NCBI GenBank assembly: GCA_917880885.1 | Contig: OU862928.1 | Span: forward strand, 39,792,962-39,856,961 | DNA length: 64,000 bases | From: Limnephilus marmoratus | Lineage: Eukaryota > Arthropoda > Insecta > Trichoptera > Limnephilidae | Direction: 5' to 3' | Shown: positions 1-64,000 of the stretch, in pieces | Numbering within the stretch: the stretch's first letter is position 1 | How the letters are laid out: every line of letters begins with the position of its first letter | Notes under the pieces: model-generated | The model's database searches: none | What the model was told of the DNA's origin: nothing | The model's input: the letters and a program-made list of their open reading frames with translations, nothing else | Made by a program: the position numbers and the translations under genes

Positions 1-461
1 TTGAGGGAGCGGTCCGTATCGGTAGAGAGAGGACGAGAAATAAAAGGCGTCAGTCGATGTATGAGTCAGTCGTTTATTGGCTACGTAGCGAAGGTCGGTG
101 AAGCGGTAACATGATGTAAGGCGGGGTGCTGTGATGAGATTCTGCAGGCGCACGGAGTGATGGAGATGGTGAGGTGAAGGTCAGCGAGTTGCTCGACACC
201 ATGGCGGTGGAGATGACCTATCTTCCAGGGGCCCTATTCCTGACGGTCGATCAAAAGTTCCTCGTTATGCGCCTCGAAGAGAGCGAAAATTTATCGTCGT
301 CGCGACGAACTTTGTCGAATCCTTCAATTTTACGTATTCTTGAACGTCGACCGATCGAAGTGATGATTATATTGGCAGCCCTGTGAATATTGTCTATGTT
401 CTTGGTGTTTTTGAGATTTCTATGGTGTGACTGTCAGACTAAAAACAAAACAACAACAGAA
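1..461. other. No supported gene; possible decayed Harbinger transposase start on the minus strand
   Basis: The plus-strand open frame at 174-386 has no recognisable domain. On the minus strand, about 386-250 can be read as a short stretch resembling the region ahead of a PIF/Harbinger catalytic domain, interrupted by a stop. The head-to-head position relative to the Myb/SANT exon fits such an element, but the match is too weak to call. Confidence 0.2.
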
Positions 462-1340
462 ATGGCCGCGGGTTACATCACGATTGCTCAGAAACAATTA
501 CTAATTGAATTAGTAAGTTCGGATGTGGAACTTGTGAGTGGCAAATTTTCCTCAACATTTACCTTCGCCGAATCCAGACGGAGATGGGTGGCGATTGCCG
601 AAAAATTGAATGCCATGGCAGGGGCCAACAAAGATTTCAAACATTGGAGAAAGGTTTGTTTTGATTCGTTTCCACTTAAAATGTCTATTTGTTACCCTAA
701 TGCTTCGTTCAGATTAAGCTCTGCCTACGACAAATTTTTATTCAATAAAACAAACACCATGCTCACATTTCACATGGATTCCATGCCTAATCAAGTCAAC
801 TCGACATCTCTTTGAAGTCATTAAAACCCTAACATATTTAACCATTTTTTAATATATTTTTTATCATCACTTTACTGAAGAGGTTCTAAGTTGTTCGGTC
901 ACCGCTCACATGGTGTTTCGTTAAGCCTAATTTATATGTTTTGAAAATCACAATATTGAAAAGAATGATAATGGGGCTACGTTATTTCAAAGCTGATTGT
1001 TTCAAAATTCAAGTAAAATTGTTTGATATTGACGTTGTCCTGCTTTTTGAATAGTTTAAGATCTTATAAAGTGTCTTTCCACCAATATTTTGTGTAAATA
1101 ATTAATATAATTCAAAAATCTTTTCAGACTTGGCAAGACTTACGGTCAAAGGCCAAGTTAAAGCATGCCTCCTTGAGGGCGGCATGCGGCCGGGACGGGA
1201 GGCGAACCACCAGCCAGCAGTCAGCCTCAACGCGACTGACGAGCTGATACTACAGTCAATCAGCCCAGTCTTGATTACGGGCCACACGGAAGTTCAACAT
1301 GGGGAGGTCAACTTCGACTTTGAATCACTTGGAGGACCAC
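462..1340 (+). pseudogene. Myb/SANT-like DNA-binding gene, two exons, frameshifted
   Basis: Exon 1 (462-653) opens with ATG and ends HWRK just before a GTTTGT donor. Exon 2 starts at 1128 after a TTTTCAG acceptor and reads TWQDLRSKAKLK in the same frame. The join HWRK/TWQDL is the usual end of the Myb/SANT-like domain of Zeste/NAIF1-type proteins, many of which are the DNA-binding partner encoded by PIF/Harbinger transposons (family knowledge). Exon 2 then meets TGA near 1245, while a downstream family-like stretch (NATDELILQSISP) lies one frame over, so an indel falls between about 1190 and 1235. Minus-strand sequence below 390 could be a decayed transposase start (GRRSRIRKIEGFDKV), but this is weak. 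It is either a broken Harbinger accessory gene or a domesticated relative with a sequencing error. Confidence 0.6.
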
Positions 1341-1431
1341 AGTCTGTTGCTGGCTGCAGCAGATGTCATACTGTTGAGGTGCCGCTGTTCTCGGAGGCCA
1401 CAACTCCCCTTGTGGTACCTTCTACCCATTT

Positions 1432-2275
1432 TAGTTTTATCTCGGAGATAAAAATGTTTTTTTTTTTTAAATTAACCAAAGATAGTTAGTATACAATATC
1501 AGGGTAATGAATGCAAGTTTTATTTGTATCATGTATAATTTTAATGTTTAACTAATTAACACCAGAAAATAATTTACTAGAAAATATCAGACTTGATTAG
1601 TTTCATCAGTGTACGAATTGATTATTTTTCGCTTGTAATACAAAATATGTTGAAATAATTACAATTGTAATTGAACATCTGAAACCGTATTGTTTTCTGC
1701 ATTCTATGATAAAAATTGTGATATTATGCTACTGCATTTTAGTTTTATCGAAGATAAATATAATGTTTTTCTAAAATTAACCAAAGATATTTAGTAGACA
1801 ATATCAATAGCAGTGTTGTAATTGAACAGCTGAAACTGTGATGTTTGCTGCGTTATATGATATAAATTGTGATATTATGCTACTGCATTTTAGTTTTATC
1901 GAAGATAAATATAATGTTTTTTTCTTTAAAATTAACCAAAGATAGTTAGTATAGAATATCAGGGTAATGAATGCAAGTTTTTTTTATCATGTATAATTAT
2001 AATGTTTAACTAATTAACACCAGAAAATAATTTACTAGAAAATATCAGACTTGTTTGGTTTCATCAGTGTACGAATTGATTATTTTTCGCTTGTAATACA
2101 AAATATGTTGAAATAATTACAATTGTAATTGAACATCTGAAACCGTATTGTTTTCTGCATTCTATGATAAAAATTGTGATATTATGCTACTGCATTTTAG
2201 TTTTATCGAAGATAAATATAATGTTTTTCTAAAATTAACAAAAGATATTTAGTAGACAATATCAATAGCAGTGTT
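1432..2275. repeat. Direct duplication, period about 460 bp
   Basis: The block beginning TAGTTTTATC at 1432 recurs at 1891, and the marker AGGGTAATGAATGCAAG occurs at 1501 and 1961. Each unit also holds a shorter internal copy of the same start (1740 and 2199), so spacings alternate about 308 and 151 bp. The two units differ by few substitutions and small indels, so the duplication is fairly recent. No coding potential is seen. Confidence 0.8.
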
Positions 2276-2553
2276 AATTAGTTTCATAATAGAAAATATC
2301 AGACTTGATTGGTTCATTAGTACTAATTCTTTATTTTTTGCCTGAATTACAAAATATATTGACATTGTATATTAACAACTGTTGTTTCTGTATTATTTAA
2401 AAAAAAAATAAATGATATATTAATGTTAAATACATTTTTTATGATCACATCATTGTTTTCTTACATTTTACATCACTATATTATCACAAAAAATATTGTA
2501 TTTGAAGTGTTTGTTGTAACGCAGCCTCATCCCACCATTCATTATTTGACTAA

Positions 2554-2715
2554 GGGAACGTACCCATACTACGTGACACGTTTAGGGGGGGGGGGGGCTT
2601 CAAAATGTCACGCTCCATACAAATGAGCGGCGGGTTGCTTAGGATTTTGGTCACCGGGGGGGGGGGGGGGGTTAAAAATTGCAAAAAGTTGGTCACGTAG
2701 TATGGGTACGTTCCC
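2554..2715. mobile_element. PIF/Harbinger-type MITE with long G runs
   Basis: A 162-bp element has near-perfect terminal inverted repeats of about 25 bp beginning GGGAACGTACCCATACTACG. It is flanked by TAA on both sides (2551-2553 and 2716-2718). Three-base TAA/TTA target duplications with GGG-starting termini are the PIF/Harbinger signature (family knowledge). Two G homopolymers of a dozen or more bases lie inside. No ORF is relevant. Confidence 0.75.
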
Positions 2716-2718
2716 TAA

Positions 2719-3180
2719 CTAACTAACCAATCACGCCGTTTTTCCGCAAGGGTAGGCAGAGAAGACGGACCGCCAAACAACTCGGTCTTGGCACACATTC
2801 CTTGCCTTGTTCACATTCATACAACGTCTCATACATGCTCTTCTATTATTCTGACTCTTGACATGGCCCGACTCAAGTATCTAATTCACTTGGTCGTGCC
2901 ATGTCTTTCTTGGGCGTCCTCGACTTCTTCCACCATTCACATTTGCATCATATATTCTTTATAGACTCCTTTCCTCGTTCATTCGCTCCACAGGCCCAAA
3001 CCATCGGAGCGTCCCTTTCTTAATACATCACGCTGACATCAGCCACATGCAACGCTTCCCTCATATAGAGACGCAATTGCCTGAATGAGCTTCGTATTCA
3101 CTCTGTACGTGGACAACAACTATAGCTTTTTCCTGTCAACTCGGTCTCACTATTGTTTGTCTAATATCATTAATAATAAT
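2719..3180. repeat. Interspersed repeat, probably a LINE fragment
   Basis: The block beginning CACGCCGTTTTTCCGCAAGG and continuing through CCAAACCATCGGAGCG resembles a family I associate with lepidopteran genomes, probably a decayed LINE end. No intact frame is present. The assignment is from memory of the pattern and is tentative. Confidence 0.35.
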
Positions 3181-4445
3181 ACGATCAGACACTTGACAAA
3201 TAATATACAGTGAACAACAACAAAATGATAATAAAGACTAGTATAAATGCAGAAAGAATTTTGAAATAATTTTGAACTATCCTATTTCTAACAGCTCTAC
3301 CAGCCACTAAATCTAGGTTAATTCTATTAACAGCCCCAGGCTCAAGTGGAGCCAATCCTCCAGCCATAAATAAACCAGTCATCCTCCAGCAATCAGACCT
3401 AAATCTAGATTATGATCAATCAGGTATTCTGGAAATACAATTGTCGGGTGCGAAAATTGCGAGCATATTGCGAGTGTGGAAGGTCGCGCGGGAAAACAAA
3501 TAAAACCAAATTTTGACAGCTAATTGCATAGATACGCCAACTTCACACCACTCGCTGCTGTGTTTCTACTGGGTAGACCCACTCGTTGTTATGTGGAGTG
3601 ACTTTTGACGTTTGGCGTCTAAGAATGTTACTTCGACCAAGCTCAGGAATAACCAAGTCGACTAACGGACGTACTTTCGACGGAGATTGCGAGCGAGAAC
3701 GCTTCGGGAATAGCTACCCAGGCCGTTGCTCGACGCTTTGTGTCGCGGAGATAAACGGTGAGTGGCTCGGTGTGCTGAGCCACCAGCAGGTAGTCCTGGC
3801 GAGGCGGAGCGTGTTTCCATGGCAGCGAAGCACGGTGAGCTTCGGGGTGCCATGAAGTGGTGAGCTGATCCCCGTACTGAAGGTGACGCAAGCCTTGTAA
3901 GTCGCGGGATGTTGCTGTTCTGCGGGGCTGAAGGCACGATGGGCCTTGTGGCTGAGACGTGGTGATGGACCTCGAGGAAGCTGCCCTGGAGCGTAGCGAT
4001 ACCATGCAGGAGCACTTATTACATGTTGAGATGTTGACCGAAGATTAATGTGAGACTGAACTGCAGCGGGCGAGCGATCGGCTGCTTATATAGCCGCGGT
4101 AGAGTAACTACCTCGCGGTAGGTAATACAAGCCACTTCGGCAGCTGACGAGAATATTCGGCGCCGTACAGATATTGTACGGTGCTGTCTCGAGACCTTTC
4201 TAGGCGGGGCGGTATTATTATCGTCGGGCTGGCACGGGAGGCGAGAAAGTACATCGCGGCCAGTATAGGTACGAAGGTACCTAGGCAAGTAGGTTTGCCG
4301 ATGGGCGCAAATATTAGGAGATGTTTCTCGTATGTTCTTTTGATGGCGAAGATAATAATGATGTGTCGCCACAATATCAACAATGAAGTTCTAAACAATT
4401 TGCAACTAAAAGCAGGAACCGTTGATACTTTACTAACTGTCTAAC
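3181..4445. other. Anonymous stretch, GC-rich from about 3550 to 4300
   Basis: I recognise no gene here. A minus-strand open frame (3185-3382) ends in a hydrophobic run but resembles nothing known. The GC-rich half has overlapping open frames on both strands with no domain, and a TATATA-like sequence near 4088. It could be an LTR, a 5' UTR of the LINE that follows, or unique DNA. Confidence 0.3.
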
Positions 4446-4759
4446 CATCAAGTCATTCAACAACAATACAACAATAAACAGTGTGTACCACGATATTTTG
4501 CTCTACCAATAAAATCACAAAATCTATATCTAAAACCATCATATTGAAAATTAAATATATTGGAGGTAATTCTTTGGGTCACATTTAGTGTACAAACTGC
4601 AAACTTGGCTTTGATTCATTAATTCTACAGTGATTTCAAGTGTCTTTTCGATAAAGTGACAGTTGCTGTGAACTCCAGTGTTTATTTGTGTTAAGAACTG
4701 TGACTGCTTATTACAAAACTTTCACTGCCTATTCCAAATAACAGTGAAACATCATCAAC

Positions 4760-5674
4760 ATGAACAACATATGCCAAGAATGTTCCGAACCTACACTTTC
4801 TGCAGAGTCTATTTTTGTGTGCATAACCTGCAAGGAGACATTTCATCTGCAATGTGGAGGTGTAGCGGAAACTACCTACCGTCGCCTCTCTAAGGAGCGG
4901 CGTGCCCTCATAAAATGTAAACAATGCATTTGTGTCACACCGACTGTCAAACCCAGCGGCAGTTCACTTATTGATAGTGAACTACTCTCTAAACTCCTCG
5001 AACAAAACACGCAGATTCTTGCCACTCTAGCGGGGATGAGCAAGCAATATGAGGAGATTCTCCTTCGCGTCCATGAGCTTGAGGACACTAATAACAAACT
5101 GGAGAAAAAAAACACCAGCCTCGAAGCAAGAATTGAAGTGTTAGAAAATCACATGGAGCAAATCGATAGGCAAAATAGGTCTAAAAACGTAGAAATCAGG
5201 GGGGTCCCAGAAAATAACGGGGAAAACTTGAAAAATCTTATATCCAACATCAAAAAAACTACTAATTCAAACGTGGAAATGAACAAGATTGACGCAGCTT
5301 ACCGCATCTCCCAAAAAATACCTAAAGATCAATGCAGGCCCATAATCATATCATTTAAAACCAGTATCGACCGTGATGTTTTCCTGACAGACATAAAAAA
5401 GTTCAACAAAGAAGCAAACAATAGAGAGGAAAAACTCAACACCACCCTCGTCGGAATTGCAGGACCTCGCTCCCACATATACGTCTCGGAACACCTTACG
5501 TTTCGTGCGAAACACTTGTGGTTCCTTGCACGTAAGGCTACACGGGAAAACTTATTTAAATTCGCCTGGACCCGTGGAGGGCAAGTGTACGTCCGCAAAG
5601 AAATTGGGACACCAGTCATTATTATCAATGACAAAAACAAACACCTCTTATCTCCCTCACTCAATAACTTGTAA
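4760..5674 (+). CDS. LINE ORF1 protein: PHD-like zinc finger, coiled coil, RRM-like region
   Basis: A 304-residue frame is likely the RNA-binding partner of the LINE reverse transcriptase. Residues about 4-55 form a PHD-like Cys/His cluster (CQECSEP, CITCKETFHLQC, CKQC). Residues about 85-145 are charged and heptad-like (EEILLRVHELEDTNNKLEKK), a coiled coil for trimerisation. Residues about 148-300 resemble the ORF1 RRM and C-terminal domains (VEIRGVPENNGENL, DAAYRIS, RPIIISFKT). The start is the ATG directly before the first Cys pair. The frame is intact. The 3' end overlaps the start of a long out-of-frame open stretch through the spacer repeat. Confidence 0.8.
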   Translation: MNNICQECSEPTLSAESIFVCITCKETFHLQCGGVAETTYRRLSKERRALIKCKQCICVTPTVKPSGSSLIDSELLSKLLEQNTQILATLAGMSKQYEEILLRVHELEDTNNKLEKKNTSLEARIEVLENHMEQIDRQNRSKNVEIRGVPENNGENLKNLISNIKKTTNSNVEMNKIDAAYRISQKIPKDQCRPIIISFKTSIDRDVFLTDIKKFNKEANNREEKLNTTLVGIAGPRSHIYVSEHLTFRAKHLWFLARKATRENLFKFAWTRGGQVYVRKEIGTPVIIINDKNKHLLSPSLNNL

Positions 5675-5689
5675 AAAAACTGTAACTAT

Positions 5690-6925
5690 TGTACTTATGT
5701 TTATATATTTTTTATTTTACCCAAAAATCATTAACATCACTATTTTATCTATTAAACTCAACCTATTATATGAACCAGAAGGGCACAGGTATATGGCGAC
5801 AGGGGAATTTAAATTATTTAATTTGTATTTTTCTAGTTTTCTTTTATATCTTTACACAAACACTCCATTTAGTTTTAACATTAACAAATATAAATCTTGT
5901 ACTATGTATCTTCAATTCGTAGTTACAATATATACCTGCTATAATTATATAAAATACTTGCAACAACTAAATCCTTATAGCACTTGTGTACTTTACATGC
6001 TTGTGCTTATGTTTTATATTCTTATGTTTTATACTCCTTATATGCTTATGCTCTATATGCTCGTGATATATACTCGCAACAAATATATGCATACTTTGTA
6101 TACTTATGCTTGTGTTATACATGTTAAATATCCGCAACGACCAAATACATATATCACTGGTATACTTTATATGCTTATGTTTTATTTTCTTTATATGCTT
6201 GCGTTTTATAATCTTTTTAAGCTTATGTTTTATTTTCTTTGTATGCTCATATTTCATATTCTTATGTTATTTATTATTTATATGTTTATGTCATACATTC
6301 GCAGAAACTATAAGTACACTTTATACACCTATACTTATACTATAAATACTTTATATGCTTATGTTAAACATTCTCAACAACTAAATTCTTATATCACTTA
6401 CATACTTTTTTTGCTTATGCTGATGTTTTATACTATTTATAAGCCTATGTTTTATTTACTTAATATTCTTTATATGCCTATATTTTATGTTCTATATATG
6501 CTTGTGCTACATATTTTGTATACGCTGATGTTATATTTTCGCAACAACTATATGTGTACCTTATATACCTATGTTTATGTTGTACATACTATACATACTT
6601 TACATACATACTTTTATTTTATATTCTATATACGCTCGTATCATATATTATCTATACGCTTATATTATATTTTTCGTAACAACTATTTGTATACCTTATA
6701 TACCTATTGTGTTATATATACTATATATGCTTATATTATAAATTCACAACAACAAAAACCTTATTTCACAAAGCTTACACTATATTCTTATGCTTATGTC
6801 ATATATTCATTATGTGCTTATATTATATATTCACAACAACTATATTTACACTTTATATATTTATGTATATTTTATATATTTATATCAACTAAATCTCTAT
6901 CTCATAAACGTACCAATGTCACTAC
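5690..6925 (+). repeat. Degenerate tandem repeat between LINE ORF1 and ORF2
   Basis: About 1.2 kb of imperfect short units around TATGCTTATGTTTTATATT is punctuated every 90-200 bp by a second motif close to CGCAACAACTATATGTATAC (for example near 5955, 6070, 6130, 6300, 6375, 6540, 6677, 6745, 6830). One frame stays open through the whole array (5457-6980, about 507 codons), giving a Tyr/Leu/Ile/Met-rich translation. That looks like a by-product of the repeat unit and not a real protein. Normal LINE spacers are short, so this is unusual. Confidence 0.8.
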
Positions 6926-6928
6926 AAC

Positions 6929-9900
6929 TTGGTTGTTAATAATTTATGCAAAACAAAAAACCAGAAAATGGAAGACATAGCAGATTTAATAGATAACACA
7001 ACACAAATCCCATGTATATCTACCAATGATTCCGAAGTAGTACGTCAATTATTATTAACTAATTCAACCCTTACGATATTCTCTATGAACATAAGAAGTA
7101 TAAACAAAAATTTTGATGAACTTCTTATTCTCCTCACTAATCTTGTCTCAGATTTTGATATAATTGTCTTGAGTGAATGCTGGATTCAAGGAAATTTCAT
7201 CCCTAAAACGATAAGAAACTACAATCACTATAATACTCTACACAACCAAACTCAGAACGACGGAGTCATTGTATACATTAAAAATCATATCTCTCACTCA
7301 GTAAAAGAGATCAAAATTAAATATGCAAACTGTCTACAAATTCAAATTGATAATCATATAACACTTCTTACAATGTACAGATCTCCGAATACACATAACA
7401 TAGCCCCATTCATACATTCACTGCAAGAAATTTTATCAAACATTGAACACCGCCAAAACACCTTTATAATAGGTGATCTTAACATAAATATAATTAATAA
7501 AATGCACCCTCAAGCAAATGAATACCTAAACGCACTAACTTTATTAGGATATTTTCCAGCTGTTACAGCACCAACTAGAGAATCAGACTCAAACACTAGC
7601 AGTTGTATAGATCATGTATTTGTTAAGAGTGAATTAGACACCAAATCCATTGTCTATCAATCAACTGTTACAGATCACTATTCAATCATCACTTCTCTCT
7701 CGCATAAAAATCATAAATCACCACAAAATACTTCCCCTCAAGAAAAGATCTCATATGAAACTCTCCTAAACAGTGTCTCTAAAGAAAACTGGGAACTTAT
7801 CTATTCTTGTACCGATGTCACCTCTGCATGTGAATTATTTATAAATACCCTACGTAACCACTTAACCGATGCTACATCATACACAAAAAGTAAAAATAAA
7901 CGATCTGACACAAAACTCAAACCATGGATCACTGCAGGAATTCTCTACTGTATCAGAAAGCGCGATAAGATTCATAACTTCTGTAGAAAAAATCCCCACG
8001 ATTATGAATCTCTCTTATTCTACAAACGTTACAGAAATAACTGCAAAAAAATAATTGACAGTGTTAAAAGAGATTACTACCATAAACAAATCAGTGAAGC
8101 TACCGGTGATAATAAAAAAATTTGGAATATCGTTAAAGATATAGCCAATATTAATAAAACCAATACACCCATTGTTAAGATTAACATCGAAGATCAAATA
8201 TTACATGTCAATTCCGACCCCGAAAAAATTTCCGACCATTTCAATCAATTTTTCTCCAATATTGGATCTAACTTAGCAAAAAATATTTTAGACAGGCACA
8301 ACGTCTCGAACAAAGATCTTGCAAACAATATACCCCTCACTAATCTTAGCTATAACCCTTTCCAATTCACTCCCACTACTGACACAGAAATTTTAGAACT
8401 AATCTCATCCCTTAAAAACAGTAACTCTGTAGGTATAGATCACATTTCAACAAAAATCATCAAACATATCCAAAAATATATAGCCTCACCTCTGAAACAT
8501 ATAATCAATCTAAGCTTTAAAACTGGTGTATTTCCTAACTCCTTAAAACAGGCCACAATAATCCCAATATTCAAATCAGGAGACAAACTATCTGTAAATA
8601 ACTATCGACCGATATCTTTACTTAGCACAATATCTAAAATCATAGAAAAAGCGGTGAAGAATAGACTCTACAAGTTCCTTGAAGAGAACAAAATATTATC
8701 GGACAACCAATATGGTTTCCGCAAAGGTAGGAGTACCTCAGATGAATAGCCGCCCTCACAAAAATAGTTTCTTTTAATCTTGACCTTGGTCGAAAACCGC
8801 TTGCTGTTTTCCTCGATCTCTCAAAAGCATTTGATACGGTCTCCCATCCCTTACTGCTTAAAAAACTTCAACAGATCGGAATAACTGGGATACCCTACAC
8901 ATGGTTCGAAAACTACCTAACAAACCGAACTCAACAAACTCTTATCCAGTCTGACAAAATAAATAAAAGCAAAAAATTATCCATGTCTTACGGTGTACCG
9001 CAAGGCAGTGTACTAGGACCACTCTTATTTCTTTTATACATCAACACACTATGTACCATGGATATTGGAGGTAAGATTTTATCATTTGCCGACGATACAG
9101 TCTTAATATTCGAAGATGAAACATGGCAAGCAGTTATTAATAAAACTAATAATGGCCTAATAAAAGTGAGGCATTGGCTTGACACAAATCTCCCTACACT
9201 CAATATTGACAAAACACAATATATGACGTTTTCCATACGCAAACATAATTTTCCCAACAACTGCCCTAAACCAATAATTCACTCGTGTTCACTAAACATG
9301 CACCCACACCCACCCGGAACCCCACCTATTACAAATTGCACGTGTCCTACCCTTAAATCATCTAAGGAAGTTAAATATCTGGGCATAATCATAGATGACC
9401 AACTACGTTGGGAAGCACACATAAGTGACACAGTGAAAAGACTCCGTAAGCTCTGCCATATATTCTGCTCTCTTAGATCCATCTTAGACCTAAAAACCCT
9501 TAGAAGCGTATATTTTGCCCTTTTTCAATCCATTGCAACTTACGGTATTTTGGGATGGGGTGGTTGCACAGAATCCGTCATTAATCCAATAATTACAGTT
9601 CAAAAACTAATACTGAGAATCATATTTAAATGCCAACCTACCCACCCCTCTAATGTGCTATTTACTAAATTTAAGGTCTTAGATATTCGCCAACTATTCA
9701 CTAAGACAAGCCTATCCTACGTACGGAAAAATAACCTACTGGTGGCTCCACAACATCAAGCCAAAACCCGCTTTTCATCAAATCTGGGATGCATGGTTCC
9801 AAAAACTAGAACCACATTCGCTCACCGACAATTTTGGTTCATTGCCCCCAAAATATACAATGCATTGAGCACCGATATAAAATCAAGTATTACCATACCT

Positions 9901-9975
9901 CTTTTTACTATTCGTGTTCAAAATTGGATATTCGAAAGGGGACGAGATTTCTTTAAAGAATATCTGACTTCCTAA
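6929..9975 (+). pseudogene. LINE ORF2: APE endonuclease and reverse transcriptase, one frameshift
   Basis: The first half (6929-8749) has the endonuclease landmarks SMNIRSINKN, LSECW, YRSPN, GDLNINI, SCIDHVF and TDHYS, then RT motifs (YRPISLLSTISKIIEK, QYGFRKGRS). The frame stops at 8749. The next frame over, open from about 8743 to 9975, continues with FLDLSKAFDTV, GVPQGSVLGPLLFLLYIN, the catalytic FADD, KYLGIIIDDQLRW and the C-terminal domain. A single indel near 8740 therefore separates otherwise complete halves (or it is an assembly error). The likely start is the ATG at 6929 or the one at 6968 (MEDIADLI). In the family this protein nicks target DNA and copies the LINE RNA onto it. Confidence 0.85.
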
Positions 9976-11068
9976 CCATTATAAAGGATAAGAAAATAAT
10001 TAAATTAACTAAATAAAATATCATACTTCACATCTTTTTCTAACCTGACTTCACTGAAATCTAATCTAACCTAAATATATACTCTTCTAGGTGATTAATT
10101 ACCTACCTTGACAAACCTCCAGAAAAAAAATTTAGCTTTCATAAAAAAAAAAAAAAAATTATAGATTAACATATTTAAATCTTACTTCTTAGTATTTTAT
10201 ATTTTTATATAGTTATATTTTAGTATTTTATATAGTAATAAGTTTATATTTTAGTATTTTATTTTTTATGTATATTTTATATAGTATTTTATTTTTAACT
10301 TCTTTCAAACATTTTCTTTTTTATAATTATATATCGTCGTTGCGCCTGCAAAATCCGACAAACGTTTTTTTTGCAAAATCGTTTTTTTTCGCTTTGTGAT
10401 AGAACGAGACATGGCGGATAGGCCTGTAAAACACGTTTTCTAATATTATAGCTAGTTTAGAAAACTGCAAAATCAGCTATGTATTTTCGCTTAAAAAATG
10501 GCTTTCAAAATACTCTATGAAGATTCCTTCACATATCGCATTTTGAACTAAAGTAAAACACTTAATATTGCGCCAGTTAATGACACATGGCGGATTTTGC
10601 ACTGGATTTTGCACATCTTGGTTCAGAATGCACATATTACAAGTCACGTGACTGGACAGTGGACAGTTGGGCAGTCTTGTTATGATATTCAGTCTTGGTG
10701 CACGTGCCAGCGGATTATTTACGTTCATCAAAAAATAATATTTAAGCTCTTAAAACAGTGTGAAATTACATTACAGTGCACGTGCACTCAGCGCACAATA
10801 ATTTATACATTTGGACATTTCTGAAACAGTTTTGGAGAAAGATGTGGGGAATGTATCCCCAGTTGTAATCTTGACTATGAATAATGATACTGACAGCACA
10901 CTCAACCCTGAAACGGGACTATTTGAATGAGTTGCACGTTCAAATTCTAACGAAAAATGTGATGAGGATCAACTGGGCATAAATAATCATAGGTTTATTT
11001 TGAATCACGAAACGGGACAATCCGAATGCTCTGATGCTAACTCTAATTCTGAAGACGATCTGTTGACT

Positions 11069-11117
11069 AATTTTCATTTGTCCTTTATGTACCGAACATA
11101 AAGGACAAATGAAAATT
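11069..11117. repeat. Perfect 22-bp inverted repeat, 5-base loop
   Basis: Arms 11069-11090 and 11096-11117 are exact reverse complements (TTTTCATTTGTCCTTTATG and its complement) around ACCGA. It sits at the junction between the decayed 5' part of the transposase gene and its first recognisable block. It may be a local foldback duplication that helped inactivate the gene, or an RNA hairpin. Confidence 0.85.
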
Positions 11118-12788
11118 GAATAAAAATTTACGAATCCTGGGGAAAAAATATAGCGGTATTAAACGAGTAAGTGGACGTACAATTTACGTTAAAAGGGCTC
11201 AAAGAAAAATAAAAGAAACACCATGCAATCATCATGGCTTGAATTTATCCAATAGATCTTTACTATGCGGATTGGTTAATGAACAAGCTCGCTTAGACGT
11301 GTTAATTATTTCTGGAGCTTGTCAACATGGGAAGCTGAGAAAGCCTATATTTTCGGACTTGTAAATATCCTAAGAGTACTCAAGAGGCGACAACGGCGAC
11401 AGCAATTAAAAGGTAGAAGTGATTTGAAGCGCGAAATCGGGGTCGACTGCTCCTTACCCAAGCTTATTGGTAAAAAAGTTAGAGTTTGCAGAGAGTTTTT
11501 CAACACCACATTATGTATTACGAAAGATACGTTTGCTCAATGGATATCATCAACACAGATTGATAACGAAGATGAGACTCAAACAGCTGGGAAACAAAAG
11601 ACCAGAGTTCCTCAGTCTTTGAGGTCAGATTCCGTTAAAAAACGGTTGGACCTATTGCCTAAAGTTTGGAGTCATTATTGCCGCTCGACTAGTTTAAGAA
11701 CATACGCGGAGGATTATTTTAAATCTAAAACAGAAATGCATAAAATTTACAAGTTGTGGTGTTCAGAAAACGGCATAACTTGCGTCCAAAGAAAGAAACT
11801 CCGTGATATTTTAGAAAGTAACAAAATATCTATATTTAAACCACGCAAGGATCAATGCGACACATGCGTGTCCCACAAACAGGGAAATCTAAGTGAAGAA
11901 GAATACCAAATTCACATTAATAAGAAAAATGAGGCAAGAGATGCAAAGAAGCTGGCTATTGCATCGTGCTCTGAACAACATTTAGTAGTAACAATGGACC
12001 TTCAGAGCACACAGCTTTGTCCGAAACTTTTCGTATCCTCTCAATATTATAAGCCAAAACTTCAGTTACACGACTTTACCATTAAAATTTATAAAAACAA
12101 CACGAAAGATGTTTTTCTGTACTTTTGGCATGAAGGCGATGGAGGTGTTTCAGCAAATGAGTTTGTTTCTTGTATTATCGATTTTATAGAAGGAGAAATT
12201 AGAAAGGGATTCAAAAAAATTACTTTGATATCGGACGGCTGCGCTCACCAAAAACAAAAATAAATTCCTCAGCAGTGCTCTGGCAGATATATCGAAGAAT
12301 ATGAATATAGAAATAGAGCAACTCATATTAGAAAAAGGACACAAAATGATGAAGGTGGATAGCGTCCACTCGACATTGGAAAAGCTTTGTACTCCTCCAT
12401 TATACTCCCCAACGGATTATGTAGACCGAATGAGGAAAGCTACACCTTCCAAACCTTATGTTATTAAGTATCTTGATTAATGTTTTTTTAAGGCTTACGA
12501 TACACTCCCCAGTAATTACTGCACTATTCGTCCAGGCAAAAAGTTGGAGATCTTACAGTTACCCAGATCAGAGGGCTGCTGTACAAACAGGGTGAGGTTA
12601 TGTACAAACTCCGACACATTGATAACTGGACACTTCTGCCTCAAAGGAGGAAGCAAGATTTATACACAACACCAAAACCATTGTACACAACAGAAAAAAA
12701 TGATATGTCTAAGTTTGAGCAATTACAATCCTTAAAGTTATATATGCATCGAGATTATCATTCATTTTACGATAATCTTAAACACTGA
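11116..12788 (+). pseudogene. Transposase-like protein of uncertain family, several frameshifts
   Basis: Pieces lie in order in different frames. 11116-11364 begins LNKNLRILGKKY. 11319-12263 is the longest block, with a Cys cluster DQCDTCVSH followed by acidic positions that may be catalytic (VVTMDLQST and TLISDGCAHQ). 12250-12480 reads NKFLSSALADISKNMN to VIKYLD. About 12540-12788 ends in SKFEQLQSLKLYMHRDYHSF. At least three indels are needed. Proteins of this layout are widespread as uncharacterised insect and cnidarian proteins, as far as I recall. Its position inside inverted repeats supports a transposase role. Family assignment is open. Confidence 0.6.
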
Positions 12789-12789
12789 T

Positions 12790-13830
12790 TTTGTTGATTA
12801 CTATCATACCTTCTATTTTTATAATATTTTAAAAATCTCAATAGTTATTAGACTAATGTTCAGTTTACTAGCAGACGTTATCATTGTTTATTTACATAGT
12901 TATATATATATATTCTATTATAAATAACTTCTCAGTTGAGAAGTTATTTGTTTTGTTTAAAAGTTGTAATTATTGTGATTGTATTATTGTTCAATAATGT
13001 TTGGTTTGTAATAAGTATAATACTAGTTACTATCTACTTGATTTTATTCTTTCAATAAATAAAATGTAATAATCTCGAACAGTGGTTTGATAGATTACAT
13101 TATGTACCTTATATTTTTATAAAATTTTACAGATCTCAATAGTTATTAGTTTTTAGACCAGCAGGAGTTATCATTGTTTATTTACGTAATCGATATGTTA
13201 TTTGTTTCGTTAAAATGTTGTAATTATTATGATTGTATTAATGTTGAATAACGTTTGGTTTGTAATAGATATAATACTAGTTACTACAATCTATTTGATT
13301 TTATTCTTTCAATAAATAAAATGTAAAAATCTCGAATAGTGCTTTGGTAGATTACTTACGTAGTTTCTGCTTTTAATAAAATTTTAAAGATTTCAATAGT
13401 TATTAGACCAGCAGGCGTTATCATCGTTTATTTATATAACTGAGATTGTATTATTGCTGAATATTGTGTGGTTTGTAATAAGTAGGTATAATACTAATGA
13501 CTATCTACTTGTTTATCTTCTTTTGATAAATAAAATATAATAATCTCAAGTACCGATTTTGTTAATAACTTAGGTACTTTTTATTTTTATAAAATTTTAA
13601 CGATCTCAATAGTTATTAGACAAATATTTAATTTGCTAGCAGGCGTTATCATTGTTTATTTATGCAACTAAAATGTTAATTTGTTTTGTTAAAATGTTGA
13701 GATTAATTTAAAATGATTGTATTATTGCTCAATAATGTTTAGTTTGTAATAGGTATAATACTACTATCTACTTGATTTTATTCTTTTAATAAATAAAATT
13801 TAACGTGTAATAAACTTGTTTTTCCATCTT
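12790..13830. repeat. Tandem repeats in the transposon 3' region
   Basis: Four diverged copies are marked by CTCAATAGTTATTAG (about 12837, 13135, 13392, 13615), with conserved blocks such as GTTATCATTGTTTATTTA and GGTTTGTAATA. Unit length shrinks from about 300 to 220 bp by internal deletions. No coding capacity. Confidence 0.75.
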
Positions 13831-14319
13831 ACTCAAAATATTTTTAGTTCACCTTCACTCGATAATTACTTATTTAAAAGTAAACTTTCAGCTGGGAAAG
13901 ATAAAGATTCGTTAGAAATAGGCCATTGGTTTGTTCAAAATGCTTTACACATACGTTAGTACATTTAAATTATACGCAATTAAAGAATTATTATCATTTC
14001 TAACTAAATGCAACATCCGTTATGTCTAAAATATACGTACATAAAAATCCGCTATATGCTGCCTCTAACACAAAGCGGATTTAAAGACCCATACAAAATC
14101 AGCTATGTGTCATTTATTCACAAAAACAAATATTACTACTAAAGTATTAAATATTTAATTGTGAAATATCATTTATACAAAATCCGACGTAAAGATCTAA
14201 TTTTCTGTTTATTTGGATTGTAAAAAATGCGAGCCATTGTTAAATAAATCAGTTTTTTCCTTCTCCTGAAAAGTTACGTTTTTTAACATAGCGGATTTTG
14301 CAAGCACAGCGACGATATG

Positions 14320-14345
14320 TATATATGTGTATGTGTATGTAAGTG

Positions 14346-14392
<47 letters not shown>

Positions 14393-14440
14393 GTGTGTTT
14401 GTATGTATTTGTATGTGCATACATATACATATATCTTGTT
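14320..14440. repeat. TA/TG microsatellite
   Basis: Alternating TATATA, TATGTA and TGTGTA runs fall in the resumed LINE 3' UTR, followed by the LINE tail ending in a long A run at about 14640-14690. Confidence 0.8.
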
Positions 14441-14695
14441 ATATTTTACTTTAAATATTTTTATCTTTTTTTTTTCTCTTGTTTCTAATATCTTATAATT
14501 TCTATTTCAAACCTATATTTTGTTCTAGTTCACACATTGTATAATTTATATCATGTATGATTACCTTAACACGGGCATTAGCCTAGTATGGTAATCAAGA
14601 AAAAAACATAAAAGTGTATTTTCAAAAATTGTATGAAATAAAAAAAAAAAAAAAAAAAAAAAAAATAAATAAAAAAAAAAAAAATAATAATAACT

Positions 14696-14994
14696 TACTT
14701 AGGGGGTATTTCATCATCCTCTTGATAGCTTATCAGTAAGATAATATATACTAATAAATAATGAATAAATACTTCGCTATAGGTAGAAAACTTGGCTAAC
14801 TTATTCGATTTGTAGTCACCGTTCTCAAGTTCGAGTAGGTATAGAATAGTAAGCTCCGACTTTATAAGGAAATAAATCTTAAATTGGAATTCGAAAATAT
14901 ACATATTCCTATGGCCTATGGGTAAGCTATCAAGAGGATGGTGAAATACTTCCATATGACAGTAATAATTAGTTAACTTACAGGTACGGACTAC
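14696..14994. other. Short anonymous stretch
   Basis: AT-rich sequence after the LINE tail. CATCCTCTTGATAGCTTA occurs near 14714 and a near inverse near 14920, hinting at a small inverted-repeat element. Nothing codes. Confidence 0.3.
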
Positions 14995-15520
14995 GTGGCA
15001 GTACGTCCATATACTGCCTTGGCCGCAATGATGTCTAGGACCCTTTTCTCCAACGGAGTCAAGGGCTGTGCCTGGTTGGGGCCACCTCCGCTCTTCATCA
15101 TCTCCGATCGCAAGCCAGATGCTTTTTTTTTATGCAATTTTTCTGATCCCTCCACGTCTGAAATAAAGAGACATTTTTGTACTACAGAAAATATAACAAA
15201 ATTCAAATTATATCAATAAAAAATGTAAATATAATTTTTTTTATTTCAATCCGTAATCCAATTGAAGTCCGTACCTCGTTGCAATAATAGAAATATAACA
15301 GTGGTAATAATATAATGAGTGCATACCTATTGCCACTTGTCGCCACTCTGCACCCCAGCTCCATAGCATTCAGGTCGAATGCCAGGGAAGACCACGCCGA
15401 TTCGTTATTGATGCGGCCATCGTTTCCCTGCTACCGCCCCGAAGTCATTGTCGGTCTCTCTTCCAGTCGACTAATCATCATCTCCAGCTTCCCGCTCGTC
15501 GCACGGCTCCTACTAGACAT
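14995..15520 (-). pseudogene. Myb/SANT-like DNA-binding gene remnant, two exons
   Basis: Read on the minus strand, the first exon (15520 to about 15333) starts MSSRSRATSGKLEMMISRLE, hits an in-frame TAG, then continues NDGRINNESAWSSLAFDLNA. This is the helix-rich first half of a Myb/SANT-like domain with its Trp. A GTATGC donor follows. The second exon begins after TTTATTTCAG near 15161 with TWRD and continues KKKASGLRSEMMKSGGG and PLTPLEKRVLDIIAAKA. A nine-A run shifts the frame between TWRD and KKKAS. The stop plus the shifts mean it is dead. It belongs to the same broad class as the gene at 462 but is clearly a different member. Confidence 0.6.
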
Positions 15521-15529
15521 CTGTTGAAG

Positions 15530-16239
15530 AAATAGGAGCTTAATACATATTTCGATGGCAAATCTACATCTGTAGAACAATTGAATATTTGGGGACGAAA
15601 ATACCGCTAACCGCCGCACTTTTAGGCGAAGATTATGGAAATTATACTTCATTTTAAAAATTAGTACAAGAAACAACTATTTACGTACAAAAAATAGGTT
15701 TTTAGGTTAATTTTGACAAACTACCTAATTCATGCGAATTTGAATTGAAACGAAATTTTGCAAACCTCAAATCCTCGGTATACAACTTTAAACATACATT
15801 AGTGGATAAATAATCGTGCATTCTTACAGTATTTCGTGTTTTAAACTACTGAAAACCGGCGAAATTAGCATTGAAAAGGCAATTGACATTTCGACAACCA
15901 TAGAAAATTACACAAAATTGCAGAAATCTATGCACAAATCTGACAGCACATCTCGTACGAGATCGATCTCGTATCACAATAATTAGGAAATCGCTCTGCT
16001 GAGCGCCACAATGAGTTTGAGTCCGGCGGAATCAGCAGGAGATTAAGAGCTCGTTCACATTGAGCATATAAATATAAAAGATCATAGCACGCCACATAAC
16101 GCTCTCCATACAATCCCTTCAGATCGTTCACACCTGAGCGCTTTATGCGCACATCAACCATAGACAATGCACATCTTACGCCGTAACCGCTCCTGAGGCG
16201 ATATGCCAACAGTTAAGCGCCCCCCACTCCGACGAAAAC
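15530..16239. other. No supported gene; GAGCG-CACAATGAGTTTGA repeats
   Basis: Contains GAGCGCCACAATGAGTTTGA near 15999 and a near copy GAGCGACACAATGAGTTTGA near 16526, both followed by a GTCCGGYGGAATC-like block. These direct repeats flank the small MITE at 16240. Their nature is unknown. Confidence 0.35.
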
Positions 16240-16365
16240 AGGAGAGGGGGTCATTTTAATTACGGAGCTGCGAAGACCGGTGGGTGACAGATGTCAAGTT
16301 CATAGATTCAGTACAAAAAATGCGCACTCCGTGGCCGCTCGCTAATTCAACTGACCCCCTCTCCT
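16240..16365. mobile_element. 126-bp MITE-like inverted repeat element
   Basis: Termini AGGAGAGGGGGTCA (16240-16253) and its exact complement (16352-16365) continue as imperfect complementarity for about 28 bp. I could not define a target duplication, so the superfamily is open. Confidence 0.55.
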
Positions 16366-16599
16366 ACCATAAGAAGAAATATTTTATCTGCGCCGTGTGA
16401 ACGGCACGAAACATAAGCGCTCGCGTTTCAACAGATACCTGCTAGCGGTTATATTAGATGTCTGAACACCCCTTAATTCAGCAGGAGCCAAACTGAGTTT
16501 GGTTCCAGCCGATTCAACGACTCCGGCGGAGCGACACAATGAGTTTGATTCGGCGAGTCCGGTGGAATCGCCGGAATCAAAGGAGCGAGTCCAGTGAAC

Positions 16600-16800
16600 C
16601 ACTCCACTGCGAGACGGCTTGTTGATTTAAAATTGTCACTTTCGAGGACATGAATAGTTGCAGTCGGAACATGGTTTTCTCCACTGTGAGACGGCTTGTG
16701 GACTTATAAATGTTCCTTTAGAGAAAATGAATAGTTGCAGTCGGAACATGTAAAAGGTTTTCTCCACTGTTAGACGGCTTGTGGACTTATAAATATTGAT
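16600..16800 (-). pseudogene. Decayed C2H2 zinc-finger fragments
   Basis: The minus strand reads CSDCNYSFSLKEHL, a stop, then VHKPSHSGEN, that is a finger followed by the HTGEKP-type linker. The unit repeats at least twice (GACGGCTTGTGGACTTATAA occurs near 16690 and 16770). Stops and shifts show it is a relic of the local zinc-finger family. Confidence 0.6.
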
Positions 16801-17139
16801 GATTAGACTGAGATATTAGTAGGTATTTCAATAAAGGATTACTAAACAGTGTATCGTTATCAAGTATCTGTCGCCAGGTGAGAGGTGTTTTGAAAAAGCC
16901 GATGAGGTGGTTTATTGGTTCCTTAATAAAATTAAAATTATTACTTATTGATTCAAAGATTGTTACTTTTATGAATGTCGTTCACTTTTAAAAGTAAGTA
17001 GGTATTAAATGAATTTGGCGTCTCGTTAAGTGATGGATGACATTCCAAGGTCGAAGTTTCACAAAAATTTGTGCTGAGTTGCCAGACGTAAAATAAGTCC
17101 CCGTTGAACGTTAGGGAAAATTGCGTTATTTCACAGGCA

Positions 17140-17500
17140 ACATCTTTTTTTTTTTTTTTTATCCTTTATTTTTCCCAATTTTACATTTTATAGTTACATA
17201 TTTTAGATATAATAAAAATAATGGGAACCCACTAAGGCGCAGCCTGTGCGTGGGTAATATTATAGTTAAATATATTTTATTTTAGTACCTAGAAAAAACA
17301 AAACAGTGGTATATGAGCAAAAAAATTATTAAAATTTGTTTAAACAGTTTGTACAAAAAGTGTGTTCAATAGTGTACAAGGTAATAATTAGTGTATAGTG
17401 TAATAACAGTTATAAGTGTAATAATAAGTGTAAAGTTTGTGAGAAACATAAACTGATGTAAAATTAAATAAATAGAGTTTTTACATCTGTGTGCTACCAG
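17140..17500 (-). mobile_element. 5'-truncated LINE 3' end
   Basis: Begins with a T run (17143-17160), the A tail of a minus-strand retroelement, followed by GGGAACCCACTAAGGCGCAG and AT-rich 3' UTR-like sequence. No coding part remains. The right boundary is set only by a change in character near GTGGCGTAGCGTGGG. Confidence 0.45.
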
Positions 17501-17739
17501 TGGCGTAGCGTGGGGGGGGCGGCAAATTTTCACAATAAATAATAATATCATCTTGGAAAATTTAAAAAAAAATTCAATGCATTATTTTAAAATGTTCTAC
17601 GATACTTTGGTTTACGAATCAAACTTTTATTAAATTATTTATTAAAAATATCATAAATATATATTTTTAAGATGCAAATTTCGCAATTCGTAGGAAAACC
17701 GTACGCATATTATGAGAGTAAAACTAATTAAAGCTAATA

Positions 17740-18870
17740 ACTCGCAAACAGATTCACTCTTAATTAAAACCAGAATTGTGTTCAGAATGTATTAACGAAT
17801 GAATTTCAGTTATGTTCATCTGCTGATACATTTTGAAAGAGACCATTATTTTATATATATTCGAAGTGCAGTTATAAAATTCTAGTTGCAGACTATGTAT
17901 GTGCTGCCAGAATCAAAGAGAAACCATTTTCATATTCTGAGTGTAGTTTTATGAATGAAAATGAGTCTGTATTTAAAATTTTAAGTTAATTCTATTTTAG
18001 GTAGTTTAATTCGAATATTCGCAGGGGTGTATTTTTGAGCCAATCCACATTTCCAACGTCAAAAATTTCATATTTAGAAACAAAAATGTTCTAATAAGCA
18101 CGCCGGAAAAATTATTATATCTAGATTTTAGAAAAATTTTGTTTTTTACAAAAGGATAAAAAAAAACAATAAAAAGAAACATTTAAAATGTATGGGAAGA
18201 ACCAGAAATTTTGTGCGCAAACATTGACCGGCAAAAGTTTATAGATATTTTTTGTTATTGTTCGAGGGGTTAAACCAGTTTTCAGAATGTAAAATTCCGT
18301 TTGAGGATTCATCTCCTGCCACAATTCAAAGGAAAACATTATCTTTAATTCTAGTTGCAGACTCTATATCCTGTATGTGCTGCCAGAATCAAAGAAAAAC
18401 CATTATCCTGTTCTGAATGTACTTTTAATTCGCCGCATACAGATTTAATTCAAACCAATTTTGAGTTGAGAATGTAAATTTCCAGTTGTGGATTCATCTG
18501 TTCACATTTCAAAGGAAAACGTCCTCTTATTTGAAGTTTAGTTATAATATTCTATTTGCAGACTATGTATGTACTGCCAGAATCAAAGTAAAACCATTTT
18601 CATGTTCTGAGTATAGTTTTAATTCGCCAGGTACAAATTTAATTTAAACCAGTACAGAATGTAAAATTCCAGTGGAATTCATCTGCTGACACATTTCGAA
18701 GGAAAACATTCTGTTATTCGATGTGCAGTTATAAAATTCTAGTTGCAGAGTATTTATTTAATGTCAGAATCAAAGAAAAACCATTTTCATGTTCTGAGTG
18801 TAGTTTTAATTTACCGCATACAAACTGGTTTTGTGTTCAGAATACAACGATAAATTAAATAACGAGTTGC
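17740..18870 (+). pseudogene. Decayed plus-strand C2H2 zinc-finger array
   Basis: Units of about 85 bp recur, each reading roughly RIKEKPFSCSECSFN (for example near 17915, 18390, 18585, 18775), alternating with CATCTGCTGACACATTTCGA, which corresponds to the His-His end and linker. Stops and indels interrupt every finger. This is a zinc-finger graveyard in the opposite orientation to the intact genes. Confidence 0.6.
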
Positions 18871-19045
18871 AGATTAATCGTGCGTCGAGTGAAGTTTTAC
18901 ATTTGAGTTACATAATGCTGTAAAATTCTGAGAAATTGATTGTTGCATGTGTAACTATTATTTGGGGCAGTATCAATCAATCAACTTTGTAGTAGAATTT
19001 ATAAACATGATTTTCGTTTAAAGAATACTCGTCAAATGTGATTAT

Positions 19046-19312
19046 TGTGATATATGCAATTATATCCATGTAGTAATTCGGAAATGTTCGGGTCCGCCGA
19101 ACGTTGCCGAAAGGGCTTACGAGCCGGGACAGCGCTCTAGTCTGTGGCAGCTGCCAGATCCATTCTAACTTCCGTTATAATCAGTCGCTACCGAGACAAA
19201 TAATATACTATTCATTGAATCCATTGTACATTACAATAAAGGACGAAGAACTTACGTTTAACTATTAATTATTATTGTGTGGCAAGTAAGGCCACAATAA
19301 AAGAACATCACA
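19046..19312 (+). repeat. Left LTR of the 19-26 kb Gypsy element
   Basis: TG...CA-bounded, 267 bp. It matches 25767-26037 over its length apart from short indels, including a GGACA duplication in the right copy. It contains an AATAAA signal near 19237. Confidence 0.9.
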
Positions 19313-19849
19313 ATTGGCGCAGCCGTATTAAACCGTTCTAAAGTACATATTGGATTTTAAAAAAAAATTACCAAAGCGGGGTGAGCTAAATCACCCGAGA
19401 AATTTTTTCAAGGCTACCTACAGCCGAGACGGAACATCGGAGTATTTTTTGGGTTTGTCTGACCGAGATTAAGGACCGGCAGAACAAACCAAGGGTATCT
19501 CTGGCTATTCCTGGAGCCACAGTCAGCGTTCTGGAGTACTATCCAAGGGTACTCAGAAGCAAGAGGCGGTGGTCGTTTTTGGGGCTCAACAGAGCCTTTC
19601 CACGAAGGTGAAGTTCCGAGGGAGTGCCGAGGGAAGGCATTCATACAAGGCAAACAGTGCTAGTGTCGAGGAAGGTCACTCACTCATCAAGAGGAAACAA
19701 CCTGGAGACGTTGCAACCGCAACTTCTAAGTTAGGTTTTTCTTTTCTTTCTTGTGGAGGATTTGTCTGGGTTTTTTTTTTTGTAATTTTTTCCGGGGTAG
19801 TATTGTTGTCGTAGCTTCGCGTGATTATTGTTTTTTTCCTTTTGTGAAG

Positions 19850-19963
19850 ATGGAATCGGCGAGAATTCCACCGTTCTCTCACATAAACGGAGATTGGGAT
19901 GTGTTTCAACTCAGATTAGAGCAGTTTCTCGTGTTACATTGTAAACTGTCTTCATATTCAAAT
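19850..19963 (+). pseudogene. Gypsy gag, N-terminal piece
   Basis: ATG at 19850 opens MESARIPPFSHINGDWDVF, followed by RLEQFLVLH, the conserved start of insect Gypsy capsids. The frame is cut after about 30 residues by the LINE insertion and resumes near 22975. Confidence 0.7.
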
Positions 19964-22900
19964 TAATATAAAAAACACTTTATTTGATATAATAGCGTTA
20001 TATAGAACACATAACTCGAGCATTAGTAATTTCACCGAGAATCTGAAATCTATTATAAATACAAATTGTTCTCGAAATGCATTTGTTGTGGGCGATATCA
20101 ATATCGATATATCTGATGAATTTGAAAACAATAGAAATAAAGAAAAAACTGATTATATCAACACATTAACGGAACTAAACTTTAAACCATGCGTTAAAAA
20201 ATATACGAGAGAATGTCTTGGACAAAGGTCATCATGCATTGATCATATCTGGTGTAATACTAATGAAACTGAAAAAATAAAATCAATTATTTGGAAAAAT
20301 AATATAACTGATCATCACACATGCATTGTAGCCTTTAAAACTGACAAAATAGATGTGAAAAATCACTCCCACAATAATTTTCCAAAAACTATTATTAATT
20401 ACGAAAAATTACAACAAAACCTTAACACTGAAAATTGGGAAACTGTTCTATCCTCTAATAACACCGATTTATGTTCACTTAATTTTGAATCAATCTTAAA
20501 TAAGCATATAAAATCCTCCTCTTCCATTATAAAATACTCTCCAAATACTAAATTTAAAAAATTAAAACCGTGGATCACCCAAGGAATCATAATCTCAATA
20601 AGACATAAAGAAAAAATTTATAAAGAACATAAAAAATTTCCAGAAAACTATAAACTATACGAATATTTTAAAAAATTCAGAAATAAACTGTGTTACATTA
20701 TCCGGAAAACCAAAGAAGATTTCTATAAAGAAAAAATCAATATTGCTGGCAACAATAATAAAAAGGTATGGCTAACTATCAATGAAATTATCAATAAAAA
20801 ACCTAAAAAATCTAACATAAACAAAATTACAGATATTGAAACCAAAATTTATGATGTAAACACGGATCCAATGAAATGTGCAAATATTTTCAACAATTAT
20901 TTTGGATCAGTTGGTGAAAAATTAGCACTTAAAATTAAAAACATCGAAAATAATGAACTATATACATCGCCTTCAAATCCTTTTAATACCTTAACACAAT
21001 TCCAATGAACTGACGCTGATGAAATCAAACACACTATTAATCAATTAAAAGGTAATTCTTCCCCCGGTTATGACAATATTTCGGTAGAAATTCTTAAAAA
21101 AAAATTCTGATTCACTTTGTAAACCATTGGCACACATCATAAATACAAGTTTCGAAAATGGCAACTTCCCAGTAAATTACAAAAAAACTATTATTTCTCC
21201 CATTTTTAAATCCGGTGACCCCTTTCTTAGTAATAATTATAGGCCAATTTCTCTTACCTCAAATATTGCAAAAATATTTGAAAAAATTGTTAAAAAACAG
21301 ATGTTCAAATTTATAAAAGAAAATAATATATTAAATTCACATCAATATGGTTTTAGAGAAAATTTGAGCACTCAAGATGCTATCGTAGACCTAACATCTG
21401 AAATATATAAATCTTTAGATAACAAAAAAAATGTATTGGAATATTTGTCGACTTACGAAAAGCTTTTGACAGTATATCACATTCGAATCTTATCTCTAAA
21501 CTAAAGAAAATTGGTATAACCAATAATGCCCTAACGTGGATCGAAAATTACCTATTTCATAGAGAGCAATTTGTCAAATTAAATGGTTTTCTCAGCGATT
21601 CTCAAATCAGTAAATTTGGAATCCCGCAGGGAACAGTATTGGGACCAATTCTCTTTATCATTTATGTTAATGATATTTTTAAACTCACCATAAAATCCAA
21701 AATAATATCTTACGCTGATGACACAGCAATTTTAGCTGAGGGATCAACGTGGAATGAAACTCAGAGAACGGCGGAATCAGATATAAATTTAATTAAAAAA
21801 TGGTTTGATCAAAATTTACTATCTCTAAATACAGATAAAACTTTTGTAATTCCTTTCACTCTGACTAAAAAGGCTACCCCCGAAAATCTAAATATATGTA
21901 TACACTCATATAATTGTAATTCAAATTCATATATATGTAAACCTGATTGCTCTGTACTCACTATTAAAACCAATGTTAAATACCTTGCGGTAACTATAGA
22001 CAGTAACATAAAGTGGAAGATGCAAATCAGCACAACAGTTGAGAGACTAAGAAAATTAGTGTACATTTTCATTAGAATTCGAAACATTTTAAATATTAGT
22101 ATGTTAAGAACTATTTACTTTTCCTTAATCCAATCAGTGCTACAGTATGGAATTGTTGGTTGGGGCGGTGCATTCAAAACTTCTCTTTTACCATTGGAAA
22201 TCATTCAAAAATTAATTATAAAAATAATTTTAAAAAAGCCATATGATTACCCCACTATCAAATTATTTCAAGATTTTAAAGTACCTTCACTTCATGTTAT
22301 TTATAAAAAAATTACAATTCTACAAATACACAAAGATTGCTTCAATAATGAGAGCTTCACTCCTTTTTCAAGCAGCATTAGAACAAATATCCTGGGCTCT
22401 ATGACTGTCCCGCGTTGTAACACCACCACAGCTCAACAATACTATAAATATATTGGAGTTAAATGGTTTAACCAATTACCAGTTAATTTAAGAATGGAAA
22501 CAAATTATAAAAAATTCAAAAAATCAATTAAAGCTCTTTATATATAACTTATCACAATCACTACATCTTATAATATTTTATTTATAAACACAATTGTAAT
22601 ATCTGATATCCTTTTTCTTTCTTTAATTTTCAGCTTTCTTTTTTATATCCTCTTCTTTCTGCTTATGTTTTATATATTATATAAAACTATAGATGCATAT
22701 TATGATATATACGATTTTTTTTCTTTGTATACTGTTAATTATCCATCAATTGATCTATATGTATGTAAGAAAAAATTATATATTATTTAAACTTATATAA
22801 AAATTAATATCTACATTCGTTGTCACCGCCTTTTTAACACGAGCTTTGCTAAAAAAAAAGGTGTAAGACGTATTAAATAATGTATATTTTTTTTTCCAAA

Positions 22901-22974
22901 AAACTTTATTTATACACAAAAACATGACATTTTTGTAAAATTTATTAAATAAAAAAAAAAAAAAAAAAAAAAAC
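19964..22974 (+). mobile_element. 5'-truncated LINE (same group as the 4-14 kb LINE) inside gag
   Basis: Starts within the endonuclease domain and ends in an A run at 22952-22973, after which gag resumes. ORF1 and the first half of the endonuclease are absent, the usual result of incomplete target-primed reverse transcription. The exact left junction lies somewhere between 19945 and 19975. The short shared ACATT at both junctions may be the target duplication. Confidence 0.8.
20088..22547 (+). pseudogene. LINE ORF2 fragment: endonuclease C-terminus and RT
   Basis: 20088-21008 carries GDINIDI, SSCIDHIW and TDHHTCIV of the endonuclease. After an in-frame TGA and an A-run frameshift near 21100, the RT continues with YRPISLTSNIAKIFEK (21127-21504). 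It shifts again near 21435 and proceeds with GIPQGTVLGPILFIIYVNDI, the catalytic YADD and the thumb region to 22547. At least three disruptions. Similar in order and spacing to the ORF2 at 6929 but clearly a separate family. Confidence 0.82.
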
Positions 22975-24072
22975 ATTACCGAGATTAAGAAAAAGGCTCA
23001 TCTAATAAACTCACTTGAAACGGAGACCTTGACTCTTCTGTCCAACTTATGTTTCCCGATTAAAATCACAGATGTTACGTTTGAGAAATTAATTGAGTTG
23101 CTAAAAAAACATTGTGGTAAATGTAGATCTCTTTTTCAAGAGCGGGAATCATTTTTCCAAACTAAACAGAATCATAACGAATCGATTAGGGATTTCGCCG
23201 CCAGACTCCGAGGACTCAGTTCATACTGTCAGTTCGGAAACAGGCTGGAGGATAATCTTGTAGACGTGTTTGCAATCGGTCTACTTCCGGGTCCAGTACG
23301 GGTAAAATTGTTTGTTGAAGGGCCTAAACAAAACTTTAATCAACTAGTTGAACTTGCAGTGACCGCGAAAGGTCCGGAGGTCGATTCAATCAAGATGAAG
23401 TTGGAAGTAAATTCGGTAAAGGAATTTGGAAGATCGGCTTCTCCGGCGCGAGAAGTAAATTCGGTAAAGAGATTTGGAAGATCGGCTTCTCCGGCGCGAA
23501 AACTTTATTATCGGTCGAATAGTTCCGATTCATGTAGGTCGGATAAACAAGTTAAACCCGGTTCATCTCTAAAGAAGTGTAAGATTTGTGGGAAATCAAA
23601 TCATGACACTCATAACTGTAAGTTTAAGCAAGCTAAATGTTATTCTTGCGGTAAATTGGGTCATTTACAGAGATTTTGTAAAAACGGGTCAGTAAAATCA
23701 GTTATGAATTGTAATAATGAAAATGTAGCTTTTGTTAAGGCAATCAAGGCACAATTGAAATTAAATGGGAAATCCTTCGAAGCGATGATTGATTCAGGTT
23801 CATCAGTTTGTGTTATTCCGGAGACATTATTTTGTAAACATTTCAGTAATATAGAGTTGTCACCCGAAACACGAAAAATTTCAGGTTACGACGGGAATAT
23901 GTTGACTGTTGTGGGTAATGCAAATTTCAAGGTAGAATACAATAATCTAGTTAGGTTAATAACCTTTATCGTTGTGACAAACGGATCGGTTCTGGTTGTA
24001 GGAAGAGATTTCATGGAAATCTTTAACCTCAACATTAGTTCAAAACAAAGTGCTATCAATTCAGTTTCGTAA
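22975..24072 (+). pseudogene. Gypsy gag remainder with zinc knuckles, and protease
   Basis: Reads ITEIKKKAHLINSLETET onward (capsid), then two CCHC knuckles (CKICGKSNHDTHNC and CYSCGKLGHLQRFC), then the aspartic protease with catalytic DSGSS and the flap region ending VVGRDFMEIFNL. A duplicated stretch around FGRSASPARE appears twice near 23430-23500. TAA at 24070-24072 interrupts the frame, which then continues. Confidence 0.8.
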
Positions 24073-25566
24073 GAAGTTTTTGAGAGAAAACTAGGGCGAT
24101 TTAATAAATTCAAAGTGAATTTTAAAGTGAAGAAAGAAGACTACGGGTCTGATTTCGTAAGTTTTGTTAGCAATTGTGAACATCTTGACGTTAATTCGAT
24201 TAGGGAAGCCACTAAAGTAGATACGGTCATTCAAGGCGTAATGACGTGTTTAAGGCAAGGGTGGCCCAAACGGGTTAAACGCGAGGAGGAATTATGGAAA
24301 TTCTGGATAAAAAGGAACGAACTTTCGATTGTTAAGGATTGTTTATTTTGGCAACATAGAATTATTGTTCCAAGTTCGTTGCATAAAAAAGTGTTAGAGC
24401 TCGTGCACCGTTCACACATAGGTATTGTTAAGATGAAAGGGTTAGCAAAAGGTTATTTTTGGTGGGCATCGCTGAGCAAAGATTTAGAGAAAATTGTTCA
24501 GGAATGTCCAGAATGCGCGTCGACGAAACAATCTCCGCCAAAGAGTCAATTATCGGTATGGCCTAATTCTGGGAAGGTCTGGAGTAGGTTACACCTGGAT
24601 TATAGTGGACCGCTGGCAGGGAAAATGTTTCTGGTCGTCTGCGACTCATTCACTAAATGGGTCGACTGTATTGAAGTTCAAAGGGCAGATTCAGCTAATA
24701 CTATATTTGAATTGAGGAAATTATTTTCAAATTTTGGCTACCCTGAACTCATAGTGTCAGATAACGGAACTTGTTTCACGAGTGAAATATTCCAACAGTT
24801 TCTTCGGGAAAACAATATTAAATTCATGTCATCTCCAGTTATGCACCCAAAAAGTAATGGTATCGCTGAAAATTCAGTGAAAACTACTAAGAGTTTTCTT
24901 AAAAAACTTATGGTAGGAAATAAATTTCAGGTTGATTACAAGGATAAATTGTTACAGTTTTTGACCGATTATAGAAATAATCCACATTGTATGACGGGAG
25001 TCGAGCCAGCAGTTTTATTGTTTGGTAGGAAACTTAGATCTGCTTTTGACAGTCTCATTCCGAAAGAGAATGAACGGGTTGTGTCAAAACAACATGATTT
25101 GGCGAATAAAAATATTGAGGCCAATCAACGTAAACAAACTAAGTATTATGGTGGTGTAAAAACAAGAAATTTTATTGTGGGACAAAAATGTTTAGTTAAA
25201 GATTTCAAGAAAAATAATAAATTTACATGGGTAAAGGGAATTGTTACAGATAAAATTTGAAAAAAATTATATTTGGTAAAAACTTGTGATTCTCAATTAA
25301 TTTGGAAACGTCATGTGGATCAGATGAGGAACTTGTCAGTGTCTTGGGGTGATGTTGAGTCAGATTTGCCAGATTCCGCGTCTGATGACACGAGGACTGA
25401 GCACTCTGAGAAAGAGTTGTCCAATCTGTGGAGTGAGTTGACGGTGTTTTCTCCTGATTTCAGATTTGCGGAGGGAGGAGAGAGGTCACCGGAGGTCACA
25501 GACACGGCAATCGCTGGTCCAAGTAAAAGTTCAAATCCCTGGTTGGGGAGACTCCGCCCAAGATAG
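24073..25566 (+). pseudogene. Gypsy integrase, RT/RNase H deleted
   Basis: Right after the first residues of the RT region (VNFKVKKE) the frame jumps to DYGSDFVSFVSN, which in the related element at 37-41 kb lies beyond RNase H. About 1.4 kb is therefore missing. The integrase follows: HHCC zinc domain (LVHRSHIGIVK, CPECASTKQ), catalytic Asp in HLDYSGP, Asp in VSDNGTCF, Glu in GIAENSVK (DDE core). A TGA at 25258 interrupts the C-terminal domain, which continues WKRHVDQM to 25566. The element could not self-replicate but could have been mobilised in trans. Confidence 0.82.
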
Positions 25567-25766
25567 TCCACAAGGAAGGAACGGAAAGCCTTCTAACTTA
25601 ATATAATTTTGTGTGAAATATTAATAATGATGTGTTTATGAAAAAAACATTATAAGAACCAACTTGAGTGAAATATCAGTATAATATTTACAGTGTTTGA
25701 ATTATATAGAATCATGAAATACTTGAAATACTTAAATATGTAGCGACTGATTTACAGGGGGAAGGG

Positions 25767-26037
25767 TGTGATATATGCAATTATATCCATGTAGTAATTC
25801 GGAAATGTTCGGGTCCGCCGAACATTGCCGAAAGGGCTTACGAGCCGGGACAGGACAGCGCTCTAGTCTGTGGCAGCTGCCAGATCCATTCTAACTTCCG
25901 TTATAATCAGTCGCTACCGAGACAAATAATATACTACTCATTGAATCAATTGTACATTACAATAAAGGACGAAGAACTTACGTTGAACTATAATTATTAT
26001 TGTGTGGCAAGTAAGGCCACAATAAAAGAACATCACA
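25767..26037 (+). repeat. Right LTR of the 19-26 kb Gypsy element
   Basis: The 271-bp partner of the left LTR, preceded by the polypurine tract and followed by the TTAT target duplication. Confidence 0.9.
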
Positions 26038-26041
26038 TTAT

Positions 26042-27075
26042 GAGAATTTGGTAATATTTTCTTTTTTGTCCTTTAATCCATTTTTTAATTTAGAGTATGA
26101 ATTTATTTTTGTTTTCTTCTATTTTATTTTCAAGGATAAGACTGTTGAATGCTTTATTAGCATGATATTTATAGTGCTTTTACCCAGAGCTTGTATTCAC
26201 AAGTTTTTCATCAATTTCAATCCCAAAGATATTTAATACTTTTTGTTTGGGTTATAGACGGGCAGGAACATTGTGGAAAAGTATTTTGATATTCATGTAA
26301 TTTGAGGGTATGCTCATTCATTGGTTGTCCTCTTTTGTTTTTGGAGAAAGTTAGATATTTAGTTTTATTAAAATTTACTGTAAGGGAGTTTACTTTTAGC
26401 CAGTTTTGAAGTACAGCCAGGCCATGTTCCGCCTCGTTGTAGATTCTTATCCAATCTTGTTCGTGGAATATAATAACAGTATCATCTGCAAAGCTCATTA
26501 TGTTTCCATTGATGGGAAGATTCATAAGGTCATTTATATAATACAGAAATAGTATAGGTTCTAATACGCTTCCCTGGGGGACCCCGAATTTAATTGGTAG
26601 AGATTTACTCTTTCTTTTACCAATTTGTACAATTTGTTCTCTTCCAATTAAGTAACTTCTACGTAGGTTTGAGTTGTTTCGGTTATTCCATTTTTTTTAG
26701 TTTGTAGTACAGTATTTCATGATCAATTGTATCGAAAGTTTTTTGAAGATCAATGAAAAATGCTAAGTATTTTTTGCCTTCATCCAGTTTTCTAATAATT
26801 GTATTTGCTACATTAGCTATAGCGTCACCCCTACCCAGGTTTTCCTAAAACCATACTGCGTAGGTGGTAATATTTTATTAGTACCTATCCAAAAATGTAA
26901 GCACTTGTTTTTTTTATTTTTTTTTCTAATATTTTCGATAGAGGAGTTAAAATGCTAATTGGTCGATAATTTGATATATCATTTGGGACCGTTTTTATAA
27001 AATGGTATTATAGCAATTTTAGGACAAGCAGGAAAAACATCTTTCGATGATGATAGATTTAAAAAGTGCGTCAGT
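26042..27075 (-). pseudogene. LINE RT fragment, minus strand
   Basis: The minus strand from 27075 reads an RT start (FPACPKIAIIPFYKNG), then several frameshifted pieces, FGVPQGSVLEPILFLYYIN, and the catalytic FADD in MSFADDTVIIFHEQDW (26217-26525). The N-terminal half and the thumb are lost. The T run of the next LINE abuts it at 27076, so it was probably the insertion site. Confidence 0.65.
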
Positions 27076-27181
27076 AGTTTTTTTTTTATTTTTTTATTCC
27101 AGTTAAAAGAAAATTACATTTTCACTCATTTAACTAGAAATTTTTATACACATTAAGATAAATAAATATTTCAATACAGCG

Positions 27182-27907
27182 CTATTCTATTTCATTATTT
27201 TGATAATCAAGAATAAATATAAATATATTTTTTTTAAATTTACCCAGCTTCTTTTCGTTTTTAATGTCATTTGGGAGACAATTATAGAAGTTGCCCCCTT
27301 CGTAACCAATGGATTGTTTACCATAGTTAGTGTGGATGGTGTTTAAATGTATGTTATCGCGTTGTCGTGTAAAGTGTTTATGTACTTGGGACGTTTTAAT
27401 GAATTCTGTGTTTGTGTGTACGAGATTATTTTGTATTTTGTATATAAGGAGACATGACGTATTGTATTCATATAGTTTTCTTAATGTTAATAGTTTTGTT
27501 TCCATACATAATTTTTTTGTGGATGTTCTGGGCTTGTAATTAAATAGTTTTTTGATTACCTTGTTTTGTATTACCTGTAATTCATTTATGTGTGTTTCAC
27601 ATGCATTTCCCCAGATTTCAATCAAATAATTTAAATGTGAGTGTACGAGACTATAGTATAAACCTATTTTTAATTTATTTGGCAACAAATATGATAGCCG
27701 GCTAAATACGCTAATTAAGGGGGTGATTTTATCTTTAATACCTTGTATGTGTTGTTTAAATGTCAAATGCTGATCAATGCACAGCCCAAGATATTTTTCC
27801 TGGATCAGGATTTGCAGGTCGTTGTTTTCAATTTTTAAGGGTAAATGAGGAGGAATTATTTTACGGGTTGAGCTTAAAATCATGTATCCCGTTTTTTTAA
27901 CATTCAT
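27182..27907 (-). pseudogene. RT thumb/C-terminal block of the minus-strand LINE
   Basis: A 241-residue open frame starts just after the YADD box: TGYMILSS, then KYLGLCIDQHLTFKQHI, LSYLLPNKLKIGLYYSLVHS, LNYLIEIWGN. These are the standard Jockey RT palm/thumb motifs. It ends at the natural C-terminus before a short 3' UTR. Confidence 0.75.
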
Positions 27908-28978
27908 TGTTAAAACATTTGATTGGAGCCAACTGTTGATTTGTTCTAGGTCTCTTTGTGCATTTTCTAGTAAGATGTCAAAATCTTTACCCCAGTAGAA
28001 AATTGCTGTATCATCAGCATATAAAAAGATTTCACCATTTAAAATTAATTGCGAAATATCATTGATATAAATTTGGAACAGTAGTGGACCTAGTTTGGAC
28101 CCCTGCGGAACTCCGTAGTTTATTGGAACGTATTTGCTATTTTATTGTTAATGCTAACGAATTGCTTTCTATTGCTAAGATATGATTTGAGTAGATTGAG
28201 AGCAGGACCAACTACACCAATTTTCTCGAGTTTCTTGAGAAGTATGTCATGACTAACTGTATCAAATGCTTTTTGAAGTTCAACTAATATAGATAAAATA
28301 TAATTTCCACCATCAATGCCGCTTCTAAGTTTATTAATTAAGTCATTTATTGGTCCTAGTGTGTTCGATTTTTTCCTAAAGCCGTATTGTTTTTTATATA
28401 AGAATTTTTTTTAGCAGAAAATTGTTTAATCTTTCGTAAATTACACGTTCAAAAATTTAGATAAAATTGGTAAAATTGAGATGGGTCTGTAGTTTGAGGT
28501 ATTTGTTTTGGACCCACCTTTGTGGATTTAGTATCACCTTAGCAATTTTACAGCTATCGGGAAAAGTTCCTTCTTTAAAACATTGATTGATTAATTTTGT
28601 TAAAGTAGGTATCAATTCAGTGGAGAGACTTAGCACTGTCTAACATTTGAGTGAATCGTAACCAGCACTTGCATTTGGTTTTAGAGATTTTAATATTTGA
28701 CTTATTTCTAACTCCGTAGTGGGCTGGAGATATAAAGATTCAATGCTGTCATGCACTAACGTTATTTCATTGGCTGGATTGTGTTTGACTTTGCCATGTA
28801 TATTGGCGGCTAGGGAAGAGCCAATGTTGCAAAAGAAATTGTTAAATTGGTCCCGTATCTCTACATTGTTAGTGATTATGTCATCACTATGATTAATTTA
28901 TTACAAAAATTTCTTGAGGTGTAAGATTAATTCTTAAGAATATTATTAATTAAGTTCCAAGTTTTTTTACTGTTATTT

Positions 28979-30014
28979 TCACATTTTTTTAAAAAGATTA
29001 CTGTAGTGTGTTTGTTTTAAGTTTCGTTTTTTTGTAGTGACATTATTTCTTATTTTTAAAAATTCTGCTTTTAATAAGGTGTTATTTGGTTGTTTTTTTA
29101 GTTTCAGATGTAATTTATTCTTTTTATTGATTAATTTTATAAGGTCTTTGGTTATCCAGTCTGGGTTATTTATGTTTTTGGTTTTAATTTTAGTGGTACT
29201 ATTAGAATTAATTTTGTTTTTTAAGTAGTACACAAGATTGTCATAATTTAATACCGAGTTGTCATTCATATTTAGATGAAAGGGATTTTGCATGATATCA
29301 TTCTTTAGATTATCAAGATTAATGTGTGTATATTTTTGGGACGATTTTAAAGATGTCCTTTTAACATATATGTGAATTACGTCAAGGAGTAGTGTATTGT
29401 GATCAGATATGGAATTATCACAGTTCGTTAGTGAGTATGATAGTTTTGTATCTGTGAGTACATGATCCATGAATGTGTTTGTATTTTCTGTGATGCGTGT
29501 AGCATGTTTTTTTGTTTATTTTGTTCAAAATAGTGTAATTATTAAATCTAATTATATTTGTATATTTACAAGTATGTATATTGGTTGAGTCAAGCAGATT
29601 TATATTAAAGTCTCCAAATACAATACCTCTTTAATACGATTCTAGATGATAGTATAGTGTTTCCAGGAAGTCTTTGAAAACAGTATTTGGTTTTTTGTAC
29701 ACTAAACCTATTTTTAGATTGAGCTTGTTTACATGAAGCCATAGAAAGTTGTTATCGGGGTCACTAGTGTTATTAATCATATTATATTCCAAAGAATCTT
29801 TTATAAATATAGAGATTCCTCCTCCAGCTCCCTGCAGCCGGCAAGATGCTTCGTGTTTGTATCCTTCAAGGTTGACGTACTTTAGGTCCGCTTCTTTGAG
29901 CCAGGTCTCACACAGTATGATAATGTTGAAGTTCGATTTCGTAGATTTTAGTAGGCATTTGATGTCATCCAGTTTACCTTTCAAGCTTCTCACATTTAGG
30001 TACATAAGGGACAT
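28979..30014 (-). pseudogene. Endonuclease block of the minus-strand LINE
   Basis: Two open pieces, 30014-29631 (endonuclease N-terminus, LNVRSLK, ILCETW, GLVYKKPNT) and 29470-28979 (MDHVLTD, the SDHNTLLL catalytic box, then a basic linker NKKNKLHLKLKKQP), with a frameshifted gap between. Confidence 0.75.
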
Positions 30015-30239
30015 TGAGGTTTTTCAATTGAGGTTGGATTAACGATTAACTCATTTTGTAGGTATTTCATTGATTTGCTTGATATCAGTTCATTTCTCGA
30101 TGAGGTATTTGTGTTTAAGGAGGCTATAATATTTCTTATTTCATCACTTGTTATCTTGACTATATTGAGGCTGTTTTCATGATGTACATCATCAATCCTA
30201 CAGTCAGACATGAGGATAGTTCTGTTCACTGTGAGTCAG

Positions 30240-30350
30240 TACTTGACTATTTAAATTAGACTTTTGTTAACACGAATAGTTACAGTTTAAAGAGAGTGGT
30301 TTTCACCACTATGAATCAGCAAAAGACTCCTTAAATGGGATTTTATGAAT
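30240..30350 (-). pseudogene. Zinc-finger remnant
   Basis: The minus strand shows KSHLRSLLLIHSGEN in one frame and CNYSC in another, consistent with a single broken C2H2 finger and linker. Weak on its own, but it fits the neighbouring relics. Confidence 0.4.
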
Positions 30351-30394
30351 ATTAACATTTAATTTCGGAATTATATTTGTACTGTATAATTGAT

Positions 30395-30900
30395 AATCTT
30401 ACTAATATTATAAACGCGAAAGTTTGTACGGATGTTATGTGTGTTTGTTACTCTTTCACGCAAAAAAAAAACTAAATGGATTTTGGTTATTTCCTTTTGG
30501 GGTATTATGCCGTGTTGCGCTACCTCCTCCTTTAGCCAACGTTTCGGACAGCGTTACAGTGTCCATCATCAGGGCAGATGATGGACACTGTAACGCTGTC
30601 CGAAACGTTGGCTAAAGGAGGAGGTAGCGCAACACGGCATAATACCCCAAAAGGAAATAACCATAAAATTTTTGGCCGTGAAAACCTAAAATCATATCTA
30701 AATGGATTTTGATGAAACTTATCAATAATATAGCTCATATATCAGAATAACATATAGGCTATAATTTATAAAACTAGCTAGTAAGGGGACGCGGGAGGGG
30801 AACGGGGACGCACGGGAAAGGTGATTCAGAGAGACACAATGTATTTCATTGAATATGGCATTGCAACGCACGCCAGGAAAAAAGCTATTAAATATATAAT
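30395..30900 (+). mobile_element. Helitron-like non-autonomous repeat, interrupted
   Basis: Starts TCTTACTAATATTATAAACG, which resembles the 5' TC start I associate with lepidopteran Helitrons, followed by GTTTGTTACTCTTTCACGC. It is interrupted by a 14-bp-duplicated insertion (30486-30697). The block after 30785 (GGACGCGGGAGGGGAACGGG, GGCATTGCAACGCACGCC) recurs inverted at 44464-44700, where it ends in CTAGT. Assignment rests on remembered ends. Confidence 0.45.
30486..30697. mobile_element. Retro-inserted palindrome with hammerhead-like core
   Basis: Flanked by a perfect 14-bp duplication CTAAATGGATTTTG (30472-30485 and 30698-30711). Most of it is a perfect inverted repeat: arms 30485-30570 and 30577-30662 (86 bp each), loop AGGGCA. 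The right arm contains GATGATGGACACTGTAACGC followed by TGTCCGAAACGTTGGC. This matches the repeats at 45669 and 54071, where the preceding bases complete CTGATGA. Penelope-like elements are known to carry hammerhead ribozymes and to insert as inverted copies with target duplications, so this may be such a fragment (inference). Confidence 0.6.
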
Positions 30901-31690
30901 CGGTTAATTTATTAAAATTTTGTAAAACACTTATTTAATATGTTGCTATCTACATAGCAATCTAGAGGGGTTACAAAACTCATTTTGAGAAGAGAGGGAT
31001 TTACAAACATAAATGGGAGGTAGTACCAATTTTACACATTTCGGTGAATAAAAAAATATGTTAGTTAAAAATTCAGACTGCAGTAAAAAATAAAGAGGAT
31101 AGATAATTAAGAAACCTAAATAAAATTTACAATCTTAAGTAGAAATAAACAACGATAAGAAACGGAGAAAATAATATACAGATCAGAAAAAAAATAATTT
31201 TCAACTTTATTATAATTTAAGATTAGTTAAGTTTTAACAATCAAAGTTATTAGTAAAGTTGGCGATTTCTTTCAGTGTGATATTTTGGTTCCTTTCCGCT
31301 TACTTAAATAATATTTTATAAATGTACTTCAAAGTTTGAAGTTGCACACACCAACTGGTTTTCCAAATTTACCTCACTTATGCTTTACAAACGTATGTAT
31401 ATGCTAAGGCATTAAGAATTTTTCGGGCAAAATATCTGAAGTTAGTACATCGATTCCTCATTGCAAGTGGATTGTGACTTCTCAGCTTCCATTACTATGT
31501 GCGGTAAAATTATAGAAAGGGTAATAATTGCGGGGGGGGTGGTTTTAGGGCCGCGGGAGGCCCACGGGTTGGCCGGACCTCTTGAAAGAAATACATGAAC
31601 GCTGCGTAAGTATAGTAAGTGACAAACTTTAATGCCGACCTGATATTGATACAGATATCGTCGCAATAGGCGAGTTTAAGATCCAAAAGG
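30901..31690. other. AT-rich stretch without supported gene
   Basis: Open frames here are short and unlike known domains. A G run lies near 31532. The minus frame 31442-31666 has no recognisable motif. Confidence 0.3.
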
Positions 31691-31770
31691 TACCTGCATA
31701 TGGTATGTTCATAAGGTTTTTCTCCAGTATGGGTAAGCGCGTGACATTAGGAATGCGTCAGGCGCTCGGA
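31690..31770 (-). pseudogene. Zinc-finger linker remnant
   Basis: The minus strand reads ALTHTGEKPYEHTICRY, the end of one C2H2 finger, the canonical linker and the start of a broken next one. Probably the 3' relic of another copy of the zinc-finger gene family. Confidence 0.6.
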
Positions 31771-31799
31771 GCAGCCTGACGCATTCTGGCCGGTCTCGT

Positions 31800-32530
31800 T
31801 ATCCCTTATTAAATAAGAGGGATAATTAACATTTTGAAACCTTAAAAGTGTCAAATAATGTTTATTACTCTGTGTACATTACATATGTGAACTCAAAATA
31901 ATTTTATCGTAATCAGTGTGGACGTATAACGAGTTTTAAAAATATGTGCAGATTGTTATCGTGATTCATTAGATGCGAAGTGTTTAAAACCCAGGATGGG
32001 TAGCGAACATTCACCAGATGTGGTCATTTGTTCGGTCGTTGAGTGTCATAGCCGTACCCCTGCGCACCCCGCACCTTTACTGCAACCCCTGCTGCTCGCC
32101 GTTCCGCCCGCAGTCGCTGTATTTACGACTGTGGACCCGTTCGGTGTGTGGGCCACCGAAGCGGCCTTCTAAGAAACGCACCAGAGAAGAAAACAAACTG
32201 AGGACCTCTGCAATCTCTACATCCCTAGCTGCCCCCGCTGCCAACCGCCCGCGCCTGCCCCCCGCCCCTAAGCACATGGACTAGGAAGTCATCGGACTGA
32301 ACCCGCGCCCTTCGGTTTCTACCAGTGCCGTACGTATGGAGTGATAAATGACAAAATAAAATACCTAAGAGACAGTGTTTAAAACAACAATCAATAATAA
32401 TAGTTCATAGTGACAATTATTACAGTGTATTACGAGTATTTACATTTTAGTTAGCGTTGATTACATGTTATTTTTATGGTTTCTTTGCAACTATTGTAAT
32501 GAACTGCAGATTTATTAAATATAGGTTTTG
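31800..32530 (+). other. Anonymous stretch with a GC-rich open frame
   Basis: 32018-32284 is an 88-codon plus-strand frame (Pro/Arg/Ser-rich, ending APKHMD) within locally GC-rich DNA. It has some coding look but no domain I know. It could be an exon or a retroelement ORF1 scrap. Confidence 0.25.
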
Positions 32531-32534
32531 AGTA

Positions 32535-32610
32535 TGTGTGAGTAAGATTAAGTTAGGTTAAGTTAGATTAAGTAGATTAAGTTAGATTAAGTAAGATTAA
32601 TTTAGACTAA
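32535..32610. repeat. GATTAAGTTA short tandem repeat
   Basis: Imperfect repeats of GATTAAGTTA/GGTTAAGTTA immediately before the 128-bp satellite. Confidence 0.75.
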
Positions 32611-32639
32611 GGATGTTACGTAGATTACTAAATACATAA

Positions 32640-33366
32640 GGTAAATGTATTATTGGGGGGCAAGAATTCCAATAATCCATGCGCTTGATAGCTGCAAGAC
32701 GAGTTGTTATCTAGCCCCTACATAGTTAAGTAAATTAAAATACGTACATATAAAAAGATATTTTATTTTATTTGATTTATTGGGGGGCTAGAATTCCAAC
32801 AATCCATGCGCTTGATAGCTGCAAGACGAGTGGTTATCTGGCCCCCTACATAGTTAAGTAAATTAAAATACGTACATATAAAAAGATATTTTATTTTATT
32901 TGATTTATTGGGGGGCTGGAATTCCAACAATCCATGCGCTTGATAGCTGCAAGACGAGTGGTTATCTAGCCCCCTACATGGTTAAGTAAATTAAAATACG
33001 TATGTACATATAAAAAGATATTTTATTTTATTTGATTTATTGGGGGGCTAGAATTCCAACAATCCATGCGCTTGATAGCTGCAAGACGAGTGGTTATCTG
33101 GCTCCCTACATGGTTAAGTAAATTAAAATACGTACATATAAAAAGATATTTTATTTTATTTGATTTATTGGGGGGCTAGAATTCCAACAATCCGTGCGCT
33201 TGATAGCTGCAAGACGAGTGGTTATCTAGCCCCTACATAGTTAAGTAAATTAAAATACGTACATATAAAAATATATTTTATTTTATTTAATTTATCGGGG
33301 GGCTAGAATTCCAATAATCCATGCGCTTGATAGCTGCAAGACGAGTTGTTATCTAGCCTCCTAAGT
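32640..33366. repeat. Six-copy 128-bp satellite with a hairpin in each unit
   Basis: GAATTCC anchors fall at 32663, 32791, 32919, 33051, 33179 and 33305 (spacing 126-132). Each unit has GGGGGGCTAGA ... TCTAGCCCCC, about 10 paired bases enclosing roughly 45 nt that include CTTGATAGCTGCAAG, itself a small hairpin. Between hairpins is the AT-rich TACGTACATATAAAAAGATA. Variants keep pairing (CTAG/CTGG changes make G-U pairs), hinting at structure. Confidence 0.85.
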
Positions 33367-33374
33367 TAAGTAAA

Positions 33375-33480
33375 TTCTAATGTAAAATCCAAGCTAATTT
33401 GTACAGCGCTCTTGAGGCGATTTTTCGCAAAAACAGCGCTATATAAGTTGTCCAAATTAATTATTATTATTATTATTGTG
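33375..33480. repeat. L2/CR1-like LINE 3' tail
   Basis: GCGCTCTTGAGGCGATTTTT, then CGCAAAAACAGCGCTATATA and a (TTA)n run ending near 33478. The same tail occurs at 47530-47600 after a recognisable LINE C-terminus, and broken versions lie at 34930, 35580, 63255 and 63870. Confidence 0.6.
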
Positions 33481-33535
33481 CCTTTCGAGAACACGTTTAG
33501 CTGCAGTAAGGACAATAACAAAAATTTTCTCGAGT

Positions 33536-34027
33536 TTAGGTAAGCATCCCTTTTTGGAACTTGAATATCTGAATATGACCGTGGGTAAGCTTTTTCTCCA
33601 GCATTGGTCCGCAAGTGACTTTATTTCCCTTTCGAGAAGATAAAAATAAGGAACATGAATAAGGTTTTTCCCCAGTATGGGTAAGAGTATGACGATTTAA
33701 TAGTCCATTTTCAGGACAAGAATAGCGCTTAAAGAACATGTGTGAGGTTTTAATATCCCCTTTTTAGAATATGGATAGCTGCATAAATAAAATTGAATAA
33801 GGTTTTCTCCAGTATGGCTAAGCGATTTAAATATTCCTTCCTAGAACATGAATAGCTCCATAAGGAACAAGAATAAGGTTTTTCTCGAGTATGGGAAAGC
33901 ATTCGGAACTTGAATATCCACAATATGAATATGAATAAGGTTTTTCTTCAGTGTGGATAACCAAGAGCCGATTTGATTTTTCCTTCCGATAACATGAATA
34001 GCTGCAGTAGAAACATGAATAAGGTTT
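33536..34027 (-). pseudogene. Degenerate 3' finger array of zinc-finger gene 1
   Basis: Past the stop at 34028, further finger blocks can be read in shifted frames (IHVIGRKNQIGS, ENGLLNRHTLTHTGEKPYSC near 33700), each with stops or indels. They once extended the array. Confidence 0.75.
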
Positions 34028-35448
34028 TTATCGAGTGTGGTCAAGCATGTGAAATTTTAATCGCTTCTTTTCAGAACATGAGTAGCTGCATAAGGAACAT
34101 GAATAAGGTTTTTCTCCAGTGTGGATAAGCGTGTGACGATTTAAATTTTTCTTTTGAGAACATGAATAGCTGCATAATGAACATGAATAAGGTTTTTTTC
34201 CAGTGTGGGTAAGCATGTGACGGTTTAAATTTTCTTTACGAGAACATAAATAGCTGCATAATGAACATGAATAAGGTTTTTCTCCAGTGTGGATAAGGTT
34301 GTGACGATTTAAATGTTCATTTCGATAACATGAATAGCTGCATAATGAACATGAATAAGGTTTTTCTCCAGTGTGGGAAAGCGTGTGCCGATTTAAATAA
34401 TCTTTTCTAGAACATGAAAAGCTGCATAAGGAACATGAATAAGGTTTTTCTCCAGGAAGTGAATTCTGGTTCGTTGTTAGGTCTGAAAAAGGCGGAGAGT
34501 TAAGCTTAATAAGTAGATATCTATAATGAAAACTGAAAATTAATAAAACGAATTCAGATATATAAAAAATTACCTGCCGTCGGGGTAAAATTTTCAGAGT
34601 GGTCTAAGCATTCCTCCTTTACATCGGGAAAAGTAATGTCTATTTCGGTATAAGGAATTCCCGCTTCATCTTCTTGGGGTCCTCGTTCAGCATTGATGGA
34701 AACAGACTTCACATTAATGCTTCCTGGAATAATAAAACAACAATACATTGATATGTCAAGACATGCTCATTACTGTCTAAGGTGATATTGTAATGATTAT
34801 TTGTATTAATATTTGAATTACGAGTATGTATGTAAAACGAAATTCGTATCCGCAATAAGTTTTGATGCACCGCCAATTTTTTTAATTTCAGAAGATTATT
34901 AAAAAAGCCTGATTTTCATTATGAACAGAGCCCTTGAAAAGATTTTTCACAAAAACGACAAGGTCACTCACAAATGGTTTTTATTTTTAAATAAAAAATA
35001 AGAGGAACCTATTTTAGCACACATTCTAATAATATTCAAAGGAGCAAAATTATTGGGTAACTAAATCGGGCGACCCCCATCAAAAAACCACCTGCAGGGT
35101 TTTTTATCTGCTAGTCATTAATAATATTAGGAACGTGCACCATAATAAGTTGAGTGTTTTTTTAGTTGGACAGTTTCATGTAAAGCAATATTTCAGTTGG
35201 ACGATAAAGGGGAAGAAGAAAACAAGAAGAACAATACTGACTCCTGACTGCGTGATTCTGAAACATTTTGTCATGTACGCAAGGCACTCACTAGTTGGCT
35301 GAACACTTTCACTTTCATACTGCAAACATTCCTTCTTTACATCCTGGAGGCTAATTTCAATATCCGTATACAGCATTTCACTTGCGCCTTCCTCCTGGGA
35401 CTCTTGTTCTGTCTTGATGGAAACAGTCTCTGGGTTGGGAAGATCCAT
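34028..35448 (-). CDS. C2H2 zinc-finger protein, gene 1 (three coding exons, 5 fingers)
   Basis: Probable nuclear DNA-binding regulator. Coding exons on the minus strand: A 35448-35292 (MDLPNPETVSIKTEQESQEE), B 34723-34574 (acceptor ATTCCAG, donor GTAATT) and C 34482-34028 (acceptor TTTTTCAG). Phases agree and give 254 codons with stop. Exon C encodes five tandem fingers of form C-x2-C-x12-H-x3-H (CSLCSYSCS...), joined by HTGEKP linkers. Exon C ends at TAA where a linker GEKP would continue, and degenerate fingers go on to 33536, so the protein is shortened relative to gene 2 (12 fingers). Exons A and B resemble each other and contain acidic residues plus IKTE, a SUMO-type motif. An upstream noncoding exon is likely (acceptor near 35509). 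Confidence 0.8.
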
Positions 35449-35559
35449 GGTACTGCTGTGATGGCGTCTGGTTATGTGATGGTAATAATTGGTAAAATAA
35501 AGTTGACCTGCAACAGAACATGAATTAATCAGACTAATTTGGGTGGTGAAAAGGAGCTA

Positions 35560-35970
35560 CAAAAAGAACAGATGGTAAAAGTGCCCTTGAGGTGATTTTT
35601 TCACAAAAACAGCACAATAAAAATGATTAAGAATTTTTTTGTACTAAATGAAAATTTGATATTACCGCCGCCTCAGAAACCATATAGATCACCACAAGTG
35701 GTTCGCTACGTTTAGCGAATTTAGCAGGGGTACCCGCGTTAAATGGGTGAGGTTCACTGTACAGGTCCTAGCGGAGTATTAGCTATATTCTTCCAATACA
35801 AAATATGAACATAAATTCAGCCATTTTCTCAGAATTTCGCAGCAAATGGTATGCAACTCAAATATGGCTCTTGACAAACCTAAATTCGCGGGATCGAATC
35901 TCGGCGGGCGCACAATTTAATGTGATCAATTTGTGTTATTCCACAATTAACTCATTCAGATCTAAAATTG
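35560..35970. other. Upstream flank of zinc-finger gene 1
   Basis: 35575-35720 matches 63860-64000 upstream of gene 2 (GCCGCCTCAGAAA and CACCACAAGTGGTTCGC), so the gene duplication includes the promoter side and continues beyond the window. A broken L2-like tail is embedded at 35580. 35800-35970 shows nothing codable. Confidence 0.55.
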
Positions 35971-36535
35971 CTTCGCGGGCCACAGGTTCCCTACCCCTGC
36001 TCTACGGGATCAAGAGTGTTCCGTATTTATTGGATAATTCTATGGTTTTTTGATGATTTTGCGAGAGGGTTTTTATTTTTTGACATGGCAACGCTGGTTA
36101 TAGGTCCACAACAATGGGATGGAATTGAGAACTAGTTCTTTGGAACATACCTAATTAAAGATTATACAGGTATGCCGTCTATTATTCACATCGGGTGCAC
36201 GTGAAAGACAAAGGTTATTGCAAAGAGTCGAGTCAAAATGTAATATGTCAAGATAAGATGAACTTACTGATAGCTTGATTGTTGTGTGACAGGTGACAGC
36301 AGTGTTGCCAACTGTTAGCTATGCCAAATTGCTAGACATCTTACAAAATGTTGCTAGATTGCCAGTTTTTTTACCCCAAAAAGTTGCTAGAAGTAGCTAA
36401 ACGTTACAGTAAGTAGATAAGTTTCAATAAAGTGACACATTCTGATAATCGTTTTTATTTCCATTAAATCCAACAAAAGAGAAAAAACTTCTTATACACG
36501 TTATTGAATAAAAAAATAAATTAAACATTTATATT

Positions 36536-36783
36536 TAAAGAGGAAGATCAGAAGATGTCGATGGCTGGGGTTCAGTATCTTTCAGTGATTTTGAATATTT
36601 TTCAGCGGTACCCATTTTATGCAGTACATCTTTAGGCAAAACACAGTTATAGCAGCATTTACCACTTTTCCTGAGAGTCTCTGATGCAGAGGATTGAGTT
36701 AAGAGTTTTTATTTTTTTTATTTATTATTAAGTTAAAAGAAATATAATATTTCGCTTTTCTAGTTGTCAAACTCATTCGGTTT
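36536..36783 (-). pseudogene. hAT transposase C-terminal tail after the nested insertion
   Basis: On the far side of the Gypsy element the minus strand continues from the duplicated target (RMSLTTRK), then an AT-rich stretch, then GKCCYNCVLPKDVLHKMGTA and PQPSTSSDLPL to a stop. This looks like the natural C-terminal end of the transposase split by the insertion. Confidence 0.6.
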
Positions 36784-37058
36784 TGTAATGTCCTGTACTG
36801 CAGGTAATACTGGGCCCTTAATCTCCAGTATCGCTCTTGGATGTTTTCAAGGTTACTTATTGAAACACGTAGTATCTTTGATACACGGAGACTGTTTATT
36901 GGAATATAATATTTACAGTGTTGGCTGTAAGCCGCCTAACGAGAAAGACGCCGCACGAGCTCTGTGCTCGCTATTATATTGTGCCGATGTCCGGTCGCTT
37001 CGGCTAGGTTCGGTATTCCCGAACCTACCCGACAGATACACACATTACCAACACTACA
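36784..37058 (-). repeat. 3' LTR of the 37-41 kb Gypsy element
   Basis: 275 bp. Differs from the partner by only a few positions (for example TTATTG/TTAATG and one small indel near GACGCCGCACG), which implies a young insertion. Confidence 0.92.
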
Positions 37059-37199
37059 TCTCTCCCTCCTTCAACTCTGAAGCTACTTACTTAAATAACA
37101 AAATAACTTAAATCACTTAAATAACAATTAACATAAATTGTAATACTTCATACACAATAATTTTTTTAAGATACACATAATTTAACCGCGGTGACTGGG

Positions 37200-38381
37200 T
37201 CAAGTTGTCCCGTCTCCTCTGGAAGTTGTAGGTGCCTTGTGACTTGAACGCAGTCTTCCCGACCATGGTCTCTGTTGCCGTGCCTGCTCCGACACCACTT
37301 CCTCCCCCACCAACCTGGAATCAGGAGAACAACCAGTCAATCCACGCAACAAGGTCGCAGTCTCTAACTCATGAGGCTCGTTCCTCAAAATTTCAGACGC
37401 GGGATGCTGCGCAATTTTGCCATCTTCCTTCCAGCTCACTGACATTTCCCTCATCTGGTCCACATGTCTCTTCCATGTCACATCAGTGTTTCCTATTTTA
37501 ATAATATAAACTTTTTTACCTAGCTTTCTAGAAACTACACCCTTAGCCCAAACGACTTTATTATCATGACGATAATCTTTTGTCAAACATTTTTGTCCAA
37601 CTTTAAAAACCCTGGTTTTTACCCCTCTGTACAACCTAACTTGATCAGATCGAGCTTTAGAAATGTTAACGTTAGCTTCCTTGACTTTTTCCGAAAAGTC
37701 TTCTCCATTTTTCACTGGCAACAAACTGTCGAACGTAGAACGCAGCCTTCTTCCTAATAACAGAACCGCTGGTTCAATACCTGTCGAACAATGGAAAGAA
37801 TTTCTATAGTCCACTAAAAAATTCAACAGCTTGACATTGTAATCTAGTGGGAATTTACCGTTTATTAACAGTTTCTTGAGGAACATTTTCAAAATTTTTA
37901 CTGCATTTTCTGCCAGCCCGTTTGACTGGGGGTGTTTCACCGGAGAAGTCATAAGCTTAATATTGTTCTCCTTTAAGAAAACTCTAAATTCCTCACTTGC
38001 AAAAACTGAGCCATTGTCAGATACAATTAACTCAGGGTTGCCAAAATTAGAAAAAATTTTCCTCAATTCCATAATCGTGTGAGTTGAATCTGCCTTCTGC
38101 ACCTCGATACAGTCTAACCACTTCGAGAATGAGTCACAAACCACGAGAAACATCTTCCCCGCTAGGGGTCCACAATAATCTAGATGTACCCTACTCCAAG
38201 CTTTACCTGGATTTGGCCAAACCGTCAATTGACTTTTGGGTGGTGACTGTTTTGACAACGAACAATCTGAACAAGATTGAACGACTTCCTCCAAATCTTT
38301 GTTCAGAGAAGTCCACCAAAAATATGTTTTAGAAATTCCCCTCATTTTTACAATACCTAGATGTGACCTGTGTAATAAATC
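37200..38381 (-). pseudogene. Gypsy integrase
   Basis: Zinc domain (HRSHLG, CSDCSLSKQ), catalytic Asp in HLDYCGPLAG, Asp in VSDNGSVF, Glu in GLAENAVK, then the C-terminal domain KVGQKCLTKDY and TWKRHVDQMREMSVSW. Complete apart from the upstream stop. It cannot be made from this copy without readthrough. Confidence 0.85.
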
Positions 38382-39407
38382 TTAAACTTGCCTTTGGAGA
38401 GAAACTATTCTATGTTGCCAAAACAAACAATCTTCTACGATAGAAAGTTCATTCCTTTTCAACCAATATTTCCATATACTGCTGTCACGATTTACTCGTT
38501 TGGGCCAGCCCTGCCGCAAATACCTAAACACTAGCTGTAATTCGCTATCTGCTGCGGTGGCTAACACAACTGCTTGAAAATTAACATGGTCACAATTCTC
38601 AATAAAACGAACAAAGTCAGTCCCGCAATCATCCTTAAAACCCTCAACTGTGTCCTTCAACGGTAAGCGAGAAAGAAAATCTGCTTGGTTATTACAAGAT
38701 TTCACAAATTCCGTTTTGTACGAAAACCCTGCCAGAATGATGCCATATCTCTGCAAACGGTTTGCTGCGAGAACCGGAATATTTTTGTGTTCCCCTAGAA
38801 TTCTTAGTAACGGCATATTGTCAACGCATAACGTGAACTCCTTTCCAAAAAGGTACTGAAAAAATTTATTTAACCCGAACACAATTGCCAGAGCTTCGAG
38901 ATCCAAAATACTATATTTCTTTTCGGCGGTTGTTAAACTACGAGAAGCGAACTCAATTGGACGCATTGTGCCGTCCTTAAACACGTGCATTAACGCAGCC
39001 TCGAGTCCGCATGTACTAGCGTCCGTATACAGTTTTACCGGTAAGTCCGGAAAATAATTTGTAAGAATCGTGTTGTTGCCCATTAATTCTTTAATGGTAT
39101 CGACTGCTACTTTACAGTCTTCTGAGAAATTCCACTCTACCCCTTTTTTCAAAAGGTTATGCAGGGGTTCCAGTATCGATGACATCCTAGGAATGAAATT
39201 CCGATAAAAATTTAGAAAACCCAATAAACTTTTCAATTTATGAACGTCCGTAGGATACGGAGCGTTTTTTATAGCTTCAAGTTTGTTTGGCTGAGGTTGG
39301 ATTCCGCTCCCCGAAATTACATACCCCAAAAATTCAACCGATTCTACAAAAAATTCGCATTTATCCGTGTTGACCCTCAACCCGCACTCTCGTAAACGCG
39401 CGCACAC
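38382..39407 (-). pseudogene. Gypsy RT thumb, RNase H and start of integrase
   Basis: Continues ARLRECGLRVNTDKCEFF, VEFLGYVISGSGIQPQPNK, then RNase H with LYTDASTCGLEA, DLEALAIVFGLNKF and CVDNMPLL. It then reaches DDCGTDFVRFIENCDH, the segment that abuts the deletion in the 19-26 kb relative. Ends at an in-frame TAA (38382), after which the same frame resumes DLLHRSHLGIVKMRG. Confidence 0.85.
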
Positions 39408-40612
39408 TGCCTGTATGTTATATACACTAAATCCAGTTCGTTGACCCCCGAAATGATGATATCGTCTAAATAGAATGCCACCCTCTTCAACCCCTGAAGA
39501 CAGCTTGCTATAGTCCTAGCGAAGATCGCTGGCGCTGACTTAAAACCAAAGACTAGTCTGTTATATTGAAATAACCCTAAATGCGTATTTATTGTAGTAT
39601 ACTTTTTGCAAAAGTCAGCTAATTCTAATTGTGAGTAAGCCTGTCTTAAATCTAGTTTAGCGAACACTTTACCCGAACTTACTTTGTGAACAACTTCATT
39701 TATGGAGGGAAGCGGGTACCTTTCCAAGTCCGTCATGAGATTTAAAGATCTCTTGTAGTCCACGCAAATCCTAACATTCCCGTTCTTTTTAATTACCGGT
39801 ACAATTGGAGACGCGTATTCACTGCTGGTTACCGGAGAAATGATACCATCAGCTACCATAGCTTCTAATTCTCTCTCAATTTTTTCCTTAATAGCGAACG
39901 GAACCGGCCTCGCATTAAAAAAAACAGGACGAGCTTCCTTGTTCACTTTGAAACTCACTTTATGTTTACTGAATTTACCCAGCCCCGGCGAAAATACTTC
40001 TGGAAACTCGTTGTAAATCATTTCAATTTTGTCTTTGATTGTTGAAACCGAATTATCCATCACTGGAACTATCTTCAGATTAAAAGCCTCCATGAAGTCC
40101 CGACCTACTATCAATTCCGAGCCATTAATCACAACAGTAAATAATAACTTGTTTTTAATATTATTGTATTCCACGGTAAAACAAGCACTACCTACAAGAT
40201 TAAGTGGTTTACCATCGTATCCAGATAAAGTACGCTTATCAGGTGACAATGTTACATCCCTAAAATATCGGTTGAAAATAAAATCCGGCATGACCGACAT
40301 ACTGGCGCCTGAATCAATCATAGCGGCACATTTAAATTTATTAATTATTATATTAGCCCTAAACGGATTAATGTAAGAAATCCTATTAATAACCTTCTCC
40401 CGGGATTGTTCAAAAATCGGATAAACATTGTGATTCTTACAGAATTTCTTCAAATGCCCTATTTTGTGACAATTAAAACATTTTGCATTCTTAAATTTAC
40501 AATATTTTTCTAAATGTGATTCACCGCAAATGGTACATTTTTTAATATTCGAGAATCCTCTCGGCTCGGGACTTTTCGTCTCGGGACTTTTCGTCTCGGG
40601 ACAACTTGACAC
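39377..40612 (-). pseudogene. Gypsy nucleocapsid knuckles, protease and RT (first half)
   Basis: A 411-codon frame. CCHC knuckles CTICGESHLEKYC and CFNCHKIGHLKKFC (residues about 25-58), aspartic protease DSGAS (about 98) with ELIVGRDFMEAF, then RT: RPVFFNARPVP, EYASPIVPVIKKNGN, RICVDYK, FAKLDLRQAYSQLEL, and the catalytic YLDD near residue 380. The frame shifts near 39405 and continues in the next entry. The initial MSSCPETKSPETKSPE shows a short in-frame duplication. No capsid domain precedes it. Confidence 0.85.
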
Positions 40613-40667
40613 CAGGAACCGGCGCCTTTGCAGTCCAGGCGCCCAGCCGCTTCCAGGATTATCAATA

Positions 40668-40900
40668 CCGGGCTGGCCTTAGTTACCCAGGGTCCCGTAA
40701 TTTCCTCTTCTCCACTGTATTACCGGGCTGGAATTAGTTACCCAGGGTCCCGTAATTTCCTCTTCTCCACTGTATTACCGGGCTGGACTTAGTTACCCAG
40801 GGTCCCGTAAGTAATTTTCCTCTTCTCCACTGTATTACCGGGCTGGACTTAGTTACCCAGGGTCCCGTGATTTTCCTCTTCTTTCCTCCTTCTCCACTGT
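40668..40900 (-). repeat. 55-bp tandem repeat in the Gypsy leader
   Basis: CCGGGCTGG anchors at 40668, 40723, 40778 and 40838. Each unit also has TTAGTTACCCAGGGTCCCGT and TCTTCTCCACTGTATTA. It lies between primer site and pol, where gag would normally start. Confidence 0.88.
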
Positions 40901-41060
40901 CTCCTATTATGCCCTGAAAATCTCCTGATGGATGGCACTTCAGCGATGCCCCAAGTGATTTATTGTCACCTTCGGGAGATTTTTGCAAGTCACGATCCCT
41001 GTCACGACTTGCCGCAATCTGATAAACAGTCTGGCGTGTAATCCTACCGGCTGCGCCACT

Positions 41061-41334
41061 TGTAATGTCCTGTACTGCAGGTAATACTGGGCCCTTAATC
41101 TCCAGTATCGCTCTTGGATGTTTTCAAGGTTACTTAATGAAACACGTAGTATCTTTGATACACGGAGACTGTTTATTGGAATATAATATTTACAGTGTTG
41201 GCTGTAAGCCGCCTAACGAGAAAGACCCGCACGAGCTCTGTGCTCGCTATTATATTGTGCCGATGTCCGGTCGCTTCGGCTAGGTTCGGTATTCCCGAAC
41301 CTACCCGACAGATACACACATTACCAACACTACA
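41061..41334 (-). repeat. 5' LTR of the 37-41 kb Gypsy element
   Basis: 274 bp, followed on the minus strand by AG and the tRNA primer site. Confidence 0.92.
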
Positions 41335-41474
41335 GGTTTCTTTGCTTATTTTTAACTAAATTCATCTGAGAGAATAACCTCTCTACCTCTGCATTAGAAT
41401 GTGGCAGTGAAAGGCAAGTTAAAGCAAGAGTACCTTTATCTTGGTACGTGTTGTCACCGGAAGAATTGCTCTAA
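41335..41474 (-). pseudogene. hAT transposase dimerisation domain remnant
   Basis: The minus strand reads SLPHSNAEVERLFSQMNLVK, the hallmark SxAxxERxFS segment of the hAT C-terminal dimerisation domain, then NKQRN exactly at the edge of the nested LTR element. The rest of the transposase (BED finger, catalytic core) is absent. Confidence 0.88.
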
Positions 41475-41619
41475 AACAATGACGAAAAGTTGCTATAAAA
41501 AGTAGCTAAAAAGTTTAGCTACAAGTTTCATTAAAATGTAGCTGTCTAACATCAAATAATAGCTAGATCTAGCTATAAAGTTGCTAAGTTGGCAACACTG
41601 GGTGACAGCGGCCGTAAAC

Positions 41620-43350
41620 CAGGGTTGTTATGTCTAATAAAATTATTTCCCTAGATTTCAATGCGAAATTTCCCTAGGTACCACCTTGACAGAAGAAAAA
41701 AAACACTTGACAATTAAAAAAAAAACTGCAATCGGGGGGGGGGGGGGGAGGGTAAATTGTCAAAATCAAAATTGAAACACAAAATCCAGAGTGGAAGATG
41801 CCCTGGTGTACGACCACCGTTTAGAGTTAAAACTTTGCATGAAACGTGTTTGGTGACTAAATCTGAATAGCCGGGCACTTCCCCACCTTCCTCTCCTCCA
41901 CCACCGTCCCCTACACACTTATTTTCAGCCTCACAACACCCCTACATTGGGGATGCCATAGTCTCACTGGTTCCAGAAGGGAGCAGTTGGGACTTTTCTG
42001 AGGTATTCACATTAAAAATAAAATAGATAGGTTATTAATTTGGGTAAGCTAAGTAAGTAATTTATTATTCATGCATATTTTGATTTAAACGAAACTCTCG
42101 TAACTGTTACATAAATGTAAAATACACAAAAAAATTAAAATGGCGCCAAAGAATCGTATTATACACGAAATTATTAGTTAAAATGGAAATTTAATGCATC
42201 TTTTACAAACCTTCTAGTTAAACGTACCAAGTTGTTTATTGTAGTAATTAAGTTGAAATACAGTATACAGTGTAATTACTAAAATCTGTGTCTAATAAGA
42301 GTGCGGCGACTACTGGAATACCTACTATTATTTTAAATCCATTTTCTTTTTATTTATTTATTTATTGACGCCCAATTGGGCTTTTAAGAGAACATATTAA
42401 ATACAATTTTCAGCCGGCATCAAAGCTCGTATTTCAAGCAAACTTCACTCACTCGACGGCTCGTATCTCAAATATCTCGTATGTTAGGGCGCCCGTATCT
42501 CGAGGTACCACTGTACATTCATTTTACTTTTGGATATTACCTCTCTTGGGTTAGATCACAGGTTCTCAAAAAGGGCGATAACGCCCCCTTAGGGGCGCTT
42601 CAGACCTTCAGGGGGCGGTAGGAGACCCAGAAAAAACCCATTTGAAACGTTATTTGACAATTTTAATTATTTTTTCTTTATAGTTTAAATTGGAACGAAA
42701 TATTGTTTTAGGTGGCAAGTCTTAGTGTGGCGTTATAGGCAATATTTTGGAAAAAAAACATGTGCACGGAGTAAATAGTCATATACTTGCAACGTTTGGT
42801 CAAAGAAACTTCAGGTACTTTGCAACAAAACTTTATAATACACTTCCACTGAACATTAGACAGCGCTAATCACGTAAAATACAAAACAGATACCAAGTTT
42901 TGGATCACTAGCAATGACAGATCATATATTAACGATATTGTTAGAACCTCCTAATGCATGCTTTCCCATTGGTACGATGCTGATTGTCCTTGTACTTTAA
43001 TTGTTTTAAGCATTGTTGTTGTTATTCTTATTTTTGTTTTGAATAATTTATGCTAAAATGCGCCTGCTCTCAACACAGGAACTCCTAGTGAGACAGGCAC
43101 AGCACAATCACCAATGTTAACTAATAAATAAAGATTATAATAAAAAATGATAAAAAGCAATGCATAACATATACAATTTCAGCTGAAATTGTATATTTTA
43201 CCAAGAAGAAGATTACAAATCCAATAAATTAAAAATAAAAAAAATGGCTAGAATCCGAAATTTCCCTAGATTTGTGATGATTTCCCTTTTCCCTAAAAAA
43301 TATTTTTCTCCCCTAGATATAGGGCAATTTCCATAGACATCTCAACCCAG
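41620..43350. mobile_element. hAT-like element shared by both duplication copies (copy 1)
   Basis: 8-bp duplication CCGTAAAC (41612-41619 and 43351-43358). Termini CAGGGTTGTTATGTCTA and, inverted, CTGGGTTGAGATGTCTA. The counterpart at 52176-53940 has the same duplication, so insertion predates the segmental duplication. It contains a G run (41735), subterminal TTTCCCTAG motifs, and a LINE 3' fragment (42770-43150). No transposase. Confidence 0.85.
42770..43150 (+). pseudogene. LINE C-terminus and 3' UTR fragment
   Basis: FGQRNFRYFATKLYNTLPLN is typical of the last residues of CR1/Jockey-type ORF2, followed by a short 3' UTR (GCCTGCTCTCAACACAGGAA) and an AATAAA-rich tail. Duplicated at about 53310-53720. 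Confidence 0.55.
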
Positions 43351-43372
43351 CCGTAAACAAAACACCAACAAT

Positions 43373-45553
43373 CAGGGCTGGGCAAAATACATGCTTTGCT
43401 GTAATTAAAATACAAATTACAAAATACTTTGTCGCATGTATTTAAAATACGAAATACAAAATACTTTCAAGTCGTGTATTTGAAATACAAAATACAAAAT
43501 ACAGTATTTTAACCATTTTTTAATTTAAAATACAAAATAAAAATACATTTGGTTTTAGTAGAACCTTTGGTTGCAATAAATTATCGTAAGTTCCCATATC
43601 TAAGGGTGCGTTTCCATAGAAGCAAAGCTGAGTAGAGTGAAACAGAGATGTGCTAAAATTGACTAATCATATTTATTTATTTATTGCTTCTTCACAATTT
43701 ATATACATATATTTTTAGCATGTAATTATTAACCCCACTAGGGTTCGCCTGTATCGGGGTTAATAATTTCACAATTTAATAAAAATAACACACGCAAATA
43801 TCGGTCATGCAAAACAGTTAAGTAAAAGCAAAATAATAAAATTTAAAAATAAAATGATAAACAGAGAAAATAATAAGTGATAAAAATATATGAATTAACA
43901 ACAAAGTGTTAAGAGATCAGACAAAATGTTATCATTCATTATATCATTAGTTCATACCATTTTCAACAATAGATAAAATTAAAAAAATATATGTCCTTAG
44001 GTTTTTTTTTAAATACCTATGTGTAAAATATAAAAAATGAAAAAAACAAAGATTTATAAGCGATTACATTAGAACGAATCTTTCTTATGAAATATTAAAG
44101 TGACTATCAAATAATTATGAAATAAATATGAAAGAAACCGTTTTGATCACAACATTATTGTTTTCATTCCATTTAAGTGCCCGTTTTCATTAAAATATGA
44201 TTGTTTTTTATAGTGTAAGTGACATCTTAGAAATGCCATCCGTGTGATCTTTTAGTGTTGACAAAGTTATGGGATACGATAACCTCTATATATTTATTTA
44301 TTTATTGTTTCTTTACCTTTTTAATTTAGGTGTTATTGTTTAAATTGAAATTTTGAACTTCATTGCTCATATTGCTCAGGAGACTCATCTCGTCTCCGCT
44401 CCACTTGTAAAGTTTTGTGGTATAGGACTTAGGTGTTAGATTATAATAATTATTATTATAATAACACTAGCTGGTTCCCGGCGTGCATTGCAATGCCATA
44501 TTCAAAGAAATAAATTGTTTCTCCCTGCATGTCCTTTCCCGTGCGTGCCCGTTTCCCTCCCGCATCCCCTTCCGCATCCCGTATTACAATTTTTTTATTC
44601 AAATTTTCATTTTTCCCATATCACAAATATTCATTTTTCTATATTATAAGAAAAATCACATATCTGGTACCTAACACAGGTACCTATTTAAAATATTTAT
44701 AATTTAAAAAATCCATAGACAATTCTTTTGTTACAAAAAAAAACACAGCTGCCTGCTCAATTCAATTTCATCAAACGCGCGAATTTTCAAACGTACGAAG
44801 TTAAAATAGTCGTTCTGAAATTATCCAATTTCCTGCGTAATTTTCTTAATTTTTCTTTCCGTAAGAACCTTCTATAAATTATTAGAAAACTTTAAAAAAA
44901 TTAATGAAATTGGTAAATTAAGTCATTCTGAAATTATGTCGTGACCAAGGGAAACAAGGATTCATTTTTATATTTAAATGGATGACATTTGTATAGCGCA
45001 GTTTTGTGTAATTTCACTTCAAATGCGCTCTACAGTAATTAACTTAAAAATAATCTAGTAATCAGTCAAATAATTCCTATAGTGCTTGATCTAATACTTG
45101 ATCTAATGACAAGTATAATATAATATGATACAAAATTTACAATAACAGTGCTATTATAGCACAGGACAATAATAATAACTAGCATGACGTAAAAAAATGA
45201 ACAGTAGATTATAAAGCAATGATATAAGAGAACTACAAATAATATAATCATTAGTCAGAGTGCTATAGCAAAGGACAATGGTACCTACAGGATTCTAGCG
45301 TTTTTAGTCTATGTATTATCTCTGTGTGTTTATTTTTCATTATCATTATTAAGATCGCTAAATGTATTTGAAAATGTATTTTGAAGCCATGAGTATTTGA
45401 AATACAAATTACAAAATACCTCAGCAGCAGGTAATTGAAATACCAATTACAAAATACATTTTTAGGAAGTAATTGAAATACAAATACAAAATACGTATTT
45501 GTATTTCAAATACGTATTTCAATTACAAGTATTTCAAATACTGCCCAGCCCTG
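43373..45553. mobile_element. Non-autonomous hAT with subterminal AAAATAC repeats
   Basis: Termini CAGGGCTGGGCA and complement, 8-bp duplication CCAACAAT (43365-43372 and 45554-45561). Copy 2 of the duplication has the empty site at about 53953-53960. Both ends contain arrays of AAAATAC/GAAATAC blocks (43385-43560 and 45365-45545). The interior is AT-rich with a Helitron-like fragment and no transposase. Confidence 0.9.
44464..44700 (-). mobile_element. Helitron-like 3' fragment
   Basis: On the minus strand it ends GGCATTGCAATGCACGCCGG, then AACCAGCTAGT, matching the CTAG-T end of Helitrons. The GC-rich block upstream matches 30785-30890. Confidence 0.45.
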
Positions 45554-45629
45554 CCAACAATCAACATAAAACAACTGGAAACCAGTCTTGCCATGTGCCA
45601 AAAATGAAAAACCAAGTTATAGGGTTGAA

Positions 45630-45755
45630 AAAACCTTGTTTTGAAAAATAATAAAACAACAATCTGCTCTGATGATGGACACTGCAACGCTGTCCGAAAC
45701 GTTGGCTAAAGAAGAAGGTAGCGTAACACGGCATAATACCCATAAAATAATAAAA
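45630..45755 (+). ncRNA. Hammerhead-ribozyme-like motif in a repeat (copy 1)
   Basis: CTGATGA (45669-45675), U, then GGACA pairing with TGTCC (45677-45681 with 45691-45695), then GAAA (45696-45699). This is the catalytic-core order of hammerheads. An extra U precedes stem II and I cannot identify a cleavage triplet or stem I with confidence. A second copy lies at 54071 and an inverted dimer at 30486. Activity is unproven. Confidence 0.4.
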
Positions 45756-45831
45756 CATGTTTTTGGTAAACTTGTAACGATTCTTAAAATGAGTTTACCT
45801 AATTATTCCATTATTACTGTATTAATATATT

Positions 45832-46770
45832 ATGTTTCCAAATGTCATACTATGACATTCACCAGAAATAAACATGTTATTAAGTACTCTTATTCACTCA
45901 ATAATGAACCTGTCATCTCGAAAACGGAATGTAAAGATCTTGGTGTGTACCTCGATAGCAAACTTATATTTAATAAGCACATCGACTCAATCGTTCACAG
46001 GTCATATAAAATGCTTGGTTTTGTTCTTCGCATAAGTAAAATGTTCAATAACCCGCGTACAGTAATAATGTTATATTTTGCATTAGTCAGAAGTACACTG
46101 GAATATGCTTCGCCAATTTGGAACCCGCAATACAAAGTATACATAGATAGCATAGAAAATATTCAAAACAAATTTATAAAATATCTTGCCTTTAAATTCA
46201 ACAATAACTTTGAATGCACATTTCAAACATTGCAACAAAGGCGAGCAATAGCTGATTTGACATTTATACACAAAATTTTAAATAATAACATTGACTGTAC
46301 CGAACTTCTTTCCCTAGTTAATTTTAATATACCCTTAAGACGTACACGTCATACAGAACTATTCCACACGCTTAATTACAAGACAAATGCAGCATCTAAT
46401 TCACCAATCAATCGTGCTCTTCATAAGTTCAATATTATTGGTCTAAATTCCAACATTGACATTTTCTCCGATTCACTGCCCAAATTTAAAAAGAGCATCT
46501 TGCGAATATTATAATTTGTTCAATGCGCACACATACATACACACATACTCACACACTCACACACACACCTTCCCACTACATACATCACCCGGTAATTACT
46601 TAATACGCATACCATAAATAAGACACTACAATGAAACACATAATAGGTACCTACCATGTAATATACTTATAAATTGTAATTTTTTAAACAAATTATCTTT
46701 TGTACTGTTTGTTTCTGTTAATAAATAAAAAAAAAATAAAAAAAAAAAAAAAAAATAAATAAAAAAAAAA
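45832..46770 (+). mobile_element. 5'-truncated Jockey-type LINE 3' end
   Basis: Coding frame to 46514: GVYLDSKLIFNKHIDSIV, LRSTLEYASPIW-type thumb motifs (VRSTLEYASPIWNP) and IENIQNKFIKYL, then a 3' UTR with a CA-rich run (46530-46570) and an A tail ending about 46770. Absent from copy 2 (54230-54250), where ATATATGGCTAGC follows directly. A short AATATAT may be the target duplication. Confidence 0.85.
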
Positions 46771-46861
46771 ATATATGGCTAGCTACAGTCTGAAAAGTAG
46801 AACATGTAATATAAAGTCAAATGAAATAAAAGGAAGGAAATTAAAAAATGTGATATATTGA

Positions 46862-47600
46862 ATATTGATTATAATGACAGAGAATCCAGTTTAAGCTCTG
46901 CTGGATGGTATTCAAGTCTCTTAACGGAATGGCTCCGACTTACTTATCGGAAATGTGTATTCCAGAAAATTCCAATTCTCGACAATCAACCCTCAGGTCA
47001 GCAGCAACATCAGTGATTGGAAGGTTGAAGGAACCAAAGCGCACACCAGATACTAAATTCGGTGAGCGTGCTTTCGGAGTGTCGGGACCTAAAGCCTGGA
47101 ATGGACTGCCACACGAGTTAAGAATGATCACAGATTCAGCGCAATTTAGAGCTAAACTTAAAACTCATCTTTTCAGACAGTCGTATCAATAAGTTAAAAA
47201 AAACTTTCACCTTCGCCTTCACGGCTCGCAACATTGTAAATAACTAAGTGTGTAAAAGCAAATTCTTAAAATTCTCCAGACTTTAAAAATAAATATTAAC
47301 TCAACTTTGGCATTAATCTTCTGTTAAATATAAATATAAATGTAAAACTCATGCAATGTCCAGTGTTTTGAATATAATGTCCTCCACGTGCAAAGTCGTA
47401 TCTTCCCCATAGCATAAGCATAAACTTTCTAATAAAGTGTGTTTTGTCGGAAGTGTCCTGCAGGTAAGTATGATTCTGTATCTATTTGAAAATAATAAAA
47501 TTAGATAGAGCCCAGGATTTATAATAAATTGTAAAGCGCCCTTGAGGTGATTTTTCACAAAAACGGCGCTATACAAATTATCCAATTATTATTATTATAG
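46862..47600 (+). mobile_element. L2/CR1-like LINE C-terminus and 3' UTR
   Basis: 46905-47192 encodes VFKSLNGMAPTYLSEMC, GERAFGVSGPKAWNGLPHEL and FRAKLKTHLFRQSYQ, the conserved end of L2/CR1-type ORF2. The 3' UTR ends in GCGCCCTTGAGGTGATTTTT, GGCGCTATACAAATTA and an (ATT)n tail at about 47580-47600. Confidence 0.75.
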
Positions 47601-47689
47601 TAAATTTGTGGCACGTTCCTTTCCTTCCATTCTTCATGGAAGATGGAAAATAAATTAAAAATTTAAAAAGCATTTCTGAATTCTGTTCT

Positions 47690-47920
47690 TACACCAGGGC
47701 GATACTGAGAGCATCTTGAGAGCATCCAGTCTCGGACGTGCCACAAATGAACTACATATTAGTTTAAATGAATTAACTTGAAATGGTTTTAGCCGTTTTT
47801 GGTGACCAGATCTCCTTCCGCTCTCCGCTACCTTCGCCTCATAACGTACCCTTTTGGGGGAAGTCACAGGCTCCAGACGGGAGCAGCTTGGACCTTTATG
47901 AGGTATTCACATTATTTTAT
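47690..47920. repeat. Older, diverged copy of part of the duplicated block
   Basis: Resembles 41800-42030: GGTGTAAG/GGTGTACG, TTTGGTGACYA, CTTCGCCTC/CTTCCTCTC, AGACGGGAGCAGCTTGGAC, ATGAGGTATTCACATTA. Much more diverged than the two main copies. Confidence 0.5.
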
Positions 47921-47924
47921 TTTA

Positions 47925-48560
47925 TTTAATGTTTGTTATATTCTGAACACAAAACTGGTTTAAATTAAATCAAAACAAGAACATGAAAATGGTTTTACTT
48001 TGATTCTGGCGGCACATAATTATAGTCTGCAACTAGAATTTTATTTCATTACATTCTGAACACAAAACTGGTTTAAAATTAAGAGTCAATCCGCAAGCTT
48101 GTTCCCAGCTACAATTAATATTACTCTCATAATATGCATATGCATTTTAAACGGTTTTCCAACGAATTGCGAATTTCGCAACGTATGGTTTGAAACAAAA
48201 ATTTTAACTACCTTCCAAACAGTTGAACGGTTTTCTTCGAAATGCGTCAGCAGATTAATTCGCATGCGAAACCGGTTTTATTTTAAGAGTGAATCTACAT
48301 GCGATTCCCCAACTTTAATTGATAGGTACTAAACACAAAAGACAAAAATGGTTTTCCTCCTATTTTTGAACTTGGAACTCGCGGTTGATTTCCTTCGAAA
48401 TGCGACAGCAGATGAATCCGCAACTGGAATTTACATTATGAACACAAGAGTGGTTTTAATTTAGGAATGGATCTGCGTAGGAGTCCACCAGTCATCAAGT
48501 TTTAATGAATTGTACTAAGAACACGTGAACGGTTTTCCTGAATTTTATAGCAAATTTATT
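47925..48560 (-). pseudogene. Decayed C2H2 zinc-finger array
   Basis: The minus strand gives a run of finger-like units, for example KPLLCS-stop-CKFQLRIHLLSHFEGN near 48370-48440 and RIKVKPFSCSC near 47970-48010. TTCTGAACACAAAACTGGTT recurs at 47941 and 48055, and similar blocks follow to 48560. Same decayed subfamily as 17740-18870, in opposite orientation. Confidence 0.55.
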
Positions 48561-48584
48561 GACTGCAACGAAAAATTAATTAAT

Positions 48585-48982
48585 TTTTGGGGATCGCTGG
48601 CAACGGTTAATATGCACTTTTTTTAAACCTTTTGATTCACCTTAATTACATTAAAAGGCAACTTAATTGCATTGGGGGAAGTGGAAAATATTTCATTCTA
48701 AATTTCATTACGTAAAATTAAAATTAGCTTTCGTATTTTAGAATGTACGCAAGAATCACAAACCATGACGCGAGTAGGCGTTATAAAGGGGCACTTTCTT
48801 TTGTATTGTGATACAAAAGAAAGTGCTATAGATATGATACATTATTTATTATTTAGCCATGATACACAAAAATATTTTCCACTTCCCTCAATGCAAAAAG
48901 TTGTCTTTTAATGTAATTAAGGTGAATCAAAAGATTTTTTCAAAAAATAGTGCATATTAACCGTTGCCAGCGATCCCCAAAA
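48585..48982. mobile_element. MITE with about 110-bp inverted termini and central hairpin
   Basis: TTTTGGGGATCGCTGGCAAC at the left and its complement at the right continue inward for about 110 bp with few mismatches. The centre holds a second perfect hairpin (48791-48806 with 48811-48826, loop TGTG). The target duplication is unclear. No ORF. Confidence 0.8.
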
Positions 48983-49713
48983 TTTACCCCGATTGTAATT
49001 TTTTGTGGTGCCTTCAGCAAGACGCACCAAAAAGCTTCGCGGGCCGCAGGTTCCCCACTATTCCCCACCTCTGCTTTACGGGATCAAGAGTGTTCCGCAT
49101 TTATTGGGTAATTCTCAATGACGTTTTATAAATAAATAGACTCGCCATAGTCTCATGTACTCACAATATAATGTGGATAGTAAGGAACACTCTTTTGTTT
49201 TCAGCGATTTTCAGTATAATTTCTTAATTCAAAATTTTATTCCTGTGTGATAAAGAGAGGCAATCAAATAATGCGTATGTATGAATGACATGGATATATA
49301 TGAGCGGGCGGCGTATTGCTTGTCAGTTTTTAATGGAACGTTCACTGTCTCCTTTTCTTGAGGCCCACTAGAATAAAAGGTCCGGCTGCCCATCAGAGTT
49401 TGATATGTCGAGCTACGCAATAAATTCAATTAATAGGGCAACGACAGTTTTCAAATGGTGGCGATTGTCATCAATACTTGTTAGAACTACTGATTTATGT
49501 GTTGTTTTACCGCAAGCAAACAGATAAACAGAGTGTTTAGGCTGATCAGTCTACTTTAAAACAGTGAAGTTTACTTAGCAACAGAAATTTGGCTTTATTA
49601 TAAATTTTTTAAACTTTATGAGTAAAATCTCAAATTATAATATTTAATTAAATGAAGACAATATTAGCGAAACTGAATCGAAATCTGGAGACAGAAAAAT
49701 CAGAAAAGATATT

Positions 49714-49785
49714 TGCTCCGCTGGGACTCGAACCCAGAACCCTTTTCTTACATGGAAACAGCTCTACCGATTAAGCTACGGAACC
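49714..49785 (-). tRNA. tRNA-like sequence 1 (tRNA-derived repeat)
   Basis: Has box A TAGCTTAATCGG and box B GGTTCGAGTCC of Pol III promoters, and folds as a cloverleaf: D stem GCTT/GAGC, T stem CTGGG/CCCAG, acceptor GGTTCCG/CGGAGCA with a terminal mismatch. The anticodon stem has a mismatch and position 33 is A not U (loop CATGTAA), so a normal decoding tRNA is unlikely. Read literally, the anticodon would be TGT. Confidence 0.5.
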
Positions 49786-50128
49786 CATATTAATTCGGTC
49801 ACTTTTAACTGTATCATACTTCGACTAAGAACTACCAACATTATCTTCATTTACTTAACGCACATATTATTGGCTGCTATCTTTATATATGATTACAAGA
49901 TTCAACTCGAACTAAATGCAATCTAGATAGTGTCTGGATAATTTTTTATCCATTTTATTTGTAATACGCGACATCTATTGACTTTTTTCTGCAAGTCTAG
50001 GATGAATATTTATTATAAATTTTTTAAACTTTATGAGTAAAATCTCAAATTATAATATTTAATTAAATGAAGACAATATTAGCGAAACTGAATCGAAATC
50101 TGGAGACAGAAAAATCAGAAAAGATATT

Positions 50129-50200
50129 TGCTCCGCTGGGACTCGAACCCAGAACCCTTTTCTTACATGGAAACAGCTCTACCGATTAAGCTACGGAACC
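50129..50200 (-). tRNA. tRNA-like sequence 2
   Basis: Identical to copy 1 at a spacing of 415 bp, same strand. Confidence 0.5.
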
Positions 50201-50543
50201 CATATTAATTCGGTCACTTTTAACTGTATCATACTTCGACTAAGAACTACCAACATTATCTTCATTTACTTAACGCACATATTATTGGCTGCTATCTTTA
50301 TATATGATTACAAGATTCAACTCGAACTAAATGCAATCTAGATAGTGTCTGGATAATTTTTTATCCATTTTATTTGTAATACGCGACATCTATTGACTTT
50401 TTTCTGCAAGTCTAGGATGAATATTTATTATAAATTTTTTAAACTTTATGAGTAAAATCTCAAATTATAATATTTAATTAAATGAAGACAATATTAGCGA
50501 AACTGAATCGAAATCTGGAGACAGAAAAATCAGAAAAGATATT

Positions 50544-50607
50544 TGCTCCGCTGGGACTCGAACCCAGAACCCTTTTCTTACATGGAAACAGCTCTACCGA
50601 TTAAGCT
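50544..50607 (-). tRNA. tRNA-like sequence 3, truncated, in the palindrome loop
   Basis: Identical to copies 1-2 but lacks the first eight bases of the 5' acceptor strand. It is joined at AAGCT to the inverted half. It forms most of the hairpin loop. Confidence 0.5.
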
Positions 50608-50935
50608 GATTCTGTCTCCAGATTTCGATTCAGTTTCGCTAATATTGTCTTCATTTAATTAAATATTATAATTTGAGATTTTACTCATAAAGTTTAAAAA
50701 ATTTATAATAAATATTCATCCTAGACTTGCAGAAAAAAGTCAATAGATGTCGCGTATTACAAATAAAATGGATAAAAAATTATCCAGACACTATCTAGAT
50801 TGCATTTAGTTCGAGTTGAATCTTGTAATCATATATAAAGATAGCAGCCAATAATATGTGCGTTAAGTAAATGAAGATAATGTTGGTAGTTCTTAGTCGA
50901 AGTATGATACAGTTAAAAGTGACCGAATTAATATG

Positions 50936-51007
50936 GGTTCCGTAGCTTAATCGGTAGAGCTGTTTCCATGTAAGAAAAGGGTTCTGGGTTCGAGTCCCAG
51001 CGGAGCA
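50936..51007 (+). tRNA. tRNA-like sequence 4
   Basis: Exact reverse-orientation copy. Boxes A and B intact. Confidence 0.5.
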
Positions 51008-51350
51008 AATATCTTTTCTGATTTTTCTGTCTCCAGATTTCGATTCAGTTTCGCTAATATTGTCTTCATTTAATTAAATATTATAATTTGAGATTTTACT
51101 CATAAAGTTTAAAAAATTTATAATAAATATTCATCCTAGACTTGCAGAAAAAAGTCAATAGATGTCGCGTATTACAAATAAAATGGATAAAAAATTATCC
51201 AGACACTATCTAGATTGCATTTAGTTCGAGTTGAATCTTGTAATCATATATAAAGATAGCAGCCAATAATATGTGCGTTAAGTAAATGAAGATAATGTTG
51301 GTAGTTCTTAGTCGAAGTATGATACAGTTAAAAGTGACCGAATTAATATG

Positions 51351-51422
51351 GGTTCCGTAGCTTAATCGGTAGAGCTGTTTCCATGTAAGAAAAGGGTTCT
51401 GGGTTCGAGTCCCAGCGGAGCA
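51351..51422 (+). tRNA. tRNA-like sequence 5
   Basis: Exact copy of sequence 4, 415 bp downstream. The unit is cut about 70 bp later by the A tail. Confidence 0.5.
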
Positions 51423-52175
51423 AATATCTTTTCTGATTTTTCTGTCTCCAGATTTCGATTCAGTTTCGCTAATATTGTCTTCATTTAATTAAAAAAAAAA
51501 AAGAAATTTGGCTGTTGCGCGTCCAGACCCTTTACTTTAGTAGGACTTGAATTATTTCTAATGACGTTTAAAACCGCGAGCGGGAAACATGAAAATTAAT
51601 TGTAATATTTATAATAATCGATAATATTAAGTAATTTGCGTGTACTTACAAATGAAATGTTATTCATTCGCCTTTACTATTATTTGCCGTGTAATTGAAA
51701 CATTTTCTCATCACACAGGAGGGCATTTTGACACTTTTTAAAATGCAATTTACTTACTGGTAAGACGCAACCTTACTCGACGCGTAGCAGTTTAGTACTA
51801 AAGTACTAGATATCGAGCTCCGTACAATTGTCTTGTTCTTGTCTTCCCACTTTGAGATTTCTACCCCTCGTCTAAAAATATGTAACGTCATTGGCAATTC
51901 TATGGATTTTTGATGATTTTGCGAGGGAGTTTTTATTTTTTAACATGGCAACGCTGGTTATAGGTACACACACAACAATAATATGAAATTGGGAACTAGT
52001 TAATATTTGGAGCATAATTAAAGATTATATAGGTTTACCGTCTATTATTGCCATCGAGTGCACGTAAAAGACAAAGGTTGTTGCGATCAGTCAAGTCAAA
52101 ATGTAATAAGTGAAGATAAGATGAACTTACTGATAGCTTGGTTATTATGTGCGACAGGTGTCAGCGGCCGTAAAC

Positions 52176-53940
52176 CAGGGTTGTTATGTCTAATAAAATT
52201 ATTTCCCTAGATTTCAAGGCGAAATTACCCAAGGTACCACCTTGACATAAGAAAAAAAAAAACACTTGACATTTAAAAAAAAAACTGCAATCGGTGGGGG
52301 GGGGGGGAGGGTTAATTGTCAAAATCAAAATTCAAACACAAAATCCTGAGTGGAAGATGCCCTGGTGTACAACTACCGTTTAGAATTAAAACTTTGCTTG
52401 AAACGTGTTTGGTGACTAAATCTGAATAGCCGGGTACATCCCCACCTTCCTCTCCTCCATCACCGTCCCCTACACACTTATTTTCAGCCTCACAACACCC
52501 CTAAATTGGGGATGCCATAGTCTCACTGGTTCCAAAAGGGAGTAGTTGGGACTTTTTTGACGTATTCACGTTAAAAATAAAAATAGATAGGTTATTAGTT
52601 TGGGTAAGCTAAGTAAGTAATTTATTATTCATGCATATTTTGATTTAAACGAAACTCTCGCAAATGTTACATAAATGTAAAATACACAAAAAAAATGGCG
52701 CCAAAGGAATCGAATACACGAAATTTTGAGTTAAAATGGAAATTTAATGCATCTTTTACATACTTTCTAGTCAAACGTAATAACTTGTTTATTGTAGTAA
52801 TTAAGTTGAAATAGAGTATACAGTGTAATTACTAAAATCTGTGTTTAATAAGAGTGCGGCGGCTACTGGAATACCTACTATTATTTTAAATCCATTTTAT
52901 TTTTATTTATTTATTTATTGACGCCCAATTGGGCTTTTAAGAGAACATATTAAATACAATTTTCAGCCGGCCGTTCCTCGTATTTCAAAGCAAAACTTCA
53001 CTCACTCGACGGCTCATATCTCAAATATCTCGTATCTTAGGCGCCCGTATCTCGAGGTACCACTGTATATTCATTTTGCCTTTGGATATTACCTCTCTTG
53101 GGTTAGATCATAGATCATAGGTTCTCAACGAGGGCGATAACGCCACCTTGGGGGCGCTTCAGACCTTCAGGGGGCGGTAGGAGACCCAGAAAAAACCCAA
53201 TTGAAACGTTATTTGACAATTTTAATTATTTTTTTTATAGTTTAAATTGGAACGAAATATTTTTTTAGGTGGCAAGTGTGGCGTTATAAACAATATTTTG
53301 GTAAAAACATGTGCACGGAGTAAATAGTTAAATACTCGCAAAGTTTGGTCAAAGAAACTTCAGGTACTTTGCAACAAAACTTTATAATACACTTCCACTG
53401 ACCTTTAGACAGCACACTAATAAACTAAAATACAATACAATAAATAAACACTAAAATACAAAACAGATACCAAGTTTTGGATCACTAGCAAAGATAGATC
53501 ATATATTAACAATATTGTTAGAACCTCCTAATGCATGCTTTCCCATTGGTACGATGCTGATTGTCCTTGTACTTTACTTAAAATGTTATTAGCATTGTTG
53601 TTGTTATCCTTATTTTTGTTTTGAACTATTTATACTAAAATGCGCCTGCTCTCAACACAGGAACTCCTAGTGAGACAGGCACAGCACAATCACCAATGTT
53701 ACCTAACAAACAAAAATTATAATAAAAAAAATGAAAAAAAGCAATGCATAACATAGAGATGCCTTCAGCTGAAATTGTATATTTTACCAATGAGAAGAAG
53801 ATTACAAATCCAATAAATAAAAAATAAAAAAAATGGCTAGAATCCGAAATTTTCCCTAGATTTGTTATGATTTCCCTTTTTCCTAAAAAATATTTTTCTC
53901 CCCTAGATATAGGGCAATTTCCATAGACATCTCAACCCAG
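52176..53940. mobile_element. hAT-like element shared by both duplication copies (copy 2)
   Basis: Counterpart of 41620-43350, with the same CCGTAAAC duplication (52168-52175 and 53941-53948) and termini, a G run at 52290 and the LINE C-terminal scrap at about 53310-53720. Many small differences indicate an old duplication. Confidence 0.85.
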
Positions 53941-54039
53941 CCGTAAACAAAACACCAACAATCAACATAAAACAACTGAAAACCAGTCTTGCCATGTGCC
54001 AAAAATGAAAAACCAAGTTATAGGGTTGAAAAAAACCTT

Positions 54040-54165
54040 GTTTTGAAAAATAATAAAACAACAATCTGCTCTGATGGTGGACACTGCAACGCTGTCCGAA
54101 ACGTTGGCAAAAGAAGAAGGTAGCGTAACACGGCATAATACCCAAAAAATAATAACAAAAATAAT
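54040..54165 (+). ncRNA. Hammerhead-like motif (copy 2)
   Basis: As at 45630, but the core reads CTGATGG (A9 changed to G) before TGGACACTGCAACGCTGTCC and GAAA. A9 is essential in hammerheads, so this copy should be inactive. Confidence 0.3.
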
Positions 54166-54848
54166 AAAACATGTTTTTGGTAAACTTGTAACGATTCTTA
54201 AAATGAGTTTACCTAATTATTCCATTATTACTATGTATGTATTAAATATATGGCTAGCTACAGTCTAAAAAGTAGAACATGTAATCAAGTTCATCTTTTT
54301 TATTGTTCAACTTTGTCTCTGTATTATAAACTTATTTGTAAAAGCCCATCAGGGCGTTGATATATTAATAAATAAATAAATAAAGTAAATAAATAAATAA
54401 AGTCAAATGAAATAAAAGGAAGGAAATTAATTATATAAAAATGTGATTTATTGAATATTGATGTGATAAATAAATGAAACAACCGACTTGTTCAAGGCAA
54501 GATGATAGACAGAGATTTTTATTCATAGATGCATAGATAACTAAATACACTCCAGTACAACAAATGACGTTAGGTACTTGGTTTATTTAATGTAACCCGG
54601 AATTAATAGCCGGTTCACACGATTCAATTTTAGTTGATCAACTCGACACTTGAAAGCATATTGACAGGTGTGAACCTTCTTTCAACAAAGTTGAACAAGT
54701 TTTTTGTTGACCAACTAAAGTTGATAGCCCGTCTACTTTTGACGTTCGAGTATGACCGCACCATCTTGGTTACCATAGTTACTCGCGGGCACAAGTAGAC
54801 GTCAAACATTTATGTCAATATTCTTATACATTCCTAGTTTCTACCGTC

Positions 54849-55037
54849 ATGGAATCCGTTTCAACGAAAAAATATCTGAAATGGTCGGATGATTTGATGT
54901 TCAAATTTATGCATCCCTGTCTTTGGGATCAAAAGCAAAAAGTGTACAAAAATAGAAATGCCCGTGATACTGCAATAAATAATATGTGTTTCATTTACAC
55001 TACCTACCCAATATATTATGATAATGACAGAAAATAG
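54849..55037 (+). pseudogene. MADF/Myb-SANT-like 5' exon in Harbinger derivative 1
   Basis: Reads MESVSTKKYLKWSDDLMFKF and HPCLWDQKQKVYKNRNARDT, the opening of a MADF-type DNA-binding domain with the conserved LWD. The frame leaves homology after AINNMC, presumably at the lost splice junction or deletion edge. Confidence 0.6.
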
Positions 55038-55234
55038 CGGTAAATATTCTGAGACATGCGTCACCTTTAATACGCATAAATTAAAAGAAAAAACAATTTG
55101 TACAAATCTAATAACTACCTATGTCAAACTTTGACGTTTGGCGTTGTCGTTTTTAGGTTATGGTAAAGCTAACTTTAACGAAATATGCATTATTTCCTTG
55201 CTTCTCCGGTTATTGTAGTTAGTAGTAATTATTA

Positions 55235-55522
55235 TTAATTTAAACATCTCTGAAAAATTTTATCGCCAATTTTGGAAAGCAGCTCATCAGATTGTTTTTC
55301 TGTCATCCTCAAGTGATTTCTATATCCTCCGGAGTCTTCTAGGGCCATCTCTTTCAAAATTGTGTTGAATGCGCCTAATTCACTCCTTCTCATGATCCAT
55401 TTTCTCGCCCAAATACGACGTTTTTCATGCTTTTCCATAATCTCGAGCTCGTCTCGCAGAACATCAGAAGTTAGAGAGACGCACGCACTGACAATTTCAG
55501 TTGACGCCATCTTGAATGTCAA
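55235..55522 (-). pseudogene. Harbinger transposase N-terminal exon (derivative 1)
   Basis: MTFKMASTEIVSACVSLTSD precedes RRIWARKWIMRRSELGAFNT and LEDSGGYRNHLRMTEKQSDE, the characteristic W-P/K-W...R..LG...Y.N.LRM N-terminal motif of insect PIF/Harbinger transposases. The DDE domain is absent. Confidence 0.8.
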
Positions 55523-55993
55523 ATTCGGTTCTACTTAAATTGAAACGTGTGAACATAATCTTGTTCAACTTTTTACGTTAAATAAAAGTGGATCAACAAA
55601 AATCGAAACGTCTGAACGCGCCCAAGGGCGGCTTGCACCAACTATCGCTAATTTTATCTTAAATTGTATTTAACTAAATGCATTTAAGTCACTAAATACA
55701 TTTAACTTAAATGTGTTTAGTTTCGTCCTGCACCAAGCAGTTGGAGCGGTTATTTAGTTAAATGTCATTTAGCATCGGTAAAACAGTTACCGCTATGTTA
55801 CCGCCGTTAACGCGTCGGTAAAACAGTTGCATCTTTCCTTAGCACCACCCACACGCACACTTTCTGCACAGCGACTTGGAGTGGCGAGGGGCATGATCAC
55901 TCAAAATTGTCCGTGTGGGGGGTGCTTAAATTTACGGGTGTCAAAATATTTTAAGGTTATGTTATGGTTGCGTAGTTTATTTTGATACAGAAA

Positions 55994-56170
55994 ATGAGTG
56001 CCCAAATAAATAAATCCAGAGCGAGAGTTCATAACTTTTCGAAGGAGGAACAATTTTTGTTTTTTGATAGTAATGGAGTTGGTTCAGCTACAAAAAGATT
56101 CATTACAAATAGAAATTGAGCACAAGAAACAAATTAATGAATCATCTCGATTAGAAGAGAAAGTAAAATA
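55994..56170 (+). pseudogene. Myb/SANT-like remnant in Harbinger derivative 2
   Basis: MSAQINKSRARVHNFSKEEQ then FLFF matches the opening of the Harbinger Myb/SANT protein. After a break, VQLQKDSLQIEIEHKKQINE resembles its coiled C-terminal end. The middle is deleted. Confidence 0.55.
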
Positions 56171-56182
56171 AAACAAAAATAA

Positions 56183-56380
56183 TTATGAAATGGGGCACAC
56201 AGGGGTTTTGTTCTTAGATTTAAAAATAAAACAAATATCTGAGTAAACACTCTGGCACTGAGTATCAAATAAATTTGTTCTTGTGTTTACTTCTCCCACT
56301 ACAAACGGTCTACTTATAAAATCTACAATTTCTTCGTCATCTTCAGAATAAAAAAACCCAAATATCCATCGTGAATACAA
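56183..56380 (-). pseudogene. Possible Harbinger transposase N-terminus (derivative 2)
   Basis: An acidic EDDEEIVDFISRPFVVGEVN stretch fits the pre-catalytic region of some Harbinger transposases, in the expected orientation. Too short to be sure. Confidence 0.4.
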
Positions 56381-56717
56381 ATTAATAAATAAGACAGGTT
56401 TCAGAAATATTAGACAATCAGAAATCGAAGGATAACCTAATTTTTTTTGACAGAAGTTGCTCGCTAAACATGTTTAACTCAGTTAAACAGCCCTTTCTGG
56501 GTATTTAACTTTGACAGTTCTTTAAATGCGTTTAACGACTTAAATTTTGTGGTGCAAGACGCCAAGTCGACTTAAATCAAATAATGTGTTTAACTTGATA
56601 TTTAAATCAAATTTAACTTTTGGTGCAAGCCGCCCTAATTCCAACACCCCAACTACAGTAAATAAACTAAAATCTCTAAAATTAAATACAGTGTTTTATT
56701 ATATACTAACATTGCAA

Positions 56718-57482
56718 CTAAATATTCAACTGAATCATACCCATATCATTCACACATTTATAATGTTTTATTGGACATAATGCTTTCGTTAAAACATCAG
56801 CTGGCATGTCTGTTGTAGGTAAATATTCTAAGTTGACAATTTTATCATTTATAACATCTTTAATAAAATGATACCTAATGTCTATATGCTTACTCTTCCT
56901 ATGACACACATAATTGGCAACTAACTGTTGAGCACTTTGGCTATCATTATATAAATTTATAGCACACAAGTTTCCAGTTAGTTCATACAATAAAGACCTT
57001 AAATATGTGGCTTCTTTACAAGCTTCTGCAATGGACATGTATTCAGCTTCCATGCTGGACAATGCTACAGTTCTTTGCTTTCGACTTTCCCAAGAAATTG
57101 CTGAACCAGACATTAGAAAACAAAAGCCTGTATAAGACTTACGATCTATTGTACTATTAGCCCAATCAGCATCAACAAAACCTTTAATTTTACCACCATC
57201 TTTTGTGTATTTTAAACAGTAACAATTAGAAAAAACAAAAAAATCATCCACATAGACTGCAATTATTATTTTTACATTTTCATATTTTTTTGTAAATACA
57301 CAAGGTTCTAGACGACTCTTTTTAAATCCTATCTCACTTAGACATTGCTCAACCCTTTCATACCACGATCTAGATGACTGTTTCAGTTCATAAATTGCTT
57401 TATTTAATTTTACAATATTTTTCTTATCACAATAAATGTCAGGCTGTATCATATAAATATCTTCTTTGAGGTACCTAGCCAT
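56718..57482 (-). pseudogene. Copia RT end and RNase H, internally deleted
   Basis: YLKEDIYMIQPDIY and NKAIYELKQSSRSWYE lead to the catalytic YVDD in AVYVDDFFVFSN. The next residues (CYCLKYTKDGGKIKGFVDAD) already belong to the RNase H side, so the RT thumb and connection (well over 100 residues) are deleted. RNase H shows VDADWANSTIDRKSYTGF, ALSSMEAEYM, LYNDSQSAQQL and HIDIRYHFIKD. Confidence 0.87.
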
Positions 57483-57529
57483 TTAAGAAGGCTGTCTTGA
57501 CATCCAAATGTGATACATTTAAATTTAAT

Positions 57530-58636
57530 TCAACTGACAGTGCTAACAACATTTTTAAAGTAGAATGTTTCTTCATAATCTACCCCAGGCTTCTGCGTAA
57601 AGCCTTTAGCCACTAGACGCGCCCTATACCGCACACTGTTATCACTATTCACTTTCTTTTTGTAAACCCATTTGCACTTCACTAGAGTTTTGTCTGAAGG
57701 CAGTTCGTTCACAGGATCCCACGCTTTATTGTCTTTGAATGCTTGTAACTCGTGAAACTCGTCCTCCATAGCCTCAATCCACTTGTCCTTATCTGGACTT
57801 AATAGGACTTCTTGAAAGGTAACTGGATCCTGGGCAATTTTTGAACTTGTTTTTGTACACAAGTTTGTGTAGCCATAACGCATTGGTACTCTTCTGGTAC
57901 GCTTGGCAAGTAATATTTCTGACTCTGGTTCATCTTCTTCCTCTGTGGTCTGCTGTAATGTAGAGTCAAAATCAGTCAAAGCATTGAGATAATCAGATCC
58001 TGAAAAAATGTTTAGACTTTCCGCACTATCTTCCTTAACACTCTTGACTTGACTGTCTGACTTATCAGTTTGGATTACATCCCCAACTGAAATATTTAGA
58101 CTATCATCGGAGTGATGTTTCTTTTCAGTATTTTCATAGACTACTACATCTCTGCTTGTTGTGATTTTACGCTTCATAGGGTCATACACTCGGTAGCCTT
58201 TCACATTTTCTGCAAAACCAACAAATATGTGTTTCCTTGACTTTGTATCCCACTTAAGTCGTTTCTCCTTTGGGATGTGGACCATTACTTGACTACCAAA
58301 TATTCGGATGTGCTATAAGTCTGGTTTCTGATTTGTCCAGAGTTCGTATGGTGTTTTATTATTTAAACCTGACGCAATGGATCGATTTCTGAGATAGACT
58401 GCTGTATGTGTGGCCTCCGCCCAAAACTTCTTATCTAAATCTGCGTCAAATAATAAACACCGAGCTCTCTCTACTATAGTTCTGTTGATACGTTCGCTCA
58501 TACCATTTTGCTCAGGAGTATAAGCATTTGTCTTTTGATGCACAATGCCTAAATCCTTTAAAAAAAATTCAAATTCATTACTACAGAATTCTAAGCCATT
58601 GTCTGTTCTAAATATTTCTATTTTGCTGATTTTCAT
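57530..58636 (-). pseudogene. Copia integrase core to RT start
   Basis: Second Asp in FRTDNGLEFCS, the Glu region TPEQNGMSERINRTIVERAR, then after an in-frame stop (58310) the copia-type RIFGSQVMVHIPKEKR and KGYRVYDP. RT starts at WIEAMEDEFHELQAFKDN, CKWVYKKK, RYRARLVAKGFTQKPGVDYE. A small deletion and frameshift follow EETF. Confidence 0.85.
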
Positions 58637-59888
58637 CTAATGACTTAAATTCCTTAAAATACTTGAATACTTCACTTTTATTTTTAAGAAAGTAAACAAA
58701 AGCCATACGTGAGTAGTCATCAATAAATACAAGAAAGTATCTCGATCCACCAATTGAGGTTATCTCCATGGGTCCGCACACGTCCCCATGTACTAGATCC
58801 AATGAATTGCTGCTTCTTGTTGCTGCATGGACAAAAGGTAGTCGCGACTGCTTTCCTTCGCAACATATTGTGCAAGTACTCTTGTCAATCTTACACTTAT
58901 CTGTGTATGATATACCCGTGACTGCACCGTCTCGCATTTTATTCAAGTCATTTACATTTAAATGTCCCATTCTCCTGTGCCAGGTCACATCGCTCACTGA
59001 AGTAGATGTAAACAAACACTGTTGATTATCTAACCTCAACTTGTAAACACCATCTATTTGTGTAGCAACTGCCACCAAATCCTTATTTTTGTTGTAAACA
59101 CAGCAACAATCATCTTTGAATTCTACACTATTGCCATTCTTTATGAGTTGACAAATTGAGATCAAATTTGTGGTAAGATTAGGAACACATAAAACTTCTT
59201 TCAAAGTAACCTCAAATTTGCAATTTGTAGTGACTGTTATTATGTCTACACTACCAACGCACAATACAGGCATAGCACTTTGATTTGCTGCTATTATCTC
59301 CTTGATCTTTGGCGAATAAGATGCATTTTTTATTAGGTTTACATCCGGCGTCATGTGAACACTCGCACCACTGTCTAAGTAAAAATCTTTTTTACCATAA
59401 TTCCCGCTCAAGAAAACAGCCGAAAACGCATTAGTTTTCTTCATTTGCTGCTGATCATTCTGTTTACACTGCGATTTATTGTGACCGTATTGACGACAAC
59501 GGTAACACTTTATGTTATTTCTGTCAGTTTTGTTTACATTCGAACTGACCATAGACGACGAACTACGACGTTCATAGTTAGAACTGTCACTTCTGCCAAC
59601 TTTAGAATACTGTTGGCGACTGTGCTGCCCTCTACTCAAGAAAGCGCCACCACCGGAAGACGTGTGTTCACCTTCATTTCCTACAAGGTCAAGTAATTTG
59701 GCCTTCATGACATCAGCAGTAATGGCGATACCGGAATGTTCTATAGCGATGATCATGGGGAAGTATTTTTCAGGTAACCTGCCAACAGCAGGCTGCCAAT
59801 CCACTGATCTGCGATCTGAAAGCCCGTACCAGATAATCTTTGCGCCGTTTCGATTACTTGCGTGACGTAGCTTGTCATTGACTCGCAA
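58608..59888 (-). pseudogene. Copia nucleocapsid, protease and integrase start
   Basis: CCHC knuckle CYRCRQYGHNKSQC, protease DSGASVHMTPD, pre-integrase HRRMGHLNVNDLNKM with CTICCEGKQSRLPF (HHCC), then the catalytic-core start LVHGDVCGPMEITSIGG with the first Asp and FIDDYSRMAFVYFLK. Ends in a frameshift near 58620. Confidence 0.87.
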
Positions 59889-60193
59889 CTTTCTAGACGA
59901 ATCGAAATTAGGTTCCTCATTCTTCTGGAGAATCCTGAGTCATCGAACATAGATTTCAGCTTTTCCCATAAGTTCACGGCACTTGTTGCCTCTCTAATAT
60001 GAACATACAATGACGGATCAATAGTTAAAATCAATCTGGCTTTCGCTTTTGCATCGTTTTCTTTGTCTACCGTCGTGATGCATTTTGATAATCCTTCCAA
60101 AACTAACATGTTTTCTGTTGCAAAAGCCCAGTCAAGGTTATTTTCACGGCCCTTTAGCTTAACAAAATTGGCCAAAAGAGAACCGGACGCCAT
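59753..60193 (-). pseudogene. Copia gag, N-terminal half
   Basis: Starts MASGSLLANFVKLKGRENN. The capsid region has LDWAFATENMLVLEGL, DPSLYVHIREATSAVNLWEK and LISIRLESCESMTSYV, matching Copia (UBN2-type) gag. It shifts frame near 59795, continuing as LPEKYFPMIIAIEHSG in the next piece. Confidence 0.85.
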
Positions 60194-60337
60194 TTATGTT
60201 GATTTTTAAACTTTGTTGTTTAACACACAAAGATATAATTTTTCTTTTGTCTCCTTATCACCACAGCCAACGCCTATTCTAACTACCAAAAAAAATCACA
60301 ACAAACTTTACTTCACTGCTAGAAAACTATAGGACAT

Positions 60338-60352
60338 ACTGGGCCCATAACC
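60338..60352 (-). promoter_or_regulatory. Copia primer-binding site (initiator tRNA-Met fragment)
   Basis: The plus strand ACTGGGCCCATAACC directly adjoins the 5' LTR. It equals the anticodon arm of eukaryotic initiator tRNA-Met, so the minus-strand element RNA would pair with that internal segment. This is the known, unusual copia priming arrangement. Confidence 0.85.
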
Positions 60353-60498
60353 TGATGTGATAAAGAAATAAAACAACCGACTTGTTCAAGGCAAGATGAT
60401 AGACAGAGATTTTTATTCATAGATGCATAGATAACTAAATACACAACAGTACAACAAATGACGTTAGGTACTTGGTTTATTTAATGTAACCCGGAATT

Positions 60499-61328
60499 TC
60501 TTATAAAACTATCTGATCACAAGGGGTGCTTGTAATTCTCGGAGAGAATTACAACAATTAAACTATTATGCGTAATATGAATTTAAGTTATGTGGAAGCT
60601 AAAACGAAGAGTTGGACGCCAGAGTATTTAAACTACAACACTCAAGTATTAAAATGGTATAACCAAAATGGTAACCTTGATAGCATATATCTAATCTAAA
60701 TAAAATGTTAGGATGAAAATTAACGTTACAAATTCGATGAGCCATGGCGATGTTGGTTTCGTCCGTCGCAGGTACGTCCTCCTCCCGCTGGGCTGGCTCG
60801 ATCCAAACTGAAGCTAGCGGTAACAACTTGAACTAGCATTGCCAGCTGCTTGAGGTGTACCAACCTCAGGGTAATACAAGGGCAATGTTGACAATTTATG
60901 ACGCAGCCAGTAGCTACTTGCTACAAACTTTTATTGAGAATATAAATAAGAACATAACAGTACCTTGGCAAAGCATTGATAATGCTTTATTAAAACCAAT
61001 CATTCTTTAAGTTTACTTATGCAACAGAAATAAAAATTTTTATTACAAAAAAATCGCACAAATAAAAGTTTTTATTTAATGCTTAACCGTCATCAAGTTC
61101 AACGTGAGGAACTCCATTTGAAAATAAATATTTAATAAAATTATTATCATATTTTTATTAAATTAAATTATATTTTTTTTAAATCCATTATAAGAAGAAT
61201 AACTTCTCCCACATAAACAATATATTTTTTTTACAATTCTTAGTAGTTAGCGTACGAACCTAATAATGTTGCACGATTGTTGACAAAGATAATACATAAT
61301 TAGCTAAGAAAAGATTGTGAACCGGTAT
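60499..61328. other. Anonymous AT-rich stretch
   Basis: Short GC-richer segment (60740-60830) with a minus frame 60599-60826 lacking known motifs. The rest is A/T-rich. Nothing assignable. Confidence 0.3.
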
Positions 61329-61742
61329 TCAAGTTCTAAAATTACATTCTTCACTCAAAAGTAATATATTTTCAGTAACCGGTAAAAAAAAAAGCATGGA
61401 GGAGTAAGTTATATAAGCGACCATAAAAACCTTGCAAACATCGTAAATAGTACCGGTAAGCATATGAGGTTTTAATCGTCCCTCTTCAGAACATGCATAG
61501 CTGCATACAGAACATGAATAAGGTTTTTCTCCAGTACGGGAACGCATTTGAGGTACAAGTAGTCTCTTTTCAGAACATGAATAGCTGCGTAAGGAACATT
61601 ATAAGGTTTTTCTCCAGTGTGGGTAAGCATGTGATGATGTAAATTTTCCTTTCAAGAACATGAATAAGGTTTCGTCCAGTATGGGTAAGCGGAGATTTTA
61701 ATCGCCTCTTTTCGAACAAGAATAGCTGCATAAGGAACATGA
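61329..61742 (-). pseudogene. Degenerate 3' fingers of zinc-finger gene 2
   Basis: After the stop, finger blocks continue (SCSLCSYSCSKR, then shifted pieces, then MRSRTGEKPYSCSVCSYACS at 61547-61470) with several indels, ending near 61440. The ancestral array had at least four more fingers. Confidence 0.75.
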
Positions 61743-63786
61743 TTAAGGTTTTTGTCCAGTGTGGGTAAGCATGTGACGATTTAAATTTTCTTTACGAGAA
61801 CATAAATAGCTGCATAATGAACATGAATAAGGTTTTTCTCCAGTATGGGTAAGCGTGTGGCAATTTAATTGTTTCTTTTCAGAACATGAATAGCTGCATA
61901 TGGAACACAAATAAGGTTTTTCTCCAGTATGGGTAAGCGTGTGACGATTTAAATGTACCTTTCTAGAACATGAATAGCTGCATAAGGAACATGAATAAGG
62001 TTTTTCTCCAGTGTGGGTAAGGGTGTGATGATTTAAATTTACCTTTAAAGAACATGAATAACTGCATAATGAACATAAATAAGGTTTTTCTCCAGTGTGG
62101 GTAAGCATGTGAGGTTTTAATTGCTCCTTTTTAGTACATGAATAGCTGCATAAGGAACATGAATAAGGTTTTTCTCCAGTATGGATAAGCATATGAGGTT
62201 TTAACCGCCCCTTTTGAGAACATGAATAGTTGCATAAGGAACATGAATAAGGTTTTTCTCCAGTGTGGGTAAGCGTGTGCTGATTTAAATTATCTTTTCT
62301 AGAACATGAAAAGCTGCATATGGAACATGAATAAGGTTTTTCTCCAGTATGGGTAAGCATGTGAGGTTTTAATTGCTCCTTTTTAGTACATGAATAGCTG
62401 CATAAGGAACATGAATAAGGTTTTTCTCCAGTATGGATAAGCATATGAGGTTTTAACCGCTCCTTTTGAGAACATGAATACTTGCATAAGGAACATGAAT
62501 AAGGTTTTTCTCCAGTGTGGGTAAGCGTGTGACGATTTAAATTTTCCTTTCGAGAACATGAATAGCTGCATAATGAACATGAATAAGGTTTTTTTCCAGT
62601 GTGGGTAAGCGTGTGTTTCTTTAATTGCCCCTTTAGAGAACATGAATAGCTGCATAAGGAACACGCATAAGGTCTTTCTGGAGTGTGGGTAAGCGTGTGA
62701 GGTTTTAACCGTCCCCTTTCAGAACATGAATAGCTGCACAATGAACATAAATAAGGTTTTTCTGCAGGATGCGCCTTCAGATCCGTTGTTAGATCTGAAA
62801 AAGGCGGATGATTAAGCTTAATACGGAAGTATCGGTAATGAAAACTGAAAATTATTAAAACGAATTTAGACGAATAAAAAATTACCTGCTGTCGGGGTAA
62901 AATTTTCAGAGTGGTCTAAGCATTCCTTCTTAACATCGGGAAAAGTAATGTCTATTTCGGTATAAGGAATTCCCGCTTCATCTTCTTCTCGGGGTCCTCG
63001 TTCTGCATTGATGGAAACAGACCCCACATTAATGCTTCCTGGAATAATAAAACAACAATACATTGATATGTCAAGACATGCTCACTATTACTGTCTTCGG
63101 TGCTATTGTAATAATTATATTATTTGTATTAATATTTGAATTACGAGTATGTATGTAAAACGAAATTCGCACCCTACGCAATAAGTTTTGATGCACCGCC
63201 AATTTTTTTTTAATTTCAGCAGATTAATAAAAAAAGCCTGATTTTAATTATAAACAGAGCCCTTGAAGAGAGTTTTCACAAAAACGACAAGGGCATTCAC
63301 AAATGGTTTTTATTTGAAAATAAAAAATAATAGGTACCTATGTATTAAATACATTTAAGCACACATTCTAATAATATTCAAAGGGGCAAAATTATTGGGT
63401 AACTAAATCGGGTGACCCTCATCAAAAAACCACCTGCAGGGTTTTTATCTGCTAGTCATTAATAATATTAGGAACGTGCAACATTATAAATTGAGTGTTT
63501 TCTTAGTTGGACAGTTTTATGTAAAGCATATTTCAGTAAGACGATAAAAGGGGAAGTAGAAAACAAGAAGTACAATATTGACTCTTGACTGGGTGATTCT
63601 GAAACACTGTGTCATATACGCAAGGCACTCACTAGTTGGCTGAACACTCTCAGCATACTGCAAACATTCCTTCTTTACATCCTGGAGGCTGATTTCAATA
63701 TCCGTATACAGCATTTCACTTGCGCCTTCCTCCTGGGACTCTTGTTCTGTCTTGATGGAAACAGTCTCTGGGTTGGGAAGATCCAT
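61743..63786 (-). CDS. C2H2 zinc-finger protein, gene 2 (three coding exons, 12 fingers)
   Basis: Likely nuclear DNA-binding transcription regulator. Minus-strand exons: A 63786-63633 (donor GTGAGT), B 63038-62886 (acceptor ATTCCAG), C 62794-61743 (acceptor TTTTTCAG). Phases match and give 452 residues. Exons A and B are acidic and mutually similar (both end DVKKECL). Exon C encodes 12 uninterrupted fingers, C-x2-C-x12-H-x3-H, each with an extra Cys (CSLCSYSCS) and TGEKP linkers. Predicted contact residues vary between fingers (SERGRLKPH, SRKENLNRH, TKKEQLKPH), and fingers 4-5 and 7-8 are near duplicates. It ends at TGQKP then TAA, exactly where a Tyr codon would continue the next finger, so the end may be secondary. 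Confidence 0.87.
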
Positions 63787-64000
63787 GGTACTGCTGTAAT
63801 GGAGTCTGGTTATGTGATGGGAATAATTGCTAAAATAAAGTAGACCTGAAACAAAACAAGAACAGATGGTAAAAGTGCCCTTAAGGTAAGTTTATCACAA
63901 AAACAGCACAATAAAAATGATGAAAATTTGAGATTACCGCCGCCTCAGAAATCATTAATTAGATAACCAACACGTACCTCACCACAAGTGGTTCGCCACG
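63787..64000. promoter_or_regulatory. Upstream flank of zinc-finger gene 2
   Basis: Matches 35449-35720 upstream of gene 1, including an acceptor-like stretch before a presumed noncoding exon, the broken L2-like tail (63870) and CACCACAAGTGGTTCGC at the window end. The promoter itself is not identifiable. Confidence 0.5.

Follow-up and report, generated by a model that had tools for sequence, protein, structure and literature searches.

Among the closest known counterparts of the locus reported here are retrocopies made by twin priming, a process in which, according to the excerpts of PMC2912911 and PMC12016303 that treat it, one strand primes at the 3' tail of an RNA and the other primes inside it. 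The excerpted human data of PMC12016303 give a median target duplication of 13 bp, median cDNA lengths of 751 bp (inverted) and 571 bp (non-inverted) for germline 5'-inverted L1, and two ends that lie within 20 bp of each other in 132 of 287 human cases (46%); the published median of the twin-priming overlap, from the same excerpts, is 12 bp. These pages further report 5' inversion in 3 of 23 processed pseudogenes and in 0.02% of germline Alu. PMC2912911 describes microhomologies in twin priming and terms 5' inversions of small RNAs mobilized in trans "few", and PMC4476161 attributes 7 of 30 small-RNA chimeras to twin priming. Judging from titles and abstract openings, twin priming seems to be little described outside mammals, the insect-related literature including work on Drosophila R1 and R2, and none of those titles and openings describes a twin-primed tandem tRNA retrocopy.

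The window, by which we mean the whole 64-kb stretch of Limnephilus marmoratus DNA that was analyzed, contains an insert at positions 49583-51513 that invites this comparison. It consists of a 12-bp direct duplication around 1.9 kb of DNA, the content of which is only a 415-bp unit and a short A-run. Its parts are as follows.

49583..49594, plus strand: target-site duplication, left copy, AGAAATTTGGCT, 12 bp
49595..50607, minus strand: segment read as the inverted (5') cDNA, 1013 bp, about 2.44 exact units, period-415 run
50606..50611, strand not applicable: inversion junction, CTGATTCTG in place of the unit's CTGATTTTTCTG
50610..51493, plus strand: segment read as the non-inverted (3') cDNA, 884 bp, 2.13 exact units, period-415 run
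51491..51502, plus strand: A12 run, the first three A native to the unit and about 9 extra
51502..51513, plus strand: target-site duplication, right copy, AGAAATTTGGCT, 12 bp

The two runs of the 415-bp unit stand head to head. On the left, positions 49594-50607 (1014 bp, 2.44 units) carry the tRNA sense on the minus strand with 0 mismatches; on the right, positions 50610-51493 (884 bp, 2.13 units) carry it on the plus strand, also with 0 mismatches. The original prediction, made from the sequence before this analysis, had described a 415-bp unit with minus copies followed by plus copies, and the exact period-415 runs agree with it. It had also described mismatch-free arms of 881 bp: the perfect identity stands, and the length is revised to 884 bp, with arms at 49643-50526 and 50610-51493 that are 100% complementary and separated by an 83-nt spacer. 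Counted along the unit in the tRNA sense, the left segment extends from phase 334 to phase 102, and the right one from phase 0 to phase 54. The inner ends (334 and 0) are not mirror images of each other, and nor are the outer ends (102 and 54). The junction itself, CTGATTCTG against CTGATTTTTCTG, can be read either as a 2-bp overlap (CT) with the T-run 3 shorter, an overlap that holds only if 3 lost T are allowed, or as 2 untemplated bases (GA).

No second copy of the 415-bp unit was found elsewhere in the 64-kb window, and its comparison with the rest of the window yielded no convincing likeness (best other match 26 bases, 85%, E 0.02). Exact unit patterns gave 0 matches in viral contigs and 0 in prokaryote genome contigs, and the unit DNA had no match among phages and plasmids, all of these being searches that say little on animal genomes and from which records of the same genome, or very near ones, were possibly excluded.

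The tRNA-like parts of the repeats are distributed over both runs.

49713..49785, minus strand: tRNA-like, called tRNA-Thr (TGT) by ARAGORN; Rfam 43.2 bits
50128..50200, minus strand: tRNA-like, called tRNA-Thr (TGT) by ARAGORN; Rfam 43.2 bits
50551..50607, minus strand: tRNA-like, 5' side cut by the inversion junction; Rfam 28.2 bits, under the gathering score of 29
50936..51008, plus strand: tRNA-like, called tRNA-Thr (TGT) by ARAGORN; Rfam 43.2 bits
51351..51423, plus strand: tRNA-like, called tRNA-Thr (TGT) by ARAGORN; Rfam 43.2 bits

Where five tRNA-like cassettes had been predicted, there are thus four complete ones, at 43.2 bits each, and a fifth that is truncated and scores 28.2 bits. 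What we take to be box A and box B can be recognized in the tRNA-like sequence, and runs of T4 and T5 lie 6 and 14 nt past the tRNA end (as defined by our script), as in a tRNA gene. U33 is the rule at position 33 of a tRNA; here, the anticodon at 34 is preceded by A, and in the aligned tRNA-like fold neither the first acceptor pair nor the first anticodon-stem pair is matched. The sequence departs from the canonical fold and residues of a functional tRNA gene (43.2 bits, two stem mismatches, A at 33), and because of the mismatched pairs and the A at position 33 we use the label "tRNA-like", in the sense of a degenerate tRNA. A tRNA-derived SINE was rejected: neither the insert nor the unit is bounded by a tRNA 5' end, the repeated unit includes 272 nt that separate the A-tail phase from the start of the next tRNA, and the T4 and T5 runs would be early Pol III terminators between the tRNA part and the 3' tail. 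The "tandem SINE-like array" once suggested for this locus is not supported, given the tRNA-start layout and the T-runs, and 64 kb of sequence contain no second copy.

The two outer ends of the insert carry the marks of its entry. On the plus strand of the window AGAAATTTGGCT occurs twice, both times flanking the insert, and it occurs 0 times on the minus strand; at the left end its last T also fits the repeat, a 1-nt microhomology. The A12 run stands at the plus-sense 3' end, its last A perhaps belonging to the target duplication, and the left end is without a matching run. Among the 30 A-runs of at least 9 in the window (20 plus, 10 minus), only that of the insert has an exact 12-bp repeat upstream within 7.5 kb; one of the other 29 has an A-rich 10-mer upstream and 28 have nothing of 10 or more. 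When the 1919-bp spacing was applied as a control, matches of at least 12 appeared at 0 of 58,482 other positions (49000-52500 excluded). Since the duplication and the A12 run bracket the whole insert, we conclude that it entered as one A-tailed retroposition event, and insertion as a single RNA-derived unit, as originally predicted, is upheld by the enclosure of both orientations. No AATAAA was found 10-35 nt upstream of the A-tail, the nearest one lying 43 nt downstream of the tail, and an ATTAAA ends at the A-tail itself. Because no poly(A) signal lies 10-35 nt upstream, ordinary mRNA polyadenylation is not claimed, and the A-tail may have been made by something other than normal mRNA polyadenylation. 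A search of the remaining window for an empty site, with the two flanks joined as query, turned up three partial matches (two right, one left), none spanning the join.

We propose, with a probability of roughly three in four, that target-primed reverse transcription of the LINE type, combined with twin priming, produced the insert from an RNA that contained a minimum of 4.3 or 5.3 tandem units. The repeats, arms, duplication, A-run, junction and unit phases are seen directly in the sequence, and from them we infer the LINE origin, the twin priming and the length of the template. A LINE-encoded endonuclease and reverse transcriptase, acting in trans, would have copied an RNA that spanned several head-to-tail 415-bp tRNA-bearing units. 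The nicked bottom strand would have primed at the A-rich 3' end of this RNA and yielded the right-hand cDNA (50610-51502), and the top strand of a second nick would have primed inside the same kind of RNA and yielded the left-hand inverted cDNA (49595-50607). A short overlap would then have joined the two cDNAs, and the palindrome, with its 884-bp arms, would have come to lie between two copies of a 12-bp target sequence. Several features expected of twin priming are found at the locus: a duplication around the whole insert, an A-tail at the non-inverted 3' end, inversion of the 5' part alone, a short overlap at the junction, and a 1-nt microhomology at the left end. Twin priming being a published route to an inverted layout, the strand switching or wholly new element to which the original prediction resorted is not needed to explain it.

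The unit phases leave two possibilities for the two cDNAs. Either they overlap by roughly 102-109 nt, and the RNA had 4.3 units or more, or roughly 306-313 nt between them were skipped, and the RNA had 5.3 units or more. A skipped gap is somewhat more likely than a long overlap because the published overlap median is 12 bp. Several points speak against the proposal. The tail has no poly(A) signal at the usual distance, as noted above; neither the 102-109 nt overlap nor the 306-313 nt gap fits the 46% human class with ends within 20 bp; the priming site implied by the insert, TTTCT/GT on the bottom strand, is absent from the L1 sites listed in the excerpts of PMC12016303; and small trans-mobilized RNAs are rarely 5'-inverted, the figures for this rarity being those of mammalian L1 and not of this host.

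Candidate sources of the enzyme lie in the same window. Pfam identified non-LTR proteins among the eight that were scanned, with one ORF matching both Exo_endo_phos and RVT_1 and three more matching RVT_1. A-rich runs occur about 0.2-0.4 kb downstream of two LINE-like ORFs (22951-22973 and 46723-46771); Pfam found nothing in the latter ORF, which we call LINE-like on our own reading. Among the best 120 of 7084 matches to a LINE reverse transcriptase, the three that name an organism are from Lepidoptera, at 38, 38 and 44% identity. It is plausible that an element like those in the window moved the RNA. The window also includes, at 4748-9975, a multi-ORF non-LTR element with a Baculo_FP_2nd protein followed by an endonuclease and reverse transcriptase in two frames.

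Other repeated sequences in the window are recorded here in their own right. A tandem array at 32650-33376 has a 128-bp unit in 5.7 copies with 94% matches. At 34028-35556 and 61743-63891 lie two zinc-finger genes, or pieces of such genes, that are related to each other and have 84-bp finger arrays; a 209-bp stretch is 96% identical between them (35316-35524 and 63654-63862). A dispersed repeat is present in two copies, 41691-42418 and 52250-52971, which are about 95% identical over the two listed stretches; the second copy lies just downstream of the insert.

As to the template, the segments pass internally through the start phase of the A-tail five times in all, without a seam or a mismatch. 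These five crossings make a continuous multi-unit template, whether array or circle, the more likely one; template jumping between monomer RNAs is disfavored, as it would need exact end-to-end joining five times. The source could be an array of homogeneous tandem units or a circle, of DNA or of RNA, and the sequence fits both. In one specific version of the circle, a 415-nt circular RNA would have been reverse transcribed for more than one round from both nicked strands, rolling being combined with twin priming, and the A-run would stem from slippage at the native TTAATTAAA and not from a poly(A) tail. We consider this version unlikely. It would account for units that are all identical and seamless, with five internal crossings of the A-site phase, for a tail that no poly(A) signal precedes by 10-35 nt, and for extra A that number only about 9, and the circularized unit folds well in the tRNA sense (z -4.57; other sense z -2.08). 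Unit identity, however, is equally well explained by a tandem DNA array, and no Rfam ribozyme family was detected at 49300-51800 with E up to 5. A retrozyme was rejected on the same search, whose nine Rfam matches (49300-51800, E up to 5) include no ribozyme family, with an undescribed ribozyme being conceivable.

Apart from its tRNA-like part, the unit has a predicted secondary structure and a possible promoter.

50832..50840, plus strand: TATA box TATATAAAG, 31 nt before the hairpin start (unit index 168 vs 199)
50863..51078, plus strand: 216-nt hairpin, imperfectly paired and tipped by the tRNA-like part, z -5.4

TATATAAAG recurs at the 415-bp period in other units. From the first TTAA to the A-tail point, the 216-nt fold is predicted at -65.9 kcal/mol (z -5.4), with 0 of 200 shuffles as low, and in the last unit the hairpin finishes exactly at 51493, the end of the templated sequence and the point after which the extra A of the tail begin. 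Its outer stem has 55 pairs, 7 of them G-U, and the mean probability of these pairs is 0.77 when two units are folded as one transcript. An alignment of one flank of the tRNA-like part to the reverse-complemented other flank has 76 columns, of which 49 are identical; it shows 10 transitions and 11 transversions. The flank-to-flank score exceeds those of all 2000 shuffles (0/2000 as high); in a blind foldback search of the whole unit, 106 of 500 shuffles (strict) and 19 of 300 (looser) score as high, and the foldback is unremarkable in the first case and only slightly exceptional in the second. Together, the hairpin, the TATA box and the shared 3' end hint at, without demonstrating, a discrete hairpin RNA gene that ends at the retroposed 3' end.

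Such a gene could be built into a broader scenario, in which the 415-bp unit would be a tandem TATA-promoter gene for a 216-nt RNA with a tRNA-like tip on a double-stranded stem (about 70 nt per side). LINEs would mobilize its multi-unit transcripts or circles, which would make them a new class of non-autonomous retroelement; this class would spread in the form of perfect palindromes and, through long dsRNA, feed or escape a host small-RNA pathway. We offer this scenario as a speculation and hold it to be decidedly unlikely.

Very unlikely, in our view, is a new kind of LINE-assisted mobile element that normally exists as several tRNA-tipped hairpin units joined in a multimer. In its favor, the hairpin is framed by the TATA box at -31 on one side and the A-tail point on the other, but both boundary coincidences were noticed post hoc: a TATA-type box falls at -35 to -28 in 110 of 5000 shuffled spacers, and a hairpin 3' end within 3 nt of the A-tail point is expected at about 1.7% (7 of 415 positions). 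Nor is the edge of the hairpin sharp, since the most stable 216-nt window of the circularized unit (3-nt sampling) starts at index 198, against a hairpin start of 199, and windows at 195, 201 and 204, that is, 3 nt earlier or 3-6 nt later, are within 0.6 kcal/mol of it. Also in its favor, folding is strong for the tRNA sense and weak for the reverse complement (z -5.8 vs -2.3). The stem differences of the G-U type outnumber those of the A-C type, 8 of the 10 transitions keeping a G-U pair in the tRNA sense and 2 of the 10 not, a bias that is no more than suggestive; this 8 vs 2 is not significant (binomial about 0.055), and the stem has 11 transversion mismatches. A single insertion of the supposed element is known.

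A MITE or foldback DNA transposon was also rejected, given outer ends at phases 102 and 54, the A-tail, and no TIRs beside the target duplication; an imperfect inverted repeat does occur, inside the 415-bp unit and not at the ends of the insert. Elsewhere in the window, a short palindromic repeat at 30481-30666 has 90-bp arms that are 99% complementary and 6 nt apart. Its relatives in the window, including those near 45628-45753 and 54030-54155, are 71% alike in direct and 88-91% in inverted orientation, the 45628 and 54030 copies are 98% alike, and the group looks like a foldback or MITE family.

Foldback artifacts do exist in assemblies and sequencing, and perfectly identical arms would be expected of one, but that such a foldback (through chimeric long reads, for example) made the present palindrome is highly improbable, as a simple foldback mirrors at one phase and would carry flank on both arms, whereas the ends here are out of phase (334/0 inner, 102/54 outer) and bear, on the outside, a 12-bp duplication and an A-run, both hallmarks of retroposition.

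The 0 differences between the 884-bp arms accord with the recent event that had been predicted, and they set a 95% upper age of about 0.34-1.7 million generations at assumed rates of 5e-9 to 1e-9 per base, an estimate that is void if gene conversion or assembly polishing kept the arms alike. The nearly complete double-stranded transcript that had also been foreseen is reproduced in the predicted fold, which is 96% paired at -1541 kcal/mol, and a transcript of the insert could be a source of long dsRNA. If twin priming is correct, a LINE enzyme can copy RNA that is read through several identical tRNA-bearing repeats, and twin priming offers a direct route from a tandem array to a long-hairpin (dsRNA) locus with 0.9-kb arms. 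The tRNA-tipped hairpin, with its coinciding promoter and 3' end, would in turn be a testable candidate for an unusual structured RNA.

Compared with known systems, the insert resembles the 5'-inverted L1 copies and processed pseudogenes of Ostertag and Kazazian 2001, as they are presented in excerpts of PMC12016303 and PMC4476161, in its A-tail, short duplication, inverted 5' part and short overlap, a likeness that leaves aside whether the LINE acting here is L1-like. It differs in its template, a multi-unit tandem tRNA-bearing RNA, so that the two cDNAs repeat each other and form a perfect palindrome. The twin-primed snRNA copies in the excerpts of PMC4476161 are similar in that a small-RNA sequence was inverted by a LINE enzyme; they mostly combine one snRNA piece with L1 or SVA, whereas here both parts are the same repeat. 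The SINE-derived satellites of squamates, as outlined in PMC10702118, likewise tie tandem repeats to a short retroelement sequence, but those are arrays grown from portions of SINEs, and here the tandem unit itself has been retroposed and inverted. Finally, the tRNA-linked miRNA precursors of murine gammaherpesvirus 68, as outlined in PMC5415849, also unite a tRNA-like part and a miRNA-precursor part in one RNA. There, the tRNA part is 5' and the RNA is a Pol III transcript; here, the tRNA-like part sits at the tip of a long stem, and the T4 and T5 runs lie inside the 3' arm.
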